Shown here: in pieces, positions 1 through 34,739 of the stretch
Layout: every line of letters begins with the position of its first letter
Numbering within the stretch: position 1 is the first letter of the stretch
NCBI GenBank assembly: GCA_009782175.1
Contig: WRKR01000033.1
Coordinates: 1 to 34,739, forward strand
Direction of reading: 5' to 3'
DNA length: 34,739 nt
From: Cystobacterineae bacterium
GTDB taxonomy: Bacteria > Myxococcota > Myxococcia > Myxococcales > Myxococcaceae
Program-made: the position numbers and the translations under genes
Notes under the pieces: model-generated
Databases searched by the model: none
The model's input: only the letters and a program-made list of their open reading frames with translations
Told to the model about the DNA's origin: nothing

Positions 1-124
1 ACATGATCTCTTCGTTGGGCTCCGGTTTCGCTCAGGTCATGCACTTAAGTGCACTCCCATCGCGCCTGACCCTCGGGACTTAGGCCTCGCCCGCCTCGAC
101 CTCATGCCAAATTGAAACCGGTCT
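1..124. repeat. MITE-like element, copy 1 (left end outside window)
   Basis: This is the right part of an element whose complete copy lies at 31726-31891 in the same orientation. Positions 1-58 match 31743-31799 with few differences, including the 12-bp palindrome GCACTTAAGTGC at 41-52. Positions 84-131 match 31851-31898 with two differences. The right terminal inverted repeat is 102-124. The middle (about 59-83) differs between the copies. No protein-coding potential is visible, so a non-autonomous element is the simplest reading. Confidence 0.7.
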
Positions 125-237
125 GGAGAATCAAATCAGTTCTAAGTAAAAACGCTCTGGCCTTGTCTGACAAACTTTAACTCACTTCAAACTCAACACT
201 TTGGCCACCCGAGGGCTATGTTTTTCTACTCTGCTCT

Positions 238-293
238 CCCCCCCTCATTCCAGTGGACTTTTCCCATATAAAAGTCCGGTGGAGTGAGGGGGG
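238..293. repeat. Long imperfect hairpin downstream of lysA, with a related half-copy at 33268-33303
   Basis: The left arm (238-262) and right arm (270-293) pair over about 23 bp with three mismatches around a short CCCATAT loop. The left arm and loop recur almost unchanged at 33268-33303. It lies just beyond the lysA stop and could block or terminate lysA transcription, but no T-run follows it on the lysA strand, so a classic intrinsic terminator is not shown. Confidence 0.6.
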
Positions 294-301
294 CGCCACT
301 T

Positions 302-1558
302 TCAGGGGAGTTTATGCTCGCCGGCCCAAAGTTGCGGCAAGGTTTCGCGCTCTCTCACCAAAAAATGACAGCCTTTGTCCACCATTATTTCTGCGGCGCG
401 TGGGCGGGTGTTATAGTTGGAGCTCATGGAAAATGCATAGGCGCCTGCGGAGCGCACAGCCAACAAATCCCCCTCTTTAAGGGCCAAGCGGCGCTCCTTG
501 CCCAAAAAGTCCGTGGACTCACAAATGGGGCCCACCACTTCCCAAGGCTTGGCCGCAACATCTTCACGCTTTCGCACGGGCACAATGTCCATCCACGCCT
601 CATAAAGCGCCGGGCGGATTAAGTCATTCATCCCCGCATCCACAACGGCAAAATGGAGGGTGTCGGCTTGCTTTAAACATTCTACGCGCATTAACAAAAT
701 ACCCGCATTGCCCACAATGGCGCGCCCTGGCTCCACAATCATTTCATAGTCATTCTGAGGGCCAAAAACAGAGTGCAGCATATCGGCATGCGCACAGGGG
801 GAAGGCGGCTTCTCGTCTTTATAACGTATGCCCAGGCCGCCTCCAATATTCACCATGTGCAGGTGTATGCCTTCTGCCGCCAATGCCTGAAGCATATGCT
901 TCAAATGCACCGCCGCCTCCCTATAGGCGTCCAGCTCTGTCAACTGCGAGCCAATGTGGCAGTCAATGCCCACCACCTCCAGGGCATCCATTTTCTGTGC
1001 AAGGCGATAAACCTCCATGGCGCGAGCAATGGGAATTCCAAACTTGCTGTCCTTGAGGCCCGTCGCAATATAAGGGTGGGTTTGCGGGTTAACGTCCGGG
1101 TTGACGCGCAAAGCCACGGGAGCTTTTTTTCCCATGCCCTGGGCAATGGCATTCAGTTTGTGCAGCTCGGATTCGGACTCTATGTTAAAGCAGCGTATCC
1201 CCACCTCCAATGCGCGGCGCATTTCATCTTCACGCTTCCCCACACCCGTAAAAATAATTTTGTCAGCCTTCGCCCCCACCTGCAAAACGCGCTCCAACTC
1301 GCCCAGGGAAACCACATCAAACCCGGCCCCCATGCGGCACAACACGTCCAGCACCCCCAAGTTGCTGTTGGCTTTCATCGCATAGCACACCAGGTGCTTT
1401 TGCCCTCGGAGCGCCTCGTCAAAAGCACGGAAATGCTGCTCCAAAGTTGCGCGGGAGTATACATAACAAGGCGTCCCATAACGCAAAGCAATCTCTTCCA
1501 AGGAAACCTCTTCGGCAAAAAGCACGCCGTTGCGAAGCAAAAAAGAGTCCAACGCCAT
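302..1558 (-). CDS. lysA: Diaminopimelate decarboxylase
   Basis: This PLP-dependent enzyme (fold type III, alanine-racemase-like barrel plus beta domain) decarboxylates meso-diaminopimelate to L-lysine in the cytoplasm. Seen in the protein: the PLP-lysine motif CYAMKANSN near the N terminus, HIGSQ, the glycine loop GGGLGI, EPGRAIVGNAG, the substrate motif CESTDFLGKER and the C-terminal GAYAFSMSSNYN. The length of 418 residues is normal. The ATG at 1556-1558 is preferred because AGGAG lies immediately upstream and family homology begins there; the frame extends to a TTG at 1603 with non-homologous residues. It is divergent from the receptor gene at 1751, with a 192-bp shared upstream region. 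The function is secure; the exact start is less so because the Shine-Dalgarno spacing is short. Confidence 0.95.
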   Translation of the reverse strand: MALDSFLLRNGVLFAEEVSLEEIALRYGTPCYVYSRATLEQHFRAFDEALRGQKHLVCYAMKANSNLGVLDVLCRMGAGFDVVSLGELERVLQVGAKADKIIFTGVGKREDEMRRALEVGIRCFNIESESELHKLNAIAQGMGKKAPVALRVNPDVNPQTHPYIATGLKDSKFGIPIARAMEVYRLAQKMDALEVVGIDCHIGSQLTELDAYREAAVHLKHMLQALAAEGIHLHMVNIGGGLGIRYKDEKPPSPCAHADMLHSVFGPQNDYEMIVEPGRAIVGNAGILLMRVECLKQADTLHFAVVDAGMNDLIRPALYEAWMDIVPVRKREDVAAKPWEVVGPICESTDFLGKERRLALKEGDLLAVRSAGAYAFSMSSNYNTRPRAAEIMVDKGCHFLVRERETLPQLWAGEHKLP

Positions 1559-1750
1559 TCTCCTGGTGGTGTATAAAACAGACGAAGCCTTCTGTTTTCT
1601 CAAATATAGCCTGGTATCTCAAACGAGCGACGCTTTTGTGGCGGCATGCACTTGCCTGAGCGTTTTTGTTAACTTCTAATTTTCAAGGGTTGTGCGCAAC
1701 ATTTTTAGAGACTAAAAGCAGCGCAAAATGAAAATATTGAGTGTGCGAAA

Positions 1751-4432
1751 ATGAAGGCGTTGAGCGTGTGGGTTGGACTTTTTGGACTTTCGGCCTTTGC
1801 AAACCCTCTTCCACCCGCAGAAGCAATGGCAGAGCCTCCTTTGCCTTCGCAGTCCACACCACCGGAGGAAGCCTCTGGGCCGCCCCAGGCAACTTCTGAG
1901 CAGCCTCAGGAAGCCTCGTTGCCTCAGCTGAGCAAAAGCCCTGTCCTGCTTGAGTCTGCCCCGGCCACCTTCCCTCTTGAAATGGAGGCGGAGCAAAAAA
2001 GCGGCACCGTCATATTGGAGTTGGAAATTGATGCAGAGGGGGGGGTCCGCAAGGTGGTTGTTTTGGAAAGTGCAGGCCCGGCCTTTGACAAGGCCGCTGT
2101 GGACGCTGCGTGGAAATACCGCTTCTCCCCCGCAGAGGTGGACGGAAAACCCGCCCCCGTCCGCATCCACTACCGCTCGGAATTTTTCTTCCGCCCTCAG
2201 GCAGAAACACGCCCTATCGCCGGCCCCATGGGAGCGTTTTCCGGAGAGCTTGTCGAGCGCGGCACACGCGCCCCCATTGCACAGGCCCTCGTCGTCCTGG
2301 GTGAAGGCGAAAACGCCCAGGAAGCCTTCAGTGACGAAGAAGGCCGCTTCTCTTTTGCACAACTTTCGCCCGGCACATGGAAGCTTTCGGTTTCTTCCGC
2401 TGAGCATGAGCTCTTTTCTGCCGAGGAAACCATCCTCCCGGGAGAGCGCACGCAGGCGCGTTATTTCATCCTGAAAAAAACATATGGCGCCTTCCAAACC
2501 ACGGTGCGCGGCACCAGGGACAAACGTGAGGTTTCTCAAGTCAGCCTCCAACAGGAGGAAATACGCCTTATTCCCGGCACCCAAGGAGATGCTTTTAAAG
2601 TGGTGCTCAACTTGCCGGGAGTGGCTCGCTCTGCTTTCTCCATGGGCATGCTTGTTGTGCGCGGCTCCCGCCCCAATGATACGCGCGTCTATATTGATGA
2701 TGTCCATATTCCGCTCCTCTTCCACTTCGGCGGCCTCTATTCCACCGTCAACTCTTCGCTGCTGGAGCGCTTGGATTTTGAGCCCGGCAACTTCGGCGCC
2801 GCCTATGGACGCAGCACGGGCGGCCTTGTTAAAGGAAATATACGCCCCCCGGCTTCAGACGGCTTGCATGGCTATGTCGACATAAACCTCATCGATACTT
2901 CCGTGCTTCTCGAAGGGCCTGTGGGCAAGGGCTGGTCCGTTTTGGCCAGCGGACGAAGGAGCTATATTGACGCCTTGTTGCCCCTCGTTATGAAGTCAGA
3001 CGCACTGAAGTTTACGGTGGCCCCTCGCTATTATGACTATCAGCTGCGCGCAGAGCACCTCTCTGAAGACAAAAAAAGCCGCTTCTTCGTTTTCTTCTTC
3101 GGCTCAGATGACAAAATTGAGTTGCTCATGCCCAATGCAACGGCTGACTTGGAAGGACGAAACAGCTTCGGCAACGCTATACGTTTTGGTCGCCTTGCCG
3201 TGGGGTGGGAGCGACGTTTTTCAAACCAGCTCTCCTTTAAAACACGCAGCTCCCTGGGTTATGACGTTATGCAAATAGCTCTGGGGGATGACATGTTTAT
3301 GAAAGGGACACAATATCCCATCACCACCCGGAATGAGTTTGGCTTCACCTTAAGCGAGCGCACAACCTTGCGCGTGGGGGCTGACTTCTCTCTCAAACCC
3401 ATTTCTGCCAACGTCCAATTTATAAGTTTTCCGAAATTTAACCAAATTCCGGACCCCATGTTTTCCAGGCAGCTGATCAGCGCAAAAGAAAATTATTTCT
3501 TCTTTGAGCCTGCCGCCTATGCAGAGGTGCAGCACACCCCCTTCAAAGGCTTTCAAGTGGTAGGAGGCTTGCGCGCTGACTATAACAGCCACATTAACAA
3601 AGCCTGGGTGGACTTCAGGCTTGCCCTCTCTCACACTTTTGCCGATCGCTTTAAACTCAAAGGGGCTGTGGGGCTTTTTCACCAACCACCGGATTATATA
3701 AATGGCCAAACGTCCATCGCTTTCGGCGACGTCAACTTAAAACCTGAAGGCTCCGTGCAAACCAGCCTCGGCTTGGAAGTGAGCCTCACAAAAGCCCTCA
3801 GCCTGGACATTCAGGTTTATGCCAAAAATGGTTTTAACATTGCCCGCCAAACCCTGGGCGGCAACTCCCAGGCGGACTTGAGTGTGGATGACAGCACCAA
3901 GCCATGGGCAAGCTTTGGCTCTTCGCGCGCCCAGGGCATGGAGCTTCTGCTTCGACACCAACTCACGGACCGCTTCTTCGGGTGGATTGCTTATAGCTTG
4001 TCACGCACGGAAGTGACGGACGTCCTCTATGGCGGCTATAGGCGAAGCTCCTTTGATCAGCCTCACAATTTAATTGTGGTTGCCAGCTATAAACTCCCTT
4101 GGAATTTTATTGTTGGGGGCAAACTGCGTTATACCAGCGGCGCCCTCACCACACCCGTCGTCGACACCATTTTTGATGCCAATGGCAACTATTATTATCC
4201 CCTCAATGGCCGCCCCAACAGCGTGCGCCTGCCGGACTTCTTCCAGCTGGACATCCGCATAGACAAGCGCTTCGTCTTCAAACAGTGGATGCTTTCTCTC
4301 TATGTGGACATTCAAAATGTCACCAACCGAAAAAACCCGGAGGTGGCCAACTATAACTATGACTATAGCAAGCGCACCTATATTAGCGGCCTCCCCATCC
4401 TCCCCACTCTTGGCATAAGAGGAGAATTTTGA
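1751..4432 (+). CDS. TonB-dependent outer-membrane receptor with N-terminal TonB-like domain
   Basis: This 893-residue protein probably imports a ligand across the outer membrane using TonB energy. Order of parts: signal peptide (about 1-18); Pro/Glu-rich linker (about 19-65); a TonB C-terminal-like domain (about 72-148, with GTVILELEID, AVDAAWKYRFSPA and KPAPVRIHYR); a carboxypeptidase-regulatory-like beta-sandwich (about 163-242); a plug domain (about 250-365, with TTVRGTRDK, LNLPGV, VVRGSRPNDTRVYIDD and YGRSTGGLV); then a beta-barrel to the C terminus. The barrel ends in a typical strand (LGIRGEF) with terminal Phe. A lipoprotein gene follows after one base, so the two are probably an operon. 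The substrate cannot be read from sequence. The fusion of a TonB-like domain to its own receptor is uncommon outside deltaproteobacterial lineages. Confidence 0.85.
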   Translation: MKALSVWVGLFGLSAFANPLPPAEAMAEPPLPSQSTPPEEASGPPQATSEQPQEASLPQLSKSPVLLESAPATFPLEMEAEQKSGTVILELEIDAEGGVRKVVVLESAGPAFDKAAVDAAWKYRFSPAEVDGKPAPVRIHYRSEFFFRPQAETRPIAGPMGAFSGELVERGTRAPIAQALVVLGEGENAQEAFSDEEGRFSFAQLSPGTWKLSVSSAEHELFSAEETILPGERTQARYFILKKTYGAFQTTVRGTRDKREVSQVSLQQEEIRLIPGTQGDAFKVVLNLPGVARSAFSMGMLVVRGSRPNDTRVYIDDVHIPLLFHFGGLYSTVNSSLLERLDFEPGNFGAAYGRSTGGLVKGNIRPPASDGLHGYVDINLIDTSVLLEGPVGKGWSVLASGRRSYIDALLPLVMKSDALKFTVAPRYYDYQLRAEHLSEDKKSRFFVFFFGSDDKIELLMPNATADLEGRNSFGNAIRFGRLAVGWERRFSNQLSFKTRSSLGYDVMQIALGDDMFMKGTQYPITTRNEFGFTLSERTTLRVGADFSLKPISANVQFISFPKFNQIPDPMFSRQLISAKENYFFFEPAAYAEVQHTPFKGFQVVGGLRADYNSHINKAWVDFRLALSHTFADRFKLKGAVGLFHQPPDYINGQTSIAFGDVNLKPEGSVQTSLGLEVSLTKALSLDIQVYAKNGFNIARQTLGGNSQADLSVDDSTKPWASFGSSRAQGMELLLRHQLTDRFFGWIAYSLSRTEVTDVLYGGYRRSSFDQPHNLIVVASYKLPWNFIVGGKLRYTSGALTTPVVDTIFDANGNYYYPLNGRPNSVRLPDFFQLDIRIDKRFVFKQWMLSLYVDIQNVTNRKNPEVANYNYDYSKRTYISGLPILPTLGIRGEF

Positions 4433-4433
4433 C

Positions 4434-5396
4434 ATGCCCAACTTTTCCCTCCCCCGCCTCCTCCATGCACTGCTCGCCGCCCTGCTGTTGACAGCTTGCA
4501 TGGAAGAAGACACCAGCCACGCCTGGAAGTTGGACAGGCTGCGCGTTTTGGGCATGTCCGCCAAGCCCGCAGCTTTGCAACCCGGGGAAACCGCCGAAGT
4601 TTCCGTCCTCGTGACGGATGAGCCTCTCAACCGCCCCACAACACTCTTGTGGTTGGGTTGCCTGCCTGACCCTCACAACCTTAACCGCAGCCCTTGTGCG
4701 GACTCGGAAATTTTGAAAAACCCCGCCCTCCTCATGGATGCACAAGGGAATATGGCTGAAAACATCCACTTCCTCGGCATGGGCTCTACAGCTTTTTATT
4801 CCGTTGCGGAAAACCTCTTCTCCATTTTCCCCGCAGAGCACCCCCAGAGAAAAATTGGTACCGTAGGCATGGTTTTGCTGCTGGTGGTGGCTGAAGCTTT
4901 GCCGGAAGAGCCTGCGCTCAGAGACATTGCCTTGCTTGTACAACGCGCCCAAAACAAACAGGTTGACTCTCAAATAACCCTCTTTCGCATTCCCGTGCGC
5001 GAAAGCGATGAGCCGGCCAACAACAACCCGCTCATTTCCACCATGACGGTTGAAGGCCTGGCCGAAGACACCCCTTCGCCCTTGCCTTTGAAACAAGGCC
5101 AACAATATGTGCTGAACCTCGTTGTCCCCGAAGAGAGTTTTGAAGACTATATAGAAATAACTTCCATCGGCAGCACTCCCAAAACGGAACTTCTATTCGC
5201 CTCCTTCTTCTCCACTTGCGGTGAGCTGGAGGACAGTGAGTTTAACCTCGCCACCTCTGTGCGCCCCAAGCTGCGTGTGCCCCAGGAGAAAGAGATGGAG
5301 GCATGCCCAAGCCCCCTCCAAAAACTCTTCGCCGTGGTACGTGATACCAGAGGCGGCCAAACCTGGTATGAGCAGCCCTTCGTCATCATCCCATAA
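4434..5396 (+). CDS. Putative lipoprotein, partner of the upstream receptor
   Basis: This 320-residue protein has a lipoprotein signal peptide with lipobox LLTAC, putting the lipidated cysteine at residue 22. The mature part starts with acidic residues and then a beta-rich stretch resembling a bacterial Ig-like strand pattern (RVLGMSAKPAALQPGETAEVSVLVTD in outline). It has several scattered cysteines. No enzyme motif is visible and I do not recognise the family. It begins one base after the receptor stop, with AGAGGAG at 4418-4424, which indicates translational linkage. By context it may be a surface-exposed or periplasmic substrate-handling partner of the receptor; this is inference. Confidence 0.75.
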   Translation: MPNFSLPRLLHALLAALLLTACMEEDTSHAWKLDRLRVLGMSAKPAALQPGETAEVSVLVTDEPLNRPTTLLWLGCLPDPHNLNRSPCADSEILKNPALLMDAQGNMAENIHFLGMGSTAFYSVAENLFSIFPAEHPQRKIGTVGMVLLLVVAEALPEEPALRDIALLVQRAQNKQVDSQITLFRIPVRESDEPANNNPLISTMTVEGLAEDTPSPLPLKQGQQYVLNLVVPEESFEDYIEITSIGSTPKTELLFASFFSTCGELEDSEFNLATSVRPKLRVPQEKEMEACPSPLQKLFAVVRDTRGGQTWYEQPFVIIP

Positions 5397-5552
5397 ACCT
5401 CAAAAACAACTCCCTGGCTCGAGCACTGCGCGAGCACTGTGCGAAGGCATATGCAACGCAGGAGGCTTGAGCGGTTTTATTTCCCAGAGCGGTTTCAATG
5501 GAGGAAAGCTTTAGCTCATCTCACGAAGAGCTCCTCTCAAAGTGAAAGCGGG

Positions 5553-6479
5553 CTAGGTGCCTAACTTCGAGCGCTCAGCGGCCAAGAGAGCAGCGCCCAG
5601 CAAGCCTGAGTTGTCTCCCAGGCTTGCCTGGCGAATGGCCAAACCATCCTGTGCCGCGCTTGAGGCCCGTTGGCGAACGCTCGCCTCAATGGCTGAGTAT
5701 ATTCCAGGGCAATGCACCAGCATGCCTCCGCCCAGCACGAGGACGCCCGGGTTGAGCAAAGTCACCGCATTCGCAACAGCAAGCCCAAGCTGCTCACAAA
5801 CAAAGGCATAGAGTTTTTGAGCGACAGGGTTTCCTTGTTGGGCTGCCGCTTCCAACTCGGCCGCTCCGCCTTCAAGCCCCTGCTCGGCCATGCGCTCCTT
5901 CAGGTTTTTTCCTCCAGCATAGGCCTCCAGGCAACCTTGCTGCCCACACCCGCAAAGTGCCTCATGGCCACCGCTCAGTTTCATGTGCCCTAACTCTCCT
6001 GCCATGCCTTTGGCCCCCTCTATCAGCCGCCTCCGGCTGATGAGGGCACTGCCCACGCCTGAGCCTATAAACACCGTTAGGCTGTCTCTAAACCCCTGCG
6101 CGGCCCCCAGAGAAAATTCCCCCCATGCGGCCGTTGAGAGGTCGTTAAACAGAAAGGTGGGGAGGCCCAGCCGCTTTTCAAGTTTTTGCCCAAACTCCTC
6201 TTCTCTCCAGCCCAGGTTGGGTGCAATGGCCACCGTTTGCCCACGCAACATGGCCGCAACCCCCAACCCGCAAACCCCAAAGGGCATGCCCGTGCTTTCA
6301 GAAAGCTTTGGGGCCTCTTCGGCAATGAGGCTCAGCACATATTCAGGCGCCTTGTGCTCCAGTTTCAGCTTGCAAAGCTTTTTTATGTTGCCACCCACGT
6401 CCACGCAGGCAATGCGTATATGCGTTCCACCCAAGTCCACCGCCAATATGTGTGGCTTTGCCTTAACGTCCCTCGTCAT
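5553..6479 (-). CDS. ROK-family sugar kinase (glucokinase-like)
   Basis: This cytoplasmic kinase phosphorylates a hexose, most likely glucose, at O6 with ATP. Seen: the phosphate-binding motif LAVDLGGTHIRIA near the N terminus, the catalytic-aspartate region FNDLSTAAWGE, GSGVGSALI, the sugar-binding motif GELGHMKL, and the ROK zinc motif CGCGQQGCLEAYAGG. At 308 residues it has normal length, and it lacks the N-terminal helix-turn-helix found in ROK repressors. Its ATG overlaps the stop of the phosphomutase gene by four bases (ATGA), so the two are translationally coupled. In this cluster it could feed glucose-6-phosphate to the phosphoglucomutase activity next door. Other ROK specificities (mannose, fructose, N-acetylglucosamine) cannot be excluded. 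Confidence 0.88.
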   Translation of the reverse strand: MTRDVKAKPHILAVDLGGTHIRIACVDVGGNIKKLCKLKLEHKAPEYVLSLIAEEAPKLSESTGMPFGVCGLGVAAMLRGQTVAIAPNLGWREEEFGQKLEKRLGLPTFLFNDLSTAAWGEFSLGAAQGFRDSLTVFIGSGVGSALISRRRLIEGAKGMAGELGHMKLSGGHEALCGCGQQGCLEAYAGGKNLKERMAEQGLEGGAAELEAAAQQGNPVAQKLYAFVCEQLGLAVANAVTLLNPGVLVLGGGMLVHCPGIYSAIEASVRQRASSAAQDGLAIRQASLGDNSGLLGAALLAAERSKLGT

Positions 6480-7846
6480 TGGAGTCCAAGTTCCGCTTTT
6501 GCCAAAGCAATGGTGCCTTCAATCAACTTTTGAATTTCCGCCATGCGGCTGTCCGTGGTGGCCTCCCAGCGGATAACCAGCAGCGGCTGCGTGTTGGAAG
6601 CACGCACCAGGCCCCAGCCATCTGAAAAACGCACGCGCACACCATCAATCTCTATGCAGTCATGCCCCGCTTTTTTGAGCAGCTGGGCACAATGCGCCAC
6701 CAGTTTAAACTTCTGCGCCTCATCGGCTGGTACACGCAACTCCGGCGAAGCATAGGTGGTGGGCACATCCTCCAGCAAACGCGAGAGAGGCTTTGGGGTT
6801 TTTGTCAAAATTTCAAGCAAGCGCACCGTCGCATAGGCCGCATCATCAAAACCAAAATAACGGTCCTTAAAAAAAATGTGGCCACTCATTTCTCCGGCAA
6901 GCAATGCACCGGAGGCTTTCATTTTGGATTTAATCAGCGAGTGCCCCGTCTTCCACATTACACCGTTGCCGCCATGTTTGGCAATCTGCTCATAAAGCGT
7001 CATGCTGCACTTCACTTCGCCAATAATGTGGGCCTTGGGCACCGCCTCCAAAACCTGGCGCGCAAAAAGTATCATCAACTTGTCACCCCAGAGAATGTTG
7101 CCCAACTCATCCACCACACCAATGCGGTCCGCATCCCCATCATAGGCAACACCCATGTCGGCCTTCTCGCGCTTCACCGTCTCAATCAGCGCTTCAAGGT
7201 TTTTGGCTACCGTAGGGTCCGCTTCATGGTTGGGGAAGTTGCCGTCCATTTCACAAAACAACTCTATAACCTGAAAACCCAAGTGCTTCAGCAAGGGGAC
7301 AGCTGTCATGGCACCCACGCCGTTGCCTGCGTCTACCACCACCTTCAATGGTTTTTTCTCCACCTGCGCCAGTTGGAGTATGTTGTGGAGGTAGGGCTTT
7401 AAAACCTCATAGCGCCACATGCGCCCGCCACCTCGCTTTTCAAAATCCCCTTTCTCAATTTGTTCGCGCAAAGTTTGAATTTCTTCACCATAAAAGGTGG
7501 TGCGCCCCACACCTATTTTAAAGCCGTTATATTCAGGAGGGTTGTGGCTGCCTGTTATCATCGCAAGAGCGTCCACAGGCAAAGCATGGGCTGCATAATA
7601 GGTGAGGGGGGTGGGCACAATGCCAATATCAAACACGTCTATGCCTGTCTCCAAAACAGCCTTGGAGAAAATGTGGAACAGGCTTTCAGAAGAGTTGCGA
7701 CAGTCTCTGCCTATAACCATGGCGCGCCCGCCTGCACGCAAAGCACGTGTCGCCAAGGCCTTGCCAATGCCCCAAACCGTCACTTCATCCAAATCCGCAG
7801 AAGCAAGGCCGCGAATGTCATATTCCCTGAAAATGTGTGCGTGCAT
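6476..7846 (-). CDS. Phosphomannomutase/phosphoglucomutase
   Basis: This enzyme of the alpha-D-phosphohexomutase superfamily interconverts hexose-6-phosphate and hexose-1-phosphate. Seen: the catalytic phosphoserine loop MITGSHNPPEYNGFK (about residues 96-110), the Mg-binding loop DGDADRIG, the sugar-binding loop GEMSGHIFF, and the C-terminal phosphate-binding loop RASNTQP. The 456-residue length fits the bifunctional PMM/PGM (AlgC-type) group. The start ATG at 7844-7846 is preceded by AGAGGA at good spacing. The neighbouring mannose-1-phosphate guanylyltransferase points to use of its mannose-1-phosphate product for GDP-mannose, while the coupled ROK kinase points to glucose use; both fit a bifunctional enzyme. 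Confidence 0.93.
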   Translation of the reverse strand: MHAHIFREYDIRGLASADLDEVTVWGIGKALATRALRAGGRAMVIGRDCRNSSESLFHIFSKAVLETGIDVFDIGIVPTPLTYYAAHALPVDALAMITGSHNPPEYNGFKIGVGRTTFYGEEIQTLREQIEKGDFEKRGGGRMWRYEVLKPYLHNILQLAQVEKKPLKVVVDAGNGVGAMTAVPLLKHLGFQVIELFCEMDGNFPNHEADPTVAKNLEALIETVKREKADMGVAYDGDADRIGVVDELGNILWGDKLMILFARQVLEAVPKAHIIGEVKCSMTLYEQIAKHGGNGVMWKTGHSLIKSKMKASGALLAGEMSGHIFFKDRYFGFDDAAYATVRLLEILTKTPKPLSRLLEDVPTTYASPELRVPADEAQKFKLVAHCAQLLKKAGHDCIEIDGVRVRFSDGWGLVRASNTQPLLVIRWEATTDSRMAEIQKLIEGTIALAKAELGLQ

Positions 7847-7849
7847 GTT

Positions 7850-7882
7850 ATTCCTCTGCTGAATGCATTCCTCTGCTGAATG
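7850..7882. repeat. 17-bp tandem duplication that doubles a ribosome-binding site
   Basis: The 17-bp unit ATTCCTCTGCTGAATGC (7850-7866) is followed by a second copy of 16 bp. On the minus strand each copy contains AGAGGA, the Shine-Dalgarno sequence of the phosphomutase gene, so a second, upstream SD-like site now lies 17 bp away. The upstream copy also creates a tiny frame of six codons that stops two bases before the gene start. Confidence 0.8.
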
Positions 7883-7995
7883 AAAAAATAAAAACCCAAT
7901 ACGCCGCCTTTATACCGCTGTTTGGAGGGTGCTCCTCCCCCTCTTTGGCTGCAACAACAGGCTCTCCTTTTTTTGTTTATACAAAGGCCACCCCC

Positions 7996-9099
7996 TCAGA
8001 GGTATTCAGCCAGCTTTTTGTCTTGACGGAGCCTTTCAACCAACTGGCGCACATTCTGGCATTTGCCTTTGTCCAAAACAAGCAACACATCCTCCGTATC
8101 CACAATGACGAGGTTTTCAATGCCAAGCGCTGCCACCAAACGGTTTTTTGAGAAAAAAATGTTGCCCTTGCACGCCTCAAGCAGCGTTTTGGCGCACAAA
8201 ACATTGCCATGGGCATCTTGGGGCTTCACCTCTTCCAGGGCCTGAAAGCTGCCCAAGTCATGCCAACCCACCTCCGCGGGGATGACGGCCATGTTGTCGG
8301 CTTTTTCTGCAATGCCAAAATCAACAGAGGTGGCTGTCATTTTTTTAAACTCGCGCTCCACCACAGCGGCGGCACCGGTTTTGCCAATGGCCTGGCGGAT
8401 CCGCACAAGGGCTTTGGCTGTTTCAGGCATGTGTTGGCCAAAAGCCTCCACCATAATGTCCGCACGGAAAACAAAAATGCCCGCATTCCAAAAATAGTCC
8501 CCCGAGGCGAGGTATTTTTTGGCCGTCTCCTCGTCGGGTTTTTCGACGAAGGCCTTCACCTTATAGCCCTTTTTCCCCAAGGCCTCCCCTCGGCATATAT
8601 AGCCAAAACCGGTTTCAGGGCGGCTGGGTACAATGCCCAGGGTGGCAATATGGCCTTGCTGGGCCAAAGCCATGGCTTCCGCCAGGCGCGAGCGAAAAGC
8701 TTTGGGCTGGGCAACATGGTGGTCGGCCGGAAACACGGCCACCAGGGCCTCAGGGTTTTTTTTGGAAATATGCGCCAGGGCCAAGGCAATGGCAGGGGCC
8801 GTGTTTCTGGCTTGGGGCTCTGCAAGCCAGTTTTTTTTGGGCACCTTAGGGAGCAGCTTGCGCGCCATGGCAAGCTGCGTTTTCCCGCACACCACATGGC
8901 ATTGTTGCGGCAAGGCCATGCCACTTAAGCGCTCCAGGGTTTCTGTTAACAGGGCCTGGGTTGAAGCCAGCGGCAAAAACTGCTTGGGCAGAGCCTGCCT
9001 GGAGAGCGGCCAAAACCGGGTACCGGAGCCGCCCGCCATAATAACAGGGAATAAAACATTGCCGCGTCTTTTGGGAGCGCCGCGTCTCTTGGGAGCCAT
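7996..9099 (-). CDS. manC: Mannose-1-phosphate guanylyltransferase
   Basis: This nucleotidyltransferase makes GDP-mannose from mannose-1-phosphate and GTP. Seen: the signature VIMAGGSGTRFWPLSR near the N terminus with PKQFLPL, then AVFPADHHV, FVEKPDEETAKKYL, FWNAGIFVFRAD and the late-domain GWHDLGSF. At 367 residues it is the short, single-domain type, without the C-terminal phosphomannose isomerase domain of bifunctional enzymes. The start is uncertain. I chose the ATG at 9097-9099 because homology begins about 20 residues later; the frame is open to 9264. The first residues contain a short duplicated stretch (PKRRG twice) encoded by a DNA direct repeat. It probably forms a unit with the phosphomutase 149 bp downstream. 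Confidence 0.9.
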   Translation of the reverse strand: MAPKRRGAPKRRGNVLFPVIMAGGSGTRFWPLSRQALPKQFLPLASTQALLTETLERLSGMALPQQCHVVCGKTQLAMARKLLPKVPKKNWLAEPQARNTAPAIALALAHISKKNPEALVAVFPADHHVAQPKAFRSRLAEAMALAQQGHIATLGIVPSRPETGFGYICRGEALGKKGYKVKAFVEKPDEETAKKYLASGDYFWNAGIFVFRADIMVEAFGQHMPETAKALVRIRQAIGKTGAAAVVEREFKKMTATSVDFGIAEKADNMAVIPAEVGWHDLGSFQALEEVKPQDAHGNVLCAKTLLEACKGNIFFSKNRLVAALGIENLVIVDTEDVLLVLDKGKCQNVRQLVERLRQDKKLAEYL

Positions 9100-9275
9100 G
9101 TATATATAGGCTAGCACAGGCTTGGCCTTTTGGCTTTGGGCCTTTAACAAAACCAACACCCTCATGGGGCTAGGGGGGAGGGCTATGGGGGAGGCACCCC
9201 CCTCCAAAGGATACACTGAAGGCATTGCTCTATTTTCAGGTTGACCTTTGCCCCACTTTTTCAATTAGTTGGGGG

Positions 9276-10343
9276 ATGAGCGAAATGGCCCAAGCCTCTT
9301 GCCCCTCCCATGCTGAAATGCCCGCCACGGACGCTTGCCAACGTTGTGGTGGTTTTACGTGTTTGCAATGCAAACAACTGCACCCCAGTTTGTGCCCCAG
9401 GTGCACCTCTCGCCAGGTTGTGCATACCTCCTTCTCTTTTAACAGGAACAACCTCCAGCTTTTGGATTTGCTCTCTGCCACCTGGAAGCTTGCCTTCGGT
9501 CCCCATTGGGTAGAGCTTTCCACAGGGGCTTTGTTGGCCTCCTTCCTCCCCCTTGTCGGCTTCTTGCCCTTAGTGGTGGGCGTTATTCTTCAGGGCATTA
9601 TGGGTGAGCAGCCAGATTCAGCTGCGTTGATGGTGGTTATTATGCTTTCCCTCGCTCTGGTGAGCTATTTTCTGTTCTATCTCCTTCTCATCAGCTCCTT
9701 GCGCGGCCTCTGTGAAATGGCACACATGGCTTGGAATGGAACAAAACCCACCTTCAGGCCCCTCTTCAATTTTAGAACAGGCCTCAAAGCCTCTGTCGCC
9801 TTTTTTTCACCCGTCATCCTTTTCATTGTTGTTTTTTCGGCCATAGGCTTCATTGCAGGCTTTGTTGAACACGCTTCGGGCAACGCGCTCCCCCCGCTAC
9901 CTCAGCTCCCCCTTCCTATAGTGTTGGTGGTTTTTGCCCTGCTCATCGCCTTAGGCATTGCGTTGATGCCCTTTGTTTTTGTGCTTCAGCCCTTTGCTGA
10001 AAAACAGGAGACGGGCATTGGAGCGGCCATAGGCCAGTGCTTCAGGCATGTGAAGGGCTTTAGGGGAAAAACCTTTCTCCTGCTGCTGGTGTGCTGGGTC
10101 ATACTCATGTTCGCCTACCTGGCGGGAGTGCTTGCCTGCGGCATAGGCATTTTGCTCACCACGCCCGCAGGCATCGCTTTCATACAGGCCTACCAGGCTG
10201 GTTTCTGGAAAGCCATTTCAACGCCGGGCACCGGCGACATGCCAGGCAGCAGCGACCCGAAGGGCAACATGCCCAGCACCAGCGACATGCCGGGCAGCCC
10301 CTCCTCAGGCTATAACCCTTTTTCCCATGGCCGCCTCCCCTGA
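9276..10343 (+). CDS. Integral membrane protein with N-terminal B-box-like zinc finger
   Basis: The 355-residue protein starts with a compact Cys/His cluster (CPSH, CQRCGGFTCLQC, H, LCPRC), spaced like a B-box or double zinc ribbon. About five or six hydrophobic segments follow, in a layout like membrane proteins of the DUF975/YciC type, and a short soluble tail. The tail contains an imperfect repeat (DMPGSSDPKGNMPSTSDMPGS). The ATG at 9276 directly follows GGGGG; the in-frame ATG at 9285 has better spacing from the same G-run. It is divergent from manC, with 176 bp between them. I do not recognise a specific family; a role in membrane assembly or signalling would be guesswork. Confidence 0.75.
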   Translation: MSEMAQASCPSHAEMPATDACQRCGGFTCLQCKQLHPSLCPRCTSRQVVHTSFSFNRNNLQLLDLLSATWKLAFGPHWVELSTGALLASFLPLVGFLPLVVGVILQGIMGEQPDSAALMVVIMLSLALVSYFLFYLLLISSLRGLCEMAHMAWNGTKPTFRPLFNFRTGLKASVAFFSPVILFIVVFSAIGFIAGFVEHASGNALPPLPQLPLPIVLVVFALLIALGIALMPFVFVLQPFAEKQETGIGAAIGQCFRHVKGFRGKTFLLLLVCWVILMFAYLAGVLACGIGILLTTPAGIAFIQAYQAGFWKAISTPGTGDMPGSSDPKGNMPSTSDMPGSPSSGYNPFSHGRLP

Positions 10344-10591
10344 ACACCACCCACAGCATAGCCCTCGCTGTGAGGTGAATGCCCCCTTCATCCAGCCCAG
10401 GTGGCTGTGTTTTAAAGCCGTGTTTTAAAGCTGTGTTTTAAAGCTTTGCCTTGAAAAATGCGCAGGGGGTTGACTATGGGCATGGGGGCTTGGCTATAAG
10501 GGTGGAATATAGCCCTCCGGTTTCAGCGTTTAACATTTGGTTATTCCCCCATGGCCACGGTGGGAGCCTGAGGAAAGCTTGAGGAAAACAC
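10344..10591. other. Intergenic region with three tandem 13-bp units
   Basis: This stretch of 248 bp carries three tandem 13-bp units at 10406-10444: TGTGTTTTAAAGC, CGTGTTTTAAAGC and TGTGTTTTAAAGC. Each holds the self-complementary core TTTAAA. The next gene starts 148 bp beyond them. They could be binding sites or simple slippage products. No RNA gene or convincing promoter is visible. Confidence 0.6.
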
Positions 10592-13015
10592 ATGAAAGCG
10601 GCACACCAACTCTTTTTAGGCATGGGGCTTTGCTTGTGGGCCCCTGGGGCGTGGGCACAAGCCATGGTGGAGTTTTTTGACAACAATACGCAGCACGCCA
10701 ACGACCTGGGCAGGGGCCATGTGGATTTGGTTTTTCAAACGCGAACCCCTCCTGCGGGGTTTAGCTTTGTGCACTATGAGTGCTCCATGCAAATAAACCC
10801 CTTCCCCAATGGAGGCTCCGTCCCCCTCTTGTGTGAGAATGAGCCCGTGGTGCTGCCAGCTCCCGTCTGGGAGTCTTGCGCCAAGGGGCGTTGCAGTGAG
10901 GGGCCTTGCCATGAGTTGATTGTAGACTCCAACATTAACAACCGGCGCACCTGGCGCCTGCACTCGCCCATAGAGGGTCGATATACCTTCGAGGTGCGCG
11001 CTGTTTTTAACAGTGGCTCTGAGATAAGTTATGTGAATTCTGTCCCGCGGACGATGTTTCTGGATATGAAAACCAACCCCCCTCAAATAATAGGGCCCAA
11101 ACACCGCCGCGTCAGCAACTGCAGCAATGTGCGCATTCCCGTCAAAACAGAAAGCCAGCCACGCGTGTGGTATACGAGAAATGGAGAATTTACTTCACTG
11201 GAAGGGGAACATGCCCTCGGAGAGCCTTGCTTTCCTCACAAAGTGCAATTCCACGTCCCCCTCCTGCTCAGTGAGTTCCACGAGGATGGGTTTGAGCCCG
11301 TTGAGCAACCTGGGTGGAATGTGGCCCCCGGACAAACCATTTATGAGAAAATACGCCTTGAGGATATTTGGCTCCACCCTGCCGCCCCGGATGTTGAGTT
11401 CAGCATCAACTGTGACTTGAGCTCCAGGCCCATTGTACGCTTCCTCAAACCCCCACCTCCCAACAGCCCCTTGCCCCTCGCTATTTTTGAGTTTGAGTCC
11501 GATATTGTGGATGCCACCTTCCAATGCTCCCTGGATGATGCCGCCTTTGCCAGGTGCACCAGCCCCCACCGCGTTGCCCTGCCTACAAACAAAAGCTATA
11601 CCTTCCGCGTCCGCGCCCTCAATGCCGAAAGCCTCAGAGGCGAAGAGCAAACACACACCTGGGAACGTATTCCGCAGGCAGAGATACCAGCGTTGCCTGG
11701 TTTTTTCATCGACAACCCCCGCAACATAGGCGTCCAACACAGCTCCCTCGTCGCCATGGATGGAAGGGCTCTGCCAGGTACCCAGCTCCTGGTGTTGGCC
11801 TCCACCACCAGGGGAAGCAACGAAGAGCTTGTCGCCCAATGCCAACTGACCGTAGACGCCTCGGGGTGGTGGCGCTGCCCCATTTCAAAAATTTTATATG
11901 ATGGCACCTATAGGGCTGAAGTGTATGCCTGGGATGCAGACAACGATTGGAGCAGATCCGAAATCTACTTCACCGTGCACGAAGAAACACCCTATGGCTC
12001 CATCAGAGGAAACCAGAGGCCTCCCCTGTTTTCAGAAATAAGCGCAAACAGCTTAGCCTTCCAAGTGGACTGGCCTTGGGTGGCCTTGGCGGACACCCCT
12101 CAAGCCCTGGAGTGCCGTGTGGATGGGGAGGAATATACTTCATGCACTTCCACCGAATGCTGCACAACCACCCCCCCATGCACAGGCGACACCGCATGCC
12201 TGGGCCGGTATACTGCACAGGCCCCCTTTGCTCCCGGGTTACACCGTTTTCAGGTGCGTTTAACAGACGCCACCATACGCGCAGACGAGCTCAACAACCC
12301 GACAGGCCCGCGATACCTGCAAAACGCAACACCACTGGAATATACGTGGTTTGTGGGTGGAGACGCCCAGTTCCGCCCGGACATTTCCCTGCCCTCCAAA
12401 GCAGGAGAGTGGCTGGGGGGCTCCACCTTGCTGTTGCGCGGCAAGGCAGAGCCTTTTTTGCCGCTGAGCATTTACCTCAATGACAGGCCCGTATGCGAGA
12501 GGGTGGAGGTGACGCATGAGGGCCATTGGGAATGCGAGGTTTGGGATGCGACAGAGGGGGAATATGAGGTGACCGCCAGAATTTATGTGCTCCCCAAAGA
12601 CAGCCATGGCCACTATTGGATGAGCAGAAAATTCGGCTTCCTGCGGGGCAACCCCCAAACCTTCATTATAAAAAGGCCCTTCAAATATGAGCAAAGCCAT
12701 GAGGCCACCTTTGAGTTTGCCTCGCCACGAAAGCAAATCGCTCGCTTTGAATGCAAAGTGGACCAAAAAGCCTTTGCCACCTGCAAAAGCCCCCTTAAAC
12801 TCAGCAACTTAAGCGAAGGCCCCCACACATTTCAAGTGCGCGCCATTGACTTGGCCGGCCAAACAGAAACGGAGCCCGCTACATGGAATTGGAGCATAGG
12901 CGATATGCCCCCAAGCTCCGGCTGCGCCACCACAGCTTTGCCCCCAGCCTGGCTGGGAGGCCTTTTGGCCCTGGGGCTGTGGGCACAACACCAGAGAAAA
13001 CAGAAAAAGAAATAA
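10592..13015 (+). CDS. Secreted multidomain protein with MYXO-CTERM-like anchor
   Basis: This 807-residue protein has a Sec signal peptide (about 1-22, ending AWAQA) and a long cysteine-containing beta-rich body. At least two segments follow the pattern seen in bacterial Ig-like surface repeats: one near residues 300-345 (FQCSLDDAAFARCTSP then YTFRVRAL) and one near 715-755 (FECKVDQKAFATCKSP then HTFQVRAID). The C terminus (about 776-807) has SGCATT, a hydrophobic stretch and a basic tail (QHQRKQKKK). That is the tripartite layout of MYXO-CTERM sorting signals, which in myxobacteria direct processing and surface anchoring. The start is supported by GAGG at good spacing. The ligand or role is unknown; adhesion or surface structure is inferred. 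Confidence 0.8.
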   Translation: MKAAHQLFLGMGLCLWAPGAWAQAMVEFFDNNTQHANDLGRGHVDLVFQTRTPPAGFSFVHYECSMQINPFPNGGSVPLLCENEPVVLPAPVWESCAKGRCSEGPCHELIVDSNINNRRTWRLHSPIEGRYTFEVRAVFNSGSEISYVNSVPRTMFLDMKTNPPQIIGPKHRRVSNCSNVRIPVKTESQPRVWYTRNGEFTSLEGEHALGEPCFPHKVQFHVPLLLSEFHEDGFEPVEQPGWNVAPGQTIYEKIRLEDIWLHPAAPDVEFSINCDLSSRPIVRFLKPPPPNSPLPLAIFEFESDIVDATFQCSLDDAAFARCTSPHRVALPTNKSYTFRVRALNAESLRGEEQTHTWERIPQAEIPALPGFFIDNPRNIGVQHSSLVAMDGRALPGTQLLVLASTTRGSNEELVAQCQLTVDASGWWRCPISKILYDGTYRAEVYAWDADNDWSRSEIYFTVHEETPYGSIRGNQRPPLFSEISANSLAFQVDWPWVALADTPQALECRVDGEEYTSCTSTECCTTTPPCTGDTACLGRYTAQAPFAPGLHRFQVRLTDATIRADELNNPTGPRYLQNATPLEYTWFVGGDAQFRPDISLPSKAGEWLGGSTLLLRGKAEPFLPLSIYLNDRPVCERVEVTHEGHWECEVWDATEGEYEVTARIYVLPKDSHGHYWMSRKFGFLRGNPQTFIIKRPFKYEQSHEATFEFASPRKQIARFECKVDQKAFATCKSPLKLSNLSEGPHTFQVRAIDLAGQTETEPATWNWSIGDMPPSSGCATTALPPAWLGGLLALGLWAQHQRKQKKK

Positions 13016-13156
13016 AAGCAGAGCAGGAAATATAAAAAGGGAAAACAGAGGGGGATAGCCTCACCCCATGCGCTTTTTGCAACACAGTTGCAATAACTGT
13101 TGCTTTGTTTCCAGCGCCTGCCTATGTTGAGGCCTTTCCGCTTTGAAGGTTATTCC

Positions 13157-15745
13157 ATGCTGTGGCCCAAGGTTTTTTTTGCCTTTTTGCTTTATACAAG
13201 CGCTGCGTCAGCAGAAGAGCGCCCTGAGGCTGTGGCCCCTAACCCACCCCTTGAAGCAGAGCTGCAGCCCAAGCCAGAAACAACAACAAAAGCTGCAGAA
13301 AATTCAGCAACAGAAAATTCAGCAACAGAAAATTCAACACCAGAAAACTCAACAGCAGAAAATATCAACACAGAAAACTCAGCAACAGACCATGCAGCAA
13401 CAGCCAATGCAGCAACAAACAATGCAGCAACAGACCATGCAGAAACAAACAATGCAGCAGAAAATATAAACACAGAAAACCCAGCCCAAGAGCGTGCTGA
13501 AAAAGAGGCTGGGCTTTTGCCTGAGGCCAAAGAGGTTTTGCCCGGGCAACTTTTAAAAGAAGAGGAAGAGGTTGCACCCCACCCGGGAGAAAGAGAAGAG
13601 GGCCAAGCAGCCCAGGGTGCAGAAGAAGCAGAGAGGAAAAGCCTGGAGAAGGAGCCCACACTCTCCACGGTGGTGAGGGGGAAAAGCATCCCCAAAAGCC
13701 GGGGTGCGGGGGATTTTCAAGTAGAGGTGGGCCCTTTGGCTTGGGTACCGAGGAATTCTGCCGCACAGCTGCTGACGCTTGCCCCGGGCATTTTGCTGAC
13801 CAATGAGGGGGGAGCCCTGCATGCAGAAAGCATTTTCCTCCGGGGTTTTGATGCGCGAGAGGGGCAAGACATAGAGCTTTGGGTGGGGGGCTTCCCCATT
13901 AACCAGGCCGGCAACATCCACGGCAATGGCTATGCGGATTTGCACTTTATTATTCCCGAGCTGGTGGATTCCATCCGCGTGCTTGAAGGCCCCTTTGACT
14001 CGAGGCAGGGGAATTTTGCAGTGGCAGGCAGCGCGGAATACCGCCTGGGGCTTGGGCAAAAGGGGATGACTTTTAAAGGAAGCCTGGGCAGCCACGGCTT
14101 GAGGCGTTTGCTGGCCACATGGCGGCCCACCTCGGGGGATGGGCAAAGCTTTGTGGGCGCCCAGGTTTACCAAACCCAGGGCTTTGGCCAAAACCGGGAT
14201 GCGCGCAGCGGAAGCGCCATGGCACAAGCGCTCTTTCCGGTGGCGGAGGCTTCCTCGCTGCGTCTTTTTTCCTTCGCTTATTTTGGAAACTACCACTCCG
14301 CGGGCATATTGCGCGAGGACGAGGTGCAAGCAGGCAAGAAGGGGTTTTTTGACAGTTATGACGTGGGCCAGGGCGGGGACTCTGCCCAACTGGGTTTTTT
14401 GGCAAGCCTCACAGGACGAGAGGGTGCATTCCGCCATGAGCAGCGCATGTTTTTCGGCTTTAGGAACATGCGCCTTCGAGAGAATTTTACGGGTTTTGTT
14501 TTCGACCTACAGCTGCCCCAACAACCCCTCCATGGCCAACGCGGTGATATGCTGGACAAAACCTCCAAGTCCTTCATGGCAGGCGCCAGTGGCTATGGGA
14601 GAATGCGGACTCAACTGTGGGAGCTGCCTCTGGAGTGGGAGCTGGGCTATTTTGCACGCGTGGACAGGGTTTCTGGACAGCAGACAAGGTTGCTGGCCGG
14701 CACAGACATTCCCTACCACGTGGACAAGGACTTGGACTCTGTGCTGGGCGACATAGGGCTTTATGTGGATGCGGAGTTGAAGCCCTGGCACCTGCTGAGC
14801 CTGCGCGCAAGCATACGCTGGGAGCTTTTGGCCTATTCCGTGACAGACAACTGCTTTGTCAAAGAAGTACGCCGCCCCTCCTCCACCAACCCCCCTTTGG
14901 ATGAAAGCTGTTTAAACCAGCGCGATTTTGGCCTCTATAGAGAGCGCTTTCAAAACTTAAGCACCGCCGGAAGCATTTTCATCCCCAAAGCCAGTGCCCT
15001 GTTGGGGCCTTTTTTAGACTTCAGTTTGATGGCTTCCTATGGGCGGGGGTTTCGCTCTATAGACCCTGAATATATAGGGCAGGACTTAAAAACACCCTTT
15101 GCAACCTTAAGCTCCTGGGAGGTGGGGGCGCTCTATAACCGAAAAGGGGAAACAGCCACTTTGGAGGCGCGCGCCATGCTGTTTGGGACGCACGTGGACA
15201 AAGACTTGGTTTTCAGCGAGCAAGCCGGACGCAACATTGTGGGAGGCGGCACAACGCGCCTGGGCACCGTGCTTTCCGGGCGGCTCCAGGGACGTTTTTT
15301 TGATTTGTCCGCGAATACCACCTGGGTGCAGTCCACTTTTGACGAGACGGGCTTGTTGGTGCCCTATGTCCCCCGCTTTGTGGGCAGACTTGATGGTGCT
15401 GTGTTTGGCGCTTTGCCTTGGGAGCTTTTGGGCAACACGCTGCTGGCACGCTTTGGCCTGGGCATCAACTGGGTAGGCCGTCGCCCCCTCCCCTATGGAC
15501 AGCGCAGCAATTCCATTTTTGTGGTGGATGCCAACACCGAATGGCAGTGGCGCAACTTTAGCCTGGGCTTTGCCATAACCAACCTCTTCAACCGCCGCTA
15601 TCGCCTCGCGGAGTTTAACTATGTTTCCAACTTCCAGGCCACACAGCTTTCGCCCCCACCTTTGCTCCCCGCACGACATTTTATTGCAGGTGCCCCCTTG
15701 GCCTTTTGGGCTTCCCTGTCCATTAACTTCGGAGGTGACCATTGA
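13157..15745 (+). CDS. TonB-dependent outer-membrane receptor
   Basis: An 862-residue receptor. After the signal peptide (LLYTSAASA) comes a low-complexity linker of about 150 residues rich in Asn, Thr, Ala and Glu. Then come TLSTVVRGKS, a plug domain (AAQLLTLAPGILLTNEGG, FLRGFDAREGQDIELWVGGFPIN, VLEGPFDSRQGNFAVAGSAEY) and a long barrel ending in LSINFGGDH. The start at 13157 follows GAAGG at about seven bases and gives a clean signal peptide; the frame is open to 13100. Unlike the receptor at 1751, it lacks the TonB-like and carboxypeptidase-like domains. Its stop overlaps the next gene, so it leads an operon with two lipoproteins. Substrate unknown; metal or siderophore-like ligands are possible. 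Confidence 0.88.
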   Translation: MLWPKVFFAFLLYTSAASAEERPEAVAPNPPLEAELQPKPETTTKAAENSATENSATENSTPENSTAENINTENSATDHAATANAATNNAATDHAETNNAAENINTENPAQERAEKEAGLLPEAKEVLPGQLLKEEEEVAPHPGEREEGQAAQGAEEAERKSLEKEPTLSTVVRGKSIPKSRGAGDFQVEVGPLAWVPRNSAAQLLTLAPGILLTNEGGALHAESIFLRGFDAREGQDIELWVGGFPINQAGNIHGNGYADLHFIIPELVDSIRVLEGPFDSRQGNFAVAGSAEYRLGLGQKGMTFKGSLGSHGLRRLLATWRPTSGDGQSFVGAQVYQTQGFGQNRDARSGSAMAQALFPVAEASSLRLFSFAYFGNYHSAGILREDEVQAGKKGFFDSYDVGQGGDSAQLGFLASLTGREGAFRHEQRMFFGFRNMRLRENFTGFVFDLQLPQQPLHGQRGDMLDKTSKSFMAGASGYGRMRTQLWELPLEWELGYFARVDRVSGQQTRLLAGTDIPYHVDKDLDSVLGDIGLYVDAELKPWHLLSLRASIRWELLAYSVTDNCFVKEVRRPSSTNPPLDESCLNQRDFGLYRERFQNLSTAGSIFIPKASALLGPFLDFSLMASYGRGFRSIDPEYIGQDLKTPFATLSSWEVGALYNRKGETATLEARAMLFGTHVDKDLVFSEQAGRNIVGGGTTRLGTVLSGRLQGRFFDLSANTTWVQSTFDETGLLVPYVPRFVGRLDGAVFGALPWELLGNTLLARFGLGINWVGRRPLPYGQRSNSIFVVDANTEWQWRNFSLGFAITNLFNRRYRLAEFNYVSNFQATQLSPPPLLPARHFIAGAPLAFWASLSINFGGDH
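13298..13485. repeat. Degenerate 12-15 bp tandem repeats inside the receptor linker
   Basis: Units related to GCAACAGAAAATTCA and GCAACAGACCAT repeat about a dozen times, always in steps that keep the reading frame. They encode the linker after the signal peptide, with runs of ATENS, ATDHA and TNNA. Reading in another frame gives a Gln-rich shadow. Such tracts expand and contract by slippage. Confidence 0.8.
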
Positions 15746-16563
15746 GAAGCTTCGTCTCAGGGTGGCTTTGGGCCTGCCTGTTATGGGTGTTGGGGGGGGC
15801 CTGTGTTTCCAACACAGAGGGAGCCCTCGTCGAATTTGATGTGGCCGCTATAGGGGATGAAGCCTCCAAAACCTTTGACTCTCCTTTGGGCTATAGGGTG
15901 CACTTGGAAAAAGCACATATTTTTATAGGCGCGCTCTACCTCAACCAAAGCGCACCGGGAAATTATACGCTGGAAACCTCATGTATACTCCCGGGCATTT
16001 ATTCCGCGGAAGTCCGCGGCGGCTTGAGGGTGGATGCCCTTTCAGAAAAAAGGCAAGCCTTCCCCCTGAAAGGCAGAGGTACAACAGAGCCCTCCAGAGC
16101 AGGGGAAATTTGGCTTTCTTCCGGAGACATTCATGCACCCCATGACTCAACCCTTGTTTTGGAAGTGAAAGGCGAAGCAAGCAAAGAGGGCAGAACCTGG
16201 CCTTTTGAGGCCCAACTGAGCATTGGAGAAAACCGCGCTGAGCCACCCTCAAACCCCGCCCTGCCGGGCTCCAACCCCATTTGCAAACAGCGCATTATTA
16301 GCCCCATTCCCGTGGAGCTTGAGCTCAAAAACCAAGGCCTGCTCCTTTTAAAAGTGGTGCCCTCGGCCTGGTTTTCCCATGTGGATTTTTCAAAATTCCC
16401 CGAGGAAAATGCACCCCCCTACCTCTTTAAGGATAAGGCGGCAGCTCAGCCCGACAACGCCCTCTATGCAGGCATGCGTGCGCATTCCGGCCCCTATTTT
16501 TTTTCCTTTGAAGAGCGCTCTACAGAAACACATACAACAGAAATTTTTGAGGAGGAGAAATGA
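15742..16563 (+). CDS. Putative lipoprotein, second gene of the receptor operon
   Basis: A 273-residue protein with a short signal peptide and lipobox VLGGAC (lipidated Cys21). The TTG start at 15742 is convincing: it overlaps the receptor stop and is preceded by a near-perfect Shine-Dalgarno, GGAGGTGA, at 15731-15738. The motif GYRVHLEKAHIFIGALYL (residues 50-67) resembles a stretch in the next gene product (GWKLSFESAIVTLAKVQL). That suggests the two lipoproteins share a domain. No catalytic motif is visible. Its position between receptor and second lipoprotein suggests a substrate-capture or delivery role at the outer membrane, which is inference. Confidence 0.75.
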   Translation: MRSFVSGWLWACLLWVLGGACVSNTEGALVEFDVAAIGDEASKTFDSPLGYRVHLEKAHIFIGALYLNQSAPGNYTLETSCILPGIYSAEVRGGLRVDALSEKRQAFPLKGRGTTEPSRAGEIWLSSGDIHAPHDSTLVLEVKGEASKEGRTWPFEAQLSIGENRAEPPSNPALPGSNPICKQRIISPIPVELELKNQGLLLLKVVPSAWFSHVDFSKFPEENAPPYLFKDKAAAQPDNALYAGMRAHSGPYFFSFEERSTETHTTEIFEEEK

Positions 16564-17681
16564 TGAAAAACAAAAAAAGGGCTTGGCTGTGGCTCTCCCC
16601 CTCCCTGGCCATGTGCTTGGGGGCATGCCCCAGCACAGACAACCCAGAGGCAGATGTGCATAACCCTCCTCCCAAAAGTTTTCGCGTGCTGGTTTCTGGC
16701 GAAGAAATGCTTGCAGAAGGCATTCCCTTTGCCCACGGCAGCCACTCCATTGCCTTTGAGGACGGATGGAAACTCTCTTTTGAGAGTGCCATTGTTACCC
16801 TCGCCAAGGTGCAGCTTTCAGAAAACCCCGACATGTCTTCGGGAGACCAGGCACGGACAGGCGAGGTGGTGGCTGAGTTGGAGGGGCCCTTTGCCGTTGA
16901 GCTTAAAAGTGAGGGCGGCTTTGGCCTCGAAGGGCTCGCGCACGCCCTGGGCGTTTTGTCCAAGCAAAACAAGAAAAAGGGCTCCCCGGCCTTTGACTCA
17001 CAAACCCGCTATGCCTTTGGCTATAGCCTGGTCCGCGCCACGCCTGAAGCTGTGAAAATAGGCTTTGGTGAAGACACCCAGAGAGACTATGAAAGCATGC
17101 AAGCCCAAGGCTATAGCGTCTTTGTGCGCGCAAAGGCATGGCGCGAGGAGGGCGAAACGTGCCGAGCCTCCGCAAGCTATGACTTTGGCCGCTTGCCAAG
17201 CAGCTTGGAATTTGAGCTCGGCTTCAACATGCCCGTAAGCTATAAAAACTGTGAAAACCCTGCCATTGGGGGGCTTCGAGGCGTGCAAGTGAAAGACAAT
17301 GCTTCTGTGGATGCTGTCATCGCTTTGCACTTCGACCATTTGTTTTGGGAAGCCCTGCAGGAAGACGCAAAACTTCGACTGGACGCTTGGATAGCCCATA
17401 AATCCGTTGAGACAGGCCCGGCACCCCATGCAAAGCTCAGCAATGCGGATTTGGAAAAAATAGATTATTTAGCCGTCCAGGACGCACAAAAACGTGGACT
17501 CCCCTATCGCTATTGTGGAGAGGCGCAAGAGGACGAAAAAAAATCAGGGGAAATGTTGCGCTATGAGCCCGGAAGCGAAGCAGGGGGCCTTCAACATTTG
17601 CATGACTTTATCCAATACAACCTCTCTACATTTGGCCACCTTAATGAGAATGGCCTTTGCTTTCCCCAGCGGGAATATTAA
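16560..17681 (+). CDS. Putative lipoprotein, third gene of the receptor operon
   Basis: A 373-residue protein with basic n-region, hydrophobic core and lipobox CLGAC (lipidated Cys23). It overlaps the preceding gene by four bases (ATGA) and has a GAGGAGGAG Shine-Dalgarno, so translation is coupled. Residues 69-86 match the pattern G-[YW]-x-[VL]-x-[LF]-E-x-A-x-[IV] also found in the upstream lipoprotein. Further on are EGETCRASASYDFG and a helical segment with FDHLFWEAL. Histidines and acidic residues are present (for example GGLQHLHDF near the C terminus) but no firm metal site can be named. I do not recognise the family with certainty. Confidence 0.75.
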   Translation: MMKNKKRAWLWLSPSLAMCLGACPSTDNPEADVHNPPPKSFRVLVSGEEMLAEGIPFAHGSHSIAFEDGWKLSFESAIVTLAKVQLSENPDMSSGDQARTGEVVAELEGPFAVELKSEGGFGLEGLAHALGVLSKQNKKKGSPAFDSQTRYAFGYSLVRATPEAVKIGFGEDTQRDYESMQAQGYSVFVRAKAWREEGETCRASASYDFGRLPSSLEFELGFNMPVSYKNCENPAIGGLRGVQVKDNASVDAVIALHFDHLFWEALQEDAKLRLDAWIAHKSVETGPAPHAKLSNADLEKIDYLAVQDAQKRGLPYRYCGEAQEDEKKSGEMLRYEPGSEAGGLQHLHDFIQYNLSTFGHLNENGLCFPQREY

Positions 17682-17785
17682 TTTAACTTCAACAAAGAGG
17701 AGCCGGTGCCCTCAAAAAAGGTCAAAAAGAGTTGAGTGGGCATTTGCAACTCGTCGTTTTGAGAAACTTTGGTTAGTCTCTTCTG

Positions 17786-18562
17786 GTGCGAGTTAAGCTT
17801 CTACCCAGTTCCTATGACGTTGAGGGGCACGTCCTCCCGGTGCAGCGTCTGACTTCCTATGTGTTGGACAATCTGCTTGCGGTGGATGCGGGCAGCTTGG
17901 CTTTGGGCCTTAGCGAGTTTCAGCGACAACACCTGCGTGACATTGTCGTCACGCACGCTCATATCGACCATGTTGCGACGCTGCCCATCCTCATTGACGA
18001 GTTGTTTTGCTCTCTGAAAGAGCCCATCCGTATACACGCCACAGGCGAGGTGGTTGAGCTGCTTGAAAGGGATATATTTAACGGCATGAGTTATCCGCGC
18101 TTTTCCAAGCTCTGCAATAACTTCGGCCCCGTCATGCGCTATTGCCCGCTGCCGCTGGGAAAACCCTTAAGCATTGCCCACCTCACCATAACCGCCGTTG
18201 CCGTCAACCACCCCGTCCCCACCGTGGGTTTAAGCGTTGCGGACCAACACTCCACCCTTGTTTTTGGCTCCGATTCCGCTGAAACCGACGACATTTGGGC
18301 CCTCGCCAACCAAAGCCCCAACCTCAAGGCCGTGTTGGTGGAAGCCTCCTACCCCAATGAGTTAGAGGCATTGGCACAACGCTCCGGCCATTTGACGCCG
18401 GCTTTGCTGAAGGCTGAATTGAAAAAACTCCACACAAAGGACGTGCAAATTCTCGCCGTAGGCCTCAAACCCTCCTATAGGGAAACCATTATGGAAGAGC
18501 TTTCCATGCTGGGGGATGCGCGCATTTCCGTCATGGACCCCGGCAAAGAATATGTATTTTAA
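17786..18562 (+). CDS. Metallo-beta-lactamase-fold hydrolase, class II cyclic-nucleotide phosphodiesterase-like
   Basis: A 258-residue cytoplasmic protein of the metallo-beta-lactamase fold. The metal-binding motif THAHIDH at about residues 51-57, followed by VATLPIL, fits the class II cyclic-nucleotide phosphodiesterase signature better than lactamases. Later ligands appear in VNHPVPTVGLS and FGSDSAETDDIW, and the fold ends with SGHLTPALLK. Hydrolysis of cAMP or cGMP is the likely activity; RNase Z-like or other phosphodiesterase roles remain possible. The start is GTG (17786) with no strong Shine-Dalgarno; the first residues fit the usual beta-strand (VKLLPSSYD). It stands alone and is followed by the repeat island. 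Confidence 0.82.
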   Translation: MRVKLLPSSYDVEGHVLPVQRLTSYVLDNLLAVDAGSLALGLSEFQRQHLRDIVVTHAHIDHVATLPILIDELFCSLKEPIRIHATGEVVELLERDIFNGMSYPRFSKLCNNFGPVMRYCPLPLGKPLSIAHLTITAVAVNHPVPTVGLSVADQHSTLVFGSDSAETDDIWALANQSPNLKAVLVEASYPNELEALAQRSGHLTPALLKAELKKLHTKDVQILAVGLKPSYRETIMEELSMLGDARISVMDPGKEYVF

Positions 18563-18583
18563 AACTTTGTTTTTGGGTTTGGG

Positions 18584-18735
18584 TTTTTCCCCTCCGGGGG
18601 GGGAGTGTCGCCTTCGGCGAAAGGTTTTTTTGCCCTCCCGGGCAGAGGTTGTTTTGCAGAGGGGGCCTGCGGCCCGGCTCATTTCGCCCTGCGGGCGCAG
18701 CTTGCCTTCGGCAAGTCACTTTTTTTGTCTGGACA
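18584..18735. repeat. GC-palindrome repeat module (direct copy at 34642-34739)
   Basis: The module contains small hairpins such as TCGCCTTCGGCGA, GGGCCTGCGGCCC, CGCCCTGCGGGCG and CTTGCCTTCGGCAAG, joined by T-rich spacers. The copy at 34642-34739 has the same order but lacks the middle section. That middle section occurs separately at about 34570-34603, which shows that the modules shuffle. Confidence 0.75.
18608..18631 (+). terminator. Possible intrinsic terminator after the hydrolase gene
   Basis: The perfect hairpin TCGCC-TTC-GGCGA (18608-18620) is followed after AAGG by seven T residues. It lies 45 bases after the stop of the hydrolase gene. It is also part of a dispersed repeat, so termination may be incidental. 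Confidence 0.4.
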
Positions 18736-18746
18736 AAAAAAGTAAC
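18715..18746. repeat. 32-bp A/T-rich palindrome, copy 1
   Basis: Arms of 15 bp (GTCACTTTTTTTGTC and its near-complement) around a two-base loop, one mismatch. An inverted copy is at 19326-19357, and a partial copy runs off the window at 34720. With T-tracts on both strands it could act as a bidirectional terminator. Confidence 0.75.
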
Positions 18747-18780
18747 CAAAAAAAGCCACCCTGCCGGGGGCTCACGGATG

Positions 18781-18862
18781 GCCCCAGGAAGGTTTTAATA
18801 CGAGCAACCGTCGGCGCATTAAACTCTCTGAGCGCAACTCGGAATTAAAACCTCCCTGGGGC
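18781..18862. repeat. Inverted repeat, 19-bp arms
   Basis: The arms 18781-18799 and 18844-18862 (GCCCCAGG...TTTTAAT) are complementary at 18 of 19 positions and enclose 44 bases. Confidence 0.75.
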
Positions 18863-18926
18863 TTGCAGATTCCGCAGCTCTCTGCTTCGCAGACTGCATC
18901 ATGGGCGAATAGAATGTTGGCGCGTA

Positions 18927-19000
18927 GGTTGGTGAAAGTTTTTCGAGCCTCAACTCCCCTTCATTCCAAAACGTTGAGGCTCGAAAAACTTCCACCAACC
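18927..19000. repeat. Large hairpin with 28-bp stem
   Basis: The arms 18927-18954 and 18973-19000 are complementary at 27 of 28 positions around an 18-base loop. The motif AACGTTGAGG at the start of the right arm recurs just after it (19003-19012). This is one of the strongest simple hairpins in the window. Confidence 0.85.
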
Positions 19001-19141
19001 ATAACGTTGAGGTGTTTGGAAAATTCTGAACGCAATTTTGGGGGCTCACGGAAGGATTCCGGACGCCTCTTTTTGAGGCGGCGAATTGCAGCTTAGGGCA
19101 ATGTAATGGGTGTTTGCGGAGGTGTTTCTAGACACTAATAT

Positions 19142-19228
19142 GAGGTTCGCTTCGCTCACCTGACTCCACTCCGCACAACATGCGAGAGAGCAAGCTCTCT
19201 CGCATGCTGTGCTCCGTTCCGTCCCGCC
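19142..19228. repeat. Left arm of 87-bp inverted repeat
   Basis: Pairs with 19367-19453 with about five mismatches. Each arm contains an inner palindrome around GCGAGAGAGC-AA-GCTCTCTCGC, so either arm can also fold alone. The 138-bp spacer between the arms holds the second copy of the A/T-rich palindrome. Confidence 0.85.
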
Positions 19229-19325
19229 GCCGCCGACGTGGCAAAAGTAGTTGGTGCAGCAAGGAAGAAGCTAGGAAGCAACCGACGATGAGCCCCGCAG
19301 GGCCCTCGGAGAGTGGGTTTTTTTG

Positions 19326-19357
19326 GTTACTTTTTTTGTCCAGACAAAAAAAGTGAC
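19326..19357. repeat. 32-bp A/T-rich palindrome, copy 2
   Basis: Inverted copy of 18715-18746, with the matching flank AACCAAAAAAA on its outer side. Both copies together bracket the region 18715-19357. Confidence 0.75.
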
Positions 19358-19366
19358 TCGCCGGGA

Positions 19367-19453
19367 GGCGGGACGGAGTGGAGCACAGCATGAGAGAGAG
19401 CTTGCTCTCTCGCATGTTGTGCGGAGCGGAGTCAGGTGAGCGAAGCGAACCTC
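19367..19453. repeat. Right arm of 87-bp inverted repeat
   Basis: Near-exact reverse complement of 19142-19228. It ends just before the block that is shared with the second leader locus. Confidence 0.85.
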
Positions 19454-19479
19454 AACCTCCCCTCGCTGAAGGCGAAAAA

Positions 19480-19652
19480 AGCCGGGCCGCAGGCCCACTC
19501 TGCAAAACAACCTTGCCTGAAAGGCAGAAAAACCCTTCGCCGGAGGCGACAAAAAAAACCCTATTTAAAATGCCCGCCGCGCAGGCGAAAAAACAAAACC
19601 AACAGCGAAAAAACTCTCCTGAAATATTTTGCTTCCTCAAACAAACGGAGAA
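19480..19652 (+). repeat. Conserved block upstream of leader RNA, copy 1
   Basis: This block matches the reverse complement of 34462-34603 almost base for base, with small insertions. Shared pieces include AGCCGGGCCGCAGGCCC, TCTGCAAAACAACC, CCCTTCGCCGGAGGCGAC, CCCTATTTAAA and CTTCCTCAAACAAAC. The conserved unit at both loci therefore runs from these palindromes through the promoter and leader to the gene. Confidence 0.8.
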
Positions 19653-19661
19653 TGTTATATT
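19653..19661 (+). promoter_or_regulatory. Probable extended -10 promoter of the leader RNA, copy 1
   Basis: TGTTATATT has the extended -10 form TGnTATATT. The same element (TGCTATATT) is at the equivalent position in copy 2. No good -35 hexamer is seen at 17 bp, as is common for extended -10 promoters. Transcription would start near 19668. Confidence 0.5.
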
Positions 19662-19667
19662 GCTTTT

Positions 19668-19914
19668 GCTGCGCAAAAAACGCAGCTGGGCTTAGTAGCT
19701 CAAGTTAAGTTTAAAGGTGGCGGGAGCCACCGGGAGATGCCGAGTGGCTCGTTGCTTTTGAGCCCCCGGTTTCTCCCCGGTGGCCTGAAGGGGAGGCCGC
19801 AAGGCCTGCCGGGTTTTTCCTTTAAACTTGCCGGTCTACTAACTCGTTTGGGCCACCCTGTGGGTGGTTGCGCGAGTTGCCCAGCTTCTCCCTTGGAGAG
19901 CAGCATTGCTGTTC
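19668..19914 (+). ncRNA. Structured leader RNA, copy 1
   Basis: A leader of about 250 nt ending some 26 bases before the ATG at 19941. Stems seen: 5' hairpin GCTGCG/CGCAGC (19668-19673 with 19681-19686); closing stem GCTGGGC/GCCCAGC (19685-19691 with 19879-19885, sharing two bases with the first); TTAGTAG/CTACTAA (19692-19698 with 19836-19842); AAGTTTAAAGG/CCTTTAAACTT (19707-19717 with 19819-19829); AACTCG/CGAGTT (19841-19846 with 19873-19878) enclosing CCACCC/GGGTGG; and 3' hairpin GAGCAGC/GCTGTTC (19898-19904 with 19908-19914). Copy 2 at 34212-34446 keeps the 5' and 3' sequences but forms the middle stem from different bases. I do not recognise a known RNA class. A cis-regulatory leader is most likely; a separate functional RNA is possible. 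Confidence 0.7.
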
Positions 19915-19940
19915 TACTTTTGCAGATGGAGGAGCGGTTC

Positions 19941-20345
19941 ATGCGTGAAGGAAAATTCAACGAAGGAAACTTAAACCAAGGAAAATTTTTAAACGACGCT
20001 GAGCGCCTGTTGCTCTGCGGCATAGGCGCCATTTTGGAAGTGCTCCAGAATGAGGGTTTTGAAGAATCCGCCTTTGTGGCGCAAAAAATTTCTTCTCTGC
20101 TTAAGTGGCCAGGCGGGGGCATGCACCTCGAAGACATTTTCACCGTGCTGTGTGACGCCATAAAAAAGGAGCACGCCTGCATAACAAAATATTTGAGCTC
20201 CCTCTTGGGAATGCTGAACGAGTCCATTGCTGACGCCAAAATGCAAGCCAAAAAAATGGAAGCCAAAATGCAAGCCAAAAAGGAAGCCCTGCTGGTGTTC
20301 TTCCCTGCAGCCACGCTGAAGCGGCCCACCGGAAAGCGGAGCTGA
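19941..20345 (+). CDS. Small helical protein, family member A, behind the leader RNA
   Basis: A 134-residue, mostly helical, soluble protein with no signal peptide. The core (about 18-100) shows LEVLQNEGFEESAF, a KWPGGGMHLEDI turn and KYLSSLLGMLNE. The same spacing of L-x-x-L-x-x-x-G-[FY], then PGG-x-x-x-L-x-x-I, then KYL is seen in the protein at 33761-34183, and more weakly in 33274-33738. The tail carries a Lys/Met/Ala-rich repeat (KMQAKKMEAKMQAKKEA). The ATG at 19941 is chosen because GGAGGAG sits six bases upstream; ATG 19926 is in frame but lies at that site. The frame is open through the leader, but conservation there is in a different frame from copy 2, so it is not an N-terminal extension. 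An ArsR gene follows two bases later. Function unknown. Confidence 0.65.
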   Translation: MREGKFNEGNLNQGKFLNDAERLLLCGIGAILEVLQNEGFEESAFVAQKISSLLKWPGGGMHLEDIFTVLCDAIKKEHACITKYLSSLLGMLNESIADAKMQAKKMEAKMQAKKEALLVFFPAATLKRPTGKRS

Positions 20346-20347
20346 GC

Positions 20348-20623
20348 ATGAAAAACGATGAAGCCTTAAAAGGGTTGAAGCTGCTGAGCGGTGCGGTGCG
20401 CCTCAAAATATTGCGAGCGCTTGCCGATGGTGAAAAAAACGTAGGCGAGTTGGCGCGCATTGCGCGTGTGTCAAGCAGCACAGCCTCTCAGCAGCTGATT
20501 GTGCTGCGCAGAGGTGGCGCGGTTGCGAGCAGAAAAAGCTCGCCGATGGTTTTTTATTCCCTTGCTGACGAGAAAATTTCTGAACTCCTCAAAACCTTGG
20601 AGCGGCTATATGCACCGAAATAA
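20348..20623 (+). CDS. ArsR/SmtB-type winged-helix transcriptional regulator
   Basis: A 91-residue DNA-binding protein. LSGAVRLKILRALADGEKNVGELARIARVS is the typical first half of the winged helix; SSSTASQQLIVLRRGGAVASRK is the recognition helix and start of the wing, and FYSLADEKISELL closes the domain. The ELCVC metal motif of arsenic and zinc sensors is absent, so it probably responds to something other than thiol-bound metal, or is constitutive. It starts two bases after the small helical gene, with GCGGAG upstream, so both are one operon. It may regulate this operon or the second copy at 33274-34183; that is inference. Confidence 0.85.
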   Translation: MKNDEALKGLKLLSGAVRLKILRALADGEKNVGELARIARVSSSTASQQLIVLRRGGAVASRKSSPMVFYSLADEKISELLKTLERLYAPK

Positions 20624-20694
20624 AGAGTGGAGCGTTTGTTGGCGCACAGAGCGGGAGCACAAAGCTTCCAAAAAACAAAACCCAAAAAAAACAA

Positions 20695-20781
20695 CGGAGC
20701 AGGTAGGATTCGAACCTACGGAGGGCTTGCACCCTCTGCGGTTTTCAAGACCGCTGCCTTCAGCCGCTCGGCCACTGCTCC
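20695..20781 (-). tRNA. tRNA-Ser (anticodon TGA)
   Basis: The minus strand folds as a class II tRNA: acceptor GGAGCAG/CTGCTCC, D-arm with GAGCGGCTGAAGG, anticodon stem CGGTC/AACCG around the loop CTTGAAA (TGA), a long variable arm AGAGGGTGCAAGCCCTC, and T-arm TAGGTTCGAATCCTA. The discriminator base is G, as expected for serine. The 3' CCA is not encoded. It lies 80 bp downstream of serS on the same strand, and an eight-T run follows its 3' end. Confidence 0.97.
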
Positions 20782-20861
20782 CTCGCTGCCTCTTGGGCCT
20801 GTTGCGGATGCTTCTGCCACCCGGCCCATATGCCCCGAAGCAGCCCGGTGGCTAGCATGGC

Positions 20862-22157
20862 TTAGGGAGAATGCCAACTTGAAACTGGCAGAATTTCCGT
20901 CTGTCCGCCCATGAAGGGCAGCAAGGCCTCGGGTATTCCAATGGAGCCGTCTTCTCTCTGGAAATTTTCCATGAGGGCAACCAGGGTGCGGCCTACGGCG
21001 AGGGCGGAGCCATTGAGGGTATGCACGAGGCAAGGCTTTTCACCCTTGGCGGGGCGAAAGCGGATTTTGGCGCGGCGGGCCTGAAAGTCCGTGCAATTGG
21101 AGCAGGAGCTTATTTCACGAAAGGTGGCTTGCCCAGGCAGCCACACCTCAATGTCATAGGTTTTGGCGGAGGCAAAACCCATGTCCCCTGTGCACAACAG
21201 CACAACACGGTGGTGGAGGCCCAGTTTTTCCAGAATGAGGCAGGCTTGGCGGGTGAGCTCCTCCAGGGCATGCATGCTGGTTTCAGGCGTGGCAAACTCT
21301 ACCAGCTCCACTTTGGGGAATTGGTGCATGCGGATGAGGCCACGGGTATCCTTCCCCGCAGAGCCAGCCTCGGCGCGAAAGCAAGGGGAAAAGGCGCAAT
21401 AACGCAAAGGCAGGCTGTGGGCCTCCAAAATTTCATCCTGGTAGAAGTTAACCAAAGGCACTTCCGCCGTGGGTATTAAAAAATATTCCCCTTCCTTCCC
21501 CGCGCAAAAAGCATCCTCCTCAAACTTGGGAAACTGGCCTGAGCCCACCATGGCCTGGCGGTTTACTATATAGGGAGGGGACAACTCCTCATAGCCGGCT
21601 TTGGCATGCTCAGCCAGCATGAAGGAGGTGAGGGCCCGCTCCAGCTGAGCAAGGCTTCCACGCAAAAAAACAAAACGCGCCCCTGAAACCTTCGCCGCCC
21701 TCTCAAACTCCAACAGCCCTAAATGCTCCCCCAACTCAAAATGTGCCCTGGGTTTGAAAGAGAAAGTGGGCGCCTGCCCCCAAACCCGTACAAGCATATT
21801 CTCCTGCGCATCCTTCCCCGGTGGCACTGAAGCGTCCGGCAGGTTGGGCAAAAGCAAAAGCTCCGCCTCCAGGCTTTCTTCAACCTTCCGCAGCTCGGCC
21901 TCTTTGTTTTTAAACTCCTGCCCCAGCGCACGCAAAGCCTCACGCTTGGCCAAAAGCGCCTCAGGCTGCTTGGCCAATACCTTCATTTCCTCGTTGAAAG
22001 CATTGCGCTGGGCCGCCAGGGCGTCCGTGGCAATGTGCAGGGCTTTGCGCTCCTCCAGCAGGGCCTGCAAGGGGGCCAGGTTGAGGTTTTGGCCGCGGGC
22101 TGACAAGCGCTTGGCCATGTCCGAAAAATTCCTCTGCAACTCTCTTATGTCCAGCAC
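20862..22157 (-). CDS. serS: Seryl-tRNA synthetase
   Basis: This class II aminoacyl-tRNA synthetase charges tRNA-Ser (and tRNA-Sec where present) with serine. The 431 residues start MLDIRELQRNF, followed by the long antiparallel coiled-coil arm that grips the variable arm of tRNA-Ser (about 30-105). Then come motif 1 (GYEELSPPYIV), TAEVPLVNFY, motif 2 (FRAEAGSAGKDTRGLIRMHQF) and motif 3 (LNGSALAVGRTLVALMENFQ). The start is taken as GTG at 22157, where family homology begins. The frame is open far upstream to 22694 but overlaps the opposite-strand thioesterase and has no homology there. It sits directly upstream of its own substrate tRNA gene. Confidence 0.95.
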   Translation of the reverse strand: MLDIRELQRNFSDMAKRLSARGQNLNLAPLQALLEERKALHIATDALAAQRNAFNEEMKVLAKQPEALLAKREALRALGQEFKNKEAELRKVEESLEAELLLLPNLPDASVPPGKDAQENMLVRVWGQAPTFSFKPRAHFELGEHLGLLEFERAAKVSGARFVFLRGSLAQLERALTSFMLAEHAKAGYEELSPPYIVNRQAMVGSGQFPKFEEDAFCAGKEGEYFLIPTAEVPLVNFYQDEILEAHSLPLRYCAFSPCFRAEAGSAGKDTRGLIRMHQFPKVELVEFATPETSMHALEELTRQACLILEKLGLHHRVVLLCTGDMGFASAKTYDIEVWLPGQATFREISSCSNCTDFQARRAKIRFRPAKGEKPCLVHTLNGSALAVGRTLVALMENFQREDGSIGIPEALLPFMGGQTEILPVSSWHSP

Positions 22158-22217
22158 ACTTGGGTAATTCTCAGAATACGCTAAGAGGTGCAAGCACCTT
22201 TGTCCGGAGGAAGCACC

Positions 22218-22703
22218 ATGGCATTTGAGACGAAGCTTTATATCCGTTTCCACCACGTGGATTTTGCGCGCGTCGTCTATTTTCCGCGTTTTTTTGATTA
22301 TTGCCACCAAGTGTTTGAGGATTTTGTGCAGGCGGAGTTTGGCCGAAGCTACCACAGCCTCATGGAGAAGGAGGGCTTGGGCTTTCCCCTGGTACACGCG
22401 GAGGCCGACTTTAAAACCCCCTTCCGCTTTGGGGAAATAGCGCGCGTGGTTTTGGAAATAAAGCACATGGGGGAAACTTCCCTCAGCTGCCTTTATACTT
22501 TTTTCCACGAGGGGACACCTCCTCAGGAGGAGACATTGTCTCAGGAGGGGACACCTCCTCACGAGGGGGAAAATGTCCTCAAGGAGGCAAAAGAGGCGGC
22601 AGCCCGCATTACCCTGGTCGGCTCCTGCATTCACCTCAAACAGTTTAAACCCACGCCTATACCCGAGGGGTGGAGAAGCATATTTGCCAAACATTGCTTA
22701 TAA
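22218..22703 (+). CDS. YbgC/4HBT-type hot-dog acyl-CoA thioesterase
   Basis: A 161-residue cytoplasmic thioesterase. The N-terminal motif FHHVDFARVVYFPRFFDYCHQVFEDF corresponds in outline to the 4-hydroxybenzoyl-CoA thioesterase signature with its catalytic aspartate (HVDFARVVYFPRFF). FGEIARVVLEIKHMGETSLS is the following sheet. The start ATG 22218 has GGAGG at seven bases. Oddly, between the third and fourth strands there is an insert of about 25 residues (EGTPPQEETLSQEGTPPHEG) encoded by a near-exact DNA duplication. Such a loop is not usual in the family. It is divergent from serS, with a 60-bp gap. Confidence 0.85.
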   Translation: MAFETKLYIRFHHVDFARVVYFPRFFDYCHQVFEDFVQAEFGRSYHSLMEKEGLGFPLVHAEADFKTPFRFGEIARVVLEIKHMGETSLSCLYTFFHEGTPPQEETLSQEGTPPHEGENVLKEAKEAAARITLVGSCIHLKQFKPTPIPEGWRSIFAKHCL

Positions 22704-22796
22704 AAGCTAAAGCTGTTTTAACCCACCTCTACTCCAGGCTTTGCATGAGCGTGTTTCCAAAATGAAAAAAGCTTCCCCCCTACAAAAGAGTCCATT

Positions 22797-23858
22797 GTGA
22801 GTCGAATTCCACCTGCCTTCTCTTGTGGCCCCTTCTCCTTCGGCCCCGCTGGAGGCCTTTGTATATGCCTGTGTACAGGCCTTTGTTTTATGCTTTTGGC
22901 TTGTGGCAATGAGGCAGACAGGCTGGCCAAAAAACGTATTTTTTCACCGGAAGATCCACCCTTGGCCGTAGCCGCAGCCCAAGAGGTTTTGCCCGCAGGA
23001 GCCTTATATAACTCAACGGAGCTGGTGCAGCGCATTGTGGACATGGGCGTGGCAGAGACCACAGAGCGCCTGGGCGCACACCGCTTTTCAGCAGAGCTCC
23101 GCATGGCCTGGCGTGGCAATGGCCGCCAGCAAGAGTTGACAGAGCAGCGTTTGTTGCTCTCAGCCGCAGGCGGGGTGCACGGCAATTTTTCTGCTTCCAG
23201 CCGCAACGGCAGAGGGCAAGGGTATGACATTTTGCGGGTGGACCACCAAGTGTTTGCCAAAAGCCTCCATGGCAACTACCGCCAACGTTTGAGAGACCGC
23301 GGCATGGCTGAGCGCATGAGACAAGAGGCCTTCGGTGTGCTCAGTGAAATGGATAAACTTTTTTTGCAACGCATGAGGCTAAAACTCGAAGGCAAAGAGT
23401 TGATGGAGGGCAAAGAGGGCAGAGAGGCCTATAAATACCTTGTGGTGCTGGGAGAAAAACCACGCGCAGAAGCAGAAGCCGTTTTGCCTTTAAAGCTTCA
23501 GCCCAAAAAAGAGTTGGACCAAAGCAGCCGCCTGCGCTTGGCTTTTTTTGAGCACCGCATGCCCGAGGCCTTGGAAGGAAAACTGTGGGTGGATGCCCAA
23601 ACAGCCGTGGTGTTGAAAGCAGAGTTGCAAGGTACTTTGAAAGTTGTAGAAGGAGAAACCAGCAGCACGGTGAGCATTCGCGTGTCCACACACATTGACA
23701 ACATCGGCCAAAACCCTCTGCTGAGCATTCCAGAAACTTTCATCCCGGATGAGGACAAACCCCAAGGCATTGCCGCCGCCCTGGAGCGTTTTGGCTTGGG
23801 ACGCAAAACACGCACAGAAGCCGACAACACCGCAAACGTGCCTCCGGATGAGGAATAA
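22797..23858 (+). CDS. Putative lipoprotein of unknown function
   Basis: A 353-residue protein beginning at GTG. The signal sequence is unusually rich in Cys and Gly and ends with lipobox MLLAC (lipidated Cys36). The mature part contains LVQRIVDMGVAETTERLGAHRFSAELRMAWRG, a helical middle with many Met and Arg, then a beta-rich end with EGKLWVDAQTAVVLKAELQGTLKV. That last part resembles the outer-membrane lipid-binding (LolA/LolB-like) type of sheet in periplasmic carriers, but this is only a resemblance. An AAGAG weak Shine-Dalgarno precedes the start. It is followed by a small gene 113 bases on. Confidence 0.65.
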   Translation: MSRIPPAFSCGPFSFGPAGGLCICLCTGLCFMLLACGNEADRLAKKRIFSPEDPPLAVAAAQEVLPAGALYNSTELVQRIVDMGVAETTERLGAHRFSAELRMAWRGNGRQQELTEQRLLLSAAGGVHGNFSASSRNGRGQGYDILRVDHQVFAKSLHGNYRQRLRDRGMAERMRQEAFGVLSEMDKLFLQRMRLKLEGKELMEGKEGREAYKYLVVLGEKPRAEAEAVLPLKLQPKKELDQSSRLRLAFFEHRMPEALEGKLWVDAQTAVVLKAELQGTLKVVEGETSSTVSIRVSTHIDNIGQNPLLSIPETFIPDEDKPQGIAAALERFGLGRKTRTEADNTANVPPDEE

Positions 23859-23971
23859 CTGGGCTTCCCCTGGTGAAGACAAGGGAATTCACTCCTCCGG
23901 CAAAAAATTTGCGCCGAGGGAAGACTGCTCTACAATGGAGCTTGTGAAGGCCATTGAAAAAGGAAAATGAT

Positions 23972-24313
23972 ATGGAGCCCAAGGGGTTTTCAAAACGCAA
24001 AGGGTCATCGCTCGCTACCCTGGCGACGACAGAAATAAAGACGAATATAAACACACAGCGCTCCCTTGAGCCCGTGGAAGAGAATGCCTTGCGCATGCGC
24101 CACGGCATTGGCGCCCCGTTGCAGGCCTTGTTGCCCAAAGCCTGTGGCGACAATGAGGAGGTGGCCGATGAGTTGCTCCTCATAGAAATGCAGTTGTTTC
24201 GCGCCGCTCGCCTGCAACTCAGCCCAAAGCTTGCGCAGCCCCCTCAGCCAAGCTTTGCGCAACGCAGCCCTCAAAAGAGCAAAATTATTTCTGCGCTTCG
24301 CGCCAAAAAATAG
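23972..24313 (+). CDS. Small hypothetical protein
   Basis: A 113-residue soluble protein with a basic N-terminal part (SKRKGSS), a helical middle (GIGAPLQALLPKACGDNEEVADELLLIEMQLFRAARLQL) and a Pro/Gln/Lys-rich tail. The ATG has AAGGA seven bases upstream, which supports it as a real gene; an in-frame TTG lies 18 bases earlier. I recognise no family. It converges on dtd with 80 bp between. Confidence 0.5.
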   Translation: MEPKGFSKRKGSSLATLATTEIKTNINTQRSLEPVEENALRMRHGIGAPLQALLPKACGDNEEVADELLLIEMQLFRAARLQLSPKLAQPPQPSFAQRSPQKSKIISALRAKK

Positions 24314-24393
24314 CCCTTGCACGGGGCCACAACACCCGTGGAAGCCATACAAGCGGCCACAACAAGGGGCCACAACATAAAGCCTGCTGAGCC
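24314..24393. other. Convergent intergenic stretch with three GGCCACAACA repeats
   Basis: The 10-mer GGCCACAACA occurs three times (about 24325, 24355 and 24369) in 56 bases between the convergent small gene and dtd. No hairpin with a T-run is evident. The meaning is unknown. Confidence 0.5.
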
Positions 24394-24852
24394 TTAGGGG
24401 GGGGGTTGCCAGAGGGCACTGTCCAAGCAGAAGGTGACGGGGCCCTCGTTGACAAGCTGTACTTGCATGTTGGCCTGAAAAACGCCTTCAGCAACCACAA
24501 GTCCGTGTTGGCGCAGTTGCGTGCAAAAATGGGCATAGAGTGGCTTGGCCAAGGCGGGGGGGCAGGCCTGCGCAAAGCTGGGGCGCCGTCCTTTTTGCAA
24601 GTTTGCGCACAGCGTAAACTGGCTGATGACGAGCAAGGCTTTATTCGCCTCCAAAGCGGAAAAATTCATTTTGCCCTCCCCATCCTCAAAGAGGCGCAGG
24701 TGCGCTACTTTGTGGGCCAGCAACGCAGCCGTTGCTTGCGTGTCCCTCTGGTCTATGCCCAGCAACACCAGAAGGCCTGAAGCAATATGTGCGGTGGTTT
24801 GCCCTTCAATGGTGACGGAGGCCTGGCTGACGCGCTGCAATACGGCTTTCAT
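24394..24852 (-). CDS. dtd: D-aminoacyl-tRNA deacylase
   Basis: This enzyme hydrolyses D-aminoacyl-tRNAs and mischarged glycyl-tRNA(Ala), freeing tRNA. The 152 residues begin MKAVLQRVSQASVTI. They contain LLVLLGI, the conserved catalytic motif SQFTL and the C-terminal cross-subunit motif NEGPVTF (Gly-cisPro in the family). Length is normal. The ATG at 24850-24852 fits the family start and has GGAAAG seven bases upstream; a TTG five codons earlier is possible. It lies 66 bp downstream of the WecG-type gene on the same strand, and may share its transcript. Confidence 0.93.
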   Translation of the reverse strand: MKAVLQRVSQASVTIEGQTTAHIASGLLVLLGIDQRDTQATAALLAHKVAHLRLFEDGEGKMNFSALEANKALLVISQFTLCANLQKGRRPSFAQACPPALAKPLYAHFCTQLRQHGLVVAEGVFQANMQVQLVNEGPVTFCLDSALWQPPP

Positions 24853-24918
24853 AGGGGGGCTTTCCAAAAAACAGCTTCCAAAAAAACAGCACCATATAAA
24901 ACCCTAAAACACAAAACC

Positions 24919-25761
24919 CTAGGGTTGTGGGTCAGAAGAAGAGGTGTCAGACGTGCCGACGGCCTCCACAGCCTCCCTGGCCTCAGGAAGGAGCAGGCGC
25001 TCATTTTTGGGGCGGCGCAGGGTGCGCAGGAGTATACACAGAAATTTCGGGTCGTTAACCAAATAGCGCCGCCAGAGTCGGCGTGGCTCCTTCATCAGGC
25101 GATAGGCCCACTCCAGCCCCCACCGGGAAATCCAGGGCGGAGCGCGGCGCACCGTCCCCGCAATAAACTCCAAACTGGCGCCAATGCCCAGGGCAACAGC
25201 CGGCGCATAGTGCTCGCGAAAGTGGTGCATCCACAACTCCTGCTTGGGAGCGCCCAGCGCCACCAAAACAATGTCCGGCTGAGCTTCTTTTATTTTGTCC
25301 AGGGTTTCTGAGTTCTCCCCCAGGGCATCCATGGAAATGAAAGGAGCATCACACCCCACCACCTGGGTGCCATAGCGCTCCCACACCACCTGCTTGGCTT
25401 TGGCGTTTACTTCAGGGGTTGCACCGAGGAAATAGACGCGCCAGGCTTTTTGTCCCGCCATTTCCAAAAGAGGCCACACCAAATCCGAACCGGATATTTT
25501 TTCAGGGAGTTTTTTCCCCACCCAGGGGCTGAGCCACACCAAAGGCTGTCCATCCGCCAAACTCAGAGAGGCGTGGGCATAGGCCTCCCTGAAACCCAGG
25601 TGGCGCTCCGCGAGTACTATATGGTCCACATTGGGCGTCACCACAAAACCCCCCTGGCGGCTTTCAACAAGCACAGCAATGCTGTCCAAGGCCTCCTGAA
25701 AGCTCAGCACGTCTATGGGGAGGTGGCCAATGCGCAGCCGGGGAAGCGTTAAAAGAGCCAA
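24919..25761 (-). CDS. WecG/TagA/CpsF-family glycosyltransferase (GT26)
   Basis: This family transfers a sugar (N-acetylmannosamine or its uronate in known members) to a lipid-linked acceptor at the cytoplasmic face of the inner membrane. Seen: VVTPNVDHIVLAERH near residues 41-55, YAHASLSLADGQPLVW, KISGSDLVWPL, RVYFLGATPEV, and DIVLVALGAPKQELWM with the conserved RRAPPWISRWGLEWAYRL end. The start is TTG with GAGG at eight bases. The C-terminal tail is Ser/Pro-rich. It is divergent from the polyprenyl sugar transferase at 25943 and probably adds the second sugar of the same polysaccharide. Confidence 0.9.
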   Translation of the reverse strand: MALLTLPRLRIGHLPIDVLSFQEALDSIAVLVESRQGGFVVTPNVDHIVLAERHLGFREAYAHASLSLADGQPLVWLSPWVGKKLPEKISGSDLVWPLLEMAGQKAWRVYFLGATPEVNAKAKQVVWERYGTQVVGCDAPFISMDALGENSETLDKIKEAQPDIVLVALGAPKQELWMHHFREHYAPAVALGIGASLEFIAGTVRRAPPWISRWGLEWAYRLMKEPRRLWRRYLVNDPKFLCILLRTLRRPKNERLLLPEAREAVEAVGTSDTSSSDPQP

Positions 25762-25942
25762 GGGAAAACCTCATGCACAAAAGGAAGTGGGAGGGTGCTA
25801 GGCTAACACCTAAAACCCCCCACCGGAGGCAAAAATTGAAAACACAACAATAACCTTCATAAGCTTTCATAAAGAAACTAAATTGTGCAACAATGTACAC
25901 TCAAAGCAAACTTGCTCGCCGCCTGAGAAAGAGGTTGTGCTG

Positions 25943-27328
25943 ATGATGCGGCACCGCGGATTTTTATCGCCAGGGTTTTCTTCTCGTCTCAATTTAATTG
26001 TGGACTTGCTTTGGTTGTTTGGCGCGCTGGCGCTCTCCTCATGGGGGAGGATGAAGCCAAGCCCCACCACCTTTTTCGCCGTGGGCTTGTGCGTGGTGTT
26101 TGTGTGGCTCTTCGGGAGCATTGTCCTTCGCTATTATGACTCTGCTTCCGACCGCGCCCTCTTGGATGACTTGGCTTTGCTTTCTCTGTTGTCCTTATGT
26201 ACCACGGTTTTTTTGCTGATTTTGGATACGTTGATAGGGGATGACAGCAAATTCCCCCACGTTTTGCCCTTTGCCTTCATTTATTGGCCTGTCTCCCTCC
26301 TCATTTGTACCACCATTCGACGTTTTGTCGTCAAACGTGAAGCCCCCATTGATGAAGTACTCATTATTGGCGTGGGCCCCATGGGGCGTATTACGGGGGA
26401 GGACATCCAAAAACGCGGACGCAGACAGGTTGTCGGGTTTTTAAATTTTAAGGACGAGAGTGTGCCCGACAACCTGAAGGACATTGTGTTGGGGCAAGCT
26501 TCTGTCCTGGAATCCATTTTGAAAACCGTTGCCGTCGGCGAGGTGTATATTGCCGGAAATGCTTTGCGCCACGGCCAGGAGATGCAGGACACCATTAAAG
26601 TGTGCGAGCGCTTTGGCCTTCCTTTTGCGCTGCCGGCCTATTCCTTCAGGTTGGATAGAGCCAGGCCCGTTGAGGCCAAGCTGCTCCCGGATGGCTACAT
26701 CCACTATATTTCCATTAACATGAAGCCCGTGCAAATGGCTTTCAAACGCGTTTGTGACATTGCCGGCTCCTTCTTCGCGCTGCTCCTCTTTTCTCCTTTG
26801 CTTCTCCTGGTGGCAGCGTTGGTGAAGCTGACGTCGCGCGGCCCCATCCTCTTTAAACAAGTCCGCGTGGGTGTACATGGCAAAAAATTTAACATGCTGA
26901 AGTTCCGCTCCATGGTGACGGACGCAGAAGCACTCAAGGCCAGCCTGGCACATATGAATGAGCAGACAGGCCCTGTGTTTAAAATGCAAAACGACCCGCG
27001 CGTCACCAAAATAGGCCGCTTTATCCGCCGCTATTCCATTGATGAGTTGCCCCAACTCATTAACGTTTTGCGCGGGGATATGAGCATTGTCGGCCCCAGG
27101 CCCCCCGTGCTTCCAGAAGTGGCCCAATATGAGCCTTGGCAACGCCGACGCCTCTCGGTACGCCCGGGCCTCACCTGCTTGTGGCAAGTTTCAGGAAGAA
27201 ACCAAATTTCTTTTGAAGAGTGGATGTATTTGGACATGCAATACATCGACCATTGGAGCCTCAAAAACGATATTAACCTCATTCTGAAAACCATTCCGGT
27301 TGTTTTGACAGGCAAAGGTGCAAGTTAA
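25943..27328 (+). CDS. Polyprenyl-phosphate sugar-phosphate transferase (WcaJ/WbaP-type initiating enzyme)
   Basis: This inner-membrane enzyme starts the repeat unit by moving a sugar-1-phosphate from UDP-sugar to undecaprenyl phosphate. The 461 residues have four N-terminal membrane helices, a central Rossmann-like domain (VLIIGVGPMGRITGEDI), a fifth hydrophobic segment (FALLLFSPLLLLVAALV) and the catalytic domain. The catalytic domain shows the motifs KFRSM, RYSIDELPQLINVLRGDMSIVGPRP and RPGLTCLWQVSGRN. The Asp-Glu pair in SIDELPQ is the expected catalytic site. The ATG at 25943 follows AGAGG at eight bases; the frame is open to 25883. The flippase gene overlaps its end. Confidence 0.93.
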   Translation: MMRHRGFLSPGFSSRLNLIVDLLWLFGALALSSWGRMKPSPTTFFAVGLCVVFVWLFGSIVLRYYDSASDRALLDDLALLSLLSLCTTVFLLILDTLIGDDSKFPHVLPFAFIYWPVSLLICTTIRRFVVKREAPIDEVLIIGVGPMGRITGEDIQKRGRRQVVGFLNFKDESVPDNLKDIVLGQASVLESILKTVAVGEVYIAGNALRHGQEMQDTIKVCERFGLPFALPAYSFRLDRARPVEAKLLPDGYIHYISINMKPVQMAFKRVCDIAGSFFALLLFSPLLLLVAALVKLTSRGPILFKQVRVGVHGKKFNMLKFRSMVTDAEALKASLAHMNEQTGPVFKMQNDPRVTKIGRFIRRYSIDELPQLINVLRGDMSIVGPRPPVLPEVAQYEPWQRRRLSVRPGLTCLWQVSGRNQISFEEWMYLDMQYIDHWSLKNDINLILKTIPVVLTGKGAS

Positions 27329-28829
27329 AGTGGCCACGCCACCCAAAGTTTCAAGCGAAGTGCTCCTGTCCATCCGCAACGCCATTAAGCTGGGGGGCTC
27401 CCTCATGGTGACGTGGGGGATTTCTCTGTTTATACTCCTTTTCCTCCCCCGCTGGCTGGGGCCCCAAGTTTATGGAGTGGTAGGCGCTGCCGATAATTTT
27501 GCAGCCACCTGCTTTGTGGTGCTCAGCCTGGGCATGGATGTGTATATACGCAAGGAAATTCCACTCCGCCCTGAGCATGCCAATGAGTTTTTTGGCGCCG
27601 TCATGCTGTTCCGCCTGGCCATGACGGCGCTGCTCCTGGGTGGCATTTTCGGCTTTATGTGGCTTGCAGGCTCCACCCCCCTGCAGATGCGCCTCACCCT
27701 GCTGTTTGGCCTGGCACAAAGCTTCTCCATTATAAAAGAAAGCCTGGCTGCCCTGCTGCACGCCCGCGGAACCGTAGACGGACTCTCTGTTAACAACATT
27801 ATAGGGAAAATACTCTGGGGCGGCGGCGTCCTGGCCTCCGTGTTTTGGCTGCAACGCATAGAGGGCATTCCCCTGGCCCTTTTGGGCTCCAAAGGTTTAG
27901 AGTCCCTCGGCTGTTGGTGGCTTGCCCGAAAACACCTGGGGCTGCGCTTTGTTAACCTGCGCTTTGGCGCACTTAAAGTGGTGCTTTTGAGTTGCTTGCC
28001 CCTCTATTTGAACCAAATTTTTTATACGGTTTATAACAAAATAGACCTTCCCCTCCTCCATTTTCTGCTGGGGGACCAAGAGGCCGGTTGGTATGCCGAA
28101 GCCTCCAAATGGGCCAACATTGCTTTGTTGATGACACCCTTTTTTGGCTGGGTGGTTGTGCCCTTGTTTGCCCGAGCCCGCCACCAGCGCTCTCCAGAAG
28201 AGTTTAACCAGGTTTTGCGCAGAATGCTGGAGTTGATTTTAAGCATGGCCATTCCCCTCTCGCTTTTTATTGCCCTTGGCGCGGATTTTTTAATTTCCAT
28301 AACCGCAGGGCCCCAATACCCTGAAGCCGTTTTGGCCATGCGCATCCGCGCCCCCGTCTACGCTTTTATGTATGTTTCGATGATCTCCTCCATGGCCCTC
28401 ATTATGGAAGAGCGCGCCTGGACAGTAATGGGGATTTCTGCCTCAGGACTCGTGCTTAACGTGGTTTTAAATGTTTTATGCCTCCAGGCCGCAGCCGCTT
28501 GGCTGGGCCCCGGGGGCGGCGGAGCAGGGGCCGCCACCATTCAACTCCTCACCGAAGGAGGGGTTATGCTGATTATGTTTGCAGCCCTTGGAAAGCGGTG
28601 TTTTGATAGGCGCTCCGGAGGGGTTTTGCTCAGGACAGCTTTGGTTTGCACCATGGTTATTGGGCTCCACCAAGGGTTGTTGGTTTATACGAGTTGGAAA
28701 GTGCTATACCGTTTAAGCGTGGATGTAGTGGCCTATTTCTTCTTGGCGGTGCTGTTGCGCGCCGTCAACCTGCGGGAGACATATGACTTTGTGCGCATGG
28801 CTTTCAAAAAAGAACGAGCAGCCTCTTAA
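27318..28829 (+). CDS. Polysaccharide flippase, Wzx-like (MOP/MATE superfamily)
   Basis: A 503-residue membrane protein with about 12-14 hydrophobic segments, starting with SIRNAIKLGGSLMVTWGISLFILLFLPRWLGPQVYGVVG in outline, the typical first helix pair of polysaccharide transporters. It flips lipid-linked oligosaccharide to the periplasm. The start is uncertain: GTG 27318 overlaps the preceding gene by 11 bases, and GTG 27330 is just after that stop with AAAGG upstream. The order initiating transferase, flippase, export protein is the usual Wzx/Wzy pathway. No Wzy polymerase or Wzc copolymerase lies in this window. Confidence 0.9.
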   Translation: MQVKVATPPKVSSEVLLSIRNAIKLGGSLMVTWGISLFILLFLPRWLGPQVYGVVGAADNFAATCFVVLSLGMDVYIRKEIPLRPEHANEFFGAVMLFRLAMTALLLGGIFGFMWLAGSTPLQMRLTLLFGLAQSFSIIKESLAALLHARGTVDGLSVNNIIGKILWGGGVLASVFWLQRIEGIPLALLGSKGLESLGCWWLARKHLGLRFVNLRFGALKVVLLSCLPLYLNQIFYTVYNKIDLPLLHFLLGDQEAGWYAEASKWANIALLMTPFFGWVVVPLFARARHQRSPEEFNQVLRRMLELILSMAIPLSLFIALGADFLISITAGPQYPEAVLAMRIRAPVYAFMYVSMISSMALIMEERAWTVMGISASGLVLNVVLNVLCLQAAAAWLGPGGGGAGAATIQLLTEGGVMLIMFAALGKRCFDRRSGGVLLRTALVCTMVIGLHQGLLVYTSWKVLYRLSVDVVAYFFLAVLLRAVNLRETYDFVRMAFKKERAAS

Positions 28830-29433
28830 GCTTGGCAAAGCAGCCATGGGGCTGCTGGCTTGCCTCTGCTTTGTTTTGAACACAGCTTGCCCCGTTAAAG
28901 GCAACTATGTGCTGGTCGACCGCTATGAAGACTCCAGCATGTCCGACGGGGAATATGTCATCCGCCCCGGGGATATTATTGCCATCCGCGTTTTTCAGCA
29001 TGACAACATGTCCGCACAAGGACGCGTCCGCGCCGACGGACGCTTGTCCATTCCCCTGCTGAATGAGGTAACCGTGGCCGGCTATACACCCATGGCCCTC
29101 GCCCAACAATTGCAAGTCCGCCTCAAGGAATATATTAATACCCCCTCGGTTACTGTCTCCCTGGAAGAAGCCCACCAACTCTCCATTTCCGTGCTGGGAG
29201 AGGTTAACCAAGCCGGCATTTATACCCTCTCCAGCAACTCCGGCGTTTTCCAGGCCCTCGCCGCCGCAGGGGGAATGACCAATTTTGCCAAAAAAAATAT
29301 TTTTGTGCTCCGCGAGGAAAAACCAGGACAGCCCCCCGTGAGAATTTTATTCGGCTGGGAAGCCCTCTCGCGTGCAGAAGGAGAAGCAGCTCGCTTTAAA
29401 CTCAGGCCAGGTGACGTTGTTTTGGTGGAATAA
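28783..29433 (+). CDS. Short outer-membrane polysaccharide export (OPX/Wza-family) lipoprotein
   Basis: A 216-residue lipoprotein with lipobox LNTAC (lipidated Cys36). It has the polysaccharide export domain (EYVIRPGDIIAIRVFQHDNMSAQGRVRADGRLSIPLLNEVTVAGYT in outline) followed by one SLBB-type domain (ISVLGEVNQAGIYTL, LAAAGGMTNFA, KLRPGDVVLVE). It ends there and lacks the long C-terminal amphipathic helix by which classical Wza crosses the outer membrane. It overlaps the flippase gene by 47 bases; the ATG has GGGAG upstream. The next gene encodes a beta-barrel, the pairing seen in composite OPX/beta-barrel translocons. Confidence 0.9.
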   Translation: MTLCAWLSKKNEQPLKLGKAAMGLLACLCFVLNTACPVKGNYVLVDRYEDSSMSDGEYVIRPGDIIAIRVFQHDNMSAQGRVRADGRLSIPLLNEVTVAGYTPMALAQQLQVRLKEYINTPSVTVSLEEAHQLSISVLGEVNQAGIYTLSSNSGVFQALAAAGGMTNFAKKNIFVLREEKPGQPPVRILFGWEALSRAEGEAARFKLRPGDVVLVE

Positions 29434-29434
29434 T

Positions 29435-30733
29435 ATGGTTGTCCCCCTCCTCTGGTTGCTTCCCACCGTTGCCTTTGGGCAAATACAGGGGACTTATACC
29501 GTTTCCGCACGCCTGGAGGCCGCCGACCGCAGCCCCTATGAGGGTATAGATGCTTTGACGGCCAAACACGCCGTCGACATAGAGCTTTTCCCCCTCGCCG
29601 AAACAGAGCTGTTTGCTCCAGGCGCTTTGCATATGTCCGCCGTTTATGCCCCCGCATTCCGCATGCGCGAGTTGAATGCGGGGCCCCTGGAATATGAGGA
29701 CGGACGCACCACACCCGGCAGACGCTTTGAGCATTACCACCGCGTGGCCTGGCTTGCAGAGCGCCGACAAGAAGGCGCTATGCGCCCTTATGTGCGCCAG
29801 GCTTTCTCCTATGGGAGAATGGATTTGTTGGCCGCCTTTATGGGAACACCCGCCCTGCCCGGCGTGCCCTTAACCCCTCGCCCCGTCCCCAGCCAAAATG
29901 TAAATACCTTCTCCTTGACCGATGTTTTGCTGGAAACAGAAGCCGGGGTGGAGATACCCCTCTCGCGCTATTGGGTGGCCACAGCCTTTGCCGGCTATGC
30001 CTGGGGAGGAGGACTCAACGCAGAAGCACGCGCCGTGCTGCCCATGGCACGTAGCCCTTTTTTGGGCGCGCAAACCCAATGGCAGATGAGCTCCAGCGAC
30101 ACCCTTATTTTGAGGCTGGCCGCCCGCTATAGCTTTTTCTTGTCCAACCACGCAGAGGCAGGCACCGTGGACTTATATGAGACATGGAGACATGCCTTTG
30201 ATGAAAATACCTCCGTGGAGCTTTCCGCTGGCGCTTCGGCCTATGGCGGACGCCCTATACCCACAAACCCTGAAAACCCCGGCACCTTGCTGGAGCAGAA
30301 AAGCCCCTTCCAATGGCACGCCGCCCCCTATGTGGCCTTGCGCTTTTTTCACCACCTGGAATGGGGAACGCACAACGTGGATGTGGATGCCAACGCACAA
30401 ATAGCCCCTTTTTTAGACCGCTATACGGCTTCGGCCTATGAGCGCGTAGAAGCCAGCATAGGCTTGCGGTGGCGCTGGGAGGAGCTATATGCCAATGCAC
30501 GGGGCGGCCTGGGAAAGGGTTTGGGCCACATAGAGAGGCAATTGTCCATGACGGCTTATTTTGCGGAAGCAGCCCTGGGCTATAGAATAAACCCCTACCT
30601 CCGCACAGAGTTTAGAGGCAGCTATGCCTCCTTGCCGCAAATGGTGGCCACTGAGCTTGCACCTGAGCTGATACGCATGGGCCGCTGGCGGGTGGCTTTA
30701 AGCCTAACGGTAGAATATGCAGGGAGTTATTAA
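29435..30733 (+). CDS. Outer-membrane beta-barrel protein, likely partner of the OPX protein
   Basis: A 432-residue protein with a signal peptide (VVPLLWLLPTVAFG) and a body of alternating polar/aromatic strands, such as YWVATAFAGYAWGGGL, LILRLAARYSFFL, FQWHAAPYVALRFF and ASIGLRWRWEELY. It ends in RWRVALSLTVEYAGSY. The layout suggests 14-18 strands. It starts one base after the OPX gene, with GGTGGAA upstream. In Myxococcus such a barrel (EpsX-like) provides the outer-membrane pore for a short OPX protein; by synteny the same role is likely here. Sequence similarity to that family was not tested. Confidence 0.8.
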   Translation: MVVPLLWLLPTVAFGQIQGTYTVSARLEAADRSPYEGIDALTAKHAVDIELFPLAETELFAPGALHMSAVYAPAFRMRELNAGPLEYEDGRTTPGRRFEHYHRVAWLAERRQEGAMRPYVRQAFSYGRMDLLAAFMGTPALPGVPLTPRPVPSQNVNTFSLTDVLLETEAGVEIPLSRYWVATAFAGYAWGGGLNAEARAVLPMARSPFLGAQTQWQMSSSDTLILRLAARYSFFLSNHAEAGTVDLYETWRHAFDENTSVELSAGASAYGGRPIPTNPENPGTLLEQKSPFQWHAAPYVALRFFHHLEWGTHNVDVDANAQIAPFLDRYTASAYERVEASIGLRWRWEELYANARGGLGKGLGHIERQLSMTAYFAEAALGYRINPYLRTEFRGSYASLPQMVATELAPELIRMGRWRVALSLTVEYAGSY

Positions 30734-31122
30734 TGGTTGAAAAAACCACAGAAACCGCCCTTTTGGTTGAGGATGACCCTTCACTGCGCAAGCTGGTGAA
30801 AGGCTACCTGGGCTTGTTGGGCTTTGAGGTTGTGGAAGCACCGGATGGCAGGCGCGCCATGGCTGCGCTGAAACTGGCTCCATTCGCCTTGGTGGTGTTG
30901 GATTTGATGCTGCCCGAGTCCTCTGGTTATGATGTTTTAGAGTTTATGCGCGTGGAGGCCTTAGACCATATTCCTGTTTTGATGATGAGCGCGAGGACTT
31001 TGCCTGAAGACAGAGCTCAGGCTGAAGAGTTGGGTGCCAAACTATACCTGACCAAGCCCTTCAGCAGAGCAGAGTTTACGCAGGCTGTTGTTTCTGCTGT
31101 CCAGAAAGGAAGTGGATTGTGA
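30733..31122 (+). CDS. Stand-alone response-regulator receiver (CheY-like)
   Basis: A 129-residue single-domain receiver. Seen: the acidic Mg-binding cluster EDD (13-15), phosphoacceptor Asp57 in VVLDLMLP, the switch Ser86 in MMSAR, and Lys108 in LTKPF. No output domain follows. The ATG shares one base with the barrel stop and has AGGGAG upstream. Its place in the export operon suggests that phosphorylation tunes polysaccharide production or export through protein contact; the cognate kinase is not in the window. Confidence 0.92.
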   Translation: MVEKTTETALLVEDDPSLRKLVKGYLGLLGFEVVEAPDGRRAMAALKLAPFALVVLDLMLPESSGYDVLEFMRVEALDHIPVLMMSARTLPEDRAQAEELGAKLYLTKPFSRAEFTQAVVSAVQKGSGL

Positions 31123-31727
31123 ACCCCCCTGTTGGCACTGCTGAGTTTATGGCAAATGAAATTCAAAAATTGTGGTTTGCCACCCAAAAAAAAGAGTGGG
31201 CCTCCCTGGCCATTATACCCGCAGCACCCGGGTTTTCCATGGTGCCTTTAGCCAAAGCCTTGGCCAAAGCCGGCGAAAACTATTTGGATCGCGAAGTGCG
31301 CCTCATTCTCGGAGAAGGAACGGACTTAAACTCCGCCTCTCGCATTATTATTGAGATGACCAGCCAAGTCAGCTATGGCCATTGCGTTATTGTCGCCTTG
31401 GACTCCGTCATCCACAATGCCGCCGGCATCCCCGTCGTATTGGCCGCAGATGCCTGCTTGCTGGGCATTCAACTGAAAGAAAGCCGCTTTGCCCAAGCCA
31501 CCCGCACCGTGGAAATGGTGGGCGCCTCCCGCTTCGTCGGCGTCGTCACCTTGCCGCCTCCCCCCACCACCACGCTCCGCTCCCCGCGCCCAGCACCCCT
31601 CAGGCCAGCTTCCTCCGCGCCCCCTCAAAAGCCTCCCCCCCTCCACCCTTCCGCCGCCCCAACACCCGCCTCCCGAAGTACCTCCAATGCACCGGCCCTC
31701 TCTTCTCCGCCTAAAAAAAACCATTAG
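31119..31727 (+). CDS. Degenerate CpsD/BY-kinase-like protein with Pro-rich tail
   Basis: A 202-residue cytoplasmic protein. The first 145 residues follow the outline of bacterial tyrosine-kinase (CpsD/Wzc-C) P-loop domains. A strand and loop at 30-43 (LAIIPAAPGFSMVPLAKALA) sit where Walker A should be, and VIVALDSVIHNAAG, VVLAADACLLGIQL and GASRFVGVVTL match the later core. The glycine-lysine-Ser/Thr of Walker A is missing, so ATP binding is doubtful. The C-terminal 55 residues are Pro/Ser/Ala-rich. The GTG start overlaps the receiver stop (GTGA). The stop codon (31725-31727) overlaps the left end of the MITE-like element, so the original C terminus may have been cut off. Confidence 0.65.
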   Translation: MNPPVGTAEFMANEIQKLWFATQKKEWASLAIIPAAPGFSMVPLAKALAKAGENYLDREVRLILGEGTDLNSASRIIIEMTSQVSYGHCVIVALDSVIHNAAGIPVVLAADACLLGIQLKESRFAQATRTVEMVGASRFVGVVTLPPPPTTTLRSPRPAPLRPASSAPPQKPPPLHPSAAPTPASRSTSNAPALSSPPKKNH

Positions 31728-31891
31728 ACCGGTTTCACTTTGACATGATCTCTTCGTTGGACTCGTTTTTGCTCAGGTCATGCACTTAAGTGCACTCCCT
31801 ACCTCCACCCTTCCGTCAGCAAGCTCCACCGGAGCTTGCTCCTCGCAAAAGCCTCGCCCGCCTCGACCTCATGTCAAATTGAAACCGGTCT
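31726..31891. mobile_element. MITE-like element, complete copy
   Basis: A 166-bp element with 23-bp terminal inverted repeats (31726-31748 and 31869-31891) that match at 22 of 23 positions; the outer part is AGACCGGTTTCA. Inside are the palindrome GCACTTAAGTGC and, only in this copy, a hairpin GCAAGCTCC-ACC-GGAGCTTGC (31818-31838). A partial copy opens the window. No transposase is present. Similarity between the copies continues about seven bases beyond the right repeat (GAGAAT), so the true border may lie a little further out. No target-site duplication is evident. Confidence 0.75.
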
Positions 31892-31939
31892 TGAGAATGG
31901 ATAAAGTAAAACCGATGGCTCCAGCTGCACGGTGAAAGC

Positions 31940-32194
31940 TCAGCTTGTGGGGCTCGAAGGGTTTTGGAGCGGCGCACGCTGGTTTTCTAAAGCCTCTTCC
32001 TCAAGCCCATAGGCCGTTTCAAGCAAATCCAACAATTGCTCCCTCCAACCCTCCCCCTCCGGACATTGCAGCGTTAACTCCAGAGGAAGACGCTCCTCCT
32101 GCGGAACAGCCTCTACCTCCAAAGGGTTTCCCTCCTCATCAAAAGTTTCAACCAATAAGTCCCCATCCCTATGTATGCTATAACGTTTTCGCAT
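31940..32194 (-). CDS. Small acidic hypothetical protein
   Basis: An 84-residue soluble protein starting MRKRYSIHRDGDLLVETFDEEGN, predicted as a beta-hairpin followed by an acidic helix (REQLLDLLETAYGLEEEALEN). AAAAGG lies at a reasonable distance before the ATG. It is divergent from gpsA, 52 bases away. I recognise no family; the composition looks like a genuine gene and not a shadow. Confidence 0.55.
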   Translation of the reverse strand: MRKRYSIHRDGDLLVETFDEEGNPLEVEAVPQEERLPLELTLQCPEGEGWREQLLDLLETAYGLEEEALENQRAPLQNPSSPTS

Positions 32195-32246
32195 GGCTTA
32201 ACCTTTTTGCCTCGCTCCTTCACAACAGCTTGCTAAGGAGAGGCGT

Positions 32247-33242
32247 ATGAAAGTGTGTATTTTAGGTGTTGGCTCCTTCGGCACCTCCCTGGCCGCAGCT
32301 TTAGCTCCATTGCACAAAAATGTCGTCGTTTGGGACAAAGACTTGAGCGTTTTGGAAGGCATTGCCGCACACAGAGAAAACAAACGCTACCACCCCGGCA
32401 TTGTGTTGCCCCCCAACATTCAACCCGTTTTTAGCCCTCAGGAAGCCGTAGAAGACGCGAAAATGGTGCTGTTTGCCGTACCTTCCCACGCCATGCGCAA
32501 AGTGGCCCTGCAGGTGGCCAGCTTTTTGCCCTCACATATACCCGTTATTGCCGCGGCCAAGGGCATTGAAGAAGGGACTTTGATGAGCATGACGCAGGTG
32601 CTGGAATCCTGCCTGCCTGAGCCCTTTCACCCCTATATTGCCGTCCTCTCAGGCCCCTCTTTCGCCAGGGAAATTTTGCTTGGACACCCCACCGTTATGA
32701 CAGCGGCAGCACGCTGGGACAGGGTAGCCCGCCATTGCCAACGCGCTTTTGCCTCCAAAATATTTCGCGTGGATATTTCCAGCGACATTGTAGGCGTACA
32801 AATAGGGGGGGCGTTGAAAAATGTGGTGGCTATTGCGGCAGGTATGGCCGAAGGCTTGGGCCTGGGGCACAATGCGCGCGCCGCCATTATGACGGGAGGC
32901 CTCGCAGAAGTGGCGCTGCTGGCCGTACGCATGGGGGGCAACCCCATTACGCTTTATGGCTTGTCCGGCATGGGCGACCTCATATTGACGTGCACAGGCG
33001 CTCTCTCCCGCAACCGCAGCACAGGCTTTGCCTTGGGCAAAGGGCGCAAACTTCCAGAAATACTTGCAGAGCTGGGACAAGTGGCCGAAGGCGTCAGCGC
33101 TGCACACAGCGCCTATGTCCTCTCTACACAAAAACACGTCCCCATGCCCATATGCCACCAGGTTTACCAAGTACTCTATGAGGGAATGCCCCCAGAGCAA
33201 GCCATTGCAGAGTGGATGGCTCAACCCACTCCAGAATTTTAG
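32247..33242 (+). CDS. gpsA: Glycerol-3-phosphate dehydrogenase, NAD(P)+
   Basis: This cytoplasmic enzyme reduces dihydroxyacetone phosphate to sn-glycerol-3-phosphate for phospholipid synthesis. The 331 residues have the dinucleotide-binding loop VCILGVGSFGTSLA, NKRYHPGIVLP, VLFAVPSHAMR, AAKGIEEGT, SGPSFAREI, the catalytic-lysine helix GGALKNVVAIAAGMAEGLGLG, NARAAIMTGG and GLSGMGDLILTC. Length is normal. The start has AGGAGAGG upstream. It converges on the small helical gene at 33274, with 31 bases between. Confidence 0.96.
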   Translation: MKVCILGVGSFGTSLAAALAPLHKNVVVWDKDLSVLEGIAAHRENKRYHPGIVLPPNIQPVFSPQEAVEDAKMVLFAVPSHAMRKVALQVASFLPSHIPVIAAAKGIEEGTLMSMTQVLESCLPEPFHPYIAVLSGPSFAREILLGHPTVMTAAARWDRVARHCQRAFASKIFRVDISSDIVGVQIGGALKNVVAIAAGMAEGLGLGHNARAAIMTGGLAEVALLAVRMGGNPITLYGLSGMGDLILTCTGALSRNRSTGFALGKGRKLPEILAELGQVAEGVSAAHSAYVLSTQKHVPMPICHQVYQVLYEGMPPEQAIAEWMAQPTPEF

Positions 33243-33267
33243 GCCCCTCCACAACACGAGGGCTGCG

Positions 33268-33303
33268 CCCCCCTCACTCCAGTGGACTTTTCCCATATAA
33301 AAG
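33268..33303. repeat. Half-copy of the lysA-downstream hairpin repeat
   Basis: These 36 bases match the left arm and loop of 238-293 nearly exactly (CACTCCAGTGGACTTTTCCC in the centre). The right arm is not preserved. On the minus strand it encodes the last nine residues (LLYGKSPLE) and the stop of the small helical gene, so the repeat has been built into a coding 3' end. Confidence 0.75.
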
Positions 33304-33738
33304 GGTTGTTTTTTTAGGCCTGGGCTCTTCTGTAGTTGAGGGGGAAATTGAAATAGAAGTTGAAGCTAAAGCTGAGGCCTCAACTGAAGCCATGGTTGAA
33401 ACCACCATGGAAGCTTGAGCATGCGCAGCCTTTGGCTCCCACAAACTTTGGAGGAGCTGCTCCAACTCTTTGGCATATTGCGTTTTTTCAACAATGGCGT
33501 TGTCTACAAACTCGGCCAAAGCCATCAAGTGTAGCGTTGCTTCAGGTTGTCCCCTGTCCGCAAAGCGCATTGTTTCTTCCAGCTTCTTTCCTATTTTTTC
33601 TGCATAGTGCTCGCCGGATATTGCGGCCAAAGCTTCAAACTTTTCTCTTAACAAAGCAGCACCCTCAAAGCCTCTATTTTGGAGGCGCCTTAACATGCCT
33701 ATGATGGCTTCCACTTTTTCATTCTCAGTTTTGTGCAT
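33274..33738 (-). CDS. Small helical protein, family member C
   Basis: A 154-residue, soluble, helical protein. IIGMLRRLQNRGFEGAALLREKFEALAA resembles the first helix pair of members A (LEVLQNEGFEESAF) and B (LIELRIRGYWDAAS); ATLHLMALAEFVDNAIVEK corresponds to the third helix. The PGG turn is replaced by SGEHY. The tail is Ser/Ala/Thr-rich and ends in residues supplied by the 33268-33303 repeat. The ATG at 33736-33738 follows GAGGG; the frame is open to 33798 but overlaps member B. It is 22 bases downstream of B, in one operon. Function unknown. Confidence 0.65.
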   Translation of the reverse strand: MHKTENEKVEAIIGMLRRLQNRGFEGAALLREKFEALAAISGEHYAEKIGKKLEETMRFADRGQPEATLHLMALAEFVDNAIVEKTQYAKELEQLLQSLWEPKAAHAQASMVVSTMASVEASALASTSISISPSTTEEPRPKKTTLLYGKSPLE

Positions 33739-33760
33739 GACGCCCTCTGAAAAAAAAGTT

Positions 33761-34183
33761 TCAACTCCAGTGAGGAGAGCCCTGAAAAGTTTCTGCAACT
33801 CCCCACGGCTTAAATTTGCTTAAGCGTTCTGTGAGCCCGGCCCACATGGCGTCCATTTCCTCTTTGGGTATTTCCGCGCTTTGTGTTTGGGCTTCCTCAA
33901 GCGCTTTGAGAAAGCACTGCAGCTCGTGGCTGAAAACCGCCAAATACTTCTTGAGGCCAAGGTGGCCTTGCATGGCGTCCAAGCTGGCTTCAGCAACCAA
34001 AGCGGCAATGCTGTGCAAATAATTTTTGCCCCCGGGCAGCTGAATAACATGCATCGCCTGGCAATAAACACTCGCCGCATCCCAATAGCCGCGTATACGC
34101 AGCTCAATAAGCTGTTGCTCCAGGGTTTCCACAACCTGCCCTTCCTCGGCATTGAGAATTGCCCCTGCTTTTTTTTCACTCAT
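33761..34183 (-). CDS. Small helical protein, family member B, behind the second leader RNA
   Basis: A 140-residue, soluble, helical protein starting MSEKKAGAILNAEEG. It shares with member A the series L-x-x-L-x-x-x-G-[FY], PGG-x-x-x-L-x-x-I, and KYL (LKKYLAVFSHELQCFLKAL). The ATG at 34181-34183 has an excellent GGAGGAGG Shine-Dalgarno. The frame is open through the leader to 34330. In the shared leader segment, however, this frame reads PSFSLGEQRCCS while the A frame reads PASPLESSIAVL from nearly the same bases, so that region is not coding. C follows in the same operon. Function unknown. Confidence 0.65.
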   Translation of the reverse strand: MSEKKAGAILNAEEGQVVETLEQQLIELRIRGYWDAASVYCQAMHVIQLPGGKNYLHSIAALVAEASLDAMQGHLGLKKYLAVFSHELQCFLKALEEAQTQSAEIPKEEMDAMWAGLTERLSKFKPWGVAETFQGSPHWS

Positions 34184-34211
34184 AAAAGCCTCCTCCCTCT
34201 TCAAAAACGTA

Positions 34212-34446
34212 GAACAGCAGCGCTGCTCTCCAAGGGAGAAGCTGGGCGTTTGGGGAGCCAAATTTATGGCGGCCCAAACGAGTTCAAACACCGGAACATT
34301 CAGAGACCGGCAACCTTTCGGTTCCCGCATGGGCCGCCAAACCGGAGGCCGTCAGAGCGAGAAAGTGCCGCGCTACTCAGAATGCTTTCTCGTCTTCTGA
34401 ATGTTATAATGGGGTTTGATGCCCAGCTGCACTCTTTTCGCGCAGC
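34212..34446 (-). ncRNA. Structured leader RNA, copy 2
   Basis: Reverse-strand counterpart of 19668-19914. Conserved: 5' hairpin GCTGC/GCAGC (34442-34446 with 34426-34430), closing stem GCTGGGC/GCCCAGC (34421-34427 with 34241-34247), and the 3' hairpin 34212-34228. The middle is different in sequence but folds in the same places: AACATTCAGA/TCTGAATGTT (34396-34405 with 34295-34304, 10 bp perfect), CGAGAAAG/CTTTCTCG (34385-34392 with 34358-34365), a GAAA-tetraloop hairpin AACCGAAAGGTT (34312-34323) and CGTTTGGG/CCCAAACG (34273-34280 with 34247-34254). The gene start follows 28 bases after the last hairpin. Confidence 0.7.
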
Positions 34447-34452
34447 AAGAGG

Positions 34453-34461
34453 AATATAGCA
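34453..34461 (-). promoter_or_regulatory. Probable extended -10 promoter of the leader RNA, copy 2
   Basis: TGCTATATT on the minus strand matches TGTTATATT of copy 1 at the same distance from the 5' hairpin. The sequence upstream (CTTCCTCAAACAAAC) is identical in both copies. Confidence 0.5.
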
Positions 34462-34603
34462 TTCTTTGTTTGTTTGAGGAAGCAGAATATTTCAGAAGGG
34501 TTTTTTCGCCTGGCGGCGGGCAATTTAAATAGGGTTTTTTTGTCGCCTCCGGCGAAGGGTTTTTGGCAGGGGTTGTTTTGCAGAGGGGGCCTGCGGCCCG
34601 GCT
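34462..34603 (-). repeat. Conserved block upstream of leader RNA, copy 2
   Basis: Inverted counterpart of 19480-19652, containing the same short palindromes in the same order (for example CCCTTCGCCGGAGGCGAC and AGCCGGGCCGCAGGCC). Confidence 0.8.
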
Positions 34604-34641
34604 ATTTTCAAAGGAAAAAGTTTTTTTTGGGGGTGTTTTTA

Positions 34642-34739
34642 TTTTTTTCCTCCAGGGGGGGGAGTGTCGCCTCCGGCGAAGGGTTTTTTCGCCCTGCGGG
34701 CGCAGCTTGCCTTCGGCAAGTCACTTTTTTTGTCTGAAC
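34642..34739. repeat. GC-palindrome repeat module, second copy, running off the window
   Basis: Direct copy of parts of 18584-18735: GGAGTGTCGCC, the hairpins CGCCCTGCGGGCG and CTTGCCTTCGGCAAG, then the start of the A/T-rich palindrome (34720-34739). The repeat presumably continues beyond the window. Confidence 0.75.

Follow-up and report, generated by a model that had tools for sequence, protein, structure and literature searches.

The two structured leader RNAs found in the analysed window (the whole stretch of 34,739 nucleotides, contig WRKR01000033.1) belong to a known RNA class. Each leader has on its 3' side a C4 antisense RNA (RF01695), C4 being the immunity RNA of phages P1/P7, and on its 5' side the a1/b1 target of this C4, a part that resembles isrK. 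What sets these elements apart from P1 is their presence in many chromosomal copies, nearly all of which carry a private, fast-changing pair of target and antisense boxes. We are rather confident that the leaders are self-contained antisense units of the isrK/C4 type, in which C4 acts in trans on its own a1/b1, giving mutually insulated autoregulation. Such self-specific, mutually insulated antisense autoregulation is the most likely reading of the data, its regulatory effect being one that we infer.

Both leaders are present at 19668-19914 (plus strand) and 34212-34446 (minus strand), as described in the initial annotation, and both are strongly structured, copy 1 folding at -135.1 kcal/mol (z -5.6) and copy 2 at -114.7 kcal/mol (z -4.9), with 0 of 200 shuffles equally stable in either case. 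They can be aligned over their full length, flanks and ends being conserved and the middle different. The features of the two units are as follows.

19656-19661, plus strand: unit 1, -10-like TATATT, 7 bases 5' of the 5' hairpin and kept in copy 2; no sigma-70 promoter here in the consensus scan
19668-19686, plus strand: unit 1, 5' hairpin and start of the isrK-like part (fold; isrK model match 19668-19754)
19692-19698, plus strand: unit 1, target box a1, TTAGTAG
19707-19717, plus strand: unit 1, target box b1, AAGTTTAAAGG
19779-19857, plus strand: unit 1, C4 antisense RNA (RF01695), 39.2 bits, E 3.5e-6, gathering score 45, canonical C4 fold
19819-19829, plus strand: unit 1, antisense box b', CCTTTAAACTT, in the C4 hairpin loop
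19836-19842, plus strand: unit 1, antisense box a', CTACTAA
19941-20345, plus strand: unit 1, small helical protein of 134 aa, type A (family I), dN/dS 0.44 over 4 copies
20348-20623, plus strand: unit 1, ArsR-like HTH protein of 91 aa (Pfam HTH_5, E 1.1e-10)
34453-34458, minus strand: unit 2, -10-like TATATT, from the sequence; no sigma-70 promoter here in the consensus scan
34426-34446, minus strand: unit 2, 5' hairpin, from the fold
34414-34419, minus strand: unit 2, target box a1, TCAAAC
34396-34405, minus strand: unit 2, target box b1, AACATTCAGA
34262-34344, minus strand: unit 2, C4 antisense RNA (RF01695), 37.2 bits, E 1.1e-5, gathering score 45, canonical C4 fold
34295-34304, minus strand: unit 2, antisense box b', TCTGAATGTT
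34284-34289, minus strand: unit 2, antisense box a', GTTTGA
33761-34183, minus strand: unit 2, small helical protein of 140 aa, type B1 (family I), dN/dS 0.56 over 7 copies
33274-33738, minus strand: unit 2, second small protein of 154 aa, type B2 (family I)

The stems that had been named beforehand (TTAGTAG/CTACTAA, AAGTTTAAAGG/CCTTTAAACTT, AACATTCAGA/TCTGAATGTT, AACTCG/CGAGTT and CGTTTGGG/CCCAAACG) all appear in the predicted structures, and the idea of a selected structured leader in front of unknown genes, which keeps its pairing as the sequence changes, is supported. The middle stems, taken to be covarying, do retain their pairing but are not ordinary structural stems: TTAGTAG/CTACTAA together with AAGTTTAAAGG/CCTTTAAACTT in unit 1, and AACATTCAGA/TCTGAATGTT in unit 2, are target/antisense pairs, that is, a1·a' and b1·b' duplexes formed in cis. 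As for the promoter-like element, the sigma-70 consensus scan of the window gave no match to it in either unit, whereas in sibling copies a TTGACA box and a CTTAAT-like element can be seen.

The description of the leader as a two-copy element was an undercount. In the genome to which the window belongs (2.70 Mb, 65 contigs) C4 stands in front of a gene at least 17 times, in 16 cases as a complete unit, and fragments occur besides; with a further 18 copies studied in two sibling genomes, this makes 35 copies in all and 33 complete units. The assembly probably hides more units, since most copies sit no more than about 250-500 bases from where a contig ends; downstream genes at the edges of contigs C32, C61, C34 and C35 likewise point to hidden ones. 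It should be noted that GC-rich palindromic dispersed repeats (CTTCGCCGGAGGCGA; GGTTACTTTTTTTGTCCAGACAAAAAAAGTGAC; GAGCCCCGCAGGGCCC) lie upstream of most C4 units, for example at 19128-19600 and 34480-34739 of the window, and that contigs break in or near them.

At curated gathering thresholds Rfam returns one tRNA in the window and nothing else. With scores of 39.2 and 37.2 bits the window copies fall below the RF01695 cut-off of 45 and are therefore missed by a standard scan, which taken alone would lend false support to a new class. The E-value scan matched C4 in 12 of 12 copies and, at the 5' side of several of these 12, either isrK (RF01394) or c4-a1b1 (RF03163). Three sister copies in the same genome exceed the RF01695 cut-off (C31, C14 and C35, with 45.8, 45.5 and 45.2 bits), as do two copies of the sibling genome G002 (up to 49.1 bits), and none of 14 control genomes has a match over the curated cut-off. 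The isrK model matches the 5' part of unit 1 (19668-19754) from end to end with 22.9 bits (E 0.0055; cut-off 50). The earlier statement that no known RNA class has this layout was wrong, since the element matches C4 and isrK. A new class unrelated to C4, such as a riboswitch, could appeal to the missing gathering-level match in the window copies and to downstream genes of no recognised family, but it is already largely refuted, and in our view extremely improbable, given the C4 matches across copies, three of them above cut-off in the window's genome, the canonical C4 fold and the P1-like order of boxes.

Folded in isolation, the 35 C4 domains adopt the C4 fold (G2_C27 in a shifted form): about 15 pairs make up the closing stem, which is accompanied by a tetraloop hairpin and by a CCGG...CCGG hairpin bearing b', while a' stays single-stranded. 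The first two bases of nearly all domains, at the closing stem, are GG or GA. The initial annotation had suggested looking for covarying homologues in this and related genomes, and the C4 stems do covary: in an alignment of 29 domains 97.1% of stem cells are paired, as against at most 56% in slid controls, and 12 of the 24 stem pairs have changed on both sides. An intrinsic terminator of the Gifsy-1 isrK kind in the linker was considered and rejected, because no consistent T tract follows the linker hairpin (T fraction of 0.23 in the tail, background 0.24).

To assess specificity, each a' and b' was matched against the upstream regions of all 35 copies. When box positions are not fixed, the own unit offers the best combined fit in 32 of 35 cases, the exceptions including the copy on C12. 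With located boxes, the own a1/b1 is the best fit in all 33 complete units, at a median gap of 7.2 kcal/mol to the next-best; since this second test locates the boxes by their own match, the first is the fairer one. The (a',b') pairs of the 33 complete units are all distinct, the complementary run found upstream has a mean length of 10.1 bases for b and 6.6 for a, and the a1-b1 pair of unit 1 occurs nowhere else in its genome (a genome-wide search for this unit only, exact matches). At the level of sequence, both the matching of the boxes and their mutual specificity are established. The C12 copy (L105, C12:31292) has a C4 and a downstream gene and no recognisable cognate a1/b1, and is a candidate trans-only C4. 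This copy would fit the alternative that C4 RNAs act mainly in trans on other RNAs, of incoming phages or the host, and that a1/b1 only tame the precursor, a mode of action proposed for the multi-copy, highly expressed RNAs with variable a' of Acinetobacter baumannii (PMC5320573). We think this improbable, as an exactly matching own target is kept in 33 complete units and the a1-b1 pair of unit 1 is unique in its genome (one unit, exact matches).

The boxes also change faster than their surroundings. Between close paralogues (8 non-overlapping pairs, hand-picked from a list) a boxes differ at 28%, b boxes at 18% and the remainder at 6.4% of sites; the boxes are about 3-4 times as divergent as their surroundings, and the odds ratio, with box counts halved because both strands change together, is 4.1 (p 9e-9). 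Such variability has the appearance of a specificity code and not of neutral compensatory change. Selection against cross-talk, as in P1/P7 heteroimmunity, would give such divergence, mutation bias being another possible cause, and we propose that the boxes may be driven apart because many units coexist in one cell.

Behind nearly all units lies a clear small ORF of 103-182 aa (with an ambiguous start at G1_C205). Types A, A2, B1, B2 and E can be aligned and form a divergent family (I), D and F likewise a second (II), with no detectable relation between I and II, so that homology of the two is not supported; types C, G and H stand apart from both. The two genes behind the window's leaders, originally assigned to one unknown family, do differ, yet their proteins can be aligned as members of one divergent family (24% identity). 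Behind type A an ArsR-like HTH protein is encoded, and this is the only one of the downstream proteins tested with a Pfam match over the curated cut-off or a significant PHROGs match; neither icd or ant nor any toxin family was matched in Pfam or PHROGs. Searches gave no relatives of type E in phage records and none of types A and E in IMG/VR, and the B1 protein found no match in a scan of named genomes. Among 60 relatives, the family I profile matches only the three genomes of the genus. Values of dN/dS between 0.2 and 0.56, depending on the family, mark the genes as coding and moderately constrained. Helical structures are predicted by AlphaFold2 (mean pLDDT 71 and 78), and Foldseek found nothing significant in the PDB for the family I model. 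Several otherwise different downstream proteins (G2_C5, G0_C28, G1_C94, G1_C205 and the window's B2 protein at 33274-33738) have a C-terminal tail that contains a short [IV]xYF- or LLYGK-like motif, after which proline-rich sequence often comes.

No phage genes were recognised around the units examined, and the other genes of the window include TonB receptors, serS, gpsA and an exopolysaccharide flippase; in one TonB-receptor-like protein (1751-4429) TonB C-terminal and carboxypeptidase-regulatory-like domains are placed N-terminally. Searches for RF01695, whose filters lose weak matches, picked out the same three genomes, all belonging to a single genus, at each taxonomic level: 3 of 96 in the family, 3 of 145 in the order and 3 of 195 in the phylum. 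With part of SerS as query, the top match among named genomes was Myxococcus (63% identity), which identifies the organism as a myxobacterium. The genomes of this genus (G000, G001, G002) measure 2.1-2.7 Mb, and nearly all others listed in the family 4-14 Mb; the small-genome genus has nonetheless expanded the C4 RNA and its genes.

Truncated and chimeric copies occur on C15, C56, C60 and C1. Two of these (L013 on C56 and L055 at C60:4874) have in common a chimeric stretch (GATACCGTCTTYTTCGTCAAGCTTTTTTGGGG...), which takes the place of the leader beyond the 5' end of the latter; in L006 (C15:58245) a C4 lacking the 5' part adjoins, on the opposite strand, an apparent IS110-type transposase ORF recognised by eye; and L081 (G002 C5:79014) joins a 5' hairpin and a1 region, without C4, to another small gene. 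The truncated and chimeric copies, and the phage nature of the C4 system, would suit decaying prophage remnants devoid of present function. We consider this quite unlikely: pairing is kept in every complete unit despite fast sequence change, the genes are under moderate constraint, and phage genes were not recognised at the units examined.

No second target is found at the start of the genes. In the 220 bases after C4 own boxes have no advantage over foreign boxes (p 0.49 for b', 0.24 for a'), and the longest runs, 5.3 and 4.6 bases, are near the null values of 5.28 and 4.38, whereas the same test applied to phage P1 as a positive control recovers the a and b boxes of AF234172, a2/b2 included. 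An a2/b2 target at the downstream genes was rejected on these grounds, and the mode in which C4 would control the gene is hence not given by P1. This result also bears on the proposal that the units are antisense-RNA addiction or selfish modules, similar to type I toxin-antitoxin systems, with a harmful protein, C4 as antidote and private boxes that prevent mutual silencing. Dispersed multi-copy units, short genes and private antisense boxes fit this scheme, as does Icd of P1, which is encoded behind C4 and inhibits cell division (PMC8198154). The lack of an antisense site at the gene start, of any toxin family match among the downstream proteins, and the ArsR-like regulator behind type A speak against it, and we regard it as unlikely, if less so than the preceding alternatives.

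For the preferred reading, self-specific autoregulation, the following working mode can be envisaged. A unit consists of 5' hairpin, a1, b1, linker hairpin and C4 with b' and a', followed by one or two small genes, and transcription would start at the 5' hairpin. By analogy with P1/P7, where RNase P yields a C4 of about 77 bases that begins with GG, C4 (71-80 bases) would be released by RNase P at the GG that opens the closing stem, and the released C4 would act in trans, via a'/b', on a1/b1 of transcripts of its own unit. Nascent a1/b1 could be bound either by a ready-made C4 of the same unit or, later, by their own b'/a'. Own cis pairing of a1/b1 with a'/b' would hide the C4 fold and leave the mRNA standing, while a ready-made C4 sitting on a1/b1 of a new transcript would let the C4 of that transcript fold and be cut out; the downstream gene would then probably be turned down, in the manner of the phage P4 CI RNA at its upstream site SeqA. 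Each C4 would regulate only its own unit, amounting to heteroimmunity inside one genome. The structure predicted for the full transcript is dominated by the a and b duplexes, with the C4 stem nearly absent at a mean of 0.2 pairs; masking a1/b1 raises this mean to 2.8 pairs, the rise being seen in only about half of the copies. In the last large stem, the 3' strand of the closing stem of C4 is bound by bases that lie farther downstream, so that this stem competes with the C4 fold.

These results place C4 in a myxobacterial lineage, where it is numerous, has no recognised phage context and carries a unique matched pair in each complete unit. The 33 natural orthogonal RNA pairs make antisense specificity rules and the evolution of heteroimmunity directly testable, and they give a handle on helical protein families so far found only in this genus. 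More tentatively, a bacterial lineage may have turned phage C4 heteroimmunity into a private-address network, with about 20 units on one chromosome autoregulating lineage-specific small genes through an upstream target only, under diversifying selection against cross-talk; the units may even be new RNA-insulated selfish or addiction modules.

C4 has been listed for Proteobacteria and phages (PMC2864571), and a limited check of the open-access literature found no earlier record of C4 from myxobacteria and no account of units whose a1/b1 match their C4 and vary along with it, or of these downstream genes. The closest relative by class is the immI region of P1/P7 (RF01695), annotated in the P1 record AF234172 as a1, b1 and C4 followed by a2, b2 and icd. 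The order promoter, a1, b1, C4, small gene is shared, and so are the closing stem, tetraloop hairpin and b' hairpin of C4 and the complementarity of a'/b' to a1/b1. Unlike immI, the units described here lack a2/b2 at the gene start, icd and ant, occur in many copies with no recognised phage context, and have longer b boxes (mean run of 10.1 bases versus 7-8 in P1/P7). With respect to copy number the nearest parallel is A. baumannii AB5075, where Group 1 sRNAs comprise 21 C4 homologues on one chromosome, apparently processed from longer transcripts, highly expressed and variable in a'; that report, as far as consulted here, names a' alone as variable and describes no cognate a1/b1 (PMC5320573), whereas here both boxes vary jointly with their targets and protein genes follow. 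The isrK - orf45 - anrP region of the Salmonella prophage Gifsy-1 (RF01394) recalls the 5' part of the units: isrK is in part complementary to a processed RNA encoded directly behind it (PMC4825925), and in unit 1 the 5' part fits the isrK model and is likewise complementary to the C4 behind it, presumably a processed RNA too. It differs in score (22.9 bits for unit 1, cut-off 50), in its intrinsic terminator and in its genes. In satellite phage P4, finally, the CI RNA is a processed antisense RNA whose own transcript contains a complementary site, SeqA, farther upstream; it works through transcription termination and has an additional downstream site, SeqC (PMC4825925). Although SeqC and termination are described for P4, and in the units presented here the upstream site alone is seen, the upstream complementary site in the own transcript, a likeness drawn by description, makes the CI RNA the model for the working mode proposed.
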